In this document: one piece after another, positions 1 through 64,000 of the stretch
How the letters are laid out: each line of letters begins with the position of its first letter
Position numbering within the stretch: the first letter of the stretch is position 1
DNA from: a virus
DNA: 64,000 bases
Virus record (IMG/VR): IMGVR_UViG_3300042934_000980
Location: 62,001-126,000 of that record
Strand: one strand, 5' to 3'
Program-made: the position numbers and the translations under genes
The notes under the pieces: generated by a model
Told to the model about the DNA's origin: nothing
Seen by the model: only the letters and a program-made list of their open reading frames with translations
Databases searched by the model: none

Positions 1-1960
1 CGTGGAAGGTGACAAAGTCTTCACCGGGGTAGTCCTTTTGGAACATGCTCAGCATGACGTCGCACATGTTCACCTTGGAGAAGAAGAACAAGCACTTGGT
101 GCCCGGCTCTCGGACATCGAGGTAATAATCCTCGTACGCCTTCTTAGCCACGTCGTAGTAGAACCGGGTCGTGACCTCGTTCTTAAGGATGCTGTCCTCC
201 CACGTCAGGTCATTGTAGCTGCCAAACTGCATCGTCTTTAGGTTGTAACGCCTTGGGTTGATGTCGTACAGGTAGGCCACAATGTCGATGTAGTTCTCAG
301 GCTCCGGCTCTTTCAGGCGGATGTTGACCGGGAACATGATCTTGTAAATCTTGTTGATAAACGGATCGTCTGCCGTCAAGGTTGCCGAGAGCAGCAAGAG
401 CTTGGGGAAGTTGCCGTACATCAACGAGATGCACACCTGGTGGATGGCCTCATGGCCTTCGTCAATGATCCTGAGGCCGCAACCTAGGCTCTTGTACAGG
501 GTGTCTAGGTCAGGGGCGTCCGGATCTTTCTTTTCATTGCGCAGGTACACATCGATCCGCGTCATGGTCAGAATAATGATCTTAGGATTCACCGCCCCCG
601 ACGCCAAAACCCCAGGCAGCCGGCTTAAGTCCTGTTCCCAGAGCAGCACATCCTCAGGTGCAAGCTTAAGGATATCCCCCAGCGCTTTAAGCCACGTGGT
701 CACGTACCGCGGTTGCACCGTGATCAACGTACGGGTGCCCATTAAGAGCATGGTGCGCAAGGCCATGTAAGTGTTGTGAGTCACCACATAGTCTTTGACC
801 ACGTACAGCTTGCTTGGGTGCTCCACGGAGATACAGCAGGTCTCCTGAGGCATCCCACGGTTGATGGAAACAATCTTGAGGGCCAAGTCAGGGTTATGAT
901 GACCACGCGCTTCAGACACCCGCTCAGGGCGTGTGAAGAACATCTCCGGGTATGGGAACTTGATGTACACGTTCGACAAGCGCGGCGTGGAGTTCAGTTC
1001 CGCAATCCCACCCAAACTCCACACCAGTTGCTGCACAAAGCTGGCCGTGCGTGGGTACTCGGTGGTGTAGGTTAAAGTGCCGTCCTGCTCCACGTACCCC
1101 CGGTTGTCCATTAAGCCTTGGAGCAGCTCCAGCCGTTGGACGGTAGAACCTTCCAAGTACTTCTCACTGAGCACTTGGTCTTCGAACCCGACCTTGTACA
1201 TGTTGCGGGCTTCGTTGCGTGGCGCTTTGCGCTCACTGTCCACCAACGGCAGGTAATAGGTCTTGCCCGACTCCACCATCTGTTGCGTGGTCAGGGTGTG
1301 GAACCCACCTTCAGCGGTGCGCACCTCCCACTGATGCTCAGGACAGCAAGTAACGTTACGACCGTCCTCCAAGATGATGATGTAGGTTTCAGTTCGGCCT
1401 TGGGGGTAGACACCGGTGACGTAGGTGTGCGAACCGTCCTGCGTCATCACCAGGTCATCCACCTGCAAGTTGCCGATGGGCACCCAGCCATTGATGGTGC
1501 GCACCGGGGTGTCCACGGCTAAAGCTTTGCCGTAGCCGGTTGAGGCGTTGTTGATCTTGATAGGCCCTGGGGCTAACTGGTAGTTGACCCACTCGTCCTG
1601 ACCTGGGCGGGTGTTTTCATACCCGGGCTGAAACTCAAAGCTTGCAGGTAACCCAAACAGCTCAGGTTCTTCGAACACTTGAATGCGGGTTGGGTTATAG
1701 CCTCGGTGCTGGGCGAAGTCTAAGAACTCCTTGAGCAACGAGGACGGAATGCGGTATTCGGTTTTGTCAAAGTTGGAACGGGCAAAGACGTGGGTCACCT
1801 TCCACGTTGTCTTGTTACGCACACCCGGTACAGGGACCTTACCCACCTTAAAAAGATGAGCTTTGCAAAAGGGCGTGATAACCTGTGCAAGGAACTCCCC
1901 GTAGAACCCAAAGATTCTCAGGTAGTTATGGGCACGGGCAATATGGGCTACATGTCTCAT
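1..1960 (-). CDS. SF2 DNA/RNA helicase, intein-containing, C-terminus cut by window edge
   Basis: The reading frame is open from the ATG at 1960 to the window edge (653 codons). AAAGG precedes the start. The P-loop GYGK(T) is split by an intein (residues 146-396); after splicing it reads STGYGKTYMAL. The Walker B/DEAD-box equivalent is DEGH (about residues 500-503) and motif III is SAT (about 525-527), so this is a superfamily 2 helicase or translocase. It lies just downstream of the non-virion RNA polymerase beta' C-terminal gene, matching my recollection that phiKZ gp75 follows gp74. A role in transcription or replication inside the phage nucleus is inferred. The C-terminal helicase lobe lies partly outside the window. 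Confidence 0.85.
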   Translation of the reverse strand, partial: MRHVAHIARAHNYLRIFGFYGEFLAQVITPFCKAHLFKVGKVPVPGVRNKTTWKVTHVFARSNFDKTEYRIPSSLLKEFLDFAQHRGYNPTRIQVFEEPELFGLPASFEFQPGYENTRPGQDEWVNYQLAPGPIKINNASTGYGKALAVDTPVRTINGWVPIGNLQVDDLVMTQDGSHTYVTGVYPQGRTETYIIILEDGRNVTCCPEHQWEVRTAEGGFHTLTTQQMVESGKTYYLPLVDSERKAPRNEARNMYKVGFEDQVLSEKYLEGSTVQRLELLQGLMDNRGYVEQDGTLTYTTEYPRTASFVQQLVWSLGGIAELNSTPRLSNVYIKFPYPEMFFTRPERVSEARGHHNPDLALKIVSINRGMPQETCCISVEHPSKLYVVKDYVVTHNTYMALRTMLLMGTRTLITVQPRYVTTWLKALGDILKLAPEDVLLWEQDLSRLPGVLASGAVNPKIIILTMTRIDVYLRNEKKDPDAPDLDTLYKSLGCGLRIIDEGHEAIHQVCISLMYGNFPKLLLLSATLTADDPFINKIYKIMFPVNIRLKEPEPENYIDIVAYLYDINPRRYNLKTMQFGSYNDLTWEDSILKNEVTTRFYYDVAKKAYEDYYLDVREPGTKCLFFFSKVNMCDVMLSMFQKDYPGEDFVTFH
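773..1525 (-). other. Class 3 intein (251 aa) in helicase Walker A
   Basis: This in-frame insertion lies between GYGK and TYMAL of the host helicase. It starts ALAVDTPVRT, with Ala where most inteins have Cys or Ser. It ends VVTHN, followed by Thr. The diagnostic class 3 triplet is visible: Trp66 two residues after the block B His64 (EHQW), Cys231 at block F (CCISV) and Thr249 before the terminal His-Asn. In class 3 inteins the block F Cys starts splicing. RLELLQGLMDNRG (about 131-143) looks like a decayed second LAGLIDADG motif, and no first motif is seen, so homing activity is probably lost. Confidence 0.88.
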
Positions 1961-2018
1961 ATCCGACCTTTGTTAATAGGGCATAAGGGAACCCGAAGGT
2001 TCCCCGATGCATAGCGGC

Positions 2019-4031
2019 TTAAGTTGCAGCGAGACTCCAGAAACTTTCGAGTACCGAACCCTGACGGTCCATCATCATAAAGGTCTTGGATTCGTTCAAC
2101 ACGTTTTGCTGTTTCTCGTAAATAAACAACCCACCGCCTCCACGGTTGGTGATACAGTTGACAAAGCTGGTGAAGTATTTATCGCCTGGACCATTGACCA
2201 TGGCATAGCTGAGGTTGTTGGGGTCTTTGGCCAAGCAGCAATACAACAGCGACTCGATGTGCACCGCATTGATGCCGGTGATCTCTTGGTTGATCAAGGT
2301 CCAGAACTCGGACAAGACTTCACCAAAGATCTTAGGCGTCACCACTTGGTTGCGCCAGGCGGTGTTGCGTTTGTTGAACGTCATGAAGTTCTCAACGCGG
2401 GCGCGGTGCATGTCCAAGTCTTCGCGGGTATACGGCAAGGAGAACATCGGTGCCAGCGAATTCCACTCACTGAGGTCAACCGCAATGAAGCGCTTGTCCA
2501 CTACCTTCCAGCCGCGATCCAGCACATACTTAAGGAAGTCCAGACTGAACCTGGCATTACGACTGGACACCGAAGTGGTCGCTGCGTGCTGCTGGGTAGT
2601 CTTACCGCCCATCATGATGTCTTCGACTTCATAACGGAACGTCACTTCACTGAAGTACGGCAGCTTGTCAAGCCCCACACCGTCAAGCATGTCCAGCGAC
2701 TTCAAGTCACTCAGGCTCTTAACGATGTCCGAGCGCAGCACCAACTCAGAGCCGGGTGTACAGATTTCTTCACGCAGGAAGATCTCATCGCCGTTACTGA
2801 AGATGATGTCCTTGTCACGGGTATGGGGAACAAATGCTCGCGACGTTGCATTTCGAATGAAGTGCTTGGTCGACAGCATTTTCTGACCCATCGGGTTACA
2901 CAGGGTGGTACCGGAGTACATGCCTGCGTTGGCGTCTTTGCCCATGATGGTGTTGTGCGGGATGGCCGACTTCATCATGCCGTAACATTTGCCACACGGT
3001 TTTCCGGCATTGGTAGAATTACAGAACGCCATGGAGCGCACGGTAACCGTATCGCCGGCTTTGATCTGCCCGACGTTGGTCTGGTCGATCAGCACCACCG
3101 CACCATCGTCCATGATCCGGAACTTGCCCATCAGCGACAACGCAAAGGCTAAGTTCGGGATCTTGATCGGCATGCCCACGGTGGTTCCACAGTCCACCAG
3201 ATGCCCCACACTGTGCAGCGGCGCACTGAGCAGGTGAATCTTGCGGTGGAACCATTCAGCGTCCTTCAAGCCCTTACCGTTGTTGATCAGGGATTTACCG
3301 GAGGCGTTACGCTCACCCAAGCTGTCCGCCACGTTGGTGATGCCGTGGGCGTACGGCACCATCACCGGGTTGGGGTTAATGGTGTTGTTCAAGTCAAACA
3401 CCGCCCCGCGAATGATCGTGGTTTGGAACGCTTGGTTGATACTCACCCCACCGGTACGGGCCAACAGCGCCATGGTGTTGTGGTTCAGGCTCGGTGCTTC
3501 CTTGATGTAGGTTGCAAAGAGCTTTTCACCGTCGTCGATGCTGACCTTCTTGTCGAGGATCTGCTGACGAATATCCATGATGCCGTCGTCTTCCATGAGC
3601 TCGGCCACAGACTCAGCGGTAGCCGAAATCTCATAGCCTTCACTCATGACCACGATCAGGTTGTTGAGCTTGTTCTGCCAGATGTGGATTGCCCGCTTGA
3701 TCCGATCGTTTTCCACCGGATCGTTGATGTGCGGCATCACCTGCTGCAAAGTCCAGTTCAGCGGGGTGGCAAGCGTCTTGTCCTCATAGACCACGTTCTT
3801 GCCACCGTCCGCTTTGTTGGACGGGATCAGCTCATCGACGCTGTACTTAAGGTCGTTGTACATCCGGTGAACGACCAAGCCCTGCCAAGTCAGCATCAAG
3901 GCAAAGGTGTCGGAGTTAACCTTCTTACCGAAGTCATCCTCCACCTGTGCCGCTAACCGCAACCCCCGCCAACGCAGGACTTGGGATTCATCCAGGTTAG
4001 CAAAGTCGCGTAGCTTAATGTGCATACCCAT
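2019..4031 (-). CDS. Non-virion RNA polymerase beta'-like C-terminal subunit (phiKZ gp74-like)
   Basis: This 670 aa protein resembles the C-terminal half of bacterial beta'. It has a SLGERNASGKSLINNGKGLKD stretch like the beta' bridge/trigger region, a KPCGKCYG zinc-type knuckle, and an AGMYSGTTLCNPMGQKMLS segment matching the conserved region that in bacteria reads AAQSIGEPGTQLTMRTFH. It starts MGMHIKL, and its ATG immediately follows the TAA of the upstream beta gene (TAAATG, with GAGG upstream), so the two are probably translationally coupled. The pairing with a beta C-terminal subunit matches phiKZ gp71-73/gp74 of the five-subunit non-virion polymerase that transcribes middle and late genes in the phage nucleus. 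The catalytic NADFDGD motif is in a separate gene at 17111-18751. Confidence 0.88.
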   Translation of the reverse strand: MGMHIKLRDFANLDESQVLRWRGLRLAAQVEDDFGKKVNSDTFALMLTWQGLVVHRMYNDLKYSVDELIPSNKADGGKNVVYEDKTLATPLNWTLQQVMPHINDPVENDRIKRAIHIWQNKLNNLIVVMSEGYEISATAESVAELMEDDGIMDIRQQILDKKVSIDDGEKLFATYIKEAPSLNHNTMALLARTGGVSINQAFQTTIIRGAVFDLNNTINPNPVMVPYAHGITNVADSLGERNASGKSLINNGKGLKDAEWFHRKIHLLSAPLHSVGHLVDCGTTVGMPIKIPNLAFALSLMGKFRIMDDGAVVLIDQTNVGQIKAGDTVTVRSMAFCNSTNAGKPCGKCYGMMKSAIPHNTIMGKDANAGMYSGTTLCNPMGQKMLSTKHFIRNATSRAFVPHTRDKDIIFSNGDEIFLREEICTPGSELVLRSDIVKSLSDLKSLDMLDGVGLDKLPYFSEVTFRYEVEDIMMGGKTTQQHAATTSVSSRNARFSLDFLKYVLDRGWKVVDKRFIAVDLSEWNSLAPMFSLPYTREDLDMHRARVENFMTFNKRNTAWRNQVVTPKIFGEVLSEFWTLINQEITGINAVHIESLLYCCLAKDPNNLSYAMVNGPGDKYFTSFVNCITNRGGGGLFIYEKQQNVLNESKTFMMMDRQGSVLESFWSLAAT

Positions 4032-6269
4032 TTACATGTCCTCACTCTGGGTGTGGTTGGTCATGTCCAGTTCGAACGCAGAGTCCCCCAGACCGGCTGG
4101 GTTAAACTCACGGTGCCCGGTGTAACGGGGCTCGCTCAAATCAGACGGCAGCTCTTTACGGATGGTGTAACCCGAATCCGAGAGCATGCTCGAACCCATC
4201 TTCACAGCCCGGTTGCTGTCGTACTCTTCCGGCTTGATCAGCTGGTCGATGTTAAACGGATCGTCCGCGCGGATAATGCGCTGCACCATGATGTCACGCA
4301 GGTCCGGGGAATACGCCATGGCCAATTGCTTGACCGTTTCCTGCCCACCGTGCTGGCTGGTGCGTAGTCGGCCTTCGGTTTCCCCGGTGTTGCGGTTGCC
4401 CTGGTCGCGGATCCAGCTGCTGTACTTGCTGCTGTCATTGAGTTTGGCTGGCATGCCGTAGAGGTTGGACTTAGGCAGGGCCTGAGCACTCATGTCGGTA
4501 CCAAACTTATCGAGCATCATAAACGACTGGTTCGCAATCAGGATGGGGTTGGCCGTCCGGATCCGTTCGCCCAAGGAGTTAACCATCGTGGCGTGCTGCG
4601 GTTTGAAGTCATACTTCTCACGCAAGGCGTTGATGATCCCCACCCCATAGAGCTCCGTGTCGCTGCGCACATGCACGGTGATCTGCGTAGCGCACACGTG
4701 ATCGACGTGCTCCTGCTTCTCCTCGTCATTGGCATAGGTCTGGTGCACGATGCGGCCAAACTCCGGAAAGCCTGTGTCGTAGAAATCAGTCAGCTCAGCC
4801 CATGCCGACTTGTAGTCACCGGCATTACGGAAAGCGATCACCCGTTTCTGGATGTTCACGTTCACGTAGTTGATGCTAAGCTCCATGAGCATGGAATAGA
4901 TCTGACGACGAAACGCCGGAGTGTTGTTAACGATCACTTCAGCGCGGGTGCCATCGTCATAGACCGGGGCATGATCGTCTGGGATGATCTTTACGCTGAC
5001 GCCCTTGTCACCGTTGGTACCGGCAAACTTGAACTTGACCCGACCCGAGACGATTTCGCGCAGCAGGATGGTCACGTTCCAGTCTTTAAGCTTCACCCGC
5101 TTGATGCCCCGACTCAACGGGTTGATCTTGCCGGTGTTGCCATGGCGGGTATAGTTGCCGTACGCCGAACGGATGAAGTTATCCAACGCTTCGGTGATCG
5201 GGATGTCTTTATTGCCGTTGGCGCCGACCTTGCGCTCGTACCAGCGGCAGACGTTGTTCCACATCTCATTCTGCTTTTTCTCGTAGCGCTCCAGAATTTT
5301 GTTGTGGGGCTGTTCGATGTAATCGGTGCCGCGGTTGTTGGCCCGGTTCTTCATCCGGTCACTGACCACTTCGACCGACATCACTTCACAGTCACGTGGG
5401 GCGTAGAACAGCACGTCATAGGTCAGGTCCGGGGTCTGCAGTGCTTTGCGGGTCAGGCTCACCAAGGCGTTCTCAGTGACACGCTTGCGAAAGCCCATGA
5501 CAATGCCGTCTTCGCGGATGCGCTGGCCGCTGGAGGGGAAGGAGGTAGGGTTACCGTCTTCGTCCTTGTACAGCATCAGCGGAATGTACTCTTCCTCATT
5601 CCATTGATAGCCGCGTTCATGCTTGAACATGCACTTAAGCCGATCCCGTGCATAGGACTCGGTCAGCCAGATGGCATCCTCCTCCGTGCCGAAGTGGGAG
5701 ATCGCCGCCACCTTGGTATTCATGCTAAAGCACCATTCACCGCTTTCGCTGATGCGTGGCGACTTGGCAAAGAGTGTGCCTTTGGAGAAGGTGGTGCCCT
5801 GGCCTTTCATGAGCTTGCGCAGCAGCTCTTTGTCGTACACGTACTCAAAGCCGACCGAGGTGTTCTGAACGTTATAGCGCGGCATCTCCAGGATGTCGTA
5901 CATGTTCTTTTCATCGTTCTTGAACACCACATACATCTTGCTCCAAGGATCGGTAGCAAACTGTTTGTCCATGCTTGGAACGTAGAAGACTTCTTCGACC
6001 ACCATGTGGCTGGGCGCTTCGATACGCCGGGCGGTCTTGGCGTACTGGTACTCAAAGCCTGTGATCATCATGCGCTCATCAGCGCCGCTGGTGACCACCG
6101 ACTTAGGGATCATGTTACCGGCCATGTACATCCGGCCAGCCGATGCTGACCACGGAAACAGGATCAGGTTATTGCTCACCCCAATCAGGGCTGGGTGCAT
6201 CTGATTCGGTGCGCGGAGAAACTGATACTTAACTTTGGGTTTGGACGGTTCTACGACTTGGTCACTCAT
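4032..6269 (-). CDS. Non-virion RNA polymerase beta-like C-terminal subunit (phiKZ gp71-73-like)
   Basis: The protein has 745 aa starting MSDQVVEP, with GGGAGA upstream. A longer frame starting at a TTG (6284) would place the Shine-Dalgarno site inside the gene. The segment FKFAGTNGDKGVSVKI followed by a PVYDDGT stretch corresponds to bacterial beta KMAGRHGNKGVISKI and its following DENGTP region, identifying the C-terminal part of beta. In phiKZ the equivalent gene is split by an intron with an HNH gene (gp71-72-73). Here the frame is uninterrupted. It is the first gene after an early-type promoter at 6330-6337 and is coupled to the beta' C-terminal gene. Confidence 0.88.
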   Translation of the reverse strand: MSDQVVEPSKPKVKYQFLRAPNQMHPALIGVSNNLILFPWSASAGRMYMAGNMIPKSVVTSGADERMMITGFEYQYAKTARRIEAPSHMVVEEVFYVPSMDKQFATDPWSKMYVVFKNDEKNMYDILEMPRYNVQNTSVGFEYVYDKELLRKLMKGQGTTFSKGTLFAKSPRISESGEWCFSMNTKVAAISHFGTEEDAIWLTESYARDRLKCMFKHERGYQWNEEEYIPLMLYKDEDGNPTSFPSSGQRIREDGIVMGFRKRVTENALVSLTRKALQTPDLTYDVLFYAPRDCEVMSVEVVSDRMKNRANNRGTDYIEQPHNKILERYEKKQNEMWNNVCRWYERKVGANGNKDIPITEALDNFIRSAYGNYTRHGNTGKINPLSRGIKRVKLKDWNVTILLREIVSGRVKFKFAGTNGDKGVSVKIIPDDHAPVYDDGTRAEVIVNNTPAFRRQIYSMLMELSINYVNVNIQKRVIAFRNAGDYKSAWAELTDFYDTGFPEFGRIVHQTYANDEEKQEHVDHVCATQITVHVRSDTELYGVGIINALREKYDFKPQHATMVNSLGERIRTANPILIANQSFMMLDKFGTDMSAQALPKSNLYGMPAKLNDSSKYSSWIRDQGNRNTGETEGRLRTSQHGGQETVKQLAMAYSPDLRDIMVQRIIRADDPFNIDQLIKPEEYDSNRAVKMGSSMLSDSGYTIRKELPSDLSEPRYTGHREFNPAGLGDSAFELDMTNHTQSEDM

Positions 6270-6329
6270 GTGCCAATCTCCCAACTAAAAAGATGCTCTG
6301 ATACAAAGGAAAGATGTGCTACTGATTGG

Positions 6330-6337
6330 ATAATATA
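6330..6337 (-). promoter_or_regulatory. Early-type promoter (TATATTAT)
   Basis: The minus strand reads AGATCTATATTAT, close to the phiKZ early promoter element TATATTAC, with an A/T-rich TTTTT stretch upstream. It lies about 60 bases before the beta C-terminal gene start. It matches six other copies in the window (see findings). Confidence 0.6.
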
Positions 6338-6374
6338 GATCTAAAAATGGTTAACCCTTCCAGCAGGTAGCTTT

Positions 6375-6704
6375 ATGCCCATTCCCAATAATACCATCGG
6401 TACCGACAAGGACGTGTACTTTACGGAGCGGTTTAAAACCTTGGTGCGGTCCGAAAAAGAGTTACTGGTGCGCACAGCCTCCTCCACTTCATTGCTTGAA
6501 CAGCACGTGTTGTGGGCCTACCGGAATGACTTCTACCGGTTGCTGCGCTACTACGGTATCCCGTCGCACTTGTGGTGGGTGACCGCCTACATCAACGGGA
6601 TTGAGAACCCTATGCAGGATATCTCAAAAATGGTGGCCTTCTTACGGCCTGATGAATCCACACTGTCCAACGCCATTGCCCGCAGTAATACGGTGCAAGG
6701 GTGA
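6375..6704 (+). CDS. Small protein, possibly baseplate-wedge gp53-like
   Basis: This lone plus-strand gene (109 aa, MPIPNNT) sits in a minus-strand neighbourhood, with a GCAGG ribosome site. The segment YYGIPSHLWWVTAYINGIENP (about residues 55-75) resembles the pattern of T4 gp53-type baseplate wedge proteins (tyrosine-rich stretch, W-W, N-x-I-x-N-P). That is a motif impression only. If right, it is a late virion gene read opposite to the early/middle polymerase genes. It is bounded by the early promoter on one side and a bidirectional hairpin on the other. Confidence 0.5.
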   Translation: MPIPNNTIGTDKDVYFTERFKTLVRSEKELLVRTASSTSLLEQHVLWAYRNDFYRLLRYYGIPSHLWWVTAYINGIENPMQDISKMVAFLRPDESTLSNAIARSNTVQG

Positions 6705-6753
6705 AAAATAAAGAATGCTAAACGAGTGGGTAGGGAGGCATTGCCTCCCTACC
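6704..6753. terminator. Bidirectional hairpin with AAAAATAAA tract
   Basis: GGTAGGGAGGC (6729-6739), loop ATT, then its complement (6743-6753), lies between convergent genes. In the minus direction the hairpin is followed after a short spacer by TTTATTTTT (complement of 6704-6712). Confidence 0.7.
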
Positions 6754-6771
6754 TGCTCTATGGCCGGCTGC

Positions 6772-8226
6772 TTACCACTGCGCCGGACCACTGTGATTAC
6801 CGCTGTTGTCAGGAACCACGCTTGGTGCAATACCGCCTGCGGTGATCGGTGGCATCATCATCATGCCATTGCCCATCATGCCAGCCATCATGGGGTTCAT
6901 CATGCCCATCATGTTGGGTTGCATCCCCATCATGTTAGGCTGCATCCCCATCATGTTCATCATCTGCTGGTTCTGCAATTGCAGGCCGTTGAGCTCGGTG
7001 CGCTGGAGGAAGTTACCACGGCGGGTGCAGTGGTAGACAACCGGCGCGCCGGTTTGCTGGTTGATGGCATGGTGAAGCACACGGCCCAGCTGCTGATCGA
7101 TCTCAGTGCGCTGGTAACGGTCGCCAGCTTGCATCGGCGGCGGCGTCAGGTCGTAGTCACCGACCATCATCGACTGCTGATTGTTCTGCTGACCGTTATT
7201 GACCTGCTGCTGCATGGGCTGCTGCGACTGGGCGTTCTGGTTACTGCTGACCGAGAGCAGCCCTGCCATGTCATTGCGACCCATGGCTTGGTGCTGATGC
7301 TCTTCCTGGGTGTTGTGGCTGTTGTAGTCCATCACCGGCACTTGGCGATAGGTTTCTGGCAGCTCTTCCAGGTGCTCCACCCAGCTCAGGTCGATGTTGT
7401 AGACACCGGCCTTGTCGAAGTCCGCCCGGAACATGTTCTGGACTTTATTCAGCTGTTCAGCGATCTCGGCGTAGCAACCCAGGTAGGCGATCATGCGAGC
7501 AGCCACTGGGGTGGTGGATTCGAAACCGAACTCGCTGGGGTTGTTGACCGCAGGGATCACGGTTTGGAACAGGTGCACGGCCAGCTTGAGAGCGGCGATC
7601 GAGACGGTGTGGTTGTTGAGCTCCACCGTCTGGTTGTCGCTTTGCCCTTCGCTACGCGCCAAGCGCTTGACGATCTCGTTGTAGAACGGGAAGGTGGGCT
7701 TGGCCTTGTAGTAGACGCGCTCGCCCAGTACGTTGCGCCCGCCGCCTTTGGTGACGGTGAAGTGAATGAAACGGTTGTCCAGACCGTCTTCTTCCAGCTC
7801 GATGTGCATACGGGCAAACAGACCCTTGAGCTCATCGCGCACGGTACGCTTGGCGGTCTTGAGGGGCTCCATCATGTCAATGGTTTCTTGACGCCAGGCT
7901 TTCTTGGGCTTGGGCGCGGTGGCAATGCCGAACAGCACGATGGGGTAGGAGCGGAAGACTTCCAGCAGTTTCATGCAGGTCATCTTGCGCATGATCTTGA
8001 ACACCTCGGTCTCCTTGGAGGTGATGTTCTCACAGGCCGGGTGGAAGAAGACCTTGTTGATCACGTTGCCGTCCAGCACGTTGGAGAGCGGCAGGTGCAG
8101 GTCCATCTCGTCGATGCGGATCGGGTATTCGTTGCCATTGGCCGACAGCATGATGCGGCCGTCGTCTTTGACCACCGCGTTCCACGATTTGAGCATCGCC
8201 AAGTACAGCTTGTTCAGTTCGTTCAT
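6772..8226 (-). CDS. Conserved phiKZ-group protein with Gln/Met-rich tail (gp70-position)
   Basis: The protein has 484 aa. Residues 1 to about 300 look globular. After that it becomes low-complexity: a Gln/Asn/His-rich linker (about 310-370) and a Met-rich tail with GMQPNMM repeats. The order with the following genes (gp69-like, gp68-like, beta C, beta' C) places it where phiKZ gp70 lies. No catalytic motif is recognised. Co-expression with the non-virion polymerase genes suggests a nuclear or transcription-associated role, which is inference from position only. A tail this disordered could drive self-association or RNA contact. Confidence 0.75.
   Translation of the reverse strand: MNELNKLYLAMLKSWNAVVKDDGRIMLSANGNEYPIRIDEMDLHLPLSNVLDGNVINKVFFHPACENITSKETEVFKIMRKMTCMKLLEVFRSYPIVLFGIATAPKPKKAWRQETIDMMEPLKTAKRTVRDELKGLFARMHIELEEDGLDNRFIHFTVTKGGGRNVLGERVYYKAKPTFPFYNEIVKRLARSEGQSDNQTVELNNHTVSIAALKLAVHLFQTVIPAVNNPSEFGFESTTPVAARMIAYLGCYAEIAEQLNKVQNMFRADFDKAGVYNIDLSWVEHLEELPETYRQVPVMDYNSHNTQEEHQHQAMGRNDMAGLLSVSSNQNAQSQQPMQQQVNNGQQNNQQSMMVGDYDLTPPPMQAGDRYQRTEIDQQLGRVLHHAINQQTGAPVVYHCTRRGNFLQRTELNGLQLQNQQMMNMMGMQPNMMGMQPNMMGMMNPMMAGMMGNGMMMMPPITAGGIAPSVVPDNSGNHSGPAQW
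6907..6957 (-). repeat. 21-bp tandem coding repeat (GMQPNMM)
   Basis: Two near-identical 21-base units (6907-6927 and 6928-6948) plus a partial third encode GMQPNMM repeats in the Met-rich tail. They differ at only two bases and stay in frame, which suggests recent slippage duplication. Confidence 0.8.
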
Positions 8227-8236
8227 GTGCTACCCC

Positions 8237-9673
8237 TTATTCGGTGAAATGTTCGTTGATGTTTTGCAGGAAGCTCTTGGCTTGTGCCAGGCCAAGGTCT
8301 GTCCCTGAGATGTTGGTGGAGGTACGGTTGATGCAATAGGTTGCGTTGGTGAACTCACGGGTGTCGTTGTGATCCCCGTTGAACGACACCGCCACCACCG
8401 TTTCACCGAACATGTGGGAATCCACCTCGATGTTCATGATGGTGCGCGCATGCACGTGCGCCGAGTTGTACTTGCGGAAGAAGTGCGACTTGAGCAGGTT
8501 CATGAACTGCTCGACCCGGTGTTGGGTAAAGTTGTCTTGCTCCAGCACCGACATGGCCGGGCCTGGGATCACGACCACTCCGTCGTCACTACCCACCAGC
8601 CCGTTGAAGTCCATCGGGTTATTGGTGGCGCTGAAGTGGAAGCTGGTCAAGCCCACTTGCAGCAGCAAGTGCACGGTAATGAACGCAAGCTCGGTTGCGA
8701 TGATCTCGTGCATGCTGGCCGAACCATACGCCTGACTGGTGAGCAGGGTATTGTCGTCGGCAAAGTTGTTGACGTTCAGCGCAGACAGACTCAGCTCATC
8801 GACGAAGTTGGTGAAGACCCCGGCGATCTCGCCCATGGAGAAACCCATGAACCCACTGAGGTTGTACGCCCCGGTGGAGAACATCATGGTGCGGAAGAAC
8901 GGGTTATCGCTCAGCCCCATCTCACCGATCCCGGCGCCGCTCAGTCCGTCAGCCAGACCGATCTCCAAGCTGGTGCGGCTGCTGCTCATGCCCGCATCAG
9001 TGGCCAGACGTAGCAGTTCACGGGCATGGTGGGTAGGGTTCAGGTTCTGGGTCTTGGAGACGACGATGCCGTTATCCAGATCCGAGGTCACCGAACCGTG
9101 GTACTGGTCTTCACGCCCTTCGGTTTGACACGCCAACAGGCCCAGCGCCTCGTTACCAATGTCCACCGGGCGCATGGCTTTGAGGTTCTTGATCTGGTTG
9201 GGGTCGCCCATCAGAAACTGCGTGGAACTGTCGATGACGTGCTTGACCATCGGGTAGCCGTGGACGTCGGGAACGTTCTGGCTGATGGTGGACCAGGCAC
9301 GCACCGGGACAAACAGGGTGTCCGGGGAAATACCTTCGATCGACACCGAGCCGCCGTGCAGGTAACCAACGACCGACAACTCTTCTTGCAGCATGGCGTT
9401 GTTGGTCACCAGAAAGCGCAGCAGACCGATGCCGCGGCGGATGTTAAAACCGCCTTCCATGCTGACCATACCTTGCGGTTGCGTCGAGATGCCACCAGAG
9501 GCGGCTGCGATGCTGGCCAGCGTGGAGCCGGTGATGCCGCCGCTGTACTGCTCCATCTTGAGCTGATCGATGGCCATGCTGTCGGCGTGCAGCTCATTGT
9601 GCCGGTGAACGTGGTCGTAGTTTTGGTTGCCGATCCCAAACACGGCTTGGATCAGGGTAATTTCTGCAGACAT
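8237..9673 (-). CDS. phiKZ gp69-position protein, possible nuclear import factor (Imp1/PicA-like)
   Basis: The protein has 478 aa (MSAEITLIQ) and appears globular and low in lysine, with no signal peptide or membrane segment and no enzymatic motif that I recognise. It sits between the gp70-like and gp68-like genes. In phiKZ that place belongs to gp69, reported as a factor that licenses protein import through the chimallin shell. The identification rests on gene order and approximate size, not on a motif. If right, it acts at the phage nucleus surface. Structural comparison with phiKZ gp69 would settle it. Confidence 0.6.
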   Translation of the reverse strand: MSAEITLIQAVFGIGNQNYDHVHRHNELHADSMAIDQLKMEQYSGGITGSTLASIAAASGGISTQPQGMVSMEGGFNIRRGIGLLRFLVTNNAMLQEELSVVGYLHGGSVSIEGISPDTLFVPVRAWSTISQNVPDVHGYPMVKHVIDSSTQFLMGDPNQIKNLKAMRPVDIGNEALGLLACQTEGREDQYHGSVTSDLDNGIVVSKTQNLNPTHHARELLRLATDAGMSSSRTSLEIGLADGLSGAGIGEMGLSDNPFFRTMMFSTGAYNLSGFMGFSMGEIAGVFTNFVDELSLSALNVNNFADDNTLLTSQAYGSASMHEIIATELAFITVHLLLQVGLTSFHFSATNNPMDFNGLVGSDDGVVVIPGPAMSVLEQDNFTQHRVEQFMNLLKSHFFRKYNSAHVHARTIMNIEVDSHMFGETVVAVSFNGDHNDTREFTNATYCINRTSTNISGTDLGLAQAKSFLQNINEHFTE

Positions 9674-9701
9674 GGTAACCTCTTGATAGGGTGTAATAGT
9701 G

Positions 9702-11258
9702 TTATGAGTTTACGTGTCGGTTGAGTGTCATGAACTCGTTCTTGATCTCAACTTCGATTTCGGTTGGGAACAGCGCTCCCTTGCCTACACGCAGGTAAAC
9801 CTTGGGGTCATCCAGCACCCCATATTCCAAGTTCGATTGCCAGACTCCGTTGCCCAGCTTATCGAGGAACTCAGTAGCTGCCACAATGGCCTCGTTAAAC
9901 GAACGACCCTCATTGTTCCGCGACTGCACATCACAGATCGACGTGAGGTACTCTTTGTCGTCGTTATTGAGCTTGAGCGCCTCAGACAGACTGCGCATGC
10001 CATTGGGGTTGGGGATTGCACCCAGTACGGTGGGCAAGTACTTAAAGCCCCGCTCGGCGAGCCAGACCTGACCGATCGCAATCGCTGCCATCAACTGGGT
10101 GTAGTTCATGGTCATGTACACCATGGGACTGACGTGCCCGTAGTAGGTCAGTTGCAATACCTTAAGGATATGATCCTCCAGTAAGAAATCCCAGTTCGGC
10201 GGCAACCGGTCGTACACCGCTTCTACCAGTTCAGGCTGCTTGATCCCGAAGGTCTTGCACTGGTGTGTAAAGCGGTTCTTAAACCGGGGGGCGTCTTTCT
10301 CGTCAAAGAGCCCGAAACTGAAGAACTCGGCTTGCTTGACTTCGTTGGCCCGCTTAACAGTTTCGCTGACCTGGTGGCGCTCATAGATCGAACGCTTGTC
10401 CTCGTCATCGCCTTCGGAGAAGTCTTTCTTGACCAGCCGGCTGCCCGCGGTTTCGTGTTGCTTGACCGAGGCGTTAATGGCCGTGGCCAAGTTCTTGCCT
10501 TCTTCAGTCTCTGGGATGACTGCGCAACACAAACGGTTGAAGATGGTGTTGTAGAGCACCTTCTCCACGAAGTACTCGTTGCTGGCCACCGCATCGACTT
10601 GGGCCGGAATGTCGCGCTTACCAAAGGCAAACTTGACATACCCTGCCAGTTTCTGCCAGCCCGGCATGCTGGTGATGCGCGGGTTGTTCTTCAGCAGCTC
10701 ACCGCACACCTGATCGTTGTGGCTGTCGCCCATGGTCATTTCAAACCGGTACAGCAGGCTGAAGATGATCGGGAACACCGAGCGCACCACAAAGGCCAGC
10801 TTGACCATCTCGACATAGTCCATGTCGGTGATCGTGGTTTGCTCTGGGTAGTCGCCCTTGCTGGCTGCCACGCTCAGGTCGCTTGGGATTTGCAGGTGAC
10901 GGCTGTAGTGAATGAAGCTGCAATACTTATCGATGTTGATAAAGTCCAGCAGGTCATTGACAATCGGCGTCAACTGTGCAATCTCGGTACGGTAGTCCAG
11001 AAACTTACCGTTTTCCACGATGGCGTAGGCTTTCTCGTAAAGCTTGAACAGCTCGGTCTTTTTCTCGGTGCTGAAGGTGGCCTCGACGTATTCGTTCAGG
11101 CAGTCAAACAGGTTCGACTCCTTCTCGTCTTTGTCCTTAAGCACCTTCTCCAACCGGATACTGGCTTTGCCATTGAACCGCAGCATGCGATCGTTGAGGG
11201 TAACGATGATGCCGTCAATGGTCTTTTTCGAACTCCTGCGGATCTCGATGTTAAACAT
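9702..11258 (-). CDS. Non-virion RNA polymerase fifth subunit candidate (phiKZ gp68-like)
   Basis: The protein has 518 aa starting MFNIEIRRSSKK. It has no canonical polymerase motif, as expected for the fifth subunit of the phiKZ non-virion enzyme, which takes promoter-recognition roles in place of sigma. The size is close to phiKZ gp68, and the order gp68-69-70-(71-73)-74 is preserved across 11.3-2.0 kb. An early-type promoter (11301-11308) lies about 45 bases upstream, so it probably heads this transcription unit. Function is inferred from synteny. Confidence 0.7.
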   Translation of the reverse strand: MFNIEIRRSSKKTIDGIIVTLNDRMLRFNGKASIRLEKVLKDKDEKESNLFDCLNEYVEATFSTEKKTELFKLYEKAYAIVENGKFLDYRTEIAQLTPIVNDLLDFINIDKYCSFIHYSRHLQIPSDLSVAASKGDYPEQTTITDMDYVEMVKLAFVVRSVFPIIFSLLYRFEMTMGDSHNDQVCGELLKNNPRITSMPGWQKLAGYVKFAFGKRDIPAQVDAVASNEYFVEKVLYNTIFNRLCCAVIPETEEGKNLATAINASVKQHETAGSRLVKKDFSEGDDEDKRSIYERHQVSETVKRANEVKQAEFFSFGLFDEKDAPRFKNRFTHQCKTFGIKQPELVEAVYDRLPPNWDFLLEDHILKVLQLTYYGHVSPMVYMTMNYTQLMAAIAIGQVWLAERGFKYLPTVLGAIPNPNGMRSLSEALKLNNDDKEYLTSICDVQSRNNEGRSFNEAIVAATEFLDKLGNGVWQSNLEYGVLDDPKVYLRVGKGALFPTEIEVEIKNEFMTLNRHVNS

Positions 11259-11300
11259 TACACATACTCCAAATCGAAGATCGTGGTGTGACTCGGTTAA

Positions 11301-11308
11301 ATAATGTA
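11301..11308 (-). promoter_or_regulatory. Early-type promoter (TACATTAT)
   Basis: The minus strand reads TTTTTCAGACCTACATTAT. It shares the CCTAYATYAY core with the other copies and drives the gp68-like to helicase series. Confidence 0.6.
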
Positions 11309-11405
11309 GGTCTGAAAAACTTTAAGCCGGCCATATCCTTTACTTTCGAATGCAGAGGTCTCCCCCTGCATCCGTCAATTGGAAGTTAGCTTTTATCGTT
11401 CCTCA

Positions 11406-12257
11406 TTAATCTTGCCATGATTCGGGTACCCGTTGGTCAGCAGATTTGAGCATGTTCAGGTGCGGCTTTAAGAACTCAGGCGGGTTGCGTGGATACACCG
11501 ACGCCTCGCCTGCTCCGAAGTACCGCGCCCGGAAAGGTGCCTTCCAAGGTTTCAAGGTTGTGGCCTGGTGGATGTACGCAGGGTCCAACCCCAGCTCAAT
11601 CATGGCTTGGTTGCCCAGCAGTACAAACTGATGGTACTCAGTGGCCGGTTCCTTGGGGTCTTGGACGCTGATCAACACCGCCCGGCGCCCGCCTTGCACC
11701 GGCTCTGCCCCGTTGGGGTCCTTGGAGTTATACACTTCCAGCACCTCGGCAGGGGGAAGCACCCACTCAAGGTTCAGCGAACTGTTGTCGTGCAGCACAC
11801 CGTTAATGTGACGAACTGCCATAGCCCCATAGCTATAATGTGCCAGTTCTTTTTCTTTTCTGACAAAGTTCTGTGCCACGGCGCGCGACAGAAACATCCA
11901 TTCCCGGTCGAACGGGTAATAGACTTCCCCATTGTCTGCAGTGTTCAAGATCAACAGGGTATCTTTGTCTAGGCTGTACAGCCGGCCTTTATTGGACAGC
12001 ATCACCGACATCAACTCGGTCAAACCAATCCAGGAATACGAGGGGTTGCGGATCCAGAATTCAAAGGAGGGGTCTTCTTTGGCTTTCTTGGCAATTTCTT
12101 CGTGCAAGATGCTGGCATGGGTTTCCCACGAGAAGTCATCCCACTGCAGCAGCAGGCTCATCGGGACAATGTCTTCTATGGTGTTATGGTCTTTCTTGAA
12201 CCGCTCGTAGTTCTGATTCCACTTGGCGATTTCGCGCAGCGTTTCATTCTGTTCCAT
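11406..12257 (-). CDS. NUMOD4/HNH-type endonuclease-like protein
   Basis: The protein has 283 aa. The middle shows a classic phage HNH layout: SNKGRLYS (about 88-95, NUMOD4-type), RAVAQNFV (about 125-132), and RHINGVLHDNSSLNLEWV (about 149-166) matching the HHIDGN...NxxxNLEW active site with His150. The N-terminal 70 residues and the C-terminal 110 are longer than in minimal HNH homing enzymes. It is free-standing, not inside an intron here, and lies directly beyond the non-virion polymerase unit. It could be a homing enzyme that cleaves related phages or a domesticated nuclease. Confidence 0.65.
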   Translation of the reverse strand: MEQNETLREIAKWNQNYERFKKDHNTIEDIVPMSLLLQWDDFSWETHASILHEEIAKKAKEDPSFEFWIRNPSYSWIGLTELMSVMLSNKGRLYSLDKDTLLILNTADNGEVYYPFDREWMFLSRAVAQNFVRKEKELAHYSYGAMAVRHINGVLHDNSSLNLEWVLPPAEVLEVYNSKDPNGAEPVQGGRRAVLISVQDPKEPATEYHQFVLLGNQAMIELGLDPAYIHQATTLKPWKAPFRARYFGAGEASVYPRNPPEFLKPHLNMLKSADQRVPESWQD

Positions 12258-12286
12258 GATAATCTCCTAAAACGGACTATAAGGTT

Positions 12287-12317
12287 ATACCTGCAGAGGC
12301 GACGCCTCTGCAGGTAT
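12287..12317. terminator. Perfect 14-bp hairpin between minus-strand genes
   Basis: ATACCTGCAGAGGC, loop GAC, then the exact complement. It lies between the SSB-like gene and the HNH gene. No long U-run follows in either direction, so it may be an RNA-processing or stability hairpin instead of a simple terminator. Confidence 0.6.
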
Positions 12318-12354
12318 ATTCAGGACTGCTTAGAAGTCGATAATGACTTGATTT

Positions 12355-13074
12355 CTAGAAGTCTATATCGTCATCGTAGGAGTTGTCCGGCTCGAAGCTG
12401 TTGCTCGAACCACCACCGCTGCCACGGTTAGAACCGCCGCCACCGCTGCCGCCTTGACCGTCTTTAGGCTTCGGCGGCTCCCAGCCGTCGTTGTCCATGC
12501 GGTCGAGCAGAGGACGGTGGAAGTGGACCCAGGCGCGGACGTGCCAACGGCTCATCACGCCTTCGTCGACCACACGCTCACCGGCTTCGTTCTTCATGTA
12601 GATCTTGGAGTCTTTTGGACCGTGGAACTTGAACTGCACCTTGTAGTCGCCCTTGCTGTAGCCCAGGGTGATGACACCATTGGCAGCGCGGGTGATGGTG
12701 AGGTTGGCTTGCAGCACAGGCTGGTCGGACATACGACCGCTGCCGCCGGCGAACACGAACTGCTTCCACTGTACCGCGAACTGCTTAACGCCGAAGTTCT
12801 CGTTGGTGGTGGCTTCCAGCAAAGCTTCGAACAGAATACCGCGGTGCTGGTAGTCCATTTCGATTTCTTTGTGGTTGTTCTTGGCACCTTCTTTGTAGAT
12901 GCCGTCGTTGACCTTGAGCATGATCTTGCCGTTGTTGGCTTGATCCCACATCAGCTGGGCCGGGTACTTGGCGCCGTCAACCGGTTCGATCGACTGCGGG
13001 TGCGGCTGACGGTAGTCGGTCAGCAGGGTTTTCTTTCGAGGGGTGAACGCTGGACGTCCGTTGTTCTGTTGCAT
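12355..13074 (-). CDS. SSB-like single-stranded DNA-binding protein
   Basis: The protein has 239 aa from MQQNNGRPAF (AAGGTGG upstream). The longer frame back to 13230 would overrun the neighbouring gene and has no ribosome site. A beta-rich N-terminal domain is followed by a Gly/Ser-rich linker (about 200-228) and an acidic tip, DNSYDDDIDF. This architecture is that of bacterial and T7 SSB proteins, whose acidic C-terminal tip (DDDIPF in E. coli) recruits replication partners. The OB fold itself is not provable by eye. It lies beside a MRE11-like nuclease gene, supporting a DNA replication or recombination role. Confidence 0.7.
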   Translation of the reverse strand: MQQNNGRPAFTPRKKTLLTDYRQPHPQSIEPVDGAKYPAQLMWDQANNGKIMLKVNDGIYKEGAKNNHKEIEMDYQHRGILFEALLEATTNENFGVKQFAVQWKQFVFAGGSGRMSDQPVLQANLTITRAANGVITLGYSKGDYKVQFKFHGPKDSKIYMKNEAGERVVDEGVMSRWHVRAWVHFHRPLLDRMDNDGWEPPKPKDGQGGSGGGGSNRGSGGGSSNSFEPDNSYDDDIDF

Positions 13075-13136
13075 GATCAATCCACCTTTGGAGGAATCTG
13101 AAATTTGTGTGTATAGCAATAGGGGGTTATGTGGGA

Positions 13137-13925
13137 TTAAAGCATCAGCAGTAAGCCGGCTTTGTCCACACTTTGTGGTAGACCGTTGATCGTACTCCTT
13201 ATACGACTTAAGGTCGTCGCTGAAGTCCATTTGTGGTCTTGGGCGAGTTTCTTCACCAGCTCGCGGATGCCCATCGAGGACGTCTTAAAGTTGGTGGAAC
13301 GATCGCCAAAGACTTGGATTGTCAGGCGGTTGAACGGCATGTAATGCAATTCACTTCCGCCTGTCAGTTTTGTGTACCACAACGTAAAAGGCTTTAATAA
13401 CCCCGTATGGGACTCCAAAAGGAAAAGCCTTCCGACACCTTTAACAAAGGTTAGATCGACGACGTGGTGCGTCAATACAATCCCCCGGCCTACGTACTCG
13501 GGGATCCCCATGCGTTCTGTGATGATCAACTTGCCGTACTGGGTCTTAAGCTTTTTGATCACCTGCGCGGCCAACTTGGCGTACGCCTTTTGCTTGTCGC
13601 TCGTAGGCTCCCACAATGCCGCCTTGGGGTAGTCCCGAGCAAGGGTATCGTAATCAGGGCAGTAGACTTTCATCTGCACAGGTTTACGGCCCCGGGCCTT
13701 GTCAATCCAATCACCCAGCATCCGCAGATCGGACGACACATCCTCGGCCACCCGGTCTGCATCAAACGCTTCCTTGTCCGTTTTCTCATAAGCCTCATGA
13801 GCGTTACGGACCAAGGTGTGCAGGTTAAACAGCACCGCATCGGCCGAGGGGATATCTGCAGCCCCTTGGCCTTCAAACGCTAAGGATGTCCCTACCGACA
13901 TCCCCAATGCACCGGTAGACCTCAT
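13137..13925 (-). CDS. Unknown protein coupled to MRE11-like nuclease
   Basis: The protein has 262 aa (MRSTGALGMSVG). The start overlaps the stop of the nuclease gene by ATGA, so translation is coupled and a functional partnership is plausible. Residues 1 to about 60 are polar and helical; the rest is a mixed alpha/beta domain. No coiled coil or Walker motif is present, so it is not an SbcC/Rad50 partner. I do not recognise the family. Confidence 0.65.
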   Translation of the reverse strand: MRSTGALGMSVGTSLAFEGQGAADIPSADAVLFNLHTLVRNAHEAYEKTDKEAFDADRVAEDVSSDLRMLGDWIDKARGRKPVQMKVYCPDYDTLARDYPKAALWEPTSDKQKAYAKLAAQVIKKLKTQYGKLIITERMGIPEYVGRGIVLTHHVVDLTFVKGVGRLFLLESHTGLLKPFTLWYTKLTGGSELHYMPFNRLTIQVFGDRSTNFKTSSMGIRELVKKLAQDHKWTSATTLSRIRSTINGLPQSVDKAGLLLML

Positions 13926-15037
13926 AGGAACTCCTTCAAGACGTCAAGCATCTCCGCTTCAGAGATGCCGTGCTTTTGCAGCTTGTCGTTGATCTCAGGC
14001 AGTAACGAGGCAACGATATTTTTCTCGTTGATCGTCACCCCTTCGTAGACTTTGCCGTCAAATAACTCATCGTCCACTTCCACTTCTTTGCTAACTTCAT
14101 TGTCAGCTTTAAAATGAAGATGGGGATAATCGTGGGCCATCACCGAGATCACCGGGTTGACGATCTCAGACTTACCGCCCTTAACCCTGACGTGGGCGTT
14201 ACGGGGTAACTTGCGCGCCTTAATAAAGGCATGCAGGTCAATCACTAGCTGTTCGGGGGTGATGGCAGGATCCACCATCATGGTGACGTAAGGCAGGGCG
14301 TTCTTGTTCTCCCAGAAGGTTAACTCAAACTTATCCGCCTTTTTGTCCACGTCCACCAGGTAGCCGCCTTTGGGGTGTTCTTCCCCATGTCCGCCACGGT
14401 CAAACGAGCCGGATGTTGCCAGCTTGCCTTTGCGCACCGGGGTGTGGATGTGCCCGGCCAAGATGAAGTATTTAACGATGGTTTCCCAACGTTCCAGCAG
14501 ATGCGCCTTGTGACGGGCCTGAGCGACCAGCTGGAAGTCAAACGCACCGTGAAAGGCGATCATGTCAACCTTGTTCAGACCGCTCTCGTGCAGCACGCTG
14601 AGGGCCTTCTCCCAGATCTCGTCTGGGGTCATAGTCCCCATGTTGTCCGGCACAAACATGATCGACAGGTTGTCAAACTGCGGGAAGACTTCAATGCACA
14701 GCGTGTCGATGTAGCGGAAGTCCAACCCTTCAGGAGCATTGAACTTCAGGTGAGCCGGCTGACGCATGTCGTGGGACGATGTACCTTCCAAAAAGATCAC
14801 AATGGTGTTGTGCTTCTTGAATTTAAGAAAAGCGGACGTAGCCCACTCCTCCACACGGTACATGTCAGGATTGGGCCGTTCCACCATTCGTTCGAAGAAG
14901 TCACCACCAAAAAGCGCAATGTCCACCTTAGCTGGATCGTGGTCCTTAAACAAAAAGGTATCCAGGTTACCCAGTACATGGGCGGTGGGGGTGTTAGCAT
15001 GCAGCGTGTGGTGATCTGAACTCCAGAGCATCCGCAT
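13922..15037 (-). CDS. Metallophosphoesterase, MRE11/SbcD-like nuclease
   Basis: The protein has 371 aa. The metal-binding motifs of calcineurin-type phosphoesterases appear in order: SSDHH (D8, H10), GGDFF (D46), GTSSHD (H89, replacing the usual GNHD with Ser-Ser), FHGAFD (H163) and AGHIHTP (H196, H198). This is the order in SbcD/MRE11 and T4 gp47, which trim DNA ends. The C-terminal 130 residues form an acidic extra domain ending EMLDVLKEFL. The loss of the Asn in GNHD is unusual and could lower or alter activity. No Rad50/SbcC ATPase is visible in this window. Confidence 0.8.
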   Translation of the reverse strand: MRMLWSSDHHTLHANTPTAHVLGNLDTFLFKDHDPAKVDIALFGGDFFERMVERPNPDMYRVEEWATSAFLKFKKHNTIVIFLEGTSSHDMRQPAHLKFNAPEGLDFRYIDTLCIEVFPQFDNLSIMFVPDNMGTMTPDEIWEKALSVLHESGLNKVDMIAFHGAFDFQLVAQARHKAHLLERWETIVKYFILAGHIHTPVRKGKLATSGSFDRGGHGEEHPKGGYLVDVDKKADKFELTFWENKNALPYVTMMVDPAITPEQLVIDLHAFIKARKLPRNAHVRVKGGKSEIVNPVISVMAHDYPHLHFKADNEVSKEVEVDDELFDGKVYEGVTINEKNIVASLLPEINDKLQKHGISEAEMLDVLKEFL

Positions 15038-15051
15038 AGTGGAACTACCTC

Positions 15052-15204
15052 TTACGCTTTCTTAAATACCCCAACGAACACCAGCGTATTAGACGCACGA
15101 AGGCGCTTAAACAAACGGCGTACAGCAAAGAGTTGCTTGGCGCTGGGTAACTCTTTAAAGGTGTACACGAGTCGCCCAACAAACACCAACGGATTGCTAC
15201 GCAT
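15052..15204 (-). CDS. Small basic protein, 50 aa
   Basis: ATG at 15204, stop TAA at 15052, with a strong AAGGAG seven bases upstream. The protein begins MRSNPLVFVG, is rich in Lys/Arg/Leu/Val and has a repeated hydrophobic LVFVG element at both ends. It fits tightly between the upstream gene stop and the nuclease gene start, supporting real expression. The function is unknown. Confidence 0.65.
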   Translation of the reverse strand: MRSNPLVFVGRLVYTFKELPSAKQLFAVRRLFKRLRASNTLVFVGVFKKA

Positions 15205-15213
15205 GATGACTCC

Positions 15214-15969
15214 TTAGCATTCCAGCGGGTTGGACGGAGGTTCGACGTCGCTGGTCTGATCGAGTGCCTGCTGCGAGACCTTGTCTTCGATAATGAACTG
15301 ACCCTTGCTCAGGGTTTCGAGGAACCGGTACTCTTCAGGCGTGACCTTCTGACGTTTGTGATCACGGTACAGGATATCACGCGAACGGTTGATGTCTTTG
15401 ATGTCCGCCGTGTTCTGGTTGATCTCGTCCTTGATGTAGTAGACCTTCTTCTCAACTTCCGGGATGATCCCGTGCCTTTCGAAGAACTCGGGCGAGACCA
15501 GGTCGGTGATGGTCAGACGCTTGGCTTCTAGGTGTTCCTTAACCGCGGTCGCAGCGCCCATCGAGGCGTTCGGATCCTTGCTACGCTGCGTGTCAGCTTG
15601 GATCTGCTGGATATGTCGGCTGACGTTGCGCAGCAGGTCGAAATCGCGCGGGGTGAGGTTGTGGGAGATCAGCGGGCGTACCAGCAGCACTGGCTCGTCA
15701 TCGTCGTTCACCACCATGACCGCTTGGGTGCCGCGGTTGCTGATGGTCAGCCACTTGGGGATGTTGAAGTAGTTGGTACCCAGGTCGTTGCCCAAGGCAA
15801 AGGGCATCATCCAGTTTTTGACGAAGTCCGATTCACGCAGCACGGTGGCCACGTTAAAGGGCAAGTTGTTGTTGCCCAGCATAAGCTTACCATCGACGGT
15901 GTGGATGGTAATGTCGTCCAGGAATTTGAAGTCTTCGGTAATGATCGCCTGACGTTCTTCTTTCTTCAT
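15214..15969 (-). CDS. Unknown protein, 251 aa
   Basis: MKKEERQAI start, overlapping the upstream gene stop by ATGA. The first 120 residues look like a beta-rich domain (VDGKLMLGNNNLPFN...), the rest is charged and helical, and the tail is acidic/proline-rich (SDVEPPSNPLEC). No recognised motif. Position in an early/middle operon with replication-type genes suggests an intracellular role. Confidence 0.65.
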   Translation of the reverse strand: MKKEERQAIITEDFKFLDDITIHTVDGKLMLGNNNLPFNVATVLRESDFVKNWMMPFALGNDLGTNYFNIPKWLTISNRGTQAVMVVNDDDEPVLLVRPLISHNLTPRDFDLLRNVSRHIQQIQADTQRSKDPNASMGAATAVKEHLEAKRLTITDLVSPEFFERHGIIPEVEKKVYYIKDEINQNTADIKDINRSRDILYRDHKRQKVTPEEYRFLETLSKGQFIIEDKVSQQALDQTSDVEPPSNPLEC

Positions 15970-16370
15970 CGCAGCCTCTGCGCATCCAGCAGTTTATATT
16001 CTTCGCCTGTTACCAGAACAGAACGAGCAAGGTCATACGCCACGTTATCACTGACGATACGTGCGGCGATTATGAGTGTGTATTGATTGGTCTTCCCAGT
16101 AAGATTTTCTCGGGTGACAGTAACAGAACAGACCGGAAAGAGCTCTTTAATATACTGCTCCAGTTCCATATTGCATTTTTCGAGCAGGGTTTCTGGTTTG
16201 CCACCGTACTGTTTGATCAGGTAATAAAAGCTTGGGACATTGCCCATTACCTTGCCCTGGTTTCTACGGCTTTGAAACCAGTAGGTGATATGCTTGGCCA
16301 GTGCATCGGGTGGGGATTGTGTTTCCCAGCCGCTGGCAGTGGTCATTGTGCCGACAATAAAAGAAGCCAT
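15966..16370 (-). CDS. Unknown protein, 134 aa
   Basis: MASFIVGTMTT start with AGGATTACC upstream. It is an alpha/beta protein with a beta-rich C-terminal half. It is first in a four-gene coupled run toward 13.1 kb, and its stop overlaps the next start (ATGA). No family recognised. Confidence 0.6.
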   Translation of the reverse strand: MASFIVGTMTTASGWETQSPPDALAKHITYWFQSRRNQGKVMGNVPSFYYLIKQYGGKPETLLEKCNMELEQYIKELFPVCSVTVTRENLTGKTNQYTLIIAARIVSDNVAYDLARSVLVTGEEYKLLDAQRLR

Positions 16371-16421
16371 GGTAATCCTCCGAAACCTTCAATAACCTTC
16401 GTAGGATGCCCTAACGCTGAC

Positions 16422-16463
16422 AAAAATAAAAACCAAACAGGAAGGGATTACCCTCCTGTCTGG
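16422..16463 (-). terminator. Intrinsic terminator, minus strand
   Basis: CCAGACAGGAGGG, loop TAAT, CCCTTCCTGTTTGG, followed on the minus strand by TTTTTATTTTT. It closes the chimallin-adjacent polymerase unit after the gene at 16473-17114. Confidence 0.8.
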
Positions 16464-16472
16464 TCTATAGGC

Positions 16473-17114
16473 TTATTCCGCCTCAGGATCGTCCTGGTGC
16501 GATTTTCGCTTATTACCCTCCTCACTGGTCAGGTCAAAGAGAGTCGACGCCATGTGGTGCGTAATAGCCGCGTGGGTCTTGTGGCTGTCCACCTTCTCCC
16601 GGAAGCTATACTTGCCGCCAATGGTGTCTCTGAAGTGAGTATGACGCAATTGGTTTACGCCATCCACTTGCTCCAGGTTCAACGCCCCGTCCCACATCTT
16701 GCGATAGAACAGGTTGTCTTGCCCGACACCTGTACACCAAGCACTGAACTCGCCGCCGTAGCCGCTGATTTCACCGTCCAGGTACAGTTGCTGCAACACA
16801 GGGTGCGCCATGATCACATCACGCATAAAGCCCTGTGCATTTTGAAGCGCTTCGATGCTGCCCAGATAACCGACCTCGTACCGCGGCACAAAGTCACCAT
16901 CGGAGTTGCCCAGCAAGCGTCGACCCATTTCCCACGCTCGGGAATTGAGGAACTTGTCGAACGTTTGCAGCGTCTTATTGGCCTGATCCGACAGCCAACC
17001 ACCCAGACCTTGCAGCGCGGCTGCGCTTTGGTTGATGTAGTCGCCATACCGGCTCATTTGATCTTCGGTATAACTCCCCGAGATCGCATAGCTAAACGCA
17101 TTCGCGCTTTTCAT
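16473..17114 (-). CDS. Unknown protein downstream of beta' N-terminal subunit
   Basis: The protein has 213 aa (MKSANAFSYA). Its ATG overlaps the stop of the beta' N-terminal gene (ATGA), so the two are coupled. It is helical with aromatic-rich patches (GEFSAWCTGVG, NLFYRKMW) and a charged tail. It occupies the place following gp55 in phiKZ. The function is unknown, but coupling suggests a polymerase- or nucleus-related role. Confidence 0.65.
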   Translation of the reverse strand: MKSANAFSYAISGSYTEDQMSRYGDYINQSAAALQGLGGWLSDQANKTLQTFDKFLNSRAWEMGRRLLGNSDGDFVPRYEVGYLGSIEALQNAQGFMRDVIMAHPVLQQLYLDGEISGYGGEFSAWCTGVGQDNLFYRKMWDGALNLEQVDGVNQLRHTHFRDTIGGKYSFREKVDSHKTHAAITHHMASTLFDLTSEEGNKRKSHQDDPEAE

Positions 17115-18751
17115 GGTTGCTCCATAAGCTCTACTTGGGCCATCAGCGTGTTCAGGTTCATCAAGTTAGTAGCCGCCTGACCTGCATAGTCACCCACCCG
17201 GAACGGGATGTTCTTGTCGAGTGTTTGGTGATGACCGAAACCACCGTACGCTTTGGCTTTGGACTCGTTGTCGAAGATGAGGACGATGTACATCTGATCG
17301 CCATCAAAGTCGGCATTCAACTGTTTAACCGCAGTGATCGGGATCTTGATACTTTCATCGGTCAGGTCACGGTTGACCGACAAGAAGAAGGCCCGAAGAC
17401 TCAAGTACTCGATCGACGGATTTCGACCCGTCTCTACAATGCACTTGTAGTTATCTTCCATGTCCTTGATGATTGCATCGATCTCAGGGACGACTTCAAA
17501 CGCTGCCCGGTTGATCAATGCCGCCGTTTGCCATGGACTGAACCCCTGACGGTACAGCTGCCCCGTGATGTGGTAGTCCAGCATGGTGATGACCATCTTC
17601 CACGGCACGATCAGCTTGTCGCTGTCAATGATCCCCGTCTGACTGGTGATCACCGAACGCCCGGTCCAGGGGATGGAGCCCGAACAGATGTGCTTGCGGG
17701 AGATGCCTTGCTTGTTGAACAGGGCTTTGGGGTTGTTGGTCTGCTTGTACTGATCCGACAACTGCACCAAGGTCTTGCCGACGATCTCAACGTTCTTGCG
17801 CTGTTCCTTATCCGTCAGCTTGTGACAGGTGTTGCTCTTTAAGGTGTCAGCGATGGCGTAATAGAGCTGCGCGGTTTCCGGGTGGTGCGAATACGCATAC
17901 ACGTCTTTACCGGTGCGCTCAAACACCGTGCAATACCGCTTAGGCACTTTGAGGTAATTGCAGAACGCCAAGTGCTTGTACTTCTTGTAGAACGCAAGAA
18001 ACCGATGCCCCTCCTGCGGCTGTTTGCTGTAGCGTTTACCCGGGCCTACGAGGATCCACTGCATGATGTCATCGCAGCGGTCGTAGAACACGTTCAGGTT
18101 GGGATCCTGGATACCCAATGCTTCAAGCATCTGGTACAAGATGATCATGGTGCCGTTTTTCATTTTCTTTTGTGCGGCGCGGTAAACAGGGTCAATGAAG
18201 AACCGCGGGACCGACACTTTGGGGCTGGGGTTACCGATGCTGATGTTGTTAAAGAAAGTGGTAAAGAACCCGATGTTGACAAACGCTTTCACACCCTCTG
18301 GGCATCGCAGCCACATGTTGGTGTCTTCACCCTTGTCCAGAAACTGCTGGGCTTCATCGCCACAGCGCGAACAGACGCGGCCGCTGTTGAGCAGGTAGTT
18401 ACCTTGCAAACCACCGGTCCCAGGCGGACAGCTGCACCGGGCAATGGTGTCAAAGGTGTTGTTCTCAAAGTCCAACCGGGTCATGCGTTCGATAGCTTCT
18501 CGATCGTCTTCCAGGTTGAAGTCGTAGTCGTTCAGGTACACATGCGTCAACCGGCTGGTATCGTGCAGGTAATTGAAGTCCTCGAAATCTGGGTACAACG
18601 GTTCGGAAAACTTGGGATCATCAAACAGTATCCCGCCGAAGTTTTTCGCATAGCTGTGAAAGTGCGTAATGGGGTCGAGCTCTGCAGGCTTGGCGGTTGT
18701 GAGTGCTTGAATGGCCCTTTCGTTGGAAGGAGTTAGTTCAGGGAATTTCAT
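17111..18751 (-). CDS. Non-virion RNA polymerase beta'-like N-terminal subunit (phiKZ gp55-like)
   Basis: The protein has 546 aa. It contains the universal catalytic loop NADFDGDQM at about 479-487, whose three Asp residues hold the active-site magnesium. An N-terminal zinc ribbon is visible as C106, C108, C127 and C130. The protein ends shortly after the catalytic loop, as expected where phiKZ-type phages split beta'. The remaining part is encoded at 2019-4031, 13 kb away. It is next to the chimallin gene exactly as gp55 follows gp54 in phiKZ. It is the catalytic subunit of the nuclear transcription enzyme. Confidence 0.93.
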   Translation of the reverse strand: MKFPELTPSNERAIQALTTAKPAELDPITHFHSYAKNFGGILFDDPKFSEPLYPDFEDFNYLHDTSRLTHVYLNDYDFNLEDDREAIERMTRLDFENNTFDTIARCSCPPGTGGLQGNYLLNSGRVCSRCGDEAQQFLDKGEDTNMWLRCPEGVKAFVNIGFFTTFFNNISIGNPSPKVSVPRFFIDPVYRAAQKKMKNGTMIILYQMLEALGIQDPNLNVFYDRCDDIMQWILVGPGKRYSKQPQEGHRFLAFYKKYKHLAFCNYLKVPKRYCTVFERTGKDVYAYSHHPETAQLYYAIADTLKSNTCHKLTDKEQRKNVEIVGKTLVQLSDQYKQTNNPKALFNKQGISRKHICSGSIPWTGRSVITSQTGIIDSDKLIVPWKMVITMLDYHITGQLYRQGFSPWQTAALINRAAFEVVPEIDAIIKDMEDNYKCIVETGRNPSIEYLSLRAFFLSVNRDLTDESIKIPITAVKQLNADFDGDQMYIVLIFDNESKAKAYGGFGHHQTLDKNIPFRVGDYAGQAATNLMNLNTLMAQVELMEQP

Positions 18752-18766
18752 ACGGCTAATAACTCC

Positions 18767-18816
18767 AAAAATAAAACGGTAAAGAAAAGGTTAGGAAAGC
18801 CGAAGCCTTCCTAACC
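18767..18816 (-). terminator. Intrinsic terminator after chimallin gene
   Basis: GGTTAGGAAGGC, UUCG tetraloop, GCTTTCCTAACC, then TTTTCTTT and a TTTTATTTTT tract on the minus strand. It may limit read-through from the highly expressed shell gene into the polymerase gene. Confidence 0.85.
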
Positions 18817-18843
18817 CCCTCATTTAACTAACCGCAGTCGGCC

Positions 18844-20853
18844 TTAGCCGAACGACTGATTCAGGCCGTAGGAGGCGCTGATGTTGCTGCCGTTCGGGTT
18901 GTTGGAACCCACAGACGCGTAGGTTGCCAGACCGGCGCCCGGTGCGTACACCAGGTTGTTGGTGCGGAAGCTGCCCAGGTTGTTGGCGACGTTCAGAGTA
19001 CCGATGCCGTCCATTGCTTCGCCGATTGCCGACATCAGCAGCGGATCCCAGATGTGAGTCTGGGAGAACGAGTTGATGTGCACCGCGCCGTCGAAGACGG
19101 ATTGGTTCAGCTCGATACGCAGCTTCTGGCAACGCGCCTTGAAGTCTTCCTGGGTCATGCCGTACTGGGTGGCCAGGTATTGCTGGATGGCCTGAGTACC
19201 GCCTTTGCCCTTGAGGTGACCGAGCATCATCTCGTCCAGCTCCTGGGTGTTCAGCTTCTTGCCACCGATCTCGGCCAGGCCGTTCACGGTGATCACCGGA
19301 GTACGGTGCAGAACCGGCAGCGATGGGTTCCAGCCGCTGTTGGCCTTGATGTTGCGCTCGATGATCGCGCTGAATGCGTTGTTGGACAGCGCGTTCAGGA
19401 TGGCGACCATGGTCTGCACTTCTTCCTTGCGGTTCTTGCCAGCCAGACCGACCAGGAAGTTCTGGATCGGTGCATGCGGGCCGCACGGGTTGATGTTGAC
19501 CTGGAAGGTTGCATGCGGGCTGACGTTCTGACGGATCCACTGGTTCACCAGATCGGTGTCGGATACGGTCTTCTCGGTCAGCACGATGCGGTTCGGGATC
19601 ACGCCGACTTGCGCCAGCATCTCGTCGATACGCACTTCCAGGTTGGCCAGGTTACCGCGAGCGCCGACACTTTGCTTGCGCAGAGCTTCAGCGAACACGA
19701 AGTTGTTGTTGGTCGACATCAGCAGGTACAGACCGAAGAAGTACGGGTACAGACCTTGGTTGTACGACATCATCTCACCAGCCACCGCTTCTTCGATGGT
19801 GATGACCGGCGCCAGAGGACGGTAGCCCTGTGGGTAGATACCGCCGCCCAGGTTCATCATGCGCTGCAGAGCTTCCTGCTGCTGACGACCGCTGCTCGCT
19901 TGCAGACCGGCAATGTAAGCCTGGAACGATTGCGCGTTCAGGGAAACGGTTGCGGTCACACGGGCGATCTCTTTCGAGTTGGCCGACGATGCCTGCTGGT
20001 TGTTGATGTTGTTCATGGTGGAAGCGATCACTTCCATGTTGGCTGCCGACAGAGTCTTGCCAACGGTGACGCGGCCGCTGATGGCCGAGACGCGCGCTTC
20101 AGCATGACCGTCTTTGCCGTACGGAGTGGCCTTGAGGGCGAACGGGGAAGGCAGCTCAACGCCACCCACAGCCAGTTCTTGCGGAACCTTGACCAGGATC
20201 GCTTCTTCCCACTGACCGGTCAGGTAGGCCGCCAGGGTGTGAGCACGGTCTTTGACTTCGCCAGCTTCTGGGTGATCCAGCATTTCCAAGTCGACCACGA
20301 CCAGGTTGATGACGGTAACCAGTTTGCTGCCTTTGGCCTCGCCCACTTTGGTGTAGTGTGCTTTGAGGTTGTCGACCAGGTTTTTGTCAGCGTAGCTAGC
20401 CGGAGGCAGCGGCGCGGATACGGACTGCGAAACGCCGCCGTAGTTCATGCTGTTGACGCGGATGTACTCGGAGCTGATGCACAGCTGACGGTTGGAGAAC
20501 AGCGCACCCATGACGTACATGGTGCCGCCGATTTCGCGGTAGAAGCACAGGCCAGGCAGAACAGGGCTGATCGCAGAGGTCATGTTTTCGACTTCTGGGA
20601 TGATGCGCAGTTGCAGTTCGGCGGTGGTGGAGTTCTTGGCGCGCTTGTAGATTTCTTGGATCTGTTCCAGGGTGTCGGACACTTCGCGCAGGTTGCGGTT
20701 GTCAGAGGTCATGGAAGGGATGGTGAACAGACCGCCGAGGCCGCCTTTAGCCAGACCCGAAGTCAGGGTTGCGTTCGACGCTTCTTCTGCGCTCGGGTTC
20801 TGCTTGTCTTTTTCCCACGAAGAACCTGGGTTGTTGCCAGTATTTACAGCCAT
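18844..20853 (-). CDS. chmA: Chimallin, major phage-nucleus shell protein
   Basis: The protein has 669 aa from MAVNTGNNPG (GGAG upstream). A frame extended to 20922 lacks a ribosome site. Size, composition, the flexible Ser/Asn-rich N- and C-terminal tails (ending SASYGLNQSFG) and its position beside the gp55-like polymerase gene match chimallin (phiKZ gp54, 201phi2-1 gp105). Chimallin assembles into a flexible lattice enclosing replicating phage DNA and excluding host nucleases. It stands alone between its own early promoter (20952-20959) and a UUCG terminator, fitting a very abundant early product. No enzymatic motif is expected or seen. Confidence 0.9.
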   Translation of the reverse strand: MAVNTGNNPGSSWEKDKQNPSAEEASNATLTSGLAKGGLGGLFTIPSMTSDNRNLREVSDTLEQIQEIYKRAKNSTTAELQLRIIPEVENMTSAISPVLPGLCFYREIGGTMYVMGALFSNRQLCISSEYIRVNSMNYGGVSQSVSAPLPPASYADKNLVDNLKAHYTKVGEAKGSKLVTVINLVVVDLEMLDHPEAGEVKDRAHTLAAYLTGQWEEAILVKVPQELAVGGVELPSPFALKATPYGKDGHAEARVSAISGRVTVGKTLSAANMEVIASTMNNINNQQASSANSKEIARVTATVSLNAQSFQAYIAGLQASSGRQQQEALQRMMNLGGGIYPQGYRPLAPVITIEEAVAGEMMSYNQGLYPYFFGLYLLMSTNNNFVFAEALRKQSVGARGNLANLEVRIDEMLAQVGVIPNRIVLTEKTVSDTDLVNQWIRQNVSPHATFQVNINPCGPHAPIQNFLVGLAGKNRKEEVQTMVAILNALSNNAFSAIIERNIKANSGWNPSLPVLHRTPVITVNGLAEIGGKKLNTQELDEMMLGHLKGKGGTQAIQQYLATQYGMTQEDFKARCQKLRIELNQSVFDGAVHINSFSQTHIWDPLLMSAIGEAMDGIGTLNVANNLGSFRTNNLVYAPGAGLATYASVGSNNPNGSNISASYGLNQSFG

Positions 20854-20951
20854 GGTGTTACTCCATTTGCTCTGAAGAATTTGGGTTAGGTAGTGCTGAA
20901 TCGTGTTGGTGTGATGCGTCAACTATAGATCTTCTAACGATTCACCCCTAA

Positions 20952-20959
20952 ATGATATA
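20952..20959 (-). promoter_or_regulatory. Early promoter of chimallin (TATATCAT)
   Basis: The minus strand reads AGAATATTTGACGCCTATATCAT. It carries the extended upstream AGAATATTT box shared with the tubulin and 53.7-kb gene promoters. A second weaker CTATAG element lies at 20920-20927. Confidence 0.65.
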
Positions 20960-21012
20960 GGCGTCAAATATTCTAGGCCCACACCAAAATTGGTAAATTG
21001 CGCTATGGATCC

Positions 21013-21032
21013 CTCCTGAATTTCTTCAGGAG
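21013..21032. other. Perfect 8-bp inverted repeat upstream of plus-strand gene
   Basis: CTCCTGAA, loop TTTC, TTCAGGAG, in the divergent region between chimallin and the 21076 gene. It may be an operator or a transcript-end hairpin. Confidence 0.5.
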
Positions 21033-21075
21033 TCGTAGTTGTGTATAACATAGAACATAAATTGGAAAATTACTC

Positions 21076-22182
21076 ATGCTCACTTTGTCACTACCGAAGC
21101 CGAGTAACTTTGTTTATCCCACAACAAGGTTCGGACGGCTCAACGATGTGCGTCGGCATGCCGACTTTAACCGCAAGGCTTTTCGCGACTATGTGAGTAT
21201 GAACGCGCTGGATCTTGAGAATCAGCACATGCTGGTAGGATTGCTCCAACAGTTAAGTATTGATCCTGCATGGGACCTTCGCTACGTAGTTGAGTACACG
21301 CGCTTTCGGTCTAATTCATTGTGCACCCTGTTTAAGATTACCTCCATCAGTCATGTGGGGGAAGCGACCTACGCAGGGTTCTACCGTGAGGGGGTACGCG
21401 AACACTGGGTGCTTCTGGAAAAGGACTACGATTATAGCAAGCCGTTTGATCTGGAGTACAGCCAACCGATCGTGCCGCTCTACTCCACAGTCACCGCGCA
21501 CAGCTATAAACATAACGTGCAGCGCAAGACCTTCAAGCAAGTACCACCTGAGGACATTGCCATCATTGGGGTGAACCTTGTGGAGCTGGCCGTGGGTTGG
21601 TGGCACTACATGCAGGCGCCGGAGAACGACGGCACCGGTATCAGCCGTTACCTGTGTCAAGGCCCCTTGATCAACGCCCAGCTGATCCAGAACCAACTGG
21701 CCATCCAGAACGTGATGTACGAGCACTTGGTCAAGCACGGGGAGTTGAAGGAACTCATCCATACTGACAACGTGACCTTCATCACCAGCGCTGAGAAACC
21801 GTTGCTGGTTGACTACTGCACCTTTCTGGCTGATCGGCTAACGGCGAACCGGATGGTGGACCTCGGTCAGGTGGTCGATCGGTTTGACAGCCTGTACACC
21901 CGACCGTTCTTTAACTACCACCTTGCCGGGCGCAATGCCTTGTTTGCCCAAACCTCGTGGGCGTTTGAACCCCAAGTGTTGCAGTTGTACGCCATCTACT
22001 TGGCCGTGGCTAATGCCGGGGGTTACCGTGCCAGCGACATCACCAGCCGCATTGATCGAGCCTATCAAGGGATCCAGCAAAACTACCGCCGGCTTCAAGA
22101 TGACTACTTTCAAGCCCAGTTGTCAGCACTCGCTACACAGGTGTTTGAACTGAGTAAAGAGAACTTAGGCATAAAAGCATAG
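21076..22182 (+). CDS. Probable virion or late protein, 368 aa
   Basis: MLTLSLPKPSNF start, transcribed away from chimallin. It is an alpha/beta-rich soluble protein with many aromatic residues (VGWWHYMQ, SLYTRPFFNYH) and a helical C-terminus. No motif is recognised. All plus-strand genes in this window that can be identified (sheath, tube) are late structural genes, so late expression and a virion or assembly role is the best guess. Confidence 0.6.
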   Translation: MLTLSLPKPSNFVYPTTRFGRLNDVRRHADFNRKAFRDYVSMNALDLENQHMLVGLLQQLSIDPAWDLRYVVEYTRFRSNSLCTLFKITSISHVGEATYAGFYREGVREHWVLLEKDYDYSKPFDLEYSQPIVPLYSTVTAHSYKHNVQRKTFKQVPPEDIAIIGVNLVELAVGWWHYMQAPENDGTGISRYLCQGPLINAQLIQNQLAIQNVMYEHLVKHGELKELIHTDNVTFITSAEKPLLVDYCTFLADRLTANRMVDLGQVVDRFDSLYTRPFFNYHLAGRNALFAQTSWAFEPQVLQLYAIYLAVANAGGYRASDITSRIDRAYQGIQQNYRRLQDDYFQAQLSALATQVFELSKENLGIKA

Positions 22183-22273
22183 GTTTGGCTCAACAATCTA
22201 TGGGAGAGTCCACTGGTTAACACCGGAGGCTCATGCCCGAGAGATAATTAAAAATGGTTAAAGAACCTACTTT

Positions 22274-22301
22274 GAGGAGGCAGGCTTTAGGCCTCCTCCT
22301 C
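22274..22301. terminator. Hairpin between convergent genes
   Basis: GAGGAGGC with complement GCCTCCTC, loop about 9 bases, placed between a plus-strand gene ending at 22182 and a minus-strand gene ending at 22310. Confidence 0.6.
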
Positions 22302-22309
22302 GTAGTGGG

Positions 22310-22693
22310 TTATGTTTGCTTGGGTGGTTTTGGGGTTAAGTCGGTAAGAGGTACAGATGTCACAAAGAACCAAAAACCGTTCTCTTTGGAGAGGGTGAAC
22401 TCTTCGATCAATTTACGACCCAGATCGGTACTGACCACCTCTACCTTGTTGCGGACGTCACATACCACACGAAGCTTGCGACCTTCAACATCGGTGATAT
22501 GCATCACCGTAAACGGATCCAGCGGACACTTGCAATCCGGCTGGTTAAATTTCAGAATGATGGGAAAGTCGGCAGGGTTTTTGGTTTCGTCAGGTATCGG
22601 ATTACCCAGGCAATCGCCGGTGATCTGCGGTTGATCAACATAGTAACCGTGAGGGCCTTTCTTGATAGTAGTAGCAGCAATTGGCATAGGCAT
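22310..22693 (-). CDS. Unknown small protein, 127 aa
   Basis: MPMPIAATTIKK start, five bases after the preceding stop. It is beta-rich with a Cys pair (CKC) and a Pro-rich tail (LTPKPPKQT). Last of four small co-directional genes after the DNA polymerase fragment gene. No family recognised. Confidence 0.6.
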   Translation of the reverse strand: MPMPIAATTIKKGPHGYYVDQPQITGDCLGNPIPDETKNPADFPIILKFNQPDCKCPLDPFTVMHITDVEGRKLRVVCDVRNKVEVVSTDLGRKLIEEFTLSKENGFWFFVTSVPLTDLTPKPPKQT

Positions 22694-22697
22694 GCGG

Positions 22698-23021
22698 TCA
22701 CCATTTCATGAATTGGTCGTATTGATCGGGGTGGACCACGATGTAAGGGAGCAGGTGTGGATTAACCAACCTGAAAAACATCGGGATCTTGTCGATGGTT
22801 TGTGCATACAGGATGTGTTCTTGATTACCCAACATGTACCTGACTGTGACCGCAGAGTTAACGGTGGTCCATGTGTTGGGTATGGTTACCACCTCCCCTA
22901 CAAACGAGGTCCGTAAGAACTCACCAAATAGGAAAGGACCCTCTCCTGCGAATTGCAGTCCACTGACCTTATCAATGAACAGAGTAAGATCTTCATCGTC
23001 TTTGGTAGATTTGAGTAGCAT
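22698..23021 (-). CDS. Unknown small protein, 107 aa
   Basis: MLLKSTKDDED start with a strong AAGGAG; its start follows the upstream stop by about 11 bases. Mixed alpha/beta and acidic at the N-terminus. No motif recognised. Confidence 0.6.
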   Translation of the reverse strand: MLLKSTKDDEDLTLFIDKVSGLQFAGEGPFLFGEFLRTSFVGEVVTIPNTWTTVNSAVTVRYMLGNQEHILYAQTIDKIPMFFRLVNPHLLPYIVVHPDQYDQFMKW

Positions 23022-23032
23022 ACGTCATCTCC

Positions 23033-23479
23033 TTAGAACTCGACGGCATCCCAAATAGGGGTTCCGTAGATGAGCTTAACTTTGGACAAGGTATCCTTGC
23101 TCAGGATAATGTCGGTGAGTTCACGCTCTGCCAATTGAGGGAACGTTACTCGGCGCAGTTTGGAGATCAGCATGTGCTCGCGATTCTCCAAGATAACGTT
23201 TATCGGTAAATCCAAATGCAGGTCAATAGCCCTGCCTCCTTCATCCGTGGCATGGATGCAATCTACGTGCGCTGCTGTTGCGTCGAATGCATCTTCGGCA
23301 GAGCGCCATGCCACAAAAGCAATGACCTCATCGACCCGAATATTACCGTGCATAGCAGCGTGGTGACCGTTAGGGCCGTTGCTGTAATACCCGTAAACAC
23401 CTTTGATCAACCGGGCGTCGTCTTCGCGCATCCCGGTAATCTTTTCAAACTTGCGGCTGAACCAACCCCGTTTAGGCAT
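23033..23479 (-). CDS. Unknown small protein, 148 aa
   Basis: MPKRGWFSRKFEK start with AGGAGA. It has a basic, possibly nucleic-acid- or membrane-contacting N-terminus and a His-rich central segment (NGHHAAMHG). It contains no recognised catalytic pattern. Confidence 0.6.
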   Translation of the reverse strand: MPKRGWFSRKFEKITGMREDDARLIKGVYGYYSNGPNGHHAAMHGNIRVDEVIAFVAWRSAEDAFDATAAHVDCIHATDEGGRAIDLHLDLPINVILENREHMLISKLRRVTFPQLAERELTDIILSKDTLSKVKLIYGTPIWDAVEF

Positions 23480-23491
23480 ACCTATCTCCTG

Positions 23492-23830
23492 TTAGCGTGT
23501 CATACGGTAGGCTGCTTCAAACACCTCACGGGTAACAGCTACCTCGTACTTGGTGGACGGGGAGTACTGTTCGAGTAAGTTCATTGCGCTTCGCAAACTG
23601 GAGGGGCAAGGCGCGTAGATCTCATAGCCACTGCCGTCCAGAATGCGGATCCTTGAATCGGCAAGGCACAGGATATGGTCACCCTCTTCTAGCTCGGTGC
23701 ACTCAGAGAGATAGTTACGGATATCCCCCTCACCTTTGGCGCCGAAATGCATGCCTGTACTGTTGTGCCGGTAGAGCACGATGCCTTCAGGGTTGACGGT
23801 AGGTAACGCCACTTTACGTCCAATAGCCAT
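23492..23830 (-). CDS. Unknown small protein, 112 aa
   Basis: MAIGRKVALPTV start, AAGGATTATT upstream. It is the first gene after the DNA polymerase fragment gene, from which a hairpin separates it. No motif recognised. Confidence 0.6.
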   Translation of the reverse strand: MAIGRKVALPTVNPEGIVLYRHNSTGMHFGAKGEGDIRNYLSECTELEEGDHILCLADSRIRILDGSGYEIYAPCPSSLRSAMNLLEQYSPSTKYEVAVTREVFEAAYRMTR

Positions 23831-23842
23831 AATAATCCTTAA

Positions 23843-23865
23843 GGGATGAGGTCACCCCTCATCCC
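23843..23865 (-). other. Intercistronic hairpin
   Basis: GGGATGAGG and its complement around a short loop between the polymerase-half gene and the next small gene. Just downstream is the ribosome site of the 23492 gene, so it may act as a processing or attenuation element. Confidence 0.55.
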
Positions 23866-23873
23866 TGTATTGG

Positions 23874-25952
23874 TTAATGTTCGTCTGAGACCAAACGAGT
23901 GGTTTTGCTGTTCATGATAAACAAGCCCAGGGTTTCCAGAATGGCGTAGATGGACTTGAAGTTCTGCGAGATCAACAAACGGACGTCCACAATCGGAAGG
24001 ATCTCCTCAGGGATACCGCCTAAGGCAATCATCAGGTCCGTGGGGATGTACGCTGAGGTCAGTGAACTGCGGGCACTGATAAACGACTCCAGACGAGCCA
24101 CCACTGCATTGCTCCGGTGCGCGTCAAAGAAGCGTTTGATCTTGGTCTTGTTAGAGAGATCCAAGTTGACCTTGTACGCTTTATACGGCAGTTCAGGGGC
24201 CTTGCCGTACTTCTCTGCAAACACTTGCTCCCACATCTCGTGGTAGAAGTAGATCGAGGAGTCTGGGGTGCTGTACGCAGATTCTTCTTTGATCCCGTTC
24301 TTGGTCAACCAGGTGTAGCCACCTTCTTCGATGTCCTTGATCAAGTTGCGCTCGATGTTGCCCACTTCATGCAGCAGCTGCGCCGCATCGAGTTGCCGGC
24401 GGTCGTACAACGCGTCCAAGATATCACGCATCAGCTTGTTGGTGAACTCTCGCACCTTCAAGGCAATCTTCACGCCGCGCAAGTGCACCCCTTTAAGCTC
24501 CAAGTCCGGCTCATCGTTCAACACCCCTTCGACCATCAGCTGCAGGGCAAAGTAGTGCTTGGACATCGAGGTCGTCACGTAAGAAGCAAACAAGAACTCG
24601 TTCTTCATGTTCAGGCGATACAAGTACTTGTTCGCCACGTTCATGTTCTTGCTCAGCCGCGCGTGCTGATCCACCGCAATGCAGCGGATGAAATAGGTCA
24701 ACACCCCGTTCAAAGCCAAGATCGAATCCGGACCGTTGGCGATGTCATCAATGATGAGGTCAACGCTGTAGATCGAGGAGTCGGTGTCGGAGGTCACCAC
24801 GCTTTCACGCACCAACTCTTTAACGTCAAAGAGTCCGGTTGGGGGAATCCTAGACTTTAAGAACGCCTTGATGAACTTCCCGTACTTAAACTCCAGTGCT
24901 ACGTGGTGGGCGTTCAAGTGGTTCATCGCCAGGGCTTTAGCCCCTTTGGGCAACTTGGTGACGCACAGGTTCTTGTAGTCGCCATTACCAGGCTTGGGGA
25001 AGTCCTCGGCCACAGCGTCTTCAGGGATCTTAGGCACCGCCGCCCATTCAGCAAAGAACTGCTTCATGTACACCGGGTTGGTGGTGTACAACCCGCGCAA
25101 GTCCATGCAGCACAAGAGGATCGTCAGTTCCAGCTTGTTCAAGCTTTCCAGAAACAGCTTGATGGCTTGCAGCTTGGATTCGTTGCGCCAGTAGTAGTGG
25201 GTGCAACGCCTGACCATGTCAAACACTTGGTCAACGGTTGCGTAATTCAACTGGTTCTCGGTAATGACCTCTTGGATCAACTTCTGATCCGCGCACTTAA
25301 GCTGGGCAATGAAGTATTCCATTGTCCGGTTGTAACTGAGCAGCAAGCGGTTACCGGTGATCAGTCGCTCGTTGGTCAAGTTCGCCGTACTGGTCAGTGC
25401 CCGGGTGGTGCTGGTCAGGGACGTATGGCCCGATTTGTTAAACAGCGGGGTACCCGAAGACGACATGCCGCCAGACTGGGCGTTGTTAAAGATCTTCAGG
25501 GCGTTCTGGATTTCGTTGAAGGCGGTGTACAGTTCACCGTGCTTGGGTACTTCTGAGCGCTTGTGTTTGTACAGACGACGGTGGTCAATAAAGATCTCAG
25601 TGCCCGAGGCGTTGACCGATTGTTCCTCGTTACTGTTTTTGTACGCTACCAACGACGGGGAAAGGTGCCAGTTGTTTTCCTCCACCTTGGTGAAGAACTC
25701 GCGGGCAGGCATCACCACCGGCACCCGGTCGCCGTGCTTGTTCTTTTCAAACACCCGGAACTTGGCTTCTTTAAAGCCGTTCTCGTTGGGCACGAAAATT
25801 TGCTGCATCAGTTCGAGTAGGTAGTCTTCGTCCCAGTTGTAGACCTTGGACAAAAACAGCGCCGCTTGACGGTGATAGTGCTTCAATACGTTACGGTCAG
25901 CTTTGTATACGCCCTCGACAAAAGGCGACATCTGTTGCACTTGAGCGCCCAT
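23874..25952 (-). CDS. C-terminal half of a split family B DNA polymerase
   Basis: The protein has 692 aa (MGAQVQQMS, GAGG upstream). TSDTDSSIYSVD at about 388-398 is polymerase motif C with both metal-binding Asp residues. The stretch around K153 (KIFNNAQSGGMSSSGTP, then STTRAL) resembles motif B, which binds the incoming nucleotide. A later SMSKHYFALQ resembles the KKRY-type motif. No exonuclease motifs and no motif A (DxxSLYP) are present, so the catalytic centre is incomplete. The exonuclease and motif A part must be another gene outside this window, as in other phiKZ-group phages with divided replication enzymes. Confidence 0.75.
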   Translation of the reverse strand: MGAQVQQMSPFVEGVYKADRNVLKHYHRQAALFLSKVYNWDEDYLLELMQQIFVPNENGFKEAKFRVFEKNKHGDRVPVVMPAREFFTKVEENNWHLSPSLVAYKNSNEEQSVNASGTEIFIDHRRLYKHKRSEVPKHGELYTAFNEIQNALKIFNNAQSGGMSSSGTPLFNKSGHTSLTSTTRALTSTANLTNERLITGNRLLLSYNRTMEYFIAQLKCADQKLIQEVITENQLNYATVDQVFDMVRRCTHYYWRNESKLQAIKLFLESLNKLELTILLCCMDLRGLYTTNPVYMKQFFAEWAAVPKIPEDAVAEDFPKPGNGDYKNLCVTKLPKGAKALAMNHLNAHHVALEFKYGKFIKAFLKSRIPPTGLFDVKELVRESVVTSDTDSSIYSVDLIIDDIANGPDSILALNGVLTYFIRCIAVDQHARLSKNMNVANKYLYRLNMKNEFLFASYVTTSMSKHYFALQLMVEGVLNDEPDLELKGVHLRGVKIALKVREFTNKLMRDILDALYDRRQLDAAQLLHEVGNIERNLIKDIEEGGYTWLTKNGIKEESAYSTPDSSIYFYHEMWEQVFAEKYGKAPELPYKAYKVNLDLSNKTKIKRFFDAHRSNAVVARLESFISARSSLTSAYIPTDLMIALGGIPEEILPIVDVRLLISQNFKSIYAILETLGLFIMNSKTTRLVSDEH

Positions 25953-26001
25953 AAGTCCTCGCTTCGGAAAATGTCGTTAACACTAAAAAATAGAAGATGG
26001 C

Positions 26002-26045
26002 AAAAATAAAAATAAATCTACGCCCTCTACGAATAGAGAGCGTAG
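26002..26045 (-). terminator. Intrinsic terminator, minus strand
   Basis: CTACGCTCTCTA, UUCG loop, TAGAGGGCGTAG, followed by ATTTATTTTTATTTTT on the minus strand. It closes the gene run 28591-26053. Confidence 0.85.
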
Positions 26046-26052
26046 TTTTTGG

Positions 26053-26469
26053 TTACGTTTCTGTGCCGGTGATGGTGTAGCTGGCGCCCAGGTTTTTCAG
26101 GAAGGTCAGCAGCGGCCCTCTGAACTCTTCGCGGAAGTTGGTGATCTGGATGGTTTCGATCCGACCGTCAACAATACGGTAGGTCGCCTCCTTGATCCAC
26201 GGCACACCGATGACTTCGATGGCGCCGTTGGCCAGCTGGAAGGTTACGTACTTGTACGCACTGGGGTTGTCGATGCCACCGACCGCGTCCTTGAAATACG
26301 GGAACAAGGTGGTGTGCTTGACGTTGAGCTGGGGGTCGATCAGCTTAGCAGTCTGGTAGTCCACGTCTGCTGCCGACACCCGCACCTGCACACGCTCATC
26401 GCCCAGCAGGCCATTTTGCACCAGCTGGAAACTGACAATGTCGCCAGATTTGGGGGTTGCAATTGCCAT
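26053..26469 (-). CDS. Unknown protein, 138 aa
   Basis: MAIATPKSGDIV is chosen as start (AAGGAG about 11 bases upstream); a TTG nine bases earlier is possible. It is a beta-rich protein with regular Val/Ile/Thr alternation, consistent with a small structural or adaptor fold. It is the last gene before a strong terminator. No family recognised. Confidence 0.6.
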   Translation of the reverse strand: MAIATPKSGDIVSFQLVQNGLLGDERVQVRVSAADVDYQTAKLIDPQLNVKHTTLFPYFKDAVGGIDNPSAYKYVTFQLANGAIEVIGVPWIKEATYRIVDGRIETIQITNFREEFRGPLLTFLKNLGASYTITGTET

Positions 26470-26485
26470 AGGGAACAAAGCTCCT

Positions 26486-26809
26486 TCAGTATTCGACTTC
26501 GATCAGGACCAAGGGTAGGGTATACACCTGGCCTTCGCTGCGCACCACCCGGCCGGCTGAGTGGGTGACATGAACGTCCACCACTGCACCGTGCAGGTAA
26601 TCGCGCAGCATGATTTGGGTAAGGGTTGGATCACGATCGTCCTCCCGCTCATCCATCAGCCGATCTACGTGGTCTACCAGAACACCCCTGTAATGATGAA
26701 AGATCGCCATGTCGGGGAGTGCATCGTCCTGGCTACCAGGGTCGTAGTTGTGCTGAAGGTGATAAGCCAGTTGTTCGTAATCCAGTCCCGCAACATGCGT
26801 TCGTCTCAT
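26486..26809 (-). CDS. Unknown protein, 107 aa
   Basis: MRRTHVAGLDYE is chosen; the longer frame has no ribosome site. His/Asp-rich helical N-terminal half (DALPDMAIFHHYRG) and beta-rich C-terminus. Starts four bases after the preceding stop. Confidence 0.55.
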   Translation of the reverse strand: MRRTHVAGLDYEQLAYHLQHNYDPGSQDDALPDMAIFHHYRGVLVDHVDRLMDEREDDRDPTLTQIMLRDYLHGAVVDVHVTHSAGRVVRSEGQVYTLPLVLIEVEY

Positions 26810-26813
26810 AGAA

Positions 26814-27110
26814 CTACTCGTTGTAACTGAACACAAAGACCACCTGACTCCCGTGCATCCGGGTGTCTGTCAACGTGAGCTCACCGTGATTCATTCCCAT
26901 GATAGAGAGAAGGTTCATGGTGGAAAAGAACTCGTTGGTCAGCTTGGTGTTCTCGTGTTCAATGGGATGTGTAAAACAGGCCTGGGGCTCGAAAGGCATG
27001 GTAGCTTTGATCCCGATTTGTAGGAACAAGCTGAGGTAGGCCCCCATCATTTCCGGCACGTCCGTCAGCGCCGGTATGCTCACTTGGTGGCTGAAGTATT
27101 TCGTGGCCAT
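26814..27110 (-). CDS. Unknown protein overlapping the upstream gene by 152 bases
   Basis: MATKYFSHQ start (98 aa) with a good GGAGATAATTG ribosome site located inside the upstream frame. The two frames overlap over half of this gene. A TTG one codon earlier is an unlikely start. No family recognised. Confidence 0.55.
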   Translation of the reverse strand: MATKYFSHQVSIPALTDVPEMMGAYLSLFLQIGIKATMPFEPQACFTHPIEHENTKLTNEFFSTMNLLSIMGMNHGELTLTDTRMHGSQVVFVFSYNE

Positions 27111-27423
27111 CAATTATCTCCAACATGATTGCGTACGGTAACACCCGCCAGGAGATGAGCTCCATGCTAGCTGAGTACGCCCTTACATGATTGACCAGTT
27201 CAGTTAAAAGACCCCCGGCTTGCATCACCAACATGGTGCACGCCAAAGGCTCTAGGTCCATTTCGCTTATGACGTCTTCCACCGTAACGTCAAACGGCAT
27301 ACCGGGCATCTTCCACGCCTCAACCAACCCGAACAGGATGTTAAGCATCTCATGTTGGGTAAAGCCCAGCTGCTGGAAGATCGAGGGTATCGCCCCCAAA
27401 GGGATCGACTTGTAATGAGTCAT
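26959..27423 (-). CDS. Unknown protein, 154 aa, with overlapping C-terminal tail
   Basis: MTHYKSIPLG start (GGGAG upstream). The first about 105 residues are helical and look natural. The last about 50 (from GHEILQPPSEH) run through the next gene in another frame and look like read-through sequence, so the tail may be recently gained by loss of an earlier stop. Confidence 0.55.
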   Translation of the reverse strand: MTHYKSIPLGAIPSIFQQLGFTQHEMLNILFGLVEAWKMPGMPFDVTVEDVISEMDLEPLACTMLVMQAGGLLTELVNHVRAYSASMELISWRVLPYAIMLEIIDGHEILQPPSEHTGADGRAGNDGGLPQLVPTNRDQSYHAFRAPGLFYTSH

Positions 27424-27835
27424 CTTCAAACTCCCTTGGGTCTAATCCAATCAACACGTCGTAGTTCCACAAAATGCGGTAACCAAAACGATGCTCGATC
27501 TGGGTGGTGGGTAAAATGCGGGTAACTTGGGTGTGCAACGCCGATACAATGTTTTGAACAATTTCTGCACGGTCTTCAAACAAAGTGTAACGTCGAACTA
27601 AGGCCGTGTTGTAACCGGTTGAATCTAGGGACACACCTTTACCTTGGGCAAACGTGTCCACCCCTAGCTGTAGCATACCTGCAACCAACGCTTCGTGGTC
27701 TTTAAAGCCTGGGGGTAGCCCGGTGCTAGCGCCACCGGTTTCCGTCCTTATCATCTCTAACAAACTGCGCGTTTCGATCTGATAGTAGCGGAGTTCTACG
27801 CTGAGATTGGCGAGAAACGACTCGATCGAGTTCAT
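27350..27835 (-). CDS. Unknown protein, 161 aa
   Basis: MNSIESFLANLS with GGAG upstream. Helical N-terminus, then a mixed domain; it ends PAAGLYPT inside the next gene. It overlaps its upstream neighbour by 110 bases and its downstream neighbour by 74. No family recognised. Confidence 0.6.
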   Translation of the reverse strand: MNSIESFLANLSVELRYYQIETRSLLEMIRTETGGASTGLPPGFKDHEALVAGMLQLGVDTFAQGKGVSLDSTGYNTALVRRYTLFEDRAEIVQNIVSALHTQVTRILPTTQIEHRFGYRILWNYDVLIGLDPREFEDDSLQVDPFGGDTLDLPAAGLYPT

Positions 27836-28280
27836 TGATCAACTCAACTCCGGGGTTGTCTGATACCACGTCCGCAATCTTGGTTTCGCGCACCTTGCGG
27901 GTTTTCTTTTGTTGGGTGGTTTGAACGACAGCTTTAACCGTGGCGTCCAAGTCCATGCAGACAATGGCGCGGTGGTAGGTGTTGCTGAGCTTGCGTTCTT
28001 CCAAGCGGATCTTCATGCGAGGATCCCAGCCGGCGTTACGCATGTCTTGACGAATGCGCTCGACAATGCCCATGACCCGATCATCGACCCGGTTCATCCC
28101 CATCTCCAGCTCGTAGATGTCAATCATGGGCAGCAGCAGCTGTTCGGTCAGGTTTGGCTCGTTGATGATGTCAACCGCTGTTTCTACTAAGCGCAGGGCC
28201 ACGGTCTCGCGAAAGCTGCGGTGTTGTTCCTCAGGAAAGAACAACTCATTGCCCATGACTTTAATGTCAAACATTGACAT
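27726..28280 (-). CDS. Unknown protein, 184 aa
   Basis: MSMFDIKVMGNE start. Helical, rich in Arg/Glu, with a basic QQKKTRKVRETK stretch near residues 122-134 and a strongly basic tail overlapping the next gene. It might contact nucleic acid. No domain recognised. Confidence 0.6.
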   Translation of the reverse strand: MSMFDIKVMGNELFFPEEQHRSFRETVALRLVETAVDIINEPNLTEQLLLPMIDIYELEMGMNRVDDRVMGIVERIRQDMRNAGWDPRMKIRLEERKLSNTYHRAIVCMDLDATVKAVVQTTQQKKTRKVRETKIADVVSDNPGVELINELDRVVSRQSQRRTPLLSDRNAQFVRDDKDGNRWR

Positions 28281-28294
28281 ATCCCGTACATCCT

Positions 28295-28591
28295 CTAATA
28301 GGTGAATGTCAGCAGCAACTTACTGCGCTGTCCGCCTAGGCGCCGAAGCGAAACCACGGCGGTACTTGGGATGCCCAAGGTGGCCTTTTCCAGTTCGGTA
28401 TCTAGGCTAAAGATCGTCCCAAATTGATGGGGAACAACCTCGCTAAACGAGTCCACGTTGCTGTAACCCAATTTGCTTAAGGCGTGGGCGACGTCATAAG
28501 CGCCTACAGTCCTCTGTAAGATCGTTTGTTGACTTCCTATAGCCCGACACAGGTTGTAGGATTTTAAGTCGATAGAGAAGCTCTTAGACAC
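28295..28591 (-). CDS. Unknown protein, 98 aa, GTG start
   Basis: GTG start (MSKSFSIDLKS) with a strong AAAGGGGGC ribosome site. No ATG occurs in frame nearby. First gene of the overlapping run after the tubulin terminator. No motif recognised. Confidence 0.6.
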   Translation of the reverse strand: MSKSFSIDLKSYNLCRAIGSQQTILQRTVGAYDVAHALSKLGYSNVDSFSEVVPHQFGTIFSLDTELEKATLGIPSTAVVSLRRLGGQRSKLLLTFTY

Positions 28592-28676
28592 GTTCTAGCC
28601 CCCTTTATGAGTTCAGGTCTATACAAATGCGTTCTGCGGTAATAAATCAGCTATAATAGGAAAACAGAAGAAAGGT

Positions 28677-28710
28677 ATAACCTGGAGGAGCAATTGCTCC
28701 TCCAGGTTAT
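28677..28710 (-). terminator. Terminator hairpin after tubulin gene
   Basis: AACCTGGAGGAGC, loop AATT, exact complement, followed on the minus strand by a pyrimidine-rich ACCTTTCTTCTGTTTTCC. Confidence 0.75.
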
Positions 28711-28724
28711 TTAACCGTCAGGTA

Positions 28725-29702
28725 TTAGCCGAAGTCGATACCGTTGGCATCGGCGTTGTTGCTGCCCAGGTCTTTCTGCTTGACGTAGGTCACGGCCTGG
28801 TTGCTCTTGTGGTCTTCCAGGCTTTGGATCTGCGCTTGCAACTTCTCGATCGCTTCACCGTGGTCCAGAACCATGTGCAACTGGGTCATGCCCTTTGGCT
28901 TTGTGATGTCAGGCTGGAACACACCCGTGGTGCGGTAGGTGGTACCTTGGAACATCGGGATCACCGAGTCGCTGTCTTCGAACAGCGACGCCACCGCCAC
29001 CGGAGTCTTGCCCTGGTAGCGTGCAGCGCTGTCTTGATCGTAGAAGCTGACTTCAGACATCGCAGGCGGTACGTTGGAGACGCGGTTGTAGAAGAAGAAG
29101 TTCTTCACGTCAGCGTAGTCCATTTCGCCATTGGCGCCGGTGAAGAACAGGCTGGCCAGGTCCAGACGTTCTACCACTTTGGCGTTGACTTCGCCGCGGT
29201 TGCTGTTGGCGTCGTTGACGTTGTCCAGGAACGCGATTGGCGCGTCGAGCAGTTCTTTCTTGACCTGGTTGGAGATGTTGCGCAGCGTGCCGACGGCGTT
29301 ACCGAACTCGATAGTGGAGGTGTGGTCGCTGATCGCGCAGAACAGGGTTGGGATGCCTTGAGCAATCAGGTGACGGATCACCAGCAGCGAGAACATCGAA
29401 CCCGAACCGCCCGCGGTGTTAGCCACCACCACAGCGTATTTGCCGGACCGGTACTTGGCCATGACGTTCTTGACAAACGGCTGGGCCGCTTCGTAGTTTT
29501 CAGCCTGACGCTTGCCCGAACCTTCGGTGCCTGGCATGCGTTCAACTGGGAACTTCTCGTCGGAGCTGTTGGCGTCGCTGGTGTCCAGACCCACGAGGGT
29601 GGCGTTCTGGTTTTGGGAAGTGCGCGAATTGGCCTTCAGGGCCAGACCGATGTTGATGCCGGTGCCACCGCAGAGGAAGTACGTGATATCGCTTTTTACC
29701 AT
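28725..29702 (-). CDS. phuZ: PhuZ-type phage tubulin
   Basis: The protein has 325 aa, close to the 315 of 201phi2-1 PhuZ. The nucleotide-binding loops are clear: CGGTGINIG (T1, about 11-19) and NTAGGSGSM (about 95-103), the tubulin G-box with Ser for Thr. The C-terminus is a flexible acidic tail ending NADANGIDFG, comparable to the PhuZ tail that locks filament subunits. PhuZ forms a dynamic spindle that centres the phage nucleus and carries capsids to it. It is a single-gene unit with its own early promoter (29765-29772) and terminator, like chimallin. Confidence 0.93.
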   Translation of the reverse strand: MVKSDITYFLCGGTGINIGLALKANSRTSQNQNATLVGLDTSDANSSDEKFPVERMPGTEGSGKRQAENYEAAQPFVKNVMAKYRSGKYAVVVANTAGGSGSMFSLLVIRHLIAQGIPTLFCAISDHTSTIEFGNAVGTLRNISNQVKKELLDAPIAFLDNVNDANSNRGEVNAKVVERLDLASLFFTGANGEMDYADVKNFFFYNRVSNVPPAMSEVSFYDQDSAARYQGKTPVAVASLFEDSDSVIPMFQGTTYRTTGVFQPDITKPKGMTQLHMVLDHGEAIEKLQAQIQSLEDHKSNQAVTYVKQKDLGSNNADANGIDFG

Positions 29703-29764
29703 GGTGAAAGGTCTCTTCAGTGTTTACGGGAATTCGTATAAACCCATTGCTGGATTACCCACTA

Positions 29765-29772
29765 GTAATGTA
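29765..29772 (-). promoter_or_regulatory. Early promoter of phuZ (TACATTAC)
   Basis: The minus strand reads AGAATATTTTAAGCCTACATTAC, about 60 bases upstream of the tubulin start. It shares the extended AGAATATTT box with the chimallin promoter. Confidence 0.7.
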
Positions 29773-29808
29773 GGCTTAAAATATTCTTGGCTAGCGGAAT
29801 AAAAAGAT

Positions 29809-30215
29809 CCCCACTGCAGCGTTCAGAGCATAAACCCTGCAGGGGGACATTCTCACACTTGGGGTGGAGAATCAGTATCAAGAGTTACCACAGCCTATGA
29901 ACGTGCCCGAGTCGGTACTAGCCAGACCTCCCGCGCGTGCCCATCAGCAATAACATAACGCCCCATTAACAAAAAAGTAATCAAGCAGACATAACCCCCT
30001 TACCCACCAGGCCTGAGGAGCCGGCAGATAAGGAGGTTATGAATGCAGGTGGGGTTTTGCACACTCGTTCGGGACCGACTATGGGGAACGCCCCGACGAT
30101 TGCGGCAGGGTGTTATCCCCTAACCTTACCGCGAACACACACCACACCAGGGACTTAACAACGCTTCTTCAGAACATCATCGAGTCATAACATAGGGGTG
30201 GGTGGTTCGCGTCCT
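29809..30215. other. Structured non-coding region, about 400 bp
   Basis: No convincing gene. Several inverted repeats occur: CCCCACTGCAG (29809-29819) with CTGCAGGGGG (29837-29846); ATTCTC (29849-29854) with GAGAAT (29867-29872); ATAACCCCCTTA (29991-30002) with TAAGGAGGTTAT (30029-30040, one mismatch). A tiny plus-strand frame of 26 or 39 codons follows the last repeat, but the apparent ribosome site is part of the repeat. It lies 3' of the HslV-like unit and 5' of the tubulin promoter. It may encode a structured RNA. Confidence 0.5.
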
Positions 30216-30371
30216 CTAAGGGGCTTTGGTGGGTTCTGCTTGGGTTTGCACTGGCTGCTCGTCGAACAGGCGGTTGCGCACCTCTTCTACTAACTTATCA
30301 GCCGTCACCACCCCAGGCTTTTTCTTGCCCACAGTGACCTTGACCTTCTTACGCCCCAGCTGGCTTAGCAT
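30216..30371 (-). CDS. Small basic protein, 51 aa
   Basis: ATG at 30371, CAGGAGG upstream, stop TAG at 30216. It begins MLSQLGRKKVKVTVGKKK and is very Lys-rich for 20 residues, then acidic and Gln/Pro-rich. It overlaps the end of the HslV-like gene by 23 bases, suggesting coupled translation. Function unknown; the basic N-terminus could bind nucleic acid or a partner. Confidence 0.65.
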   Translation of the reverse strand: MLSQLGRKKVKVTVGKKKPGVVTADKLVEEVRNRLFDEQPVQTQAEPTKAP

Positions 30372-31053
30372 CAACTACCTCCTGCTTAATGTCTTCTTGA
30401 GCGCGTACAACATTACTGCCGTTTTCGTCCTCAGGGTCACACTTAGGCACGGCATTAGCCTTCCTGATGGCCGCGTCGACGATCTCTTTAACCTGTTCGG
30501 GGGTAAAGGGGGTGTTTTCCGGCAGCTGGGGTAAAGGCCTTTTGCTAAGCACCTCCGGAACCCCTGGGTGGGTCCAGGTCTGCACTTCCCCGCCGCTGCT
30601 AACGTCCAACCGGATCGCCTGCTCAATGGCCTTCACCGAAGACCCTGTCACGCTCATCACCGCATGGGCAATGATCTGCCCACTACCCGCTGAACACGGC
30701 CCGGCATTGGGAGACAACACGTTCATGTCCACCGGCCGCCTGTGGTTACGGTCCACGCCCCAATACCAGCAAATCCCCTGCTCACTGACCGCCATGATCA
30801 GAAAGTCCAAGTACTCAGGCCCCACAATCCGAGTACGGTGGGTAACCCCTTTTTGCAGTTCTTCAAAGATGTAAGGCAACGCTTCAGGATTACCGCACAA
30901 AGCGATTGCCAAAATACGCTGGCCCTGAATTTCCCAGTACTGCTCGTCAGTGGGGGTAAAGATCTTCTTGTGGTCATAGAGCATGACCATTTCGTGTTGG
31001 GTGGCCTGTGAATCTGTGGCAAGGACTTTACCGTTCCAAGCAAGCGTTGTCAT
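30349..31053 (-). CDS. HslV/proteasome-like Ntn hydrolase
   Basis: The protein has 234 aa. Removal of Met would expose Thr as in HslV and proteasome beta subunits: MTTLAWNGKVLATDSQAT then HKKIF matches the HslV start (TT, GDGQAT, KVRRL). ILAIALCGNPEALPYIFEEL and GSGQIIAHAVM correspond to the HslV FAGGTADA and GSGG.YAQAAA segments. Candidate catalytic residues are Thr2, Asp14 and Lys29/30. About 70 extra residues at the C-terminus are Pro/Glu-rich and probably flexible. No ATPase partner (HslU) is visible in the window. It may process phage proteins or act as an altered scaffold. An early promoter lies at 31132-31139. Confidence 0.75.
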   Translation of the reverse strand: MTTLAWNGKVLATDSQATQHEMVMLYDHKKIFTPTDEQYWEIQGQRILAIALCGNPEALPYIFEELQKGVTHRTRIVGPEYLDFLIMAVSEQGICWYWGVDRNHRRPVDMNVLSPNAGPCSAGSGQIIAHAVMSVTGSSVKAIEQAIRLDVSSGGEVQTWTHPGVPEVLSKRPLPQLPENTPFTPEQVKEIVDAAIRKANAVPKCDPEDENGSNVVRAQEDIKQEVVDAKPAGA

Positions 31054-31131
31054 GTTTACTCCTTTCCATACACAAGTGTTATTTACATGAATTTTTAGAC
31101 AGTATTATTAATGATTCAGTTATCTAAAGGA

Positions 31132-31139
31132 GTAATATA
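31132..31139 (-). promoter_or_regulatory. Early promoter of HslV-like gene (TATATTAC)
   Basis: Exact TATATTAC on the minus strand, preceded by AGACAGGTC, about 80 bases upstream of the Ntn-hydrolase start. Confidence 0.7.
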
Positions 31140-31235
31140 GACCTGTCTTTTTCCATTGAGGAGTGCGCTGCTACCCGCAGGGGGTAATCACGTTTCTTTG
31201 CGTCGTCCCTGCTCCTTGCAGTCGCATAAGGAAGC

Positions 31236-31253
31236 GCATAGCTTAAGCTATGC
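31236..31253. promoter_or_regulatory. Perfect 18-bp palindrome in divergent intergenic region
   Basis: GCATAGCTTAAGCTATGC lies between the minus-strand HslV-like unit and the plus-strand 31409 operon. The rest of the 355-base gap holds the early promoter and no gene I can support. It could be an operator or, as RNA, a small hairpin. Confidence 0.5.
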
Positions 31254-31408
31254 TTAAAGAGCAGATCAAGAGCACAAGCAAAAAGGAAGCCACACTCTCT
31301 CCCCCTGCTTTCGCAAGAAGATCACACTGACGGTATACAATAGTTCTTCATTAGAAAAACATTCAAATGCTATAGACCCCTTTATACCCGTCCCCTAGGA
31401 GACAACAT

Positions 31409-32254
31409 ATGAACCCGGTAGACTACGCCATCAACAGGGTGATGGGAGCAGACTTGGATGAATACATCCTCAAGCTTGCTTTTGAAAACCCCAACACCAA
31501 CTACATGGGCAACTGGTACAACGTAGCCAGCCCCACCTCTATCCAACAAGGCATTCGTGAACAGGTGATCTTTCGCACTGTTCTACCCATGTGCAACGTC
31601 AACGGTGGTAAGACCGAATTCATTGACCTCTCTGGCAGCCAGATGATGGACAAGGGTAACGGTTGCGTTGAAGTTAACGTGCCTGATGTCTGGACTGGGG
31701 GACGCAAGATCATTTCGGTCAGCGAAGTCTACCTAGGCTCTATGACCTCAGCCACCGGCATGCTGGGCATGAGCATCAACGATGGCGGTAACTGTGGGCA
31801 GGGTTCGATCTCGGACATGATGCAGGGGATGATCGACGGACTCTCCCCATCGCGTTCAATGCCAATCACGTACACCAACATCCAGATGACGGGCAACAAC
31901 TGCTTTGTGATCTTTGGGTTGAACTCCGGTACGTTCTCTATGACTGCCAAGTGCATCCTAGAGTATGACGAAGGGATGTCCAGCATCCACCCGCGTCACT
32001 ACGACTACTTTGCTGAGTTGGTCGAGCTGGCGGTGAAGGCTTACATCTACCGCAAGTGCCGGCGTCCAACCCAGGAAGCGGTGATCCGTTCGGGTGTGGC
32101 GATTGAAGCCATTAAAGACGACATCGAAGAGATGCGCGACTCCTGGACTCAGTACAAGGAATACTTTGACACTGTATGGAAACGCTGCATGGCGTACAGT
32201 GATACCCAACTTAAAGTCGAGGCTGTACGCATGAGTGTGCCGCGTCGCATGTAA
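31409..32254 (+). CDS. Probable virion structural protein, 281 aa
   Basis: MNPVDYAINRVM start with AGGAGACAACAT. The first 190 residues are beta-rich with many Gly, Asn and Met (SGSQMMDKGNG, SINDGGNCGQG), typical of baseplate or tail-fold proteins; the C-terminal 90 are helical and charged. First of three plus-strand genes ending at a bidirectional terminator. Late virion role inferred from strand and composition. Confidence 0.6.
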   Translation: MNPVDYAINRVMGADLDEYILKLAFENPNTNYMGNWYNVASPTSIQQGIREQVIFRTVLPMCNVNGGKTEFIDLSGSQMMDKGNGCVEVNVPDVWTGGRKIISVSEVYLGSMTSATGMLGMSINDGGNCGQGSISDMMQGMIDGLSPSRSMPITYTNIQMTGNNCFVIFGLNSGTFSMTAKCILEYDEGMSSIHPRHYDYFAELVELAVKAYIYRKCRRPTQEAVIRSGVAIEAIKDDIEEMRDSWTQYKEYFDTVWKRCMAYSDTQLKVEAVRMSVPRRM

Positions 32255-32265
32255 GGAACTCCTTC

Positions 32266-33699
32266 ATGTTAAAAGATCAATACGACCCGTCTGACCTAAG
32301 CCATGAACCGGTCACGGACTGGACAGGGATTGAAGCGAGCGTTTCCAGTTTGTTTGAAGGGGCGGAAGAACATTCCTACCTCGCCCGCCAAGGCCTGTAC
32401 GCGTACCCGCTGTTCGCCGATGAAGTTCAACAGGTGCACGGCAACGAAGCTTTGCTGACCGGGGTAAACTTTGAGTCAGACAAAGCCATCCTGAACGTGT
32501 GTGAGAACTTTGGCGCCGAGCTTCAGATTACCCCTAAGTGGGCAAGCTTGGTACGCAAGTACGTCTACAACTTCATCACCCGCAAGGTGGGGTTGGTGGA
32601 CTACATGGAGTTCTTTGGCAGCCCTTACCTGGGTTTGCAGAAGATCACCTTTACCACCGGCGACCGTAACCAGTGGTTCACCGAGATCTTTGACGTGGAC
32701 GAGGAGGAACTCAAAGAGAACCTCCACGCCTGCAAAGCGGTCAATGCGGAATGGTCGGTGGTGGGGGATACCTTCAACCTGACCATTCCGTACCTGCTGT
32801 ACCGGATCTACCACAGCAAGCTGGACAAAGACACCAAGCACCAAGCGATGGTCGATGTCTTGTGCATGTACCACTACAAGTGCCTGACCTCCATCATCCA
32901 CAACGACTACCCGTTTACCGCGCGGCGTGAAGTGGTGCTGGAAACCTACAACCGCTTGAGTCTCAAATACGACATCAAGCGTTACGGGTCGTGGCGAGCA
33001 CTGATTGAGGCACGGGCGGAGTTTATCCTAAACCCCAGAACAGGCATTCACTTTGAAGCCTTCACCGCCATGACCGATGACAAGAAGATTGTCTACATGG
33101 TGGGGGATATCCAGAACCGGTTGCGTCGGGCGATTAACGACATCAACAAGGTGTTTCACGAAGTCAAGACCCGCACCAACATTGTGAAGGTGGACAACTC
33201 CAAGGTGAACTTGGGTGATGAGCTGACCATTAAGTCAGTGACCAAGGAAGTCACCCAGCATGCGATGTACATCGATCGCATCTTGGCGGAGGAAACCTCG
33301 TTCTTCAAAGAGGAGCTTGTGACTTATGCTGCCAGTGTCTTGGATAACGTACCCAGAGATAAACTCGCTTTTGTACTCCAGCAATTTCCGGCCGTCTACA
33401 AGAATCCGCGAAAGCCGCAGTACAAAGATTTTGTTGATGCTGTTACGATCCATCTCTTTGAGTACCTGCACACCAACAGCATCAAAAAGACCAAGGTCTA
33501 CGACGTGCTCACCAAAATGCGGGGCGCGTACGGGGCCCCGCGTAGCAAGAACGACACGGTCAAAATTATTCGAACGCTGGGCGACGGGATCGTCATGGAA
33601 CAGACGGGTGTTAAAACCCCTCAGACGATCACGGTGCTACGAACGGCGCTGAGTCTTTACTTTGTCCTGCGCATTTTGTCCAAGGACTATTACGAGTAA
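32266..33699 (+). CDS. Probable virion structural protein, 477 aa
   Basis: MLKDQYDPSDLS start, 11 bases after the preceding stop. Helical, aromatic-rich soluble protein without membrane segments or enzymatic motifs. Second gene of the late-type plus-strand unit, next to the terminase gene. A head, neck or tail component is plausible but unproven. Confidence 0.6.
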   Translation: MLKDQYDPSDLSHEPVTDWTGIEASVSSLFEGAEEHSYLARQGLYAYPLFADEVQQVHGNEALLTGVNFESDKAILNVCENFGAELQITPKWASLVRKYVYNFITRKVGLVDYMEFFGSPYLGLQKITFTTGDRNQWFTEIFDVDEEELKENLHACKAVNAEWSVVGDTFNLTIPYLLYRIYHSKLDKDTKHQAMVDVLCMYHYKCLTSIIHNDYPFTARREVVLETYNRLSLKYDIKRYGSWRALIEARAEFILNPRTGIHFEAFTAMTDDKKIVYMVGDIQNRLRRAINDINKVFHEVKTRTNIVKVDNSKVNLGDELTIKSVTKEVTQHAMYIDRILAEETSFFKEELVTYAASVLDNVPRDKLAFVLQQFPAVYKNPRKPQYKDFVDAVTIHLFEYLHTNSIKKTKVYDVLTKMRGAYGAPRSKNDTVKIIRTLGDGIVMEQTGVKTPQTITVLRTALSLYFVLRILSKDYYE

Positions 33700-33711
33700 A
33701 AGGAACGCGGT

Positions 33712-34272
33712 ATGCATTACTTCCTGGTCAACGGTACCAACTTCACAGTCACCGAAGCTGTGTGTGACAAAATCTCCGAGGTGCTGTCAGTTCAGTACAA
33801 GGCGAAGGTTGAAACCATCACCGACCCGTGGCTCGATTCTCAGAACTCGGACTCGGAGGCTAAAGAGCTGCGGGTAAAACTGACCCACATGGACGTCAAG
33901 CCCCAGGAAAAGCTTAGCCTGATCTTGGACTGGCGCGAGCGGCTCATGAAAGAGGTGGTGGTGCCTGCCATGGGTGAAGGCAACATTGTGCTGTACCACG
34001 GCGGCTTCTTGCAGGATGACCTGTTTATTGACAAAACCCAGATCCCGTTTGATTTGGTGTTGCGCGAGAACCTGGAAATGCTGCAAAGCATCGGTGGGAT
34101 TGCCTACCCTGCAGGGTCGGTGGTGGTGCAGTCCACGCTTAACAAGCTGGAAGAGATCACCCTGTTTGAAGAAAAGGCGCGTAAGCTTGGGGAAAGCATG
34201 TCCCGGTTTAAACGCTTGCGTCACACCGTCAGAACGTCCAACGAAGACCTTCAAATGCTACTCAATGCGTAA
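33712..34272 (+). CDS. Thymidylate-kinase-like fold without P-loop (tentative)
   Basis: The protein has 186 aa. The order of segments, LSLILDWRERLMKEVVVPA, then VLYHGGFLQDDLF, resembles the middle of dTMP kinases (helix with AADR-type residues, then DRYxxSxxAYQ), and the C-terminal helices resemble the lid region. The N-terminal P-loop is missing. It may be a degenerate, non-catalytic relative or a chance resemblance. The genuine dTMP kinase is at 49300-49971. Third gene of the plus-strand unit. Confidence 0.4.
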   Translation: MHYFLVNGTNFTVTEAVCDKISEVLSVQYKAKVETITDPWLDSQNSDSEAKELRVKLTHMDVKPQEKLSLILDWRERLMKEVVVPAMGEGNIVLYHGGFLQDDLFIDKTQIPFDLVLRENLEMLQSIGGIAYPAGSVVVQSTLNKLEEITLFEEKARKLGESMSRFKRLRHTVRTSNEDLQMLLNA

Positions 34273-34281
34273 AGCAAACAT

Positions 34282-34317
34282 ACCCCCTACCCCAGCCTTG
34301 CGGTCGGGGTAGGGGGT
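34282..34317. terminator. Bidirectional terminator between convergent units
   Basis: ACCCCCTACCCC (34282-34293) with its exact complement (34306-34317) between the plus-strand unit and the end of the terminase gene. Confidence 0.75.
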
Positions 34318-34320
34318 TAT

Positions 34321-37300
34321 TCACGCTGCTAGTGCGTTGTTGCGGGCAATCAACATCCGTTTGTTGCGTTCGATTTTCGCCTCCTCCAGCAAGACGTCGA
34401 TGGTCATGAACCGTGCAGCCTCTGGTGGCAACACACGTGTCAGTTTCCTGATCTCAGCTTCAAGCCTGACGGCCAGCAGGTTGTCGTTGGTCTGTAGAAG
34501 CTCCTCGGTCAACTGCTGAGCACGGGCCTTGACTTTGTTCAGGAACTGGGCAACGTGGGGCTCCAGCTCTGCTTGCTGACGACCGTTAGCCTGGTTCATG
34601 ATGTTCTTGGTATCGGTTAAGGCAATGCCTGCCGAAATCCCATACAACGACTTGTTCATCCCAAGCTTGATAAACCAATAGGTCAACAGCCAGCTGATCA
34701 CCAAGTCATCGTGCATCTTCGTATCGTGGTCAATCCGCCCGCCTTTGGTGCGCAGGTTGATCAACTCATCGGCCAGCTTGTCGTAGTTAATCCCGTAACC
34801 GGTGTTAGCCACCGCTTCTTGGATCAGCCCGTACAGTGTTTCACGTGACCGACTGGTGGTGTTAAAGCCAAAGTACTGCTTAAACTTCAGGTAGAAGTTC
34901 TTCTGGCGATACGCAAACTTGGTGTTTTGAACCTCCTTGAACTCCTTCTCATGGCTGACCGTGTCTTGGTAGATCTGGTTATAGATCCGGGTGAACGGGT
35001 CCATGCCCTTTGCCGGCAACATGATCAACAGGTTATCGATCATGTGGTGGGCGTAGTTGCGTTCAATCACCAGCAGGCTGTTGTTCAACACCCCCAACAG
35101 GTCCACAATGATGGAAGTCACATCGTCCAAGAAGGCCAACGGGTAACGCCCCACCCCAACCACCTTGCCCGTCTTCATGCTGCGAATGATGATGGTGCAG
35201 GCGTCCTTGTTGATAGCAGAGGAGGTGTCCACCCCGATCAGGAAGTAATCGTTGTAGTCTTTACGCCCCATTTCAATCAACTGCTGCTGCGTGACGAAGA
35301 AGTCCATGAACAGGCCGCTGGAAACGTACTCCTTGCTCCAGACCACCTGGTTTTTGCAGTTGTTGATGGCCTCACGCGTCACGTCATCAAACAGGCGGTT
35401 CTCCCCGTCTTCCACCCACATCAACAGCAAGTCGATCTTAGCCTTGCTAAGGCTTAGGTTCAGGCTGTCGATCGTTTCCTTTACCCAATCTTTATCCTTA
35501 CCCAACTGCATGTAGTTGTACACCATGGCCACTGAAGGCGCGGTGGTTTCCTTAGGCGAGGCACGCAATAGCCGTTCTTTCAAATGGCTTTCGCTAAACG
35601 AGTCAAAGAACTTCTCCCGCCATTCGGTTGAGTTCATCAACTTCTCAAACATGAACTTCCCGCTTGGGTGCAGGGTGGTGTTTGGGGTGGTGATGAAACT
35701 GATCCCGTACGGCTTGCCTTGGATGCGGGCGTTGGCCATGGCGGTCAGAGCCGACGGCGCACAGCCGTTGATGATCTCCTCGATAAAGCTGATGTACGCA
35801 GGCTCGTCATAAGTCGTGGTTTCAACCGTCAAACCCCGCCCCAAGTCCCCCGCCGCATCACGCCCCATTTGCGGTACGTTGATGTTCAAGCTGTTGGTGT
35901 ATTCCTCACCAAAGGCCTTGTAGGTCAGGTAGTTACCGCTGTCCTTGTCCCGCCACGTGGGGTTAACCAAGTAGCTGGGCATACAGGTACGGATCTTCTT
36001 GACCGCGTCAATGAACTGCGCCCGGTTATCGTTTTTCAGGGTGATCAGGTGACTCTTGTAACCCCGCCCGTTGATGTAGGTCAGCCAGAAGTTAATCACC
36101 TGCACCGACACCGTGTTGTGGGTCACGATAAAGTCGTCGGTGATGTACAGGTGATCTTGGCTGTCCACCTCAATGCAGGTGGCCTCATCGTCACCGCTAA
36201 AGGCGATGCTTTCCAACCACAACCGATTGTCCACCTCAGGCTGCTTGTCCTTACGGAAGCGGAAATACGCCAGCTCCTTAGGCAAGGTGACTGTCAAGGT
36301 ATCCCGGATAGGCCGTGCCGTTCCGCCAAGTCCTCGAATCACATACGCCAGCTGATTGGCTATAAGCTCGTTAGGCGCCTTTAAGGTCAAAGTCTTACCG
36401 ATCTTCAGCCCTTCATCGAAAAACGCCTGTACAAGCTTCAGGCGGTCTTCTAGCGCACCTTCGAGGTAGTGCTGGGGCAACCCCACGCTTAAATCGAAGT
36501 TGAACGCGTTCCCGTCCCGGCGTTTAACCGTACGCAGCTTCTTGTCCTTGCTGGTCATCAGGGTCTGGGGCAGGACTTCTTCTAAGTACGCGTCTTGCTC
36601 CTTGCTCAGGCTTCGCCCTTGCAGGTTGCCTTCAACCAAGCCTGCATTGACCATCCAGCCAAAGAGGTACGGGTCCAAGGTAAACTTCTGCTCCCGACCC
36701 TTCTCAGCTTTGATCAGCGGCGCTTCATAGGCATGCCCTTGCGCCAGCCCGGTGATCAGATCCGCTGTGGTGTAGTCGTCGGTAATCCCACGGCGTGAAG
36801 AAGTGCCTCGGGAATAGTCCTTCAACGTCCACAGGTGTTCAGCGCCCGCCTCGGTGGTGCGTCCGTCACTGAAGGTCAGAGTGTACATCCGAAGCTTGCC
36901 TTGGGGGTGTACCCCAATCACCGTGCTGGTCTTACCGTTGGGCGCAATCAGCACATCCCCGGTACGCACCTCCCCAATCTTCTTCCACACATCCTTGAAG
37001 ACCAGGTTCCCGCTCTTCTCGCACTTGACCCGAACCAAGCTGCGGTTAGGCTGCATCTTGCCCTGCTGACGGGGCATGATCATGTAGGTGGTGATGTGGT
37101 TTAAGTAGTTCCAGATAAAACTGATGTTGCCCCGATTGGCCATAAAGCTTTGGTCGGGCTTGAGCATGCACACTTCACGCAGGAAGTACCAGAAGTTAGT
37201 CCGGCACTCTTCGGCGATCATGAGCTTTTGCTCGTTGGTCAGATCGTCAGCGTGCGGGTCCACCCCTTGCAGCATGCGGTTATTGAGCTGCAGCAGGAAA

Positions 37301-37599
37301 TAGTAGTTCTTAATCCCCTGTTGACGGAAGACCTCGGCAGTGCGCAGAAAACTGGTATTACCGGTCTTAAGGTCCGGGGCTGCCTTGTAGTTGTAAAAGT
37401 CTTTGAGAAAGCGCACAGTCTTGATGCTGTGCAAACTGTCCTCGTTAAAGTGCGCCAGCAACAGTTCGTCTTCGGTGCGAGTGTCGGAATCAATCCGTAA
37501 CCGCTTATCGTCCATCAACGTTCTGGGTAGATTCTGGGCACCCAAGTAGTTCACCAACTTCTTGGCAAACTCAAGCTTTGCGTCAATCACTTCACCCAT
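34321..37599 (-). CDS. terL: Terminase large subunit, intein-containing
   Basis: The protein has 1092 aa from MGEVIDAK (AAGGGG upstream; a GTG at 37653 has no ribosome site). Removing the 314-residue intein gives a 778-aa terminase. The spliced Walker A reads MPRQQGKTVSVQV, the form of T4 gp17 and phiKZ gp25; Walker B is TYDEPAY. The RNase H-type nuclease shows GVDTS, then VIERN, then HDDLV, its acidic metal ligands. The enzyme cuts concatemeric DNA and drives it into heads. It ends at the bidirectional terminator. Packaging depends on splicing, because the intein destroys the ATP site. Confidence 0.93.
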   Translation of the reverse strand: MGEVIDAKLEFAKKLVNYLGAQNLPRTLMDDKRLRIDSDTRTEDELLLAHFNEDSLHSIKTVRFLKDFYNYKAAPDLKTGNTSFLRTAEVFRQQGIKNYYFLLQLNNRMLQGVDPHADDLTNEQKLMIAEECRTNFWYFLREVCMLKPDQSFMANRGNISFIWNYLNHITTYMIMPRQQGKMQPNRSLVRVKCEKSGNLVFKDVWKKIGEVRTGDVLIAPNGKTSTVIGVHPQGKLRMYTLTFSDGRTTEAGAEHLWTLKDYSRGTSSRRGITDDYTTADLITGLAQGHAYEAPLIKAEKGREQKFTLDPYLFGWMVNAGLVEGNLQGRSLSKEQDAYLEEVLPQTLMTSKDKKLRTVKRRDGNAFNFDLSVGLPQHYLEGALEDRLKLVQAFFDEGLKIGKTLTLKAPNELIANQLAYVIRGLGGTARPIRDTLTVTLPKELAYFRFRKDKQPEVDNRLWLESIAFSGDDEATCIEVDSQDHLYITDDFIVTHNTVSVQVINFWLTYINGRGYKSHLITLKNDNRAQFIDAVKKIRTCMPSYLVNPTWRDKDSGNYLTYKAFGEEYTNSLNINVPQMGRDAAGDLGRGLTVETTTYDEPAYISFIEEIINGCAPSALTAMANARIQGKPYGISFITTPNTTLHPSGKFMFEKLMNSTEWREKFFDSFSESHLKERLLRASPKETTAPSVAMVYNYMQLGKDKDWVKETIDSLNLSLSKAKIDLLLMWVEDGENRLFDDVTREAINNCKNQVVWSKEYVSSGLFMDFFVTQQQLIEMGRKDYNDYFLIGVDTSSAINKDACTIIIRSMKTGKVVGVGRYPLAFLDDVTSIIVDLLGVLNNSLLVIERNYAHHMIDNLLIMLPAKGMDPFTRIYNQIYQDTVSHEKEFKEVQNTKFAYRQKNFYLKFKQYFGFNTTSRSRETLYGLIQEAVANTGYGINYDKLADELINLRTKGGRIDHDTKMHDDLVISWLLTYWFIKLGMNKSLYGISAGIALTDTKNIMNQANGRQQAELEPHVAQFLNKVKARAQQLTEELLQTNDNLLAVRLEAEIRKLTRVLPPEAARFMTIDVLLEEAKIERNKRMLIARNNALAA
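36115..37056 (-). other. Class 3 intein (314 aa) in terminase Walker A, decayed endonuclease
   Basis: The insertion lies between MPRQQGK and TVSVQV. It starts with Met (MQPNRSLVRV) and ends IVTHN before Thr. The class 3 triplet is Trp76 (EHLW), Cys294 (TCIEV) and Thr312. The region between splicing blocks holds two LAGLIDADG-like helices, YLFGWMVNAGLVEG (about 130-143) and RLKLVQAFFDEG (about 205-216), but the usual catalytic Asp of the first is Ala and that of the second is Glu. Splicing is expected to be intact and DNA cutting lost. Confidence 0.88.
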
Positions 37600-37634
37600 G
37601 AGTGAACCCCTTGCGTTAAAAATATCCAAATGCA

Positions 37635-37676
37635 AAAAATAAAGGGTAGGCACAGCCTGAGGTTTCCCCCAGGCTG
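37635..37676 (-). terminator. Terminator hairpin upstream of terminase
   Basis: CAGCCTGGGG, GAAA loop, CCTCAGGCTG, then TGCCTACCC and TTTATTTTT on the minus strand. It separates the 37695-44071 unit from the terminase gene. Confidence 0.75.
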
Positions 37677-37694
37677 CTTTTCGCTACCGAACCG

Positions 37695-38417
37695 TTACCG
37701 GTCTGGGTTGTTACGGATGCCATCGGTGTTGTTCACCGCATCGGCTTCCACTTGATCAACAGAGCCGTTGGTCGCGGTGGAGCCTTCGCCGGCTTCCGGC
37801 GCGGTAGGTTTGCCATGGGCTTCGAGGATCGCGTTGCGGTCTTCTGGGCGCACGGCGTAGTTACGGGTCACAGGATCAACATCCTGATTACCGGCACTGT
37901 CTACCAGCGGGTTCAACGTGTCGGACTTGGCCAAACGTTCTTTGACATCGTCCGGCACCGGGCGACCTTCGCGTTCACAACGAATGCGAGTGTCGCCGTC
38001 ACGGATGGCTTGTTGCAGGCGGTACTGAGCATCAGACCCGGTTTCGAGCATGGTGGCTTGGCCCGCATGCTCAGGATGCTGCCAGTCCCCGTTACGGTTC
38101 TGCAGATGGCCATCCTGGGTCTTACCGTGGTGAGCATCTTTATCGAGCTCGCCCGGATTCATCGGAGCATGAGTGCGGACCTCGCCACGTTTCTGGTCAG
38201 AGACCAGATCGGTGTTGCTGTCGTTGTCATGCTCGCCAGCCGGTTCCCCGACAGGTTGATGTCCAGCAGGCTGACTGCGACCCAGTTCACGGTCCTGTTG
38301 ACGAGGATCCTGATCTTGGCCACCGTTTTTCAGGGTGTCGGTCTTGTTGCTAACAACCGGGTCACCCTTGTCGCCTGCACGTTTGGCGGTTTCGGTACTT
38401 TTGCTTTTGCTGCCCAT
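37695..38417 (-). CDS. Disordered polar protein, 240 aa
   Basis: MGSKSKSTETAK start. Nearly the whole protein is Asp/Gly/Gln/Asn/His/Arg-rich with very few hydrophobic residues, so it should be intrinsically disordered. It is last in the unit with large putative virion genes. A virion-internal or assembly-linker role is possible. No family recognised. Confidence 0.6.
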   Translation of the reverse strand: MGSKSKSTETAKRAGDKGDPVVSNKTDTLKNGGQDQDPRQQDRELGRSQPAGHQPVGEPAGEHDNDSNTDLVSDQKRGEVRTHAPMNPGELDKDAHHGKTQDGHLQNRNGDWQHPEHAGQATMLETGSDAQYRLQQAIRDGDTRIRCEREGRPVPDDVKERLAKSDTLNPLVDSAGNQDVDPVTRNYAVRPEDRNAILEAHGKPTAPEAGEGSTATNGSVDQVEADAVNNTDGIRNNPDR

Positions 38418-38481
38418 AATTCAACCTCTTTCTGGTTGGAACGCTTTAAGCCTTACGCCGTAGGGCGAAAGACACCACCAT

Positions 38482-38820
38482 TTACTGGTCTTGCTTTTGC
38501 TGACCTTCACCGCGGTATTCAGTCTGTTCTCTGAACTCGCGAAGAGTGTTGCTGGCATTGCTGCCAGAACGTTGTTCTTCCGACTGCTCGCCGTCTTGCG
38601 CTTGCTCGTCACCGCCTTCTTGACTTTCGTCGGGCTGGTCGGTGGCTTTCAGGCGCTCGGTGGTGGCCAGCGTCAGGTCGTCGTAGATGTTCTTCTCGGT
38701 GGACTGGCCATTTTGAAGAACGATCTCTTCTTTCACTTCGTTCGTTTTCGAATCGAAGATCTTGACAACAACTTCCTTGTCGTCGGAACAATGTGCAGCT
38801 ACCTTTACTACAGAAGTCAT
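38482..38820 (-). CDS. Small acidic protein with disordered tail, 112 aa
   Basis: MTSVVKVAAHCSDDKE with TAGGAGAACACC. A short beta-rich N-terminal domain (about 55 residues) is followed by a Gln/Glu/Ser-rich disordered tail. Neighbour of another disordered protein, which suggests related roles. Confidence 0.6.
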   Translation of the reverse strand: MTSVVKVAAHCSDDKEVVVKIFDSKTNEVKEEIVLQNGQSTEKNIYDDLTLATTERLKATDQPDESQEGGDEQAQDGEQSEEQRSGSNASNTLREFREQTEYRGEGQQKQDQ

Positions 38821-38848
38821 GGTGTTCTCCTAGTTTAAGGGCATAGCA

Positions 38849-40576
38849 TTAAACAGGCTCAACGACAACGCCGGTCAGACCCAATTGCAGTTCTGCTCCG
38901 CTGCTGTCACGATTCACCCAACTGATGAACCAGGTCTTCCCTTTCTGCAACTCAATGCCGATCAGGTTATCCGTGTTCCAGTTGGCCAACGGGAAGCGCC
39001 ATTTCTGACCCGCTTCATTCATGAAGTCGAAGTGGGTTGGGTCAGGCGCCTTGTCCTCGTTGCGTGGGTCGTACGCAGGCGAGATCGCACGGTACAAGTC
39101 TTTGAGCCAGTCCACTTGATCGCGCTGGCCGTTACCGCTGGCCAGGTTGAAGGTGGTCTTGGAACCACTGTTCTTGACGTTGACCACTTTGCCGCCAAAG
39201 TACGGCATGTCTTGCGAGTAGCTCACCTCCCAACGCTTGCCCGGGCCGTTCACGTCTTTGTACAGAGTGATGCCGGTGTGCTGGATGAAGATCACGCTCT
39301 CGTAAGTGGGCGCAACGTCTCTGAGGTTCAGGTTGAAGATCATCGATTGGGCCACACCGTAAGAACGCGGACGGTAGGCTGGGCTCTTGTCATTCAACGT
39401 AACGAACTCGGTAACGTCGATCCGCGTTTTGCGGTCAAGGTCGAACAGGTAGTGCTTGAGGATGTAACCACCAGTTTCCGCATCCCACTGCGGGTAGGTG
39501 TAAATCTTGGGCGTGTACGCCCCGATAGGATCACCGGCTTGCAGGTAATACAAGCGGCTTTCATGGTCGGGGCTGCCTGGCTTGGCAATCTGGTGCTGCT
39601 CATCAGCGTCAAGTTTGTAAGTCAGGCTCAACTCACTCACTTGCCCAGGCCAGGTCGGGCGGTAAGCACCCAACCCGTACAGGTTGAACTTGGTGCCGTT
39701 TACCGGCATGGGTTCCGACTGACTGCCGTCACTGTAATGAACAATAGCACGCAGCTCTACCGACAGCAACTCGACGTTGATCGGGACGATCATCCGGTTC
39801 GGGTCGGTGGTGTTGGTAAACCACGGCGACAGCAGTTCGATCCCGGTAACATACTTGATCCCGATCTCGTGGTCACGCATGTACGCACAGTGTTGGACCA
39901 TCAACGGTTGAGCCGGTGGGATGAAGTTACCCCCCTCATCGTAGAACACCAGCCAGCAACGAGTGCCGTCAATAAGGCTTTGCTCATTTTCAGTGACGCT
40001 GAAAGTACCGGTGGTCATGATCGACAGGTTGGTGCGATCGACGATCTCGGCCAACTTGCACGGCACTTTGTTGTTGAGCAGGTTCAGGCTCTTGTCGTAC
40101 TGAGCGCTGATGATCTTGCCGTTCTCGCTGGCATCGTTGCCCAGAAAGACGTAGGCGTACGCAGCCCCTGGACGCATGATGGTGGAATCGCAGCGCGCCA
40201 CGTTAGGACGCACACTGTAATCCACGCTCAGCAACGCTTCACCCAGCAGAGGACCACCACGCAGGCCAAAGATCCAGTCCTGCTCGCTGGTGTTGCCTTC
40301 GTCGATGTTGGTGATGCGCCACGGTAGCAGGGTCGACTTAAGTGTTGCCTGCCAGTCCACCTTGTCCACGATGTAGATCACCCCATTAGGTGGGTCGAAC
40401 ACCAACTCCCCTTCCTGAGGCACCACGTACTTGTTGAGGTCATCCACCGGGTGCTTGTCCGGGTCGTAGATGTTGTGGATGTAGTGGAAGTTCTTACGTT
40501 CCCCCGTGTTCAGGACACTGGCGGCCACAGCCGCCACTGCACCTGTTGCGGTGGAATTGGGTTTACTATCGAACAT
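38849..40576 (-). CDS. Probable virion protein, 575 aa
   Basis: MFDSKPNSTATG start, overlapping the preceding stop by 11 bases with GAGGTG upstream. Beta-rich with many Tyr, Asp and Pro residues and no transmembrane segment, as in tail, baseplate or fibre-associated proteins. Forms one unit with the 872-aa and 291-aa genes, adjacent to but opposite the tail sheath gene. No specific homologue recognised. Confidence 0.6.
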   Translation of the reverse strand: MFDSKPNSTATGAVAAVAASVLNTGERKNFHYIHNIYDPDKHPVDDLNKYVVPQEGELVFDPPNGVIYIVDKVDWQATLKSTLLPWRITNIDEGNTSEQDWIFGLRGGPLLGEALLSVDYSVRPNVARCDSTIMRPGAAYAYVFLGNDASENGKIISAQYDKSLNLLNNKVPCKLAEIVDRTNLSIMTTGTFSVTENEQSLIDGTRCWLVFYDEGGNFIPPAQPLMVQHCAYMRDHEIGIKYVTGIELLSPWFTNTTDPNRMIVPINVELLSVELRAIVHYSDGSQSEPMPVNGTKFNLYGLGAYRPTWPGQVSELSLTYKLDADEQHQIAKPGSPDHESRLYYLQAGDPIGAYTPKIYTYPQWDAETGGYILKHYLFDLDRKTRIDVTEFVTLNDKSPAYRPRSYGVAQSMIFNLNLRDVAPTYESVIFIQHTGITLYKDVNGPGKRWEVSYSQDMPYFGGKVVNVKNSGSKTTFNLASGNGQRDQVDWLKDLYRAISPAYDPRNEDKAPDPTHFDFMNEAGQKWRFPLANWNTDNLIGIELQKGKTWFISWVNRDSSGAELQLGLTGVVVEPV

Positions 40577-43184
40577 TATCGTTCACCTCGTAATGGCCTT
40601 CAATAACGCAAACTGACTGGAGGTAGCTGTCGTTCACCTGCTTGATGAACAAAAGCTCGTTGGAGGTCATCGTGAGTTTACCGACATTGGCAAACGGCAT
40701 GATGGCAAAGTAGCGACGGTCATACCCCAGCTGCACAGGGTCGTATTCCAGCCACCAGAGGTAGGGCTTTACCAGATCGCGGATGGCCTGCTCAGTGAAC
40801 ACCGAACTGTCTTCAGCCAGCTCAGGCAATTCAATAAAGCGGTTGATCAAGCCGTTGGTGATCACGTTCAAGAACGGGCTGTAAAGCCGGTACTTGTCTT
40901 GCAGGGTGGGCAACACCTTAGGTGGGGCGTTGGGTTTCTCCAGCCACTCGGTCAAGTAGTCACTGACCCGTTGATCCACATCCCGTGAACGTTGGTACAG
41001 GGGATAAGTGGCGTACGGTTCGATAAACTTCACCGGGGCGTAGACGTGCTTGACCATGTAGGGCTTGCCGTTGAGGCTTGCCGCCAGATCAGCACCTGAC
41101 CGTGTTTCGGCATTTGGAACCTCGTCGGTGAGGTAGAGGGCTCCATTGATAACCGTGCGAGTAACTCGATCATCGCGCAGGTTATACCGATCAAAGTTAC
41201 CGATAACCCCACCTTGCACAAACCCCAACTCGGTTTCAAACTTAGGCGTGTCTTGGTCATTGTGAAACCCATGCGCCCGTACCGTGATGGTTTGCGGACC
41301 GTCCACGATAAATTCCTTGTTGTGGATGTAGATGTACTTGTCCTTGTACATCCAGTCAACGAAGTCCACCAGTGGGTGACGGTTCAGCCACACGTCCACC
41401 TGAGCAAAGCTGATCGGGAAGATCAACCCACCGTCCTCGTAGATCACCGTCAGCGCAAACGCCAAGCTGTGGTCCATGTGGTCCAGTTCAAAGGTGTAAC
41501 TCAGGCTGGCCGAGTTAAACAACAGCACCCCGCGTTCGTTGACCTGGTCCAATGCCTTCCACTTGATCACCCCATCGATGACTTCGTAGAACCGGTCGTT
41601 ACCGGTGATGTCCGTCAGCTCCCCCACCACCGTCTGCAGATCGACGTTGTACGCACTCTTGTAGACCCGGAAGTCCACCTCAGGGTCCAAGGTGACGTCT
41701 TGGTTGGTGATGAGGTAGTCCACCTGCCGACCGGTTTGGCCAAAGGTAAATTCCACCATCACACAGCCTGAGTACTTGGGTGCGTAGTAACGTACGTTCT
41801 TCTGGTTCATCGACCCGAGCAGCAAACCTTCGGCGTCGTACTCCCAAGCGGTAAAGCTTTTGCGGTAGGTCGGTGGAACTTCAAAACCCCGAGTCCCCTG
41901 TTCGCTGAAGCTGACCCGTACCGGGGTTTCACTCACCACCCGCGTGGCTGCATTGTACCCCAGTGCGAGCGATGCGTTCTCACGTTTAACCGCCGGGTAC
42001 TGCGCCCGAGTCAACGCCATCACCGTACCACTTTCCAAGCCGTCAGCCGTCCACTCAGGTACCGTAGCCCGTTCACCGGTCATGGCCTTGACAATCCCCA
42101 CGTCATCCAAGCGGTACAGGTAACGGATGCGCTGGTGTTCGTGCGGCCACTGATGGTGCCAGTCGGTTTCACGCACCAACACCACCACCTTGACCTGAGA
42201 CAGGTCCTTAAGGTCTGCATGGAACTCACTGGCCCCTTGGATGGCATCGTCGGCCACTGCCACATCAGCATGGGTCAGCTGACGCACCGTGGTATTGCTG
42301 TTACGGTGCAGGTACAAGCCTTTACCTTTCGGACCGACCAGGTAGTAGTCATTGTCGTCAAAGTACCGGAAGGTGAAGTCGCCGTCCACTTTGGGTGGGT
42401 GCAGGATCAGCTTGCGCTTTTTGTCCAGGCTTGAGTAGTAATCGCGCAGCGTGTTGTACGCGTAACGCTCTACCCGAATGACCGTGGGGTCGTGCCAGAC
42501 CTCAACCGTGTCACCGACCACCAAGTTGGTCAAGGTGTTGGGAGCGCCGTCATGAAACACCCCGTTATGGAAACACCCGGTGTAACCAGGCAGCGCCTTG
42601 AACTTGCTGTACAGCGAAGTGAAGGCTGCCAGTTCTGAGGCGTTCTCATACGTCATGGTCTGGTAGTTGTAAGGGTTATGCGAGTTGTCCAGCGCACTAT
42701 CCCCGTAATCCACCCCCACGCTTGCTTGGTAGCAGCGAAAGAACATGTCGTCTTTGCTGGGGATCTTGTAACTGCCCAGCTTTTGCAACGCGATCAACAC
42801 CAAGCCGTCGTAGGTGACCATCGCCCACGCATGCGCCCGGCTGTACTGGAACCCACGGGTGTTGTAGATGTCCAGTTGCACACCACGCACTTTAAGCAAG
42901 GCTGCCACATTCACCCAACGGTCCAGCGGGTTGCGATTGAGCACCGCGTTCTTGATGTTCCAGTAGCCTGGGTGCAGACCGCCAACACTGAACACATGGT
43001 AAAACGTGTCACGCTTGGGCAGAGTGCGCCATTTACCCATGTAACTCCAGTTCAGCGTCACCCCGTACTCGTCCGAGATACGAACCAGTTTCACCTGGTG
43101 CTGGTGGTTCTCTTCAGGGTTGCCCCAGAGGTTGTCTTCCACGTACCGAACAACCGGGTTATTACTGTCGTAAACGGTCGTCAT
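40566..43184 (-). CDS. Large probable virion or tail protein, 872 aa
   Basis: MTTVYDSNNPVV start. Long beta-rich protein with repeated aromatic/Asp-containing strands and an Asn/Tyr-rich surface composition, resembling tail-fibre or baseplate proteins of jumbo phages. The last 150 residues become helical. It shares the style of the 575-aa neighbour and may interact with it. Function inferred from composition and context. Confidence 0.6.
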   Translation of the reverse strand: MTTVYDSNNPVVRYVEDNLWGNPEENHQHQVKLVRISDEYGVTLNWSYMGKWRTLPKRDTFYHVFSVGGLHPGYWNIKNAVLNRNPLDRWVNVAALLKVRGVQLDIYNTRGFQYSRAHAWAMVTYDGLVLIALQKLGSYKIPSKDDMFFRCYQASVGVDYGDSALDNSHNPYNYQTMTYENASELAAFTSLYSKFKALPGYTGCFHNGVFHDGAPNTLTNLVVGDTVEVWHDPTVIRVERYAYNTLRDYYSSLDKKRKLILHPPKVDGDFTFRYFDDNDYYLVGPKGKGLYLHRNSNTTVRQLTHADVAVADDAIQGASEFHADLKDLSQVKVVVLVRETDWHHQWPHEHQRIRYLYRLDDVGIVKAMTGERATVPEWTADGLESGTVMALTRAQYPAVKRENASLALGYNAATRVVSETPVRVSFSEQGTRGFEVPPTYRKSFTAWEYDAEGLLLGSMNQKNVRYYAPKYSGCVMVEFTFGQTGRQVDYLITNQDVTLDPEVDFRVYKSAYNVDLQTVVGELTDITGNDRFYEVIDGVIKWKALDQVNERGVLLFNSASLSYTFELDHMDHSLAFALTVIYEDGGLIFPISFAQVDVWLNRHPLVDFVDWMYKDKYIYIHNKEFIVDGPQTITVRAHGFHNDQDTPKFETELGFVQGGVIGNFDRYNLRDDRVTRTVINGALYLTDEVPNAETRSGADLAASLNGKPYMVKHVYAPVKFIEPYATYPLYQRSRDVDQRVSDYLTEWLEKPNAPPKVLPTLQDKYRLYSPFLNVITNGLINRFIELPELAEDSSVFTEQAIRDLVKPYLWWLEYDPVQLGYDRRYFAIMPFANVGKLTMTSNELLFIKQVNDSYLQSVCVIEGHYEVNDNVR

Positions 43185-43195
43185 AGTCCACCCAC

Positions 43196-44071
43196 TTAAG
43201 TCAGGTCGTAGGTGTAGTCGATGTTCTTGGTGAACGACTCCAACACACCCTTGTTGTATTTGGGATCCAGCGAAATGCCCAGCTGGGTTTTACCGTACAC
43301 TTTAAAGCGGGTCACGCCATACACCAACGCGGTGAACAGGCACGGCGCTTCAGAGGCGGCTGCAATGACCTTGTTGCCCATCGAGGCAAAGCTGATCCCG
43401 CCCACGACGCTGATGAAGTCTTTAAGGCTCAGCGTCTTAAGCTTGTACAGGATCGGGTTGGCATGAATACCCGCCAACAAGTCAGGGAGCATCGGCATAC
43501 GCGGCAGGTCTTCGATCACCCCCAGGATGTAATCCTTCTCGGTGCCAAAGATGCTGCGGATCACGTTGATGCCGATGAAGGTCACATCTTCGGTGGGGTT
43601 TTCTTGCAGCGAAAGAAAGTAGTAGGCCAGCAGCACCTTAAGGGTCAAGGCCTCGTTAAGGTCCAGCCCTGCACCACGAATCAACCGTGCCGAAACCGCT
43701 TCAGAGAACGCCTTGGTGGCAAGCAGCCGGCTGTTTTTCAAAGGGGTCATGTAGTTCTCGGCAACGTCCTGTTGCAAGAAGGCTGCTAGACGCGCAATCG
43801 TGATCTCGTTGGAGTGCACAATGGCGTTATTTTTGTTACGGTACGGGCGCTCATCGTAGACCGTAATCATCTGGCGATTGAGTGCTTGCAAAGTTATGGG
43901 GAAGGCAAAGATAGGAATCGGTAGATCCGTCTCATTGGTGACGGTGAAAACATTCGACTTTTTGGTCGGTGTGAGGTTGCGGGTCAAGTGCAAAGTCTTG
44001 ATCGTATTCTCAACCCGATCCGTTGCTTTATATTGCTGCCCGACCGTTGTGTCATAAGCATTAGTCAGCAT
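43196..44071 (-). CDS. Probable virion protein, 291 aa
   Basis: MLTNAYDTTVG is chosen (GAGG nine bases upstream); the GTG-extended form is less likely. Beta-rich N-terminus, then helical middle and a Gly/Ala-rich segment. First gene of the minus-strand unit diverging from the sheath gene. No family recognised. Confidence 0.6.
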   Translation of the reverse strand: MLTNAYDTTVGQQYKATDRVENTIKTLHLTRNLTPTKKSNVFTVTNETDLPIPIFAFPITLQALNRQMITVYDERPYRNKNNAIVHSNEITIARLAAFLQQDVAENYMTPLKNSRLLATKAFSEAVSARLIRGAGLDLNEALTLKVLLAYYFLSLQENPTEDVTFIGINVIRSIFGTEKDYILGVIEDLPRMPMLPDLLAGIHANPILYKLKTLSLKDFISVVGGISFASMGNKVIAAASEAPCLFTALVYGVTRFKVYGKTQLGISLDPKYNKGVLESFTKNIDYTYDLT

Positions 44072-44176
44072 CGTGTGGGTCCTCAAAATAACATGTTATG
44101 TGCCAGATGTATATGACACTGTACGGCCCTAATTTGGGTTGCATACGATTGCTCCAGGCCACTTACGAGGTTTTCC

Positions 44177-46342
44177 ATGACCATCTTCAACCAGATTGTA
44201 CCTGGGAAAGTTAACAACCGGGGGATCAACGACAAGTCGATCCCCGAGTACACGGTTAACTACCCTGTTTACCCGCTCCACCTCCCGGTGGTCTCGCTCG
44301 TCACTGCCAAGGGCGAAATTGCCGGCGAGAAAGGCACCCAGTTCATCAACCTTGCCAACTTCGATCAGATCTTCGGCAAGGTGAATGACCACAAGACGCC
44401 GTACTACAACCCCATCGCACTGCTGATTCAACAGCTGGGTCTGGGTGGTCAGTCGGTGATCGGTGTGCGTCGTCTGAGCGCCAACACCGCCATGTCCCGT
44501 GTGGCTCTGTCTGCCTTCGTGCAGAAAGTCACCGTCCAAGACTTCGAACGCGACCTGTCGGGCGCCTTCAAGCGTGACGAGAACGGCGACAAGATCGCAA
44601 CCGGTACCACGTTCGAAGGTATCAAGATTTCTGTCAAGCCTGACCCAGAAGCTGCAAAAGGTCAGTATGGCAAACTCGCCAATCGCGTTATCCCAGGCAC
44701 TCCTGCCCAAGGTGACACCCCCGCCGTGCCTGAAATCCAGGTGTTCCCTCTGGTAGAATACGCAGCCGGTATCGGCGACGCGTACAACGCCAGCGGTCTG
44801 AACATGGGTGTGACCAACTCGGCGCTGAACTGGAAGTCGGTTTCGTCTTTCGTCAAGGCGACCGGTGTGTTCCCGTACGAGCTCAAGATGTTCACCGACA
44901 GCGACGCTGGCGTGCGCACCTACAGCAAGACCACCGAAAAGCGCGAAAGCGCGCAGTTCACCTTCTTCCCAACTGAACTGAATGGCACTCAGTACAGCGT
45001 GAAGCGTGGCGTGGGCCTGTTCACCAACACCAACCAGAACCGCAAAGTGGTGCCAACCCCTTCGCCGTTCAAAGAAGCGTACGTCTACGATACCAACATC
45101 GACACCATCTGCCAGCTGATGTACGTCGTGGAGAAAGACCACAACGACACACTGGTTGAAGTGAGCGATCGTCCGTACCAGCAGATGAACTTCCTGACCT
45201 GCACCAACCACCTGGGCGCGCCGTACTACGCCGTGGTCGGCGACGACACCCCGCTGTGGGACCTGTCGGGTTCGGTGAAGTCTTCGGGCGGTATCAACCC
45301 GTTCTACAACGACAAGGGCGAACTGCCTGACTACGTGACCAAGCCGGAGATCAAAGATCCGTTCGGTTTGCTCGAAGGCGTCAAGCAACCGCTGTCGTCC
45401 ACCCAGGCCTGGGAAATCACCAACAAACTGTTGGCTGCCGACCTCAAGACCTACGTGAACGGCTCGGAGATCAAGAACTACACCCGCAACCGCCAGTCGG
45501 TCATGTGGGACGTAGGCTTCAGCAAAGAAGTCAAAGACATCGCGGTTCAGCTGCTCGCCAGCCGTCGTGACATCTTCGTCTTCCAGGACGCCACCGTCTG
45601 GGACCCAACCCTGGGCAACGACCTGGGCACTGTGTACTCGCGCTTCTCGTCGCTTGCGGCCGCAGCTCGGATGTACCCAGAGTCTGAGCAGTGGGGCACG
45701 GCAACCTGCCGTTCGGCGATCAACCTGATCGAAGCGAAACTGACCAACGAGCTGACCGGTAGCTACTTCTCCGGTAACCTCGACCTGGCCTACGCCTTCG
45801 CCGCCTTCGCGGGCAACAGCGCCGGCATCATCGTTCCAGCAGCTTCGCCGGACCACGGTGATAACCGTATCCTGCGCACCATGCACTCTCCGAACATCGA
45901 GTTCGAAGAAGACGAGATCGCCAACGACAACTTCGAGAACGGCGGCATCACGCTGCGTCCGTACGACGTCGAACAGCTGTTCCGTCCAGCCCTGATCACC
46001 GTTTACAACAACGATGATTCGGTCCTCAAAGACGCAGTCACTGCGTTCCTGTGCGTGTGCATCGAGAAGATCGTGCAAGACGAGTGGAACACTGTGTGCG
46101 GCGACACCAGCTACAGTGCGGCCAACTACGCAGCGCTGGTCAAAGACGGTGCCGAGCGTAAGCTGCGTGACCGCCTTGGCGGGCTGGTACCACAGATGAC
46201 CGTGGAGACGTCTTACGACGAAACCCGTCCAGGTGGTCGTGCGATCCTCAACACCGTCGTGAACGCTTACTTCAACAAGGGTAAGTACATGATGAACATG
46301 GACTTGTACGCTTACAACGAACAAGACCTGGCCACAGCCTAA
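44177..46342 (+). CDS. Contractile tail sheath protein (phiKZ gp29-like)
   Basis: The protein has 721 aa, close to the phiKZ sheath. The N-terminus (MTIFNQIVPGKVNNRG) followed by FINLANFDQIFGKVN and PYYNPIALLIQQLGLGG fits the sheath N-terminal domain. The C-terminal part ends with GRAILNTVVNAYFN and MNMDLYAYNEQ, like the handshake domain that links sheath rings. The tube gene follows 13 bases later, the usual sheath-tube pair. Contraction of the sheath drives the tube into the host envelope. Plus-strand late expression. Confidence 0.85.
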   Translation: MTIFNQIVPGKVNNRGINDKSIPEYTVNYPVYPLHLPVVSLVTAKGEIAGEKGTQFINLANFDQIFGKVNDHKTPYYNPIALLIQQLGLGGQSVIGVRRLSANTAMSRVALSAFVQKVTVQDFERDLSGAFKRDENGDKIATGTTFEGIKISVKPDPEAAKGQYGKLANRVIPGTPAQGDTPAVPEIQVFPLVEYAAGIGDAYNASGLNMGVTNSALNWKSVSSFVKATGVFPYELKMFTDSDAGVRTYSKTTEKRESAQFTFFPTELNGTQYSVKRGVGLFTNTNQNRKVVPTPSPFKEAYVYDTNIDTICQLMYVVEKDHNDTLVEVSDRPYQQMNFLTCTNHLGAPYYAVVGDDTPLWDLSGSVKSSGGINPFYNDKGELPDYVTKPEIKDPFGLLEGVKQPLSSTQAWEITNKLLAADLKTYVNGSEIKNYTRNRQSVMWDVGFSKEVKDIAVQLLASRRDIFVFQDATVWDPTLGNDLGTVYSRFSSLAAAARMYPESEQWGTATCRSAINLIEAKLTNELTGSYFSGNLDLAYAFAAFAGNSAGIIVPAASPDHGDNRILRTMHSPNIEFEEDEIANDNFENGGITLRPYDVEQLFRPALITVYNNDDSVLKDAVTAFLCVCIEKIVQDEWNTVCGDTSYSAANYAALVKDGAERKLRDRLGGLVPQMTVETSYDETRPGGRAILNTVVNAYFNKGKYMMNMDLYAYNEQDLATA

Positions 46343-46355
46343 GGGGTAAAGCAAC

Positions 46356-47258
46356 ATGGCAAATACCAACTACCCGCATCGGGATAACGATACGCTGCTG
46401 CCCCAGAGCGATCCGTTTGTCCAGGCGCTGGACCTCAGCAAACGCCCCGTCATCAACGCCGAGTCTGGCGGTATGTATGGCTGGGCGGGTAACGTCTTCG
46501 AGTACATCAGTGCTCAACCACACGTCTCGCAACAGAGCTGGTGCATCCTGCTGAGCTCGCCTGCGATGTTCTCCAAGCTGCCAGGTGGCGATCGTCTGCA
46601 CGCGCTGACCAAGGCGTTCTTCGAGAACCGCTCGCAGTCCTTCGAAGGTCTGCAGGACCGTACCGAACACGCCTTCGGGCGTCAGGAATGGACTGGTCAC
46701 GTCATGTCCATCCCAACCGGTGCTACCCGTACCCTGGGTTCGGTGACCCACACCGTGATCGACGTTGAAGGCGAGTCCTTCACCAAGCTGATCAAGATCT
46801 GGGGTCAGTGGGGCGTCATGGACCCTGAAATCCAGAACGCCAAGCTGGTGATCCTGGACGATCCGGGCGACATGCTGCTGGACGACGTCTCTGCGGCGGC
46901 TTGCTACTTTGAGCCTACCCGCAACATGCGCGATGTGGCTCACGCTGCGATCGTGGTCGGGATGATGCCCACCACCACCGTGCCGATCGAGCTCAAGCGC
47001 AACAAGGCAGAAGAGAACACCATCCGCACCATTCAGATGGAGTTCACCGGGGTTGTTGAAATGGACACCCTGGCGGTTAAGCAGATTGCTCGTCAACTGC
47101 TGGCCCTGCTCCCGCTGTACAACCCTGACGCAGTTGATGCGCCAGAAGGTTTCCGCAGCCGTACGTCGGTTCTGGAAGGTCTGCAGAACGCTGGTACCAT
47201 CGAGCGTATGACCAACCAGAAAGCGAAGGTGACTTCGGCCACCACGTACATGGGTTAA
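46356..47258 (+). CDS. Tail tube protein (phiKZ gp30-like)
   Basis: The protein has 300 aa (MANTNYPHRDND, AAGGGG upstream), close to phiKZ gp30. It is directly downstream of the sheath gene and ends at a bidirectional terminator. Alternating beta strands (TRTLGSVTHTVIDVEG, TIRTIQMEFTGVVEMD) match the beta-barrel tube fold. Stacked hexamers would form the inner tube through which DNA, internal proteins and the virion polymerase pass. Confidence 0.8.
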   Translation: MANTNYPHRDNDTLLPQSDPFVQALDLSKRPVINAESGGMYGWAGNVFEYISAQPHVSQQSWCILLSSPAMFSKLPGGDRLHALTKAFFENRSQSFEGLQDRTEHAFGRQEWTGHVMSIPTGATRTLGSVTHTVIDVEGESFTKLIKIWGQWGVMDPEIQNAKLVILDDPGDMLLDDVSAAACYFEPTRNMRDVAHAAIVVGMMPTTTVPIELKRNKAEENTIRTIQMEFTGVVEMDTLAVKQIARQLLALLPLYNPDAVDAPEGFRSRTSVLEGLQNAGTIERMTNQKAKVTSATTYMG

Positions 47259-47280
47259 GCTTCAAAAGACGGTCATGGAT

Positions 47281-47314
47281 AACCCTACCCACCCTTAACG
47301 GGGTGGGTAGGGTT
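47281..47314. terminator. Bidirectional terminator after tail tube gene
   Basis: AACCCTACCCACC with complement GGTGGGTAGGGTT, followed on the plus strand by TATT, between convergent genes. Confidence 0.8.
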
Positions 47315-47330
47315 TATTCACGCTTGACCA

Positions 47331-47765
47331 CTAACGCGGGTTCTTACGCCGATCCCCTGTGTAGAGCTTGCCGCCAATCGACATCAGGTTATCGTTGTTC
47401 TTAAGCACCACTTGCCGAAATATTTCAAAGTCATTGGCATGCGATGCTGTCTTGGCAACGTTGGGATCGTTGTTCAAGATGTAGCGGTGGATCTGGCCGT
47501 CCGTGTACCACGCAGGGAAGATGACTTGCCACCCATCAGACTTCTTGAAAATGATGGGCTCTTCAGCATCTTTATCCCGGGTGATACGGATACAACCAGC
47601 GTAAATCCCCAACGAGTACTTAAAAACCAACCCGTCAGGTGTCTTCATCACGTGATAGGTAAACTCACGCTTCTCCATCATCCGTTGTACTACGAGTAAC
47701 GCAAGCACTACGTAAACCACAACGAGTACGGAGTTCATGGTTAGTTCATAAGCCAAAGGGGACAT
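47331..47765 (-). CDS. Single-pass membrane protein, 144 aa
   Basis: MSPLAYELTMNS with AGGAGGCCCAT. Residues about 11-28 (VLVVVYVVLALLVVQ core) form one transmembrane helix. The following RRMMEKREF is positively charged, predicting the large domain on the cytoplasmic side. The soluble part is beta-rich with no recognised motif. It may be a host-envelope-directed early protein. Confidence 0.65.
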   Translation of the reverse strand: MSPLAYELTMNSVLVVVYVVLALLVVQRMMEKREFTYHVMKTPDGLVFKYSLGIYAGCIRITRDKDAEEPIIFKKSDGWQVIFPAWYTDGQIHRYILNNDPNVAKTASHANDFEIFRQVVLKNNDNLMSIGGKLYTGDRRKNPR

Positions 47766-47879
47766 ATGGGCCTCCTAGGCGGACATGCCTAGCGTTAAGT
47801 GAGTGGGAACATCCTGTTAAGTTCTGGCACCTCCATCGTGGCAATACACGTAGCATGGTTGCAAATTTTAAACAAAAAA

Positions 47880-47924
47880 AAAAATAAAGAGTAAGGGAAG
47901 GACCGAGGGCCCAAGCCCTCGTCC
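47880..47924 (-). terminator. Terminator with long U-rich tract
   Basis: GGACGAGGGC and GCCCTCGGTCC hairpin followed on the minus strand by TTTATTTTTTTTTTT (complement of about 47873-47888). Confidence 0.75.
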
Positions 47925-48377
47925 TCAGTCGACTTCTGTCAAGTTCTTAAACAACTCGTAGTCGCCAAACTTACTCTTTACCGTTCCCTGGGTGCAGTCT
48001 TCGTAGACCAGTTCGGTAGTGGATTCGGTCAACAGGAAATACCCTGAGATCACCCCTGCCTTGTCCACGTACCCCACGGTGTAGAACTTCTCGCCTACGG
48101 TAAAGTAGACTTCCCGCCCCACACTGTTTTCAGGACCACTTTGGTGCAGGCTGGTACCCATGTTGTTGCCCAACTTGATAACCTGCTCACTGGGTGCTGA
48201 TAGGTCAGTCCCATAGCGCAAAGTAAACATGTCAGTCTTTGGGTTACGACTGACTTCAAGCTTTGAGCCATTGGCAAACCCACAGCTAAAAACCACATCG
48301 TTAACCTGCGGCGCTGCACGGACTAACTCCGCACCCATCGCCCAGATCACTATTACCCAGAACGCAATCCACTTCAT
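47925..48377 (-). CDS. Exported protein with signal peptide, 150 aa
   Basis: MKWIAFWVIVIWAMGAELVRA is a typical Sec signal peptide with likely cleavage after VRA-A (about residue 22). The mature protein has two Cys (C32, and one in YEDCTQG), which could form a disulfide in the periplasm. It is beta-rich and not recognised. Its ATG overlaps the preceding stop. A periplasmic role such as superinfection control is possible but unproven. Confidence 0.7.
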   Translation of the reverse strand: MKWIAFWVIVIWAMGAELVRAAPQVNDVVFSCGFANGSKLEVSRNPKTDMFTLRYGTDLSAPSEQVIKLGNNMGTSLHQSGPENSVGREVYFTVGEKFYTVGYVDKAGVISGYFLLTESTTELVYEDCTQGTVKSKFGDYELFKNLTEVD

Positions 48378-48706
48378 GCTGCTACCCCTACTTCATCAAT
48401 GGCCAGACCAAAGTTCAACACCTTCTTGTGACTAAAGAAGTTGCCGGTGAACTTTTTGATCGAGTTAAACGAACGTACCCGGGGCGTCAGGTAAACAGTA
48501 CCTGTGCGCCAGAAGCCATCGGGATCTTGACGGGGGAGTACAAACCCCACCGCTTTGCCATCCACCACAAACACATACAACTCGTGAATGTGACGGATCC
48601 AAGACGCGACATCGGCCATCCAACGATCCTTTTTGGATTCGTCTACTAGCCACTGGTCACTCTTGTTACCGCGGCGAATGTAGCCGACATCTGTCTTGTA
48701 TTCCAT
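48374..48706 (-). CDS. Small protein, possibly GNAT-like
   Basis: MEYKTDVGYIRR with AGGAG, 110 aa. YVFVVDGKAVGFVLPRQ followed by TGTVYLTPRVRS resembles the central strands of GNAT acetyltransferases (V.G..VGF... then I.V.P..R). It is shorter than a full GNAT domain, so the assignment is weak. Confidence 0.45.
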   Translation of the reverse strand: MEYKTDVGYIRRGNKSDQWLVDESKKDRWMADVASWIRHIHELYVFVVDGKAVGFVLPRQDPDGFWRTGTVYLTPRVRSFNSIKKFTGNFFSHKKVLNFGLAIDEVGVAA

Positions 48707-48728
48707 AAGTTACTCCTGTAATGGTTGA

Positions 48729-49139
48729 TTATGCTGCTTCTGTGCTTACCTCCGTATGAGGTTCGGCGTAAAACATCCACTCCACCGCCACACCGATATT
48801 GGCGTGAATATTGGCGGTATCGATGATTCGGTCCAAGTCCTGTAGGGTTAACGTCCCCATCGGAATAATGAACCGAAGAGACTGGGGTGCGTTGCAGATC
48901 ACCCCGCCTTGGCCTTCAAACAAACTGACCGTCCCCAACCGGGTTCCCACCAGTACTGTCTTACGACCGTACAGATCCTGAGCCTTCGCCACTTCCCCCG
49001 GGCACAGGTCGGTTTCAATAAAGCGGTGTACTTTGTCGCCACCCTGAATCCATTCAGGTTCAAATTCAAACTCCACATTGATCTGTTGCCAGAGCGTATT
49101 GAACGCACTGCAAACCACCTCATTCATCATGGTGCTCAC
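48729..49139 (-). CDS. Unknown protein, 136 aa or 133 aa
   Basis: Start either GTG at 49139 (GGAG upstream) or ATG at 49130. Mixed alpha/beta, acidic. First gene after an early promoter (49191-49198), so probably an early protein with the downstream exported and membrane genes. No family recognised. Confidence 0.6.
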   Translation of the reverse strand: MSTMMNEVVCSAFNTLWQQINVEFEFEPEWIQGGDKVHRFIETDLCPGEVAKAQDLYGRKTVLVGTRLGTVSLFEGQGGVICNAPQSLRFIIPMGTLTLQDLDRIIDTANIHANIGVAVEWMFYAEPHTEVSTEAA

Positions 49140-49190
49140 CGGGGCTGCTCCAAAGATTGATGCAAGCTTAATTGGTTGTTATACCCGACA

Positions 49191-49198
49191 GTGATATA
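49191..49198 (-). promoter_or_regulatory. Early promoter (TATATCAC)
   Basis: The minus strand reads AATTCAGACCTATATCAC, about 50-60 bases upstream of the 48729 gene. Confidence 0.65.
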
Positions 49199-49220
49199 GG
49201 TCTGAATTCGAATGTAAGTT

Positions 49221-49276
49221 AAAAATAAAAGAACAAACATAACCCCTACCCCAGTGACCGCAGTCACCGGAGTAGG
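49221..49276 (-). terminator. Terminator after thymidylate kinase gene
   Basis: CCTACTCCGGTGAC, UGCG loop, GTCACTGGGGTAGG, then GGTTATGTTTG and TTTTATTTTT on the minus strand. Confidence 0.85.
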
Positions 49277-49299
49277 AGAATGAATGAGGGGTGAGGTGG

Positions 49300-49971
49300 T
49301 CAGGCTTCTTGCTGCATCTTGACTTCAGCAATCAATGCATCGGCGTACGCTTTGACGTGGAGCCAGACGTTGTCTTCTGGCAAGTCCGCCGGGATCAGCC
49401 TGTAGGCGTGCGGCTTAGCCCTGTAGGCGCCCAAGTAGACCTCACGCATACGTTCGGCCTTGGTGGTCTGCAAAACGTCCAGAGCGTCCTTCTGGCCCCG
49501 TTGCTCAAGGCGTGAGGCAAACAGGCTGGGGTGCCCGTCGAGCAGGAACGTGACATCTGGGTAGGCCGGACCGTGAACCAAACGGTGCAGCGTGTTCAAT
49601 ACGCTAAGGTCCACCCCACCCGAACCGCCTTGGTAGGCAAGTGTGGAATCCAAGAAGCGGTCAGTGATCACCATGTAACCGCGAGCCAGGTACGGTTGCA
49701 CGACCTTCTCCAAATGATCTGCTCGCGCAGCGTTCATTAGCAAGGCCAAGGTGGTCGACGAAAGGTTAAGCTCCTTGTTGTCCAGCCCAGGAAAATAGCC
49801 TTTAACCCCGTCGCGGATAAATTCTGCAAACGGAGTGCCGCCCGGCTCACGGGTACGGATCACTTTGATACCCGCTTCTTTCATGTATTCAAAAAGCCGG
49901 TCCACCACGGTGGTCTTTCCGGAGCCATCCAACCCTTCTACTGCAATAAACTTACCCTTTGGTACTGGCAT
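49300..49971 (-). CDS. tmk: Thymidylate kinase
   Basis: The protein has 223 aa from MPVPKGK. P-loop GLDGSGKT (13-20), REPGGTP substrate loop and DRFLDSTLAYQGG (DRYxxSxxAYQ motif) are the full set for dTMP kinase, which converts dTMP to dTDP. The length is normal for bacterial and phage enzymes. A GTG two codons earlier is the longer alternative start. It supports nucleotide supply for phage DNA synthesis and probably acts in the cytoplasm. Last gene before a strong terminator. Confidence 0.95.
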   Translation of the reverse strand: MPVPKGKFIAVEGLDGSGKTTVVDRLFEYMKEAGIKVIRTREPGGTPFAEFIRDGVKGYFPGLDNKELNLSSTTLALLMNAARADHLEKVVQPYLARGYMVITDRFLDSTLAYQGGSGGVDLSVLNTLHRLVHGPAYPDVTFLLDGHPSLFASRLEQRGQKDALDVLQTTKAERMREVYLGAYRAKPHAYRLIPADLPEDNVWLHVKAYADALIAEVKMQQEA

Positions 49972-49983
49972 TCCCACATCCTT

Positions 49984-50034
49984 AAAAATATAAAAATCGT
50001 AATAAATCCCTCCCCTCCAAAAGAGGGGAGGGAT
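49984..50034 (-). terminator. Intrinsic terminator, minus strand
   Basis: ATCCCTCCCCTC, loop TTTTG, GAGGGGAGGGAT, then TTATTACGATTTTTATATTTTT on the minus strand, separating the 50059 gene from tmk. Confidence 0.85.
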
Positions 50035-50058
50035 CGAGCTTACTGCTTGCGAACCGAC

Positions 50059-50202
50059 TTACTTAGTCGGTTTGGCAACCCCGATGGTGCCGCTGCTACC
50101 AGGACCTGCCGGAAGGCTGGTTGGACGCTGCGACGGCATCGTTTCTTGTTGACGACCCAGGCCTTTGAGCAAATCAGGGTTAACCTTGGTTTCTTGAGTC
50201 AT
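50059..50202 (-). CDS. Small protein, paralogue of the upstream 60-aa gene
   Basis: 47 aa, ATG at 50202, AAGAAGG upstream. It begins MTQETKVNPDLLKGLG and continues Pro/Gly/Ser-rich. The N-terminus closely matches the next gene (MSNETTIDPELLKGLG), showing a tandem duplication. Function unknown. Confidence 0.65.
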   Translation of the reverse strand: MTQETKVNPDLLKGLGRQQETMPSQRPTSLPAGPGSSGTIGVAKPTK

Positions 50203-50261
50203 AGCAATGCCTTCTTTCAGTTTAAGGAGTGGGGTGTTCCTTAAAATGGCTAGAGGATCCG

Positions 50262-50444
50262 TTACTTCTTTGGCGGCTGAAGAGGCATGCCAAAGTCAAA
50301 GTGCTTGGGAGGTCCATTGGACTTAATGATCCCCGTGGTTCCCTGACTGTGAGGGTCGTACGGGTTTCGTTCAGGCGGGACTGTGGAGTGCAACTTACCC
50401 AAGCCTTTGAGCAGTTCAGGATCGATGGTGGTTTCGTTTGACAT
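50262..50444 (-). CDS. Small protein, 60 aa, tandem paralogue
   Basis: MSNETTIDPELLKGLG with AGGTAAACGGT. A short helical N-terminal motif is followed by a Pro-rich tail (GPPKHFDFGMPLQPPKK). Shares the ET..(D/N)P(E/D)LLKGLG motif with the 50059 gene, suggesting the helix binds a common partner. Confidence 0.65.
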   Translation of the reverse strand: MSNETTIDPELLKGLGKLHSTVPPERNPYDPHSQGTTGIIKSNGPPKHFDFGMPLQPPKK

Positions 50445-50477
50445 ACCGTTTACCTGCGCAGAGTATCCTTAGGATGC

Positions 50478-51332
50478 TCAGGCCGTTTTGTGGTACGTTT
50501 CCAGCAGGTGAGTTTGCACGTCTGCCAGACGCTCTACGATAAAGCGGGTCCAGGGTTCGAAGTCGCCGTCTTCGGTGTGCTGCTTGACAAAGGCGTCAAT
50601 CCCGCCGGCTTCTTCGATGTCCGCCAGACCGAACCACCCCAGGGCGTCGTTCATTTCTTCGGCCATGTCGAAGGTTTCGGTGTCAGTCGGAATTTCCAAC
50701 GCGTAGACCACACCAAAGTGCGAGCTGCCCACGTAGTTCGGTTGCTCTTCAGGAACGCCGTCCCAGACAAAACCCAGACGCTGCAGACCTTGAGCAACGT
50801 TCACCCCGGCCACCGCTTCAGAGATGTTGACCGCTGACATCTTGGCGGAGAACAGGTGCACTTCTTCGGACCATTCACGCAGCATGGACTCGTCTAGCGT
50901 TTCCATCAGGTCCATAGCGCCGGTGTCGAGCAGTTCGCTGTCAGGCGTGCGCGGCTCATCGGCGCACAGCAAGTGGGGCTGGAAGTCTAGGTACTCCACA
51001 TGACCGCCAGCGCCCATGCTCAGCATGCCCGACATACGGCCTTCACCGTTCTTCTTGTTGCGGCGGTACAGGAAGAAGCGCACGTACGCGCCTTCCGGAC
51101 CGTGGAAGACCTGGTAGCCCAACGTGTAGGCAATGGCTTGACGCAGCAGGCACAGCTTGCCGATCAAGGAGCGACGCGCACCCATGACGTATTCTTCCAG
51201 ACCCTTGAGCACTTCTACCGTCTGGGTATTGCCCAGCAACGAGAACCCGGCGCTTGGGACCAGGTCAGTCAGGCCTTGGTGGTGAATACCGAAGGTGAAT
51301 TCAGAGTGCTTAACTTTTTGTTTCAGGATCAT
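50478..51332 (-). CDS. Nudix hydrolase
   Basis: The protein has 284 aa. Residues 138-160 form a Nudix box: G138, E144, R152-E153 and E156-E157 with the required spacing G-x5-E-x7-RE-x2-EE, the final Gly replaced by His159. An upstream SMGAGGHVEY fits the preceding strand. Nudix enzymes hydrolyse nucleoside diphosphate derivatives; the substrate is not predictable here (nucleotides, NAD or capped RNA). N- and C-terminal extensions of about 100 residues are not recognised. ATG overlaps the upstream stop. Confidence 0.8.
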   Translation of the reverse strand: MILKQKVKHSEFTFGIHHQGLTDLVPSAGFSLLGNTQTVEVLKGLEEYVMGARRSLIGKLCLLRQAIAYTLGYQVFHGPEGAYVRFFLYRRNKKNGEGRMSGMLSMGAGGHVEYLDFQPHLLCADEPRTPDSELLDTGAMDLMETLDESMLREWSEEVHLFSAKMSAVNISEAVAGVNVAQGLQRLGFVWDGVPEEQPNYVGSSHFGVVYALEIPTDTETFDMAEEMNDALGWFGLADIEEAGGIDAFVKQHTEDGDFEPWTRFIVERLADVQTHLLETYHKTA

Positions 51333-51673
51333 TGAACTGCTTCCGTGGTAGAGAGATGTTGTACGCGTTGCGCAATGCCGTCGGCAATCTTGAGCATGGC
51401 GATGTTGGCGTCTTGTTGATTGAAAACCGACGGGTCAGCAAGGTTTACAACCATGCCTTTGTCCGAGTCGGAGTCGATGATCGTGGCCAGCACACGACCG
51501 TTGTGTTCGATGTAGAAATTGTGGTCCCGTCGCCCATGGCGGAAGGACATGGTCAATTCTTCACCCTGGCTGGCCTGGGTGTGGATCTTGAAGTCGAAGT
51601 TGAAAGGGGAACTAGGGCGAGCACTTTTCTTACCAACACCTACTTCGGCAAACGGCAAGGCTACAGGTTCCAT
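51329..51673 (-). CDS. Unknown protein, 114 aa
   Basis: MEPVALPFAEVG with AAGGAG. Beta-rich, with an EHNGRVLATIIDSDSDKG stretch. Translation-coupled to the Nudix gene. It resembles the small neighbour proteins at 51684 and 53304 in size and in forming two-layer alpha/beta domains; no family recognised. Confidence 0.6.
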   Translation of the reverse strand: MEPVALPFAEVGVGKKSARPSSPFNFDFKIHTQASQGEELTMSFRHGRRDHNFYIEHNGRVLATIIDSDSDKGMVVNLADPSVFNQQDANIAMLKIADGIAQRVQHLSTTEAVQ

Positions 51674-51683
51674 ACAGCACTCC

Positions 51684-51968
51684 TTACGACAACTGAGCGA
51701 TTACTTTCTTAAGCACAGACTTTACCCCGTGCTCGGTGATCTCACGGTATTCGATGACGTTGATCTCACCGTCTTTGACTTCGGCGTAACGTCGCAAGCC
51801 ATAGGTGGTGCGCTCGATGTAGCTGCGGATCACGACGGTGTTGTCATCACCGACTGAGACCACATAACGACCGACAAAGTGTGGAATGTTGGGGCGGTCG
51901 AAAAAGTGCAAAGCACCCAACTGGTCGGTCAAGTCCTTTACGGTTACAGCTTGTTCTACAAGTTCCAC
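51684..51968 (-). CDS. Unknown protein, 94 aa, GTG start
   Basis: GTG start (MELVEQAVTVKD) with GAGG eight bases upstream; no suitable ATG. Alternates beta strands (YVVSVGDDNTVVIRSYI) with a helical C-terminus. Confidence 0.6.
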   Translation of the reverse strand: MELVEQAVTVKDLTDQLGALHFFDRPNIPHFVGRYVVSVGDDNTVVIRSYIERTTYGLRRYAEVKDGEINVIEYREITEHGVKSVLKKVIAQLS

Positions 51969-51971
51969 AGT

Positions 51972-53231
51972 TTATTCCTCTACTGCTGGGCCGGGTTTAC
52001 GCTGCCAAGTTGCGTAAACATGTGCATCTTTCCAAGAGACGTCTGTTTGGTAACGTATATGGATGACGTATCCCAGCGATAAATGACCGGTACTGGTCCA
52101 GATATTGGAGGGTACTTCTTCATCCAAGTGCGCTGCAGTACGGTACGGCTCTTTCTCCAAGATCGAAATGAGCTGCAGGCGCAAACCATGAAAGGTGGCC
52201 CGAAGAGAGATGCGTTGGTCGTTACGCTTTTTCCAAGTCATCCAAGGAAAGCCACCATTTTCAAAGGGGCTAGGTTCATCCGGCTTAGGGATGTAGTGAC
52301 CGTCCTTCATTTGAGGAATGAACGAACTATCGATGATATCTTCTTCGTTGGTGCGCATAACGTGGGCATTACGCACCATCACCTCGTTACCCAGTTCGGT
52401 CAATACCTTGATCAACAGCTCGGGTCCAAATACTTCTGGATCAAAGTAAGTTTGATTGGTAGAATTTAGATTGAGTGTGGCCAACAGGGGTCCAAACGAC
52501 CATTCCTTACCGGCAAGTAAGCCTGGGATCAAATTGATCTTTTGATGCACATGGATGCACTTTGTACCTACGTCAAGCCTGACGTCAAACTGTGAAAGGA
52601 TGTGACGTTCCCGAGCCTCTTGAAAGAGAGGGAGACTTTCCAAAACTTTCATTGCCTCGTCGACGGCGTAGGTGACTTCTGGATTAAGAAGTCTTGGCTT
52701 CAGTAGCCCCGGTATGATAGGATACATCTGATCCAGTTCTTCACAGCTTAGTTTGTGTAAGTCGGGATTGTAAACACCGTTAGGACAGAAAGAAGGATTG
52801 GAGCCAGCCGTCTCATGAATCATTGCCTGCATGTCCTCTTCGGTGAGAACAGGACCCTCACTTGCTGACAGGTCTGATGCCAGCTCAGTAAGTTTTGTAG
52901 CAAACTGACCGCTAGCCTCCTTAATCCTTTCAAGACCGCTGCTAATATTGTCCAGACGCTCCAGCAATCGTTGAACCGGAAACTCTTGGAGCATAAACCC
53001 AACCAGGGCAATGATGATGTCGTTTTCCACCACCCAACCTTGGTGCCAGGAATGACTGTTGCCCTCAAGCTTAAAGGTGTACAACAACGTTCCGTCCTCA
53101 CTGACCGACAGCTGATCAGTGAGGCAGCACGTTTCAATGGTGTATTGCCGGAACACCACCTTACGATCCTCGCCATTAAACAAACCCAACATGACCAACT
53201 GCTGAATAAGCTTGCCCAGTAGACTTTCCAT
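51972..53231 (-). CDS. Unknown protein, 419 aa
   Basis: MESLLGKLIQQLV with AGGGGATTAAA. Residues about 75-130 look like a coiled-coil or helical segment (LLERLDNISSGLERIKEASG). The second half is beta-rich with acidic patches. No enzymatic motif recognised. First of a co-directional run down to the Nudix gene. Confidence 0.65.
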   Translation of the reverse strand: MESLLGKLIQQLVMLGLFNGEDRKVVFRQYTIETCCLTDQLSVSEDGTLLYTFKLEGNSHSWHQGWVVENDIIIALVGFMLQEFPVQRLLERLDNISSGLERIKEASGQFATKLTELASDLSASEGPVLTEEDMQAMIHETAGSNPSFCPNGVYNPDLHKLSCEELDQMYPIIPGLLKPRLLNPEVTYAVDEAMKVLESLPLFQEARERHILSQFDVRLDVGTKCIHVHQKINLIPGLLAGKEWSFGPLLATLNLNSTNQTYFDPEVFGPELLIKVLTELGNEVMVRNAHVMRTNEEDIIDSSFIPQMKDGHYIPKPDEPSPFENGGFPWMTWKKRNDQRISLRATFHGLRLQLISILEKEPYRTAAHLDEEVPSNIWTSTGHLSLGYVIHIRYQTDVSWKDAHVYATWQRKPGPAVEE

Positions 53232-53244
53232 TTTAATCCCCTAC

Positions 53245-53296
53245 AAAAATAAAAATGCGGCTATAAGGAATGACCAAGGATTGCTCCCTGGTCATT
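53245..53296 (-). terminator. Terminator hairpin, minus strand
   Basis: AATGACCA with complement TGGTCATT, then CCTTATAGCCGCA and TTTTTATTTTT on the minus strand. Confidence 0.75.
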
Positions 53297-53303
53297 ACTT
53301 TGC

Positions 53304-53660
53304 TTAGTGCTTTGTCTCGCCAGCACGCTTTTCTTCGAGTTCTAAACGCTTCTCGATGTGGTCAGCAAGTGCTTGCAACATGGGTTTGATCTTTTTTGCA
53401 ATAGCGTCCGGATCATTACCGCCGAACGCATGGCCTTGAGATGTTGCCATATAGATGACCTCATGCGCCCCACCACTGGAAGGGACGGCCAACGTAATGT
53501 ACGGGGACTTACGCCAGTACTCAGCCACAAAAGGGGTAGGGTCGCTGGCAGTTCCCTGCTTAAACTCCACCGCCGATTTGTCCGCCATATTGAACCGAAG
53601 AGTGCCTTTAACAATGATCTCGGTAAGGGCCGAGATTTGATGTTTATCGGACTGAAGCAT
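53304..53660 (-). CDS. Unknown protein, 118 aa
   Basis: MLQSDKHQISALT with AAAGGAGAACGTG; the GTG just before the ATG is an alternative. A compact alpha/beta protein ending in a charged helix (HIEKRLELEEKRAG). Directly follows the 146-aa early gene. Confidence 0.6.
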   Translation of the reverse strand: MLQSDKHQISALTEIIVKGTLRFNMADKSAVEFKQGTASDPTPFVAEYWRKSPYITLAVPSSGGAHEVIYMATSQGHAFGGNDPDAIAKKIKPMLQALADHIEKRLELEEKRAGETKH

Positions 53661-53671
53661 CACGTTCTCCT

Positions 53672-54112
53672 TTAGCCGAACAGTTTTTCTGCCAGGTCTT
53701 GGCTGGACTTGCGCTGGGTTTCCAGCCAGTCAGCCGCTTCGGTGCTGTGCACGTAGTCGATCACAGTGGTCGACTGACCGTACAGATATTCTTCGCCCAC
53801 CTGCTGCTTGAGGTGATGCTGGGAGTTGATGGAGAACGCACCCATGTTCAGGGTACCGTCGATGGTGGTCAGCTTGTCGTTGTTGGCGAACTGCTCACGG
53901 GCCACTTGGGCAGTTGCCTGCTCAGTCAGCGTACCCAGGTCGTTGAAGAACTCGACGTGGGTTTTGATGCTGTCGGTGGTCACGCCTTCAGGCATGTCCA
54001 GCTTGCTGGCATCGAAGGTGGCGTGGTTGGTGGCCTTGTCGTAGGAGCTGTTCTTAACCAGTTCCTGCAAACCCTTGTCCATGTACTCGCCGTAGTTTTT
54101 GTTAACAGCCAT
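53672..54112 (-). CDS. Early protein of unknown function, 146 aa
   Basis: MAVNKNYGEYMDKG is chosen (GAGG eight bases upstream); the longer frame to 54205 has no ribosome site. Polar, Gln/Thr/Asn-rich and helical, no motif recognised. Its promoter (54239-54246) is the closest relative of the chimallin and tubulin promoters, including AGAATATTT, so it is predicted to be an abundant early product. Confidence 0.7.
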   Translation of the reverse strand: MAVNKNYGEYMDKGLQELVKNSSYDKATNHATFDASKLDMPEGVTTDSIKTHVEFFNDLGTLTEQATAQVAREQFANNDKLTTIDGTLNMGAFSINSQHHLKQQVGEEYLYGQSTTVIDYVHSTEAADWLETQRKSSQDLAEKLFG

Positions 54113-54238
54113 TTCGCAAACCTCATTGTGTGGAAAAATGTAAGGGAACAAACAAAGAGAGAGTAGATCACTCCCGTCCAAGGAAAAAGCGGAACAGTAT
54201 GGCACTGCCGCCCAGGTGGTGAACCTGTGCTCAACTAA

Positions 54239-54246
54239 GTAATATA
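54239..54246 (-). promoter_or_regulatory. Early promoter (TATATTAC) with extended box
   Basis: The minus strand reads AGAATATTTCAAGCCTATATTAC, a full match to the phiKZ early core plus the AGAATATTT box. A leader of about 125 bases separates it from the 146-aa gene. Confidence 0.75.
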
Positions 54247-54288
54247 GGCTTGAAATATTCTTAGCCCAGACGGGAGCTTTGCTACCGG

Positions 54289-54591
54289 TTAACGATCAAC
54301 CGGCTTTTTATTGGCCCGGGCGTTGGCAATGAAATCGGTGATCTCTTTGCCTATGGCGTCCGTCTTGCTCACCGCTTCTTCAGCCGAGGCATGACCTTCG
54401 TAGGTCACCTTGAATTCCAGACCCAAAGCCTTTTGTTCAGCCGCAATGGCATCAAGTTCTTGGACACACAGCTGGGTGATCTCGTAACTGGCAGGAACCG
54501 TGACGTGAACATCACCGTACTCCTTGACCACCACCTTGATGGTCGCCAGCGGATCCACGTCGTCGTCATCCAGTTTAAATTCGTAAGCCAC
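54289..54591 (-). CDS. Unknown acidic protein, 100 aa, GTG start
   Basis: GTG start (MAYEFKLDDDDVD) with AAGGAG six bases upstream and no nearby ATG. Acidic N-terminus, helical middle, Lys/Arg-rich end. Follows the 293-aa gene by 10 bases. Confidence 0.6.
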   Translation of the reverse strand: MAYEFKLDDDDVDPLATIKVVVKEYGDVHVTVPASYEITQLCVQELDAIAAEQKALGLEFKVTYEGHASAEEAVSKTDAIGKEITDFIANARANKKPVDR

Positions 54592-54601
54592 AGGCTACTC
54601 C

Positions 54602-55483
54602 TTACTTAACGTCGATGCCGTCGTTGAAATCCAAAGCCATTGGCTTCTCACCGGCTTGCGCCGCTTCCAGGACCGGCTTGATCAGCGGGGTCTTTTCGAT
54701 GTTGGTGTCCCGGAACTCCAACTCCAGCGGTTGCACCAGTTGACGACCGTCCGACACCAGACCTTGGCTGACGTTGTGCGCCACGCGGTGCTCGGCGTTG
54801 ACTTCAACGATCGGTTGCAGCAGCTCGAAGGTGTCCCAGTGGTTGCTGACAGGGCCGGTGAAGACTTCGAAGTGCTTGGACGCGTGGTAGATGTGCGCGG
54901 TGTAGAACTCAGGGGTGAAGCCACCCTCTTGCAACAGTTCGCTCATCACCCGCACCTGGTCGAAGTACATTTCGTGCGCAGGGGTGCCTTGTACCGACAG
55001 GTCGAACTGGCCGGAGAGGTAGTTGACCAGCAGTTGAGCCCGTTTGACTACATCAGTGGACAGCGAGAAACGCAGCAGGGTTTCGTCGTAACCCATCAGG
55101 CGGCCGGCAATGAGCATGAACAGCTCTTCGTTGGTGCGGAACTCGGTGGCGGCGATACGGTTGCTGATGGCCACGTTGGTGGCGTTTTCGCTGGCAATGG
55201 TGTCTTTGGTCCAGGCTGTCAGGTGCCCGCCTTGGGAGATCATGTGCACGTTGATCAGCTTGGAGATGTAGATGCGAATGGCATCGGACTTCTGCGCGCT
55301 GGTGAACACCCCTTGGATCAGGTGCGTGCCGGTGTCCAGGTCGGTGGAACGAGCCCACTCTTCGTCTGAAACCTTGTACAGCGCCTGGATCAAGGTGGCA
55401 CCACTGACCACTTCGCGCATGCGGGTGATGAAGGTAGTGTAGTCCAGGAACAGGTTCAGGTTAGGCTGGTGTGCGGTGGTCAT
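54602..55483 (-). CDS. Unknown protein, 293 aa
   Basis: MTTAHQPNLNLFLD with TAGGAGATGTACA. Helical N-terminal two-thirds, then a beta-rich part and an acidic tail (DFNDGIDVK). Stands between a terminator and the 146-aa early gene. Not recognised; an abundant head-associated or early protein are both possible. Confidence 0.65.
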   Translation of the reverse strand: MTTAHQPNLNLFLDYTTFITRMREVVSGATLIQALYKVSDEEWARSTDLDTGTHLIQGVFTSAQKSDAIRIYISKLINVHMISQGGHLTAWTKDTIASENATNVAISNRIAATEFRTNEELFMLIAGRLMGYDETLLRFSLSTDVVKRAQLLVNYLSGQFDLSVQGTPAHEMYFDQVRVMSELLQEGGFTPEFYTAHIYHASKHFEVFTGPVSNHWDTFELLQPIVEVNAEHRVAHNVSQGLVSDGRQLVQPLELEFRDTNIEKTPLIKPVLEAAQAGEKPMALDFNDGIDVK

Positions 55484-55541
55484 TGTACATCTCCTAGGAA
55501 AAATTAACCCCGTCGGGCAATAAGAAGCACTTCAGGTACAT

Positions 55542-55587
55542 AAAAATAGAAAGCCTAAGACCAGTGGGTTGCCCCACCGGTCCTAGG
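55542..55587 (-). terminator. Terminator after protease-like gene
   Basis: CCTAGGACCGGTGGG, GCAA tetraloop, CCCACTGGTCTTAGG, then CTTTCTATTTTTATG on the minus strand. Confidence 0.85.
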
Positions 55588-55600
55588 TCTCTTAAAGGTA

Positions 55601-56449
55601 TTACCGGAACACGTCGAGCGAGTTGCTGCTAACCAGACGAATTGGCGCGCTGCGCTGCATCTTCATCAGCACGCCCATCATCTCGTTAACACGGTTGAAG
55701 CTTTCAGTGCCTTCAAAACGCGCCATGATAGCGTCGTTCTTAAAGCCCTTGTCCACGGCATGGATCAACTCATCCAGCGTGGTGGTCATCTCGTTGAAGC
55801 CATCGTTGATAGCCCCGTCCAGATAACTTTCCAGGCCCGCTGAGAGGTGCTTGCACGCCCGCATCACACCTTGTTCGACCACGACGTCGTAGGTGGAAAG
55901 GTATTCCACCTCGCGCACCATGTCGCCCATTTTCTGCGGTTTGGTAACCGAGCGCAGGGAGATGGCAAAGTTGATGTCCGGATTGGCCAGCGCATCTGCC
56001 GTCCAGGCCTTGTGCTCACCGAAAGGGGTCAGCTCCACTTCGTTGTGCACAGGGTCCTTATCACCGCCGGTCATGGTCCAGTGGATCTTGCGTATGTGCG
56101 CACACACGTTCGGCATCATGATCGTGCGCAAGCGGTTGATCCACTCAAACAGTTCGGTGATCGGCGTACGCACCACCACCCCGTTGACCCGCTCGAAGTA
56201 AAACTGCGGCGGGTGACCCAGCTCGCAGAACACTTGGCCTTCACTGACGCGGCGGTTCAGGTCGCTGTCAGGGGACATGCACTCTTTGAGGTAGTTGTTG
56301 AAGCTGTAGACCACACCACCCCGGTTAGGGATGTTGAAGCCGCCCGCGTTCATGCGGGTATAGCCTGAGCCGTCGCTCATGGGTTTGAGAATGCCACGCT
56401 TGCCGCTGCCGGCCAGGATGGTGTTCCCGAAGGTAATGACCTGAGTCAT
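55601..56449 (-). CDS. Prohead maturation protease-like protein (phiKZ gp175-position)
   Basis: The protein has 282 aa. The pattern of gp21/S77-type prohead proteases is visible in order: NIPNRGGVVYS early, GQVFCELGHP with candidate His79, NFAISLRSVT with candidate Ser164, and STYDVVVEQG with Asp188, matching the GELNHP, GISSRG and DIV blocks. These enzymes cleave scaffold and head proteins after assembly. The gene order protease, unknown, head-type protein, virion polymerase beta matches phiKZ gp175-178 as I recall it. Length is typical. Confidence 0.7.
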   Translation of the reverse strand: MTQVITFGNTILAGSGKRGILKPMSDGSGYTRMNAGGFNIPNRGGVVYSFNNYLKECMSPDSDLNRRVSEGQVFCELGHPPQFYFERVNGVVVRTPITELFEWINRLRTIMMPNVCAHIRKIHWTMTGGDKDPVHNEVELTPFGEHKAWTADALANPDINFAISLRSVTKPQKMGDMVREVEYLSTYDVVVEQGVMRACKHLSAGLESYLDGAINDGFNEMTTTLDELIHAVDKGFKNDAIMARFEGTESFNRVNEMMGVLMKMQRSAPIRLVSSNSLDVFR

Positions 56450-57171
56450 CGTGGAACTCCTTTAATGATCTCTTCAAGATCCGTGACTTTGGTGTCGGGG
56501 TTGACGATGGCCGCCAAGGTGTTGTCTTGCAGATAGCCACCGAGCAATTTAGGGAACGTGCCGTCAATCAACATCGAGGTGTTGTTTAACCCCACGATCA
56601 ACGGGGGTCGCCCTTCCAGCATGGCTTTGCTGTGCCGGTAGGCGACGTCCGGGTTTTCAGGATCACGGAACTGCAACGAGTTGAAGACCCGCATCACCTG
56701 AGGACTGCTCCCCACTTTACCGCCACACTCGTATTGCGCGTAGTCATAAAGGGAAGTCAGGTCGTCCTTGTTCATGTACCACGGCAGCTTTGCGTACAGG
56801 TTGAACTCCAGGTAGTACGCATGGGGTTTGTTGGGGTCTTGGAGCACATCCAGGTTCTCAATGAGGGTATCCCCCTTTTCAAACCCCAGCACCAAGTACT
56901 GCACCCCTTTAATGGCCACTTCCCGGATGCTCAATGGCACCAAGGTAATGTCCATCATGGCCAACAGGGGAGCGTAACACTCCCCAGGAATGACCAACCC
57001 CAGTACAGCCGACGTCCACACCTTCTCCCCCACCGTGGCCATCCCGTTTTCCACAAACCGTTTAGGCAAGTGGACCTCAAGAGGACCATTGGCAACCACC
57101 GAGTTGTCCTCAAGGACCGTGTAGGCTTTGTGGATACGTGCGGAGTTCCTGATCAGTTGGCCAACTTCCAT
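56446..57171 (-). CDS. Probable head-associated protein (phiKZ gp176-position), 241 aa
   Basis: MEVGQLIRNSARI start; its TGA overlaps the protease start (ATGA). Alpha/beta protein with a hydrophobic region around 60-90 that is not a clear membrane helix. Coupling to the protease gene suggests an assembly or protease-regulation role. No motif recognised. Confidence 0.6.
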   Translation of the reverse strand: MEVGQLIRNSARIHKAYTVLEDNSVVANGPLEVHLPKRFVENGMATVGEKVWTSAVLGLVIPGECYAPLLAMMDITLVPLSIREVAIKGVQYLVLGFEKGDTLIENLDVLQDPNKPHAYYLEFNLYAKLPWYMNKDDLTSLYDYAQYECGGKVGSSPQVMRVFNSLQFRDPENPDVAYRHSKAMLEGRPPLIVGLNNTSMLIDGTFPKLLGGYLQDNTLAAIVNPDTKVTDLEEIIKGVPR

Positions 57172-57174
57172 GCG

Positions 57175-58737
57175 TTAGACCCCCACGCAGTTTCTGACGA
57201 TCAACTTGATCAGCGACACATGCAGGCGCTGACGCTTGTCCACGATGTTGTCGGAACCATCACCGGTGATGAAGGTTTCTTCAACGATCGATGCCGCCAT
57301 GTTGCAGTTCATGGCCCGCAGGAACGTCGGGACCAAGGTGCTCGACAGCAGGGCTTCTTGGATCAACACGCTTGGGCTGACTGGAGAGATCGTGTCGCGG
57401 GTGGTGGAGATGTCCGCTTCATGCTCAGCCTGCATGATGGCCTTGGCCACCGTGTGGTAAGCCTTCTCGTACTCCAGACCCATCTGCTCGTTGAACCAGA
57501 CTTCAGGCAAGCCTTCGGCCGGCACCAGTTGCAGCATGCGGGCTTTGAGCGCTGGGGTTTCGTAGATGTAACGCAGTGCCCGCTCTTGCGCGGTCTTGAC
57601 GAACACCTGTTGCGCCCGCTGGGTCAGCGCGCTGTTGATCGAGTTGTAGTAGGCGTTAGCCCCTTCACGCACCCGGATTGGATCGGACAGCAGTGGTACC
57701 GGTTCCAGCGACCCGCCGTTGAAGCGCGAGTACAGCAGCGCAATCAACCACTCGTTGAAGCTGATCCCGTTCTTTTCCAGCATGGCCAAGGCCTGGTTGG
57801 AGTAGAACACCTGGACATTGCCGGCCATGAAACGAGCACCCGAGTAGTCGGGGTTTTCATGACTGGAGATGGTCACAGGTTCCATCTCGCCGATGGCCAC
57901 CGTGCGGTGCACGTAAGCGTTGGCGATTTGCTTCAGACCGATCAGGTAACGCGTCAGGCCGTTCCACAGGGTGGAGACGTATTCGCGGTAGTCGGTGAGC
58001 GAGCCTTTGACCAACCACTTGACCGGGTCATCGTCGGTGTACATCTTGGTCAACACCACGTACATCTTGAGCAGGCGATTGATCTCCAAGCTCTTGATGG
58101 TGGTGAAGTTGAACAGGTACTGACCGTTGTTGACAAACAGCTGACGCAGGTCGTAGATCTCGCCGATGCCGTTAGTCGCTTCGGTGAGTTCGTAGTCGGT
58201 GGACTTGAGGATCTCCACCACATCAGGGTGCGAGGCGTTGATGTATTCCAGCACTTCAGTGCCGTCTACCCAACGGAACTCCAGCCGCTCTTTGACCGCC
58301 AACGAGACGCTGGTGAAGTCCAAGACGGTGTTCTTCATCTCCACCGGGTACAGCGGGGACTGGAAGAACGGGTCTTCCACGTTGATGAAGTTGTAACGGA
58401 TCTTGCTGAACGCCAGGTGCTTGAGGCGGTCGGGGGTGTAAAGCACCGACAGTTCACCGGCCAAGGTTTTGGCAAACGGCACACCAAAGGTCTTGACCAC
58501 ATCGAACGCCCCACGGATCGCTTCAGCCAGCTTGGTGCTGGTAGCGTCCAAGATTGCACTGTGGGAGTTGTTGGCGGTGACCTGTTCGAGCTCTTGACGA
58601 AACAGCTCGTTGTACTGCGCCGAACCGTGGCTCTGTTCGTTCAGGCCTTGCACCAGCGGTTTGGCTGGGAAGGGGGTGGCTTTGTTCACCGAAATGGCGA
58701 TGGCTTCACCCAAGGCAATGCTTTGACCACGGATCAT
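57175..58737 (-). CDS. Probable head structural protein (phiKZ gp177-position), 520 aa
   Basis: MIRGQSIALGEA start, three bases from the next gene. Globular, helical protein with no membrane segment or enzyme motif. In phiKZ the gene before the virion polymerase beta subunit encodes a processed head protein; this one occupies the same place beside a protease-like gene. A Pro-free helical N-terminus might be a cleaved propeptide, which is inference. Confidence 0.6.
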   Translation of the reverse strand: MIRGQSIALGEAIAISVNKATPFPAKPLVQGLNEQSHGSAQYNELFRQELEQVTANNSHSAILDATSTKLAEAIRGAFDVVKTFGVPFAKTLAGELSVLYTPDRLKHLAFSKIRYNFINVEDPFFQSPLYPVEMKNTVLDFTSVSLAVKERLEFRWVDGTEVLEYINASHPDVVEILKSTDYELTEATNGIGEIYDLRQLFVNNGQYLFNFTTIKSLEINRLLKMYVVLTKMYTDDDPVKWLVKGSLTDYREYVSTLWNGLTRYLIGLKQIANAYVHRTVAIGEMEPVTISSHENPDYSGARFMAGNVQVFYSNQALAMLEKNGISFNEWLIALLYSRFNGGSLEPVPLLSDPIRVREGANAYYNSINSALTQRAQQVFVKTAQERALRYIYETPALKARMLQLVPAEGLPEVWFNEQMGLEYEKAYHTVAKAIMQAEHEADISTTRDTISPVSPSVLIQEALLSSTLVPTFLRAMNCNMAASIVEETFITGDGSDNIVDKRQRLHVSLIKLIVRNCVGV

Positions 58738-58910
58738 GCTGCACCCCCATTGACCTGAGCCACGATCGCTTTGGAGATCTGCTCTTCCTGCGTGGCGTTA
58801 TCCAGTGGGGCGATGTATTCCAACCCGACCTTGTTGATGGTGGCCTGGACCAGCTCCACCGTGTTGGCGAAGGTGATAGTGTCAGCCACCAGAGTTTCTT
58901 TATTGACCAT
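58734..58910 (-). CDS. Small protein, 58 aa
   Basis: MVNKETLVADTIT is chosen (AAAGGG upstream) over a TTG. Acidic, helical, without Cys. Its stop overlaps the start of the 520-aa gene, so translation is coupled. Unknown function, perhaps a head accessory peptide. Confidence 0.6.
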   Translation of the reverse strand: MVNKETLVADTITFANTVELVQATINKVGLEYIAPLDNATQEEQISKAIVAQVNGGAA

Positions 58911-58933
58911 GATCAAACCCTTTGTTGAAATGT

Positions 58934-59821
58934 TCAGAGAATAACGCGGTTGGCCGTGTCCATCCCCGAGTAGAAGGTGTCGTACAGCCGGGACGAGATT
59001 TCACCCACGGTGATCTTCCCGTCCCTGTCAAAGTCAAAGCCTTTGTTCTGGGTGTAAGCTTTCAGGTGCGCCGAGTTACTGCGATCGAACAACACCTGGT
59101 CCGCTGACATGCCCACCGCTTTGGGGTAAAAGATGGTCAGGTAGAAGTCTTCCAGCTGGTTGTACTCCTTGCCCCACTTGGCCCACAGGTCAAAGTAGGC
59201 AAAGACTAGGTCCAGCTGATCCATCTGGGACATGCGCTTGATTTGGTCAAGCGTAGTCCCTAGGTCCTTAGCAGCACCGGCCATGAACTGAATCAGGCCG
59301 TAGGCTTGAGAGCCTGCCGCGTTTTGAATGTCAGGACGGAATGTACCGGCCGACTCAAAACACATGCAGGCCATCAGCCAATGCACCGCCTCTGGTGGAT
59401 GGCCCCGCATTTTGACCCACGCGCGGATCTTGGCGATAAACGCCTTGGTCACACGCTTGCTCCAGGCTGCGTCGTAGGCTGGGACGTTGTTCTGGGTGAT
59501 GAACGACATGTAAGGCACGTAGACACCGTTGTAGGTGCCGTTGCCATAAATGCCGTCTACTTTACCAGGATACGTTCCAGCGGCCTTGAGCAGGTCCTGA
59601 ACGCGTCCAATGGCCTGATCCACCTCATCCCCGGCAATCGCCGTGTAGGTGGGTGCAGGCATGGGACGGCCCGTGGTGGAGCGGTGGTGAAAGTCCAGCA
59701 TCTGCTGCAAACCTTTCAACGTGCCAGGACCCATCTTGCCGTCAATACTGCCGGCATACAGCGCCGCTTCCTTCGTCATTACCTGGACGGTCCGTAGCCC
59801 GTTGAGGTTTTTGTACTTCAT
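58934..59821 (-). CDS. Peptidoglycan transglycosylase lysin (phiKZ gp144-like fold)
   Basis: The protein has 295 aa. Two peptidoglycan-binding-type repeats lie in the N-terminal 110 residues (GSIDGKMGPGT near 24-34 and GKVDGIYGNGT near 86-96). The catalytic part has CFESAGTFRPD with candidate Glu156 and AYGLIQFM (173-180), the SLT/lytic transglycosylase pattern. Near the C-terminus DFDRDGKITVGE looks like a calcium-binding EF-hand loop. No signal peptide is present. It could be the lysis enzyme or a virion-associated wall-degrading enzyme. Start overlaps the virion polymerase stop by ATGA. Confidence 0.85.
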   Translation of the reverse strand: MKYKNLNGLRTVQVMTKEAALYAGSIDGKMGPGTLKGLQQMLDFHHRSTTGRPMPAPTYTAIAGDEVDQAIGRVQDLLKAAGTYPGKVDGIYGNGTYNGVYVPYMSFITQNNVPAYDAAWSKRVTKAFIAKIRAWVKMRGHPPEAVHWLMACMCFESAGTFRPDIQNAAGSQAYGLIQFMAGAAKDLGTTLDQIKRMSQMDQLDLVFAYFDLWAKWGKEYNQLEDFYLTIFYPKAVGMSADQVLFDRSNSAHLKAYTQNKGFDFDRDGKITVGEISSRLYDTFYSGMDTANRVIL

Positions 59822-62800
59822 TTGTTGGTACCCCTGTAAATGGCAATGGCTTGGCCAGTAACGGCAATGGTGAGCTCACAGCTGATCAACTTGTTCCGGT
59901 AACTGAGTACCATCCGGTTGAACATCCCTTTCATACTGGATTTGATCAGCACTTCGCGCCCGTCCTCAGTCATGAGTGGCTTGTGCATGATGCTGCCCAC
60001 GGTGCCTTTCATCTGGTTGGCAATCACGTATTTGTCAGCGTTGGTACTGGGGTCCATGGATTCGACGTAGATGGTGATGAACGCCTTGCCCGGAGAGAGC
60101 ATCGGTTTGTTCACGTTAAGCACGGTTGATACCGCACCCTTTTCCACCTCAGAGCCTTCGATACCGGCAAGGCGCTTACGCTTTCTGTCCTGGCTCCCGA
60201 TAAACTTCTCAACGCTTTTGGACATCTGCTCAGGCGTGGCGTTGTAGACCACATCGATGTCGACCACTTTACCGTGGTGATTGGAGCGGATCTGCTTAAT
60301 GCCAATGCGGTTAATGTCCATTGCCAACTCGTTTTCTGTGTAATCGCCCACTAGGTGGGGCTCCTCCACATCGCATAAAATCGAGTCGTAATCAACAGAA
60401 TCACCCACTTTAACCTTAAGGTCGATGTTCCAATCCACATCGATTGCAAAGCGCTTGACCTTGATGAACGGGGTTACCGACTCGTCAGCCAAGGATTTTG
60501 CAATGGCCAAACTGTCCTCGTACACGTCTTGGTCTTCCACCAGCGCAATGCGTGCCATGCGCCCCACTTTCAAGGCCACCTGACCTGGGCAGAACGGGTC
60601 GCGGTCAAACCACTGAACGTCCCAACCCACCACATCACCCTTGCTGAACTTATCCCCCACCTTCAGGTCCGTTACCCGAGTATGACGATGATACTCACCC
60701 GACGCCTCACCGATCTTCAGCCCCAAGGGGTAGGTGTCGGTGGTGCCGTCTTTGTAGGTGATCTTGAGGAACTCATCGCTGACCTCAGTGACCTTACCGT
60801 CTTGCGCCGCCACTTTGCTGTACAGCTCGCTGGTACGGTGCGCCACGATGTTGTCCATCCCGGTGCGCAGGATGTTGGGTACGTAGTTCTGAGCACTGAC
60901 CGCCTGACTGGCCTGAGTCGAGGTAAAGGTACCCCGTTTCGGGTCGTCATGCGCCACGCCGTACATCAGGTTACCAGTGATCGAGGCCAGGCCTGTGTTG
61001 GTCGGCTTTTCGTCCAACGCCAAGTTACCGCGAAAGTCCTTGATGGTCGGGTCAGAGGTGAGGTAGGTCACAAACCCTACTTTACCGCTGTCCTTGTTGG
61101 CTTCCGATACCCGCCCTTTGTAGGTGTCAAGCTGTTGCCGTGCGCGCTTGACCATGGTGATCTCGCTGCGCCCACCGGTGCCACCGAACGTCATCTCCTC
61201 TTGGTCTTTCAACTGGTGAATCGGGTTCACCTCTTCCACCAAGTTCACCGAGGTATCGGTAATGATGTTGAGGATCACCGCTTCAGGGTTGATGTCCAGG
61301 GTGTGCTTGCGCTCACCGCCCTTGTTGCGGTACTGCCGGGTGGACTTGACCAGTTCACGGTACACGTGCCCTGCAAAGCGCTCGTAGCCCACGATCCGCT
61401 GCTCTTCGATCTCCACCTCATGACGAGAGAAGTCGGTCTCCAGCAACTTGACCGCATCGATCAGCAGGTAGTGGAAGTCTTCCGAGTACCCCAGGCGCTT
61501 GAGTTCGTCCTTGGTGATCGGGTCGATGAACAGGTCAAACAGCAGCTTCATTTCCTTGAACTGCTGCGGCCGCACCTTAGGGTCACCCATCAGCGGCACC
61601 CAGATACCCTTCTCGTTCAGATCAGAGCGGCTGAAGTTGCTGATGTTGTTAAGCTTAGGCATGCCCCCAAAGATCAGGCTGGCCAGCTTCTCACGGCGGT
61701 TAAAGATCAGGTACTCATCGTTAAACGCGATGGCGTACTCATCGGGGTCCAGTTTAGGGCGCGTCCCCATGGGCACCGAACGGGTGGTAGCCTTGACCAC
61801 CTTGATCAGCTCGTCGATCCCAAAGTAGTAGCACAGCACCACGCCAATGGGGAACAGGAAACCGCTGATGTTGATGACCGCGTACTCGATCGGGGCTTTG
61901 CTCAAGCTGATCCCCATCAAGCCTTCGACCGTGTTGATCTCCTCGGTGCCCTTGTACAGGTTACCAAAGCTGTCCACCCACAGCGGCTCGCCGTCCTTCA
62001 CCCCCACCAGGAAACTTTCTTTCTTGGTGTACTTCTTAAAGTCGGGGTGTTCTTTGAGCAGCTCATCGATGTTGAAGTTCAAGGTGAGGTCACCCACCTG
62101 GATAAAGCTGAACTTCTTGGCCAGGATGCTGTAGATGCGCGGGGAGACGTAGTCGGGGTTGTACCCAGAACCCAAACTGTAACTGAGGGTTGCCGGTACC
62201 CCGTCTTTGGTTTCCCCACGGGCGCGGATCTGCTTGACCAACCAGAGGGAGTAGTCATCGACCACTTTCTGACTGCGGCTGATCATCAGCTTGCGGTCGT
62301 AGTAGCTGGTCAAGGCCACCTTCACCGGGCTGATCTTGCGGATCGGCAGTTCCATGCGCTGCAGCTGCAAGTGCTGCTTAACCCCGTCCACGGTAAACGT
62401 GGCATCCTTCTGCACCCGTGGCAGGCGAATCTCCGAGGTGCTTTGTGCCCCATTGACCGGATGACGCTGGAACTTGTACACGTCATAACTGCCTTCAACC
62501 CCGTTGACCACCCGGTGTTCCAAGGCCGTCAGACAGATCCCGGCGTTCTGGATCCCGACAAACATACGAGCAATGTCTTTGTGCAGGAACTTCTCAGCGT
62601 ACTCGCGCTTAAGCACTGCAGCGCGGCTGCGCAGCATGCTCTCATCCAACACGGTGATGAAGTTGCCTTCGATCTTACCGTCCAGGCTGTTGAGCTCTTC
62701 AGGGGAGATGGTCATGAACTCGGCCAAGGTTTGACCGTTTTCCATTTCAATCTGCTGATAGCTCATGGCCTTGCGCATGAAGTGCTGCTGCTCGGCGACT

Positions 62801-64000
62801 GTCAAGACGCCGTCACGGGCCCGCTCTTCCAAGGCCAGCTGCACGCCGCTTTCCGGGGTCGGGAAGGCGTTGCGTTTAACCGTGATGTCGGCGGCGGTGG
62901 TTTCAACCTCCAGCAGCTTATCGTCTACGGCGCTGGTCCAATCCCCAGCATCTTCAGGATCAGGTACGTTTGCCGCGTCTCCTTGTCCCGCGTCCAGGTG
63001 TTCGTGATGTCCCGGGTCACCTCGGAGAACATCAGCGAGGCTACCACCAGTGCCAGAATCACCCAGATGCTCAGGCGAGCGAGGAACTTGTCCTTCTTCT
63101 CCGTCACCGGATGCTCGTCTTTGCTTTTGCGCAGCTCCTGTCGATCCTGGAGCCACTTGGCCAGCTTCTTTTTCGTCGCCGGCTTCTCCTCTTCCATCAC
63201 TGCTCTCCTCGGCCAGCTCTTTCTCGGTGGCCACCATACCAGAGAGTGTCATCAAGGCCAGATAAAAACGCTTAGTTACGTTCAGACGTTTGGACGACGA
63301 CATGGGGTGGCTGCCGTCTTTGGGGTTGAGCTCATCAAGCCACTCTTGTAGAGTTTTGACGTTGATCACCAGCGCTTTACTGTTGGCGGTAAAGATCCAG
63401 TGCAAGTCTTCCCGAGCTTGTGGGGTGAGCTTGCCGAATTGACTGTGGGTATAGTCGCCCAGCAAGAAAGCCATCAGGTCCAGCAACCAGTAAGAGTTCT
63501 GTGCCTTGGTTACCCGAATAACCGGGTTAGAAGGAACTGGAAGGCCGTCTTTAAAGCTTCCCACAAACTTTTCATAGTCCACCATCAGGTCGTTGTAGCG
63601 AGGTAGGTTAAGCGGCAGTTCAATACGAACGTACTGCTTGCGTCGGTTGCTACGCTCAGCCTCAACGTTAATCCCCTCGATCAACATGTTGAGGCGGTTG
63701 TAGCTTTGCTCAAACGCCATGAACATGGCAGAGCGCTGCGCCCAGGTCTTTTCGGCCAAGGCGTAGTTCTTCACCACCAACACGTCGGCTTTGTTCCAGA
63801 CGGTGTTGATGTCTTTGGTCCAGTTGTAGGTGTAGTGGCTGGCCCGGTACGCTTGGATGGCTTTACGCGCATCAAAGGTCAGAAGCCGCCCGCTGCCCAA
63901 GACCGGTTGGAACTTGGTCTCAAACTGGATGAAGACATTGTCCGGGCAGTTGGCAATGAACGCCTCAGACGTTGAAGGACCCAAGTCTTCAGCTAACTTG
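59818..64000 (-). CDS. Virion RNA polymerase beta-like subunit (phiKZ gp178-like), N-terminus beyond window
   Basis: The frame is open to the window edge (at least 1394 codons; the true start is outside). The C-terminal 150 residues hold the beta signature: IYVESMDPSTNADKYVIANQ, KGTVGSIMHKP and SSMKGMFNRMVLS correspond to beta K-P-GDKMAGRHGNKG and NPLGVPSRM segments. Many beta-like domains precede it. Residues near 63200-62940 form an odd Gly/Ala/Asp-rich linker that overlaps another frame (see nested gene). The virion enzyme enters with the DNA and transcribes early promoters. Next to head-assembly genes, as expected for a packaged protein. Confidence 0.8.
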   Translation of the reverse strand, partial: KLAEDLGPSTSEAFIANCPDNVFIQFETKFQPVLGSGRLLTFDARKAIQAYRASHYTYNWTKDINTVWNKADVLVVKNYALAEKTWAQRSAMFMAFEQSYNRLNMLIEGINVEAERSNRRKQYVRIELPLNLPRYNDLMVDYEKFVGSFKDGLPVPSNPVIRVTKAQNSYWLLDLMAFLLGDYTHSQFGKLTPQAREDLHWIFTANSKALVINVKTLQEWLDELNPKDGSHPMSSSKRLNVTKRFYLALMTLSGMVATEKELAEESSDGRGEAGDEKEAGQVAPGSTGAAQKQRRASGDGEEGQVPRSPEHLGDSGTGGSLADVLRGDPGHHEHLDAGQGDAANVPDPEDAGDWTSAVDDKLLEVETTAADITVKRNAFPTPESGVQLALEERARDGVLTVAEQQHFMRKAMSYQQIEMENGQTLAEFMTISPEELNSLDGKIEGNFITVLDESMLRSRAAVLKREYAEKFLHKDIARMFVGIQNAGICLTALEHRVVNGVEGSYDVYKFQRHPVNGAQSTSEIRLPRVQKDATFTVDGVKQHLQLQRMELPIRKISPVKVALTSYYDRKLMISRSQKVVDDYSLWLVKQIRARGETKDGVPATLSYSLGSGYNPDYVSPRIYSILAKKFSFIQVGDLTLNFNIDELLKEHPDFKKYTKKESFLVGVKDGEPLWVDSFGNLYKGTEEINTVEGLMGISLSKAPIEYAVINISGFLFPIGVVLCYYFGIDELIKVVKATTRSVPMGTRPKLDPDEYAIAFNDEYLIFNRREKLASLIFGGMPKLNNISNFSRSDLNEKGIWVPLMGDPKVRPQQFKEMKLLFDLFIDPITKDELKRLGYSEDFHYLLIDAVKLLETDFSRHEVEIEEQRIVGYERFAGHVYRELVKSTRQYRNKGGERKHTLDINPEAVILNIITDTSVNLVEEVNPIHQLKDQEEMTFGGTGGRSEITMVKRARQQLDTYKGRVSEANKDSGKVGFVTYLTSDPTIKDFRGNLALDEKPTNTGLASITGNLMYGVAHDDPKRGTFTSTQASQAVSAQNYVPNILRTGMDNIVAHRTSELYSKVAAQDGKVTEVSDEFLKITYKDGTTDTYPLGLKIGEASGEYHRHTRVTDLKVGDKFSKGDVVGWDVQWFDRDPFCPGQVALKVGRMARIALVEDQDVYEDSLAIAKSLADESVTPFIKVKRFAIDVDWNIDLKVKVGDSVDYDSILCDVEEPHLVGDYTENELAMDINRIGIKQIRSNHHGKVVDIDVVYNATPEQMSKSVEKFIGSQDRKRKRLAGIEGSEVEKGAVSTVLNVNKPMLSPGKAFITIYVESMDPSTNADKYVIANQMKGTVGSIMHKPLMTEDGREVLIKSSMKGMFNRMVLSYRNKLISCELTIAVTGQAIAIYRGTNK
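62925..63197 (-). CDS. Nested 90-aa single-pass membrane protein in alternate frame
   Basis: ATG at 63197 with AGGAG seven bases upstream; stop TAG at 62925. It lies wholly inside the polymerase gene but in another minus-strand frame. The first 40 residues are Lys/Glu-rich (KKKLAKWLQDRQELRKSK), followed by one transmembrane helix (LSIWVILALVVASLMF, about 43-58) and a 30-residue tail. The polymerase frame there reads as repetitive Gly/Ala/Asp, which looks like the unselected frame. Could be a holin- or spanin-type protein given the lysin nearby; that is speculation. Confidence 0.6.
   Translation of the reverse strand: MEEEKPATKKKLAKWLQDRQELRKSKDEHPVTEKKDKFLARLSIWVILALVVASLMFSEVTRDITNTWTRDKETRQTYLILKMLGIGPAP

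Follow-up and report, generated by a model that had tools for sequence, protein, structure and literature searches.

A probable class 3 intein in the Walker A motif of an EL-like jumbo phage helicase keeps one half of a dead homing endonuclease

A phage helicase gene that is interrupted by 251 codons inside its P-loop raises the questions of what the interrupting element is, how a working helicase could be made from such a gene, and why the element still carries half of an endonuclease that has lost its catalytic acid. The gene lies at the edge of the window, the stretch of 64,000 bases analysed here, which corresponds to bases 62001-126000 of a virus record 220,495 bases long. Other genes of the window code for a nuclear shell protein, for beta-type subunits of RNA polymerase and for a divergent DNA polymerase of family B, a gene content that points to a nucleus-forming jumbo phage; by helicase, the closest annotated records are those of Pseudomonas phage EL and its kin, to which the source of the window is probably related. 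The helicase open reading frame (766 aa) is read from the minus strand; its first base is window position 1960 and its last lies 340 bases past the window edge. With residues 146-396 removed it becomes a 515-aa SF2 helicase of the UvsW-like phage family, with a match to the phrog_16 DNA helicases (2.8e-40 over residues 11-743 of the full frame) and to Helicase_C (3e-6), a Walker A motif GYGKT, a DExH box DEGH and the QxxGRxR motif QMIGRLRD, the last of which is located in the C-extein beyond the window edge. The removed residues are exactly window positions 1525 to 773, flanked by ASTGYGK and TYMALRT, and the helicase motifs are intact on both sides. The features of the locus are, in window positions:

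18844-20922, minus strand: nuclear shell protein (phrog_4795, 3e-133)
1526-1960, minus strand: N-extein of the SF2 (UvsW-like) helicase, ending in NNASTGYGK, the first part of Walker A (phrog_16)
773-1525, minus strand: predicted class 3 intein, 251 aa, Ala1 to Asn251 (alignments, profile, tree, AlphaFold model with pLDDT 95.6 and pTM 0.92)
1523-1525, minus strand: Ala1 (GCT), no nucleophile at the intein N-terminus (sequence)
1334-1336, minus strand: His64, block B:10, invariant in 12 and in 31 aligned inteins
1328-1330, minus strand: Trp66, block B:12, the W of the WCT triplet (alignments)
833-835, minus strand: Cys231, block F:4, the C of WCT and predicted initiating nucleophile (alignments)
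779-781, minus strand: Thr249, block G:5, the T of WCT, within VTHN (alignments)
773-778, minus strand: His250-Asn251, blocks G:6 and G:7 (sequence)
770-772, minus strand: Thr+1, the first C-extein residue and at the same time the Thr of Walker A (sequence, orthologue alignment)
1-772, minus strand: C-extein inside the window, with the DEGH box, continuing 340 bases past the window start

Class 3 inteins are defined by the lack of Ser, Thr or Cys at position 1 together with Trp at B:12, Cys at F:4 and Thr at G:5 (PMC3196547; PMC5222942). The insert shows all of these features and in addition the His at B:10, the His-Asn end and a hydroxyl residue (Ser/Thr, here Thr) at +1. The initial annotation had proposed a class 3 intein at 773-1525 that begins with Ala, cuts the P-loop at GK/T (the slash marking the insertion point) and carries Trp66, Cys231 and Thr249 as its WCT triplet, and all of this was borne out by the residues, the profile, the fold and the tree: the N-extein ends in GYGK, the C-extein starts with T, the first codon is GCT, and in alignments to solved class 3 inteins Trp66 falls on B:12, opposite the HQW of 6bs8, and Cys231 on F:4, opposite the Cys of VRCVEVD in 6bs8. 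It is Cys231, not the adjacent Cys230, that matches the invariant F:4 Cys in the alignment.

A profile built from 31 viral relatives matched the class 3 structures 6bs8 (8.6e-18) and 6rix (9.9e-17), and since E-values of 9e-18 to 1e-16 are reached, the likeness to class 3 inteins is not due to chance. The top match of this profile was 6riz (5.8e-21), a gp41-1 intein engineered to carry WCT; unengineered gp41-1 came below it at 2.8e-16, and the Hint regions of other class 1 inteins matched weakly. In a tree of 109 columns, whose outgroup is limited to four class 1 rows, one of them partial, 45 class 3-like inteins including that of the window were set apart from the four class 1 inteins with a support of 99/97. 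The AlphaFold model shows a Hint fold, for which Foldseek retrieved PI-SceI and class 3 DnaB inteins (TM score normalised to the target of 0.86 for class 3). NCBIfam gave no match to the intein and Pfam sub-threshold Hint matches at most, so family libraries alone would miss it; similarly, a single-protein scan of viral contigs with the intein gave no match, and the viral relatives therefore had to be found by alignment-based searches. Taken together, we are confident that the insert is a class 3 intein, predicted to splice in cis, that interrupts the Walker A motif (GK/T) of the SF2 helicase of an EL-like phage and has a dead endonuclease; one half of the latter is probably kept for folding or splicing, and the intein is probably inherited with its gene. 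In kind, the helicase intein itself is ordinary.

The unusual part is what is left of the endonuclease. The initial annotation had recognized only a decayed second LAGLIDADG helix, LLQGLMDNRG. The remnant of motif 2 is indeed there, but it is part of a whole folded half-domain rather than a single helix, and the term decayed does not apply to the relatives, in which this region appears to be under purifying selection. The relevant features are:

905-1201, minus strand: retained second half of the LAGLIDADG endonuclease domain, residues about 109-207, predicted to be catalytically dead (AlphaFold secondary structure, Foldseek, alignment with two-motif inteins)
1097-1126, minus strand: second LAGLIDADG motif LLQGLMDNRG, with Arg142 at the position of the catalytic acid
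1007-1018, minus strand: SLGG (Ser170-Gly173) of the half-domain (alignments)

The predicted elements of the half-domain are a helix (128-142), strands, a second helix (158-170), further strands and helices up to residue 207, and its best Foldseek matches are PI-SceI entries. Gly172-Gly173 were invariant in a first survey of 12 sequences, and SLGG is largely kept in shortened inteins. In two-motif relatives from this helicase site the motifs read YxxGxxLGDG and GLxDTDG, and neither acid is missing. In the window intein motif 1 is deleted and motif 2 lacks its acid, as expected for an inactive LAGLIDADG enzyme; at the same time about 100 aa of half-LAGLIDADG are folded in the model, which sets it apart from endonuclease-free mini-inteins. 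Sequence and model together thus show a homing endonuclease that is to all appearances dead but retains a folded second half.

The same state of affairs is not confined to the helicase. A search of the whole 220,495-base record detected three class 3 inteins in total and none beyond those, each located at GK/T of a P-loop ATPase; besides the helicase intein these are:

36115-37056 of the window, minus strand: class 3 intein in the large subunit of the terminase, 314 aa (RQQGK/M...THN/T; Met1; Trp76, Cys294, Thr312)
153183-153995 of the record (L028:3183-3995), outside the window: class 3 intein of an SNF2-type helicase, 271 aa (AGSGK/A...THN/T)

The terminase intein has kept the length of the LAGLIDADG fold and lost both catalytic acids; the SNF2-type intein has the WCT residues and has lost its endonuclease acids as well. 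The set of three sites is also occupied in EL, which has an acid-intact RNA polymerase intein in addition, and in the relatives G001-G003 and G005. Among G001-G003, the dN/dS ratio of the endonuclease remnant was 0.06-0.14 for the terminase intein and 0.09-0.17 for the SNF2 intein, with upper confidence limits of at most 0.33. We also considered that the three inteins might be recent copies of one another within the genome; this was ruled out by the tree, in which each groups with its same-site counterparts in other phages and not with its genome neighbours.

For the helicase intein itself, the four nearest relatives (L030-L033) share the endonuclease deletion of the window intein (PYLIG..EKYLEGS). 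In pairwise comparisons among L030-L032, dS was 0.8-1.2 in helicase and remnant alike, and dN/dS was 0.019-0.022 in the remnant versus 0.044-0.084 in the helicase. With a ratio of about 0.02, below that of the helicase itself, the remnant in these phages is conserved, and the values are inconsistent with free decay. Between the window copy and its relatives dS is saturated and the remnant is less alike (41-42% identity) than the Hint part (58-67%) and the extein (55-66%); the constraint on the window's own remnant is thus either weaker or beyond measurement by substitution rates. Between the window copy and L033, identity is 61-66% for the helicase, 58-67% for the Hint parts and 42% for the remnant, whose 112 positions align without a gap.

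In order to avoid a sample chosen by its endonucleases, viral contigs were searched with the N-terminal Hint sequence only, and the results were reduced to 136 inteins of less than 75% identity. Cys F:4 was found in all 136, Thr G:5 in 135 and Trp B:12 again in 136 of 136, the latter partly favoured by one search pattern. Both endonuclease halves are present in 125 inteins, 116 of which have both acids. The remaining 11 are shortened, and in 10 of these the second half is wholly or partly kept; the first half alone was never retained, and one intein has neither (sign test 10:0, p = 0.002, an approximation that treats the lineages as independent). This one-sided loss, together with the low dN/dS, suggests a role of the second half in folding or splicing. 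Two relatives of about 200 aa and one intein of 151 aa demonstrate that most or all of the half-domain can go. Four viral inteins, three in SF2 helicases (L221, L230 and L234; AGK/C...THN/T) and one in a GroEL-like protein (L267; GDG/C...THN/T), combine Cys1 with the full WCT triplet; such inteins, which have the class 1 and class 3 nucleophiles together, bear on the origin of class 3.

The half-domain would persist if the splicing domain folded or spliced poorly without it, a mutualism between the Hint and the endonuclease parts that was described earlier for other inteins (PMC8966425). Alternatively, it could be inert debris that has no role in splicing and awaits deletion late in a homing cycle. 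The loss of motif 1 and of the catalytic acid would fit this explanation, as would the higher divergence of the window's remnant relative to its Hint part and the existence of relatives of 198-203 aa at the helicase site. Debris should, however, not show a dN/dS of 0.02 as in L030-L032 or of 0.06-0.17 as in the terminase and SNF2 inteins, nor a gap-free alignment of 112 residues between the window and L033, nor should deletions in shortened viral class 3 inteins have spared the second half in 10 cases versus 0. We thus regard debris as rather unlikely and favour a retained half-domain that assists splicing.

How the intein came to its present distribution can be judged from sites that lack it. 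The helicases of the phages RisingSun, Miami, OBP, pTD1 and ZPAH34 are continuous across GK-T/S, and that of G007, which is 58% identical to the window helicase, has an uninterrupted GK-T. At the DNA level, EL and Elvirus GXNNE2 are 97-98% identical, and GXNNE2 has an exact empty helicase site; the clean GK-T junction by which the initial annotation could be checked was hence found in both proteins and DNA. These two phages also differ in the RNA polymerase gene next to the helicase: EL has a class 3 intein there and GXNNE2 has none, while the terminase and SNF2 inteins are kept in GXNNE2. The RNA polymerase subunit intein of EL (EL 45446-46543, 366 aa) is of class 3, has two motifs with intact acids and adjoins the helicase. 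In the window, the RNA polymerase subunit gene beside the helicase (2019-4031, minus strand) has an intact, empty GERNASGK-SLINNGK site, which is the site of the EL RNA polymerase intein.

Across 24 sampled phages, which were chosen partly for carrying inteins, the helicase site is occupied in 17, and presence and absence require seven changes on the helicase tree. The occupied sites include two-motif forms of 345-364 aa and shorter forms of 198-203 aa. Residue +1 is Thr in every helicase gene that bears an intein. Of four close pairs, three have Ser in the empty allele, a hint that the flank is converted along with the intein. The three pairs are L009 versus L019, L011 versus L018 and L006 versus L021 (Thr+1 with the intein, Ser without). 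For L030-L033, the intein and extein trees have the same order; the helicase of another phage, L052, falls inside the clade of L030-L033 and the window, but its intein is of the EL type, and inheritance at the helicase site is therefore not purely vertical. In the lineage of the window, the intein has probably been inherited with the gene rather than spread by homing.

Could the helicase intein still move, despite its dead endonuclease, by co-conversion with a nearby homing element? Such co-homing has been discussed (PMC10643990). The adjoining acid-intact RNA polymerase intein of EL, the near-identical GXNNE2 that lacks exactly both inteins, the seven changes on the tree of 24 and the distribution of Thr and Ser at +1 are all in line with it. 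Yet the window phage has no RNA polymerase intein, all three of its inteins are endonuclease-dead, and the difference between EL and GXNNE2 could equally reflect simple recombination with an inteinless relative. Co-homing is thus an unlikely explanation here, and inheritance with the gene is preferred for the window lineage.

Based on what is known for its class, splicing would start with an attack of Cys231 on the Lys-Ala1 bond, aided by His64 and Thr249; the chain would then be passed to Thr+1 and Asn251 would cyclise. Joining of the exteins would restore GKT, and ATPase activity is expected only after splicing; from the split P-loop, we may fairly infer that the helicase is inactive before. 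The insert might instead be a splicing pseudogene such as Arth_1007, a decayed class 3 intein (PMC3196547), in a phage that tolerates a broken helicase, and splicing is here predicted from sequence. This is very improbable, as all catalytic residues are intact, whereas Arth_1007 lacks Cys F:4 and His B:10 (PMC3196547), as the helicase motifs are preserved on both sides of the insert, and as dN/dS is low in intein and extein of the relatives. That the insert is a class 1 intein with coincidental residues can practically be dismissed: although class 1 gp41-1 scores equal to class 3 inteins in a single-sequence search, the class 1 reaction cannot start from Ala1, the B:12 and F:4 residues of native gp41-1 are Phe and Asp, its engineered WCT version outscores it, and the class 3 clade is well separated (99/97).

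The jumbo phages offer a natural series at a single site, with empty, two-motif, half-domain and about 200-aa forms, and this series makes the idea of mutualism between Hint and endonuclease parts testable. Evidence for selection that keeps a dead endonuclease half questions the view that such remnants only decay. It is conceivable, and we propose it tentatively, that in nucleus-forming jumbo phages class 3 inteins have made the dead second LAGLIDADG half an obligate part of splicing, so that loss is one-sided and halts at the half-domain, and that these inteins have long been held in the Walker A motifs of several motor ATPases per phage, where they might serve as timing locks. Should the activity of three motor ATPases in a single phage depend on splicing, this might, speculatively, affect when nucleus-forming phages replicate and package their DNA.

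The closest known counterpart is the intein in the EL helicase, which is presumably listed in InBase; a literature search for an intein under the name phiEL found none. The EL intein (gp40, DNA helicase; NC_007623) is at the same site of the same gene, has the class 3 residues, has lost the first LAGLIDADG half and kept the second, and shares a basic residue at the position of the motif 2 acid. In contrast to the window intein, it begins with Met1, has another deletion junction, is only about 37% identical and falls into another lineage of the intein tree. Shewanella phage FishSpeaker, Raoultella phage VB_ZK_P1, Erwinia phage Rebecca and others have inteins at the same helicase site with WCT and Thr+1, but these are full-length (345-364 aa) with both LAGLIDADG motifs and acids. 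Class 3 inteins are a familiar group, with a count of 1701 (PMC7891396), and insertion after the Walker A Lys is a known habit of inteins, described for DnaB (PMC5222942) and for MCM-a and VMA-b (PMC10643990). The Msm DnaB1 and Mch DnaB1 inteins (6bs8, 6rix) thus resemble the window intein in this position (GVGK/ST in DnaB; PMC5222942), in Ala1, WCT, His B:10 and THN, and in their Hint fold; unlike it, they reside in a bacterial DnaB and are endonuclease-free mini-inteins of 139-145 aa. The gp41-1 intein is close in sequence, with Thr at G:5 and THN, but is of class 1 (Cys1, Phe at B:12, Asp at F:4). PhoVMA and TliVMA also occupy a Walker A site, VMA-b (PMC10643990); the PhoVMA endonuclease is dead, and TliVMA splicing depends on its own endonuclease domain (PMC8966425). 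Both are, however, class 1 inteins from archaea, and their endonuclease domains are complete, with both halves; the half-domain form of the mutualism, and the comparative evidence for it, are new here.

Follow-up and report, generated by a model that had tools for sequence, protein, structure and literature searches.

Does the virion RNA polymerase gene of a jumbo phage hold a second, complete membrane-protein gene within its own coding sequence, and what role could the product of such a gene have? The question is raised by a locus in the window analyzed here, a stretch of 64,000 nucleotides that covers positions 62001-126000 of a virus genome of 220,495 bp (a 220-kb jumbo phage). The features concerned, in window coordinates, are the following.

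59818..63999 (-): virion RNA polymerase beta subunit, the host gene (the part within the window); PHROG 3148, phiKZ gp178 homologue
62926..63198 (-): polymerase linker under the nested gene, with poor conservation and predicted disorder
62925..63197 (-): nested gene for a predicted 90-aa single-transmembrane (TM) protein; ATG at 63197, TAG stop at 62927-62925; +1 frame relative to the polymerase; frame conserved in relatives
63205..63210 (-): Shine-Dalgarno GAGGAG, 7 nt 5' of the nested ATG; pairing energy -8.9
63024..63086 (-): codons of the predicted TM segment of the nested gene, residues ~38-58, from hydropathy; model helix 44-69 (pLDDT 63, modest)
58934..59821 (-): endolysin, EL188 homologue, directly downstream of the polymerase; no apparent signal peptide

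The host gene and the nested frame

The host polymerase matches PHROG 3148 over its full length (E = 0) and is the homologue of phiKZ gp178, which is annotated as a structural head protein. Its complete ORF extends beyond the window: it follows another beta-type gene and has its start at genome position 126182. Across the overlap, the polymerase frame encodes an acidic, Gly/Ala/Asp/Arg-rich linker, as had been described. In a model of the polymerase, this linker (the segment of residues ~160-250) showed a pLDDT of 20-26, compared with 60-86 for the flanking domains; a structured polymerase domain at this site, which would speak against a nested gene, was not found. The second frame may be tolerated because the linker is unstructured and acidic. 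In EL, HHBS8_1, FishSpeaker and PS1 (L002, L005, L021 and L022), the beta gene is split, in several of these with an HNH endonuclease gene between the pieces, and the nested gene is untouched. Elsewhere in the host gene, at window positions 61204-61326 (polymerase codons ~891-931), third-position divergence from the relative IMG28608 is very low (0.06-0.10) and the protein is near-identical, unlike the remainder of the polymerase gene; this stretch contains no open alternate frame.

A 90-codon ORF with an ATG and a strong ribosome site had been proposed from the window alone, and both elements were confirmed. The predicted pairing energy of its Shine-Dalgarno site with the anti-Shine-Dalgarno, -8.9 kcal/mol, is better than that at essentially all of the 715 other out-of-frame ATGs in the polymerase genes of the set. 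As a group, the nested starts have a mean energy of -7.2, against -1.7 at those 715 ATGs (p = 6e-12). The site is weak in pEt-SU, PS1, Survivor and Yubaba, in which the nested starts are uncertain; in the first two of these, no clear Shine-Dalgarno precedes the assumed start. When the window polymerase was shuffled synonymously, the +1 frame stayed open in 75% of the shuffles, and openness and hydrophobicity were both reproduced in 0.2%. The evidence from this single genome is only suggestive, too weak to prove a gene; what decides the reality of the nested ORF is its conservation across relatives.

Conservation and selection across relatives

The polymerase locus was gathered from phage records and IMG/VR; two truncated IMG/VR loci, L011 and L042, do not cover the nested region. 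All clade records readable there were found to contain the nested frame with one TM segment in the same place, so that the lack of conservation that would argue against a gene was not observed. The carriers are EL, OBP, RisingSun, Miami, FishSpeaker, the Vibrio and Aeromonas groups, and eight metagenomic phage genomes. The reading frame of the nested ORF is always +1 with respect to the polymerase; the ORF always lies ~850-1,030 nt inside that of the polymerase and always encodes one strongly hydrophobic segment. The nested proteins align on a core like PLWMIILGLVLSLIFTPALRE...ExREKxLILKHL, and a 20-member profile matched the held-out members SXP01 (E = 4.6e-23), L044 (3.1e-15) and L034 (3.7e-24). 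Nothing comparable was found with this profile at the polymerase of phiKZ, RAY, Goslar, pEa_SNUABM_48, KpGz_1 or LucasX. In a tree of the C-terminal part of the polymerase, presence of the nested gene coincides with one side of a branch with 100/100 support (23/23 versus 0/6). This distribution is compatible with one origin of the gene by overprinting; since the tree is unrooted, loss in the ancestor of the other taxa could also account for it.

None of the annotated GenBank records examined contains a CDS for the nested frame, and mass spectrometry of RisingSun lysate was matched to annotated genes (PMC6034870) and is therefore silent on the nested product. In the phage collection, every convincing match to the nested protein falls within a polymerase CDS. 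No free-standing homologue was detected in PHROGs, Pfam or the phage collection (searched by tblastn with three members of the family), nor in the whole records of the six phages without the nested frame. A search of IMG/VR with a single nested protein returned no match, attributed to the fast divergence of the family, and the polymerase used as bait did find relatives. In AH04-like phages (L025:3159-3311; L033, L034 and L036), the nested frame is open ~40 codons farther upstream, and this extension encodes a second very hydrophobic stretch (Kyte-Doolittle ~3), so a longer version with two TM segments may be possible.

Selection on the nested frame was assessed with a resampling test in which, for each aligned codon pair of the overlap, codon pairs encoding the same amino acids are drawn from the remainder of both polymerase genes, or according to codon usage if no such pair exists, and the nested translation is scored; the procedure thus holds polymerase constraint and divergence constant, together with codon usage. 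For the window and IMG28608, nested identity was 54% versus 25% expected, and the BLOSUM score was 260 versus 37±23 (z = 9.8). The corresponding z values were 9.8 for Aphrodite1/PDCC-1, 8.1 for pTD1/VP4B, 6.4 for Yubaba/OBP, 4.9 for window/RisingSun and 4.4 for window/EL; the most distant pairs, Miami/FishSpeaker and pTD1/window, are weak when taken alone (1.6-1.8). In control stretches taken along the rest of the genes in four pairs, z did not exceed 3.8, and 0/316 of the stretches were free of stop codons in both sequences.

The same constraint is visible in the polymerase frame, whose third positions are the second positions of the nested frame. These are frozen: 23 of 91 differ between the window and IMG28608 (61.5 expected), and 5 of 91 between Aphrodite1 and PDCC-1 (46 expected). 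Polymerase identity within the overlap is 43% versus 76% elsewhere for the former pair, and 66% versus 86% for the latter. By site-class counting, nested dNN/dNS was 0.06-0.42 in seven close pairs, and 0.58 and 0.88 in two other pairs, not significantly below 1. Polymerase dNN/dSN in the overlap was near neutral (0.57-1.77). Because the former ratio is low and the latter near neutral, the nested gene is the conserved one in the overlap. The comparison of both frames across relatives that the preliminary description had called for found the nested frame constrained and the polymerase frame evolving nearly neutrally, and bears out its suggestion that the linker is shaped by the nested gene.

Could the frame be open and hydrophobic by chance, because the linker is of low complexity, with no protein made? 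The shuffles of the window alone, three in four of which keep the frame open, would allow this. However, the resampling z values, the frozen third positions and dNN/dNS values below 0.5 all argue against it, as do the strong Shine-Dalgarno sites and their energies, the one TM segment in all members and the lack of a similar case among the 316 control stretches, so a chance ORF was rejected as highly improbable. RNA or DNA elements, such as a structure or binding site, can also conserve nucleotides and might freeze the third positions without any protein. This explanation was rejected on the codon-position pattern of changes and is the most improbable of all: in Aphrodite1/PDCC-1, the nested third (polymerase first) positions vary freely and the nested second positions are fixed (differences 25/12/5), no member has a stop, and the hydrophobic pattern is held at 20-50% identity. 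Thus the frame is kept in relatives, purifying selection exceeds the constraint of the host frame, and an initiation signal is present at the group level, all of which are expected of an overprinted gene. The nested membrane-protein gene that had been proposed is almost certainly genuine, a true overlapping protein-coding gene under purifying selection throughout the EL/RisingSun/OBP/Miami/Vibrio/Aeromonas branch of phiKZ-related jumbo phages.

The nested membrane protein and its possible roles

The nested protein of the window has a highly charged N-terminus and one hydrophobic segment at ~38-57 (Kyte-Doolittle 2.30), in agreement with the earlier reading. The nested proteins are small and basic, and a single hydrophobic segment with a basic N-terminal tail is present in 20/20 of those aligned; the N-terminal tails are mostly 21-44 aa long and Lys/Arg-rich, and the C-terminal tails are helical and 27-64 aa long. 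The structural model is only moderately confident (pLDDT 63), and a fold search with it (Foldseek) gave nothing significant. Across Pfam, PHROGs and Foldseek, the protein has no significant match, holin families included. The product is probably a single-pass inner-membrane protein with its N-terminus inside, an orientation that follows from the basic N-terminal tail by the positive-inside rule. In the proposed mechanism, the polymerase and the nested gene would share one late mRNA, on which ribosomes would initiate internally at the nested Shine-Dalgarno/ATG; the product would insert into the inner membrane in a single pass, its basic N-terminal tail facing the cytoplasm and its short helical C-terminal tail the outside. 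We consider this combination of internal initiation and N-in/C-out insertion likely.

The gene order around the polymerase suggests a role in lysis. As had been stated, a lysin gene directly follows the polymerase, yet ~3.1 kb separate it from the nested ORF upstream. The endolysin contains a peptidoglycan-binding domain and a transglycosylase-like domain and is 47% identical to EL gp188; muralytic activity has been shown biochemically for EL188 and OBPgp279 (PMC3352856). In every complete nested-bearing locus, the polymerase is directly followed by an endolysin gene. The endolysin itself is exchanged at L016, L025, L033, L036 and L054, with the gene position and the nested gene unchanged, and the OBP, AH04 and SXP01 endolysins show no or only a partial match to that of the window. 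No signal peptide is apparent in the enzyme, which should therefore depend on a partner in the membrane. A holin-type or lysis-timing function is the best single guess, since the endolysin is always next and lacks an apparent signal peptide; the nested product would then act in host lysis together with that endolysin. Consistent with this, all 20 aligned members are small proteins with at least one TM segment, and the endolysin is the next annotated gene, although at that distance. Several observations count against a role in lysis: RAY and pEa_SNUABM_48 lack the nested ORF although their polymerase, too, is followed by a related lysin, the nested protein resembles no holin family, and EL188-type enzymes are reported in particles too. 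A rival holin or antiholin candidate is a protein with two TM segments (PHROG 14084; genome 3208-3738, minus strand; L055), which is conserved throughout the clade as well as in RAY and has tandem copies in OBP, PS1 and pEt-SU. The holin-type or lysis-timing assignment is accordingly tentative, possible at somewhat less than even chance. The broader proposal, in which the nested genes would form an unrecognized holin or lysis-trigger family of the whole nucleus-forming jumbo-phage branch, overprinted on the virion polymerase, is more doubtful.

A real nested gene may also serve a different purpose. Its product might act in virion assembly or early infection, as an anchor of the procapsid at the inner membrane or as a minor virion or ejected membrane protein tied to the virion polymerase. 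Such a function is favored by the nature of the host gene, which specifies a subunit of the virion polymerase, by its neighbors, which encode head proteins and the head protease, by the late structural genes around it, and by the assembly of capsids at the membrane in this phage family; however, the immediate next gene is the endolysin, and phiKZ has the same virion biology without the nested ORF. On balance, this role is unlikely. Small single-TM phage proteins are often antiholins or lysis-inhibition or exclusion proteins, so the nested product might be a membrane protein for lysis inhibition or superinfection exclusion, or an antiholin, rather than a hole-former. Lysis inhibition and pseudolysogeny have been reported for these giant phages (PMC7909554) and would fit. 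On the other side, phiKZ shows lysis inhibition without the nested gene, and no known family of exclusion proteins or antiholins proved homologous, which leaves this function more unlikely than one in assembly.

The suggestion that the product is spanin-like did not hold. A spanin role was rejected because the C-terminal tail is short (~30 aa in the window), a lipobox Cys is lacking, and spanins are found elsewhere: EL and OBP have been assigned two-component 'overlapped' spanins in a survey (PMC6139136), and a spanin-like gene is present at another place in this genome. The latter is a TM and coiled-coil gene of PHROG 18283 (genome 148075-148542, minus strand; L060:6075-6542), conserved in the same clade and overlapped from ~148244 by a +1-frame ORF that contains Cys (MRTTFYVLSC...) and continues into a Pro-rich tail. 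The two plausibly represent an unannotated overlapped i-spanin/o-spanin pair.

Significance and comparison with known systems

A conserved nested membrane gene within a multisubunit RNA polymerase gene, present in a whole jumbo-phage branch and without a relative in Pfam or PHROGs, is new as far as the searches reach. No report of it was found in open-licence papers, and within that literature no holin or nested gene is named in the papers on RisingSun/Joad, ZPAH34 and N1M2 or in reviews of jumbo phages and phiKZ. The finding gives phages such as EL, the genome of which was published in 2005, and OBP a conserved protein family that had not been annotated before, and shows that jumbo-phage annotation misses nested genes, in core genes as well. 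As an example of overprinting it is unusually clean, with a full second gene in the disordered linker of a multisubunit RNA polymerase gene, and it provides a concrete, testable holin candidate for phages with no named holin in the papers and records examined. If the lysis role is true, late transcription machinery and production of the lysis trigger would be tied to one mRNA and one DNA stretch.

What resembles this arrangement among known systems? The host gene is like PHROG 3148 and phiKZ gp178 in its full-length match, but the polymerases of phiKZ, RAY and Goslar, unlike it, have no nested frame. Nested phage membrane genes as such are already a known kind, represented by lambda Rz1 in Rz (+1 frame), and embedded spanin genes of this sort are routinely missed by gene callers (PMC6139136). 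The present gene is likewise membrane-targeted and lies wholly inside another gene in the +1 frame; in contrast to Rz1, its host gene encodes an RNA polymerase subunit, its predicted product carries a TM helix but lacks a lipobox, and there is no sign of a spanin-partner relation. Class III holins such as T4 T have a single TM segment and an N-in/C-out topology. The predicted topology of the nested product is the same, and the next gene is an endolysin gene; its outer tail is much shorter than that of T4 T, the two show no homology, and the endolysin is 3.1 kb away. The lysis gene E of phiX174, another nested phage membrane gene of the known kind, encodes a ~90-aa single-TM protein out of frame inside the virion-morphogenesis gene D. 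The present product is likened to E by this architecture, and not by comparison of their sequences. E is a single-gene lysis protein that inhibits cell-wall synthesis, whereas this phage has an endolysin.
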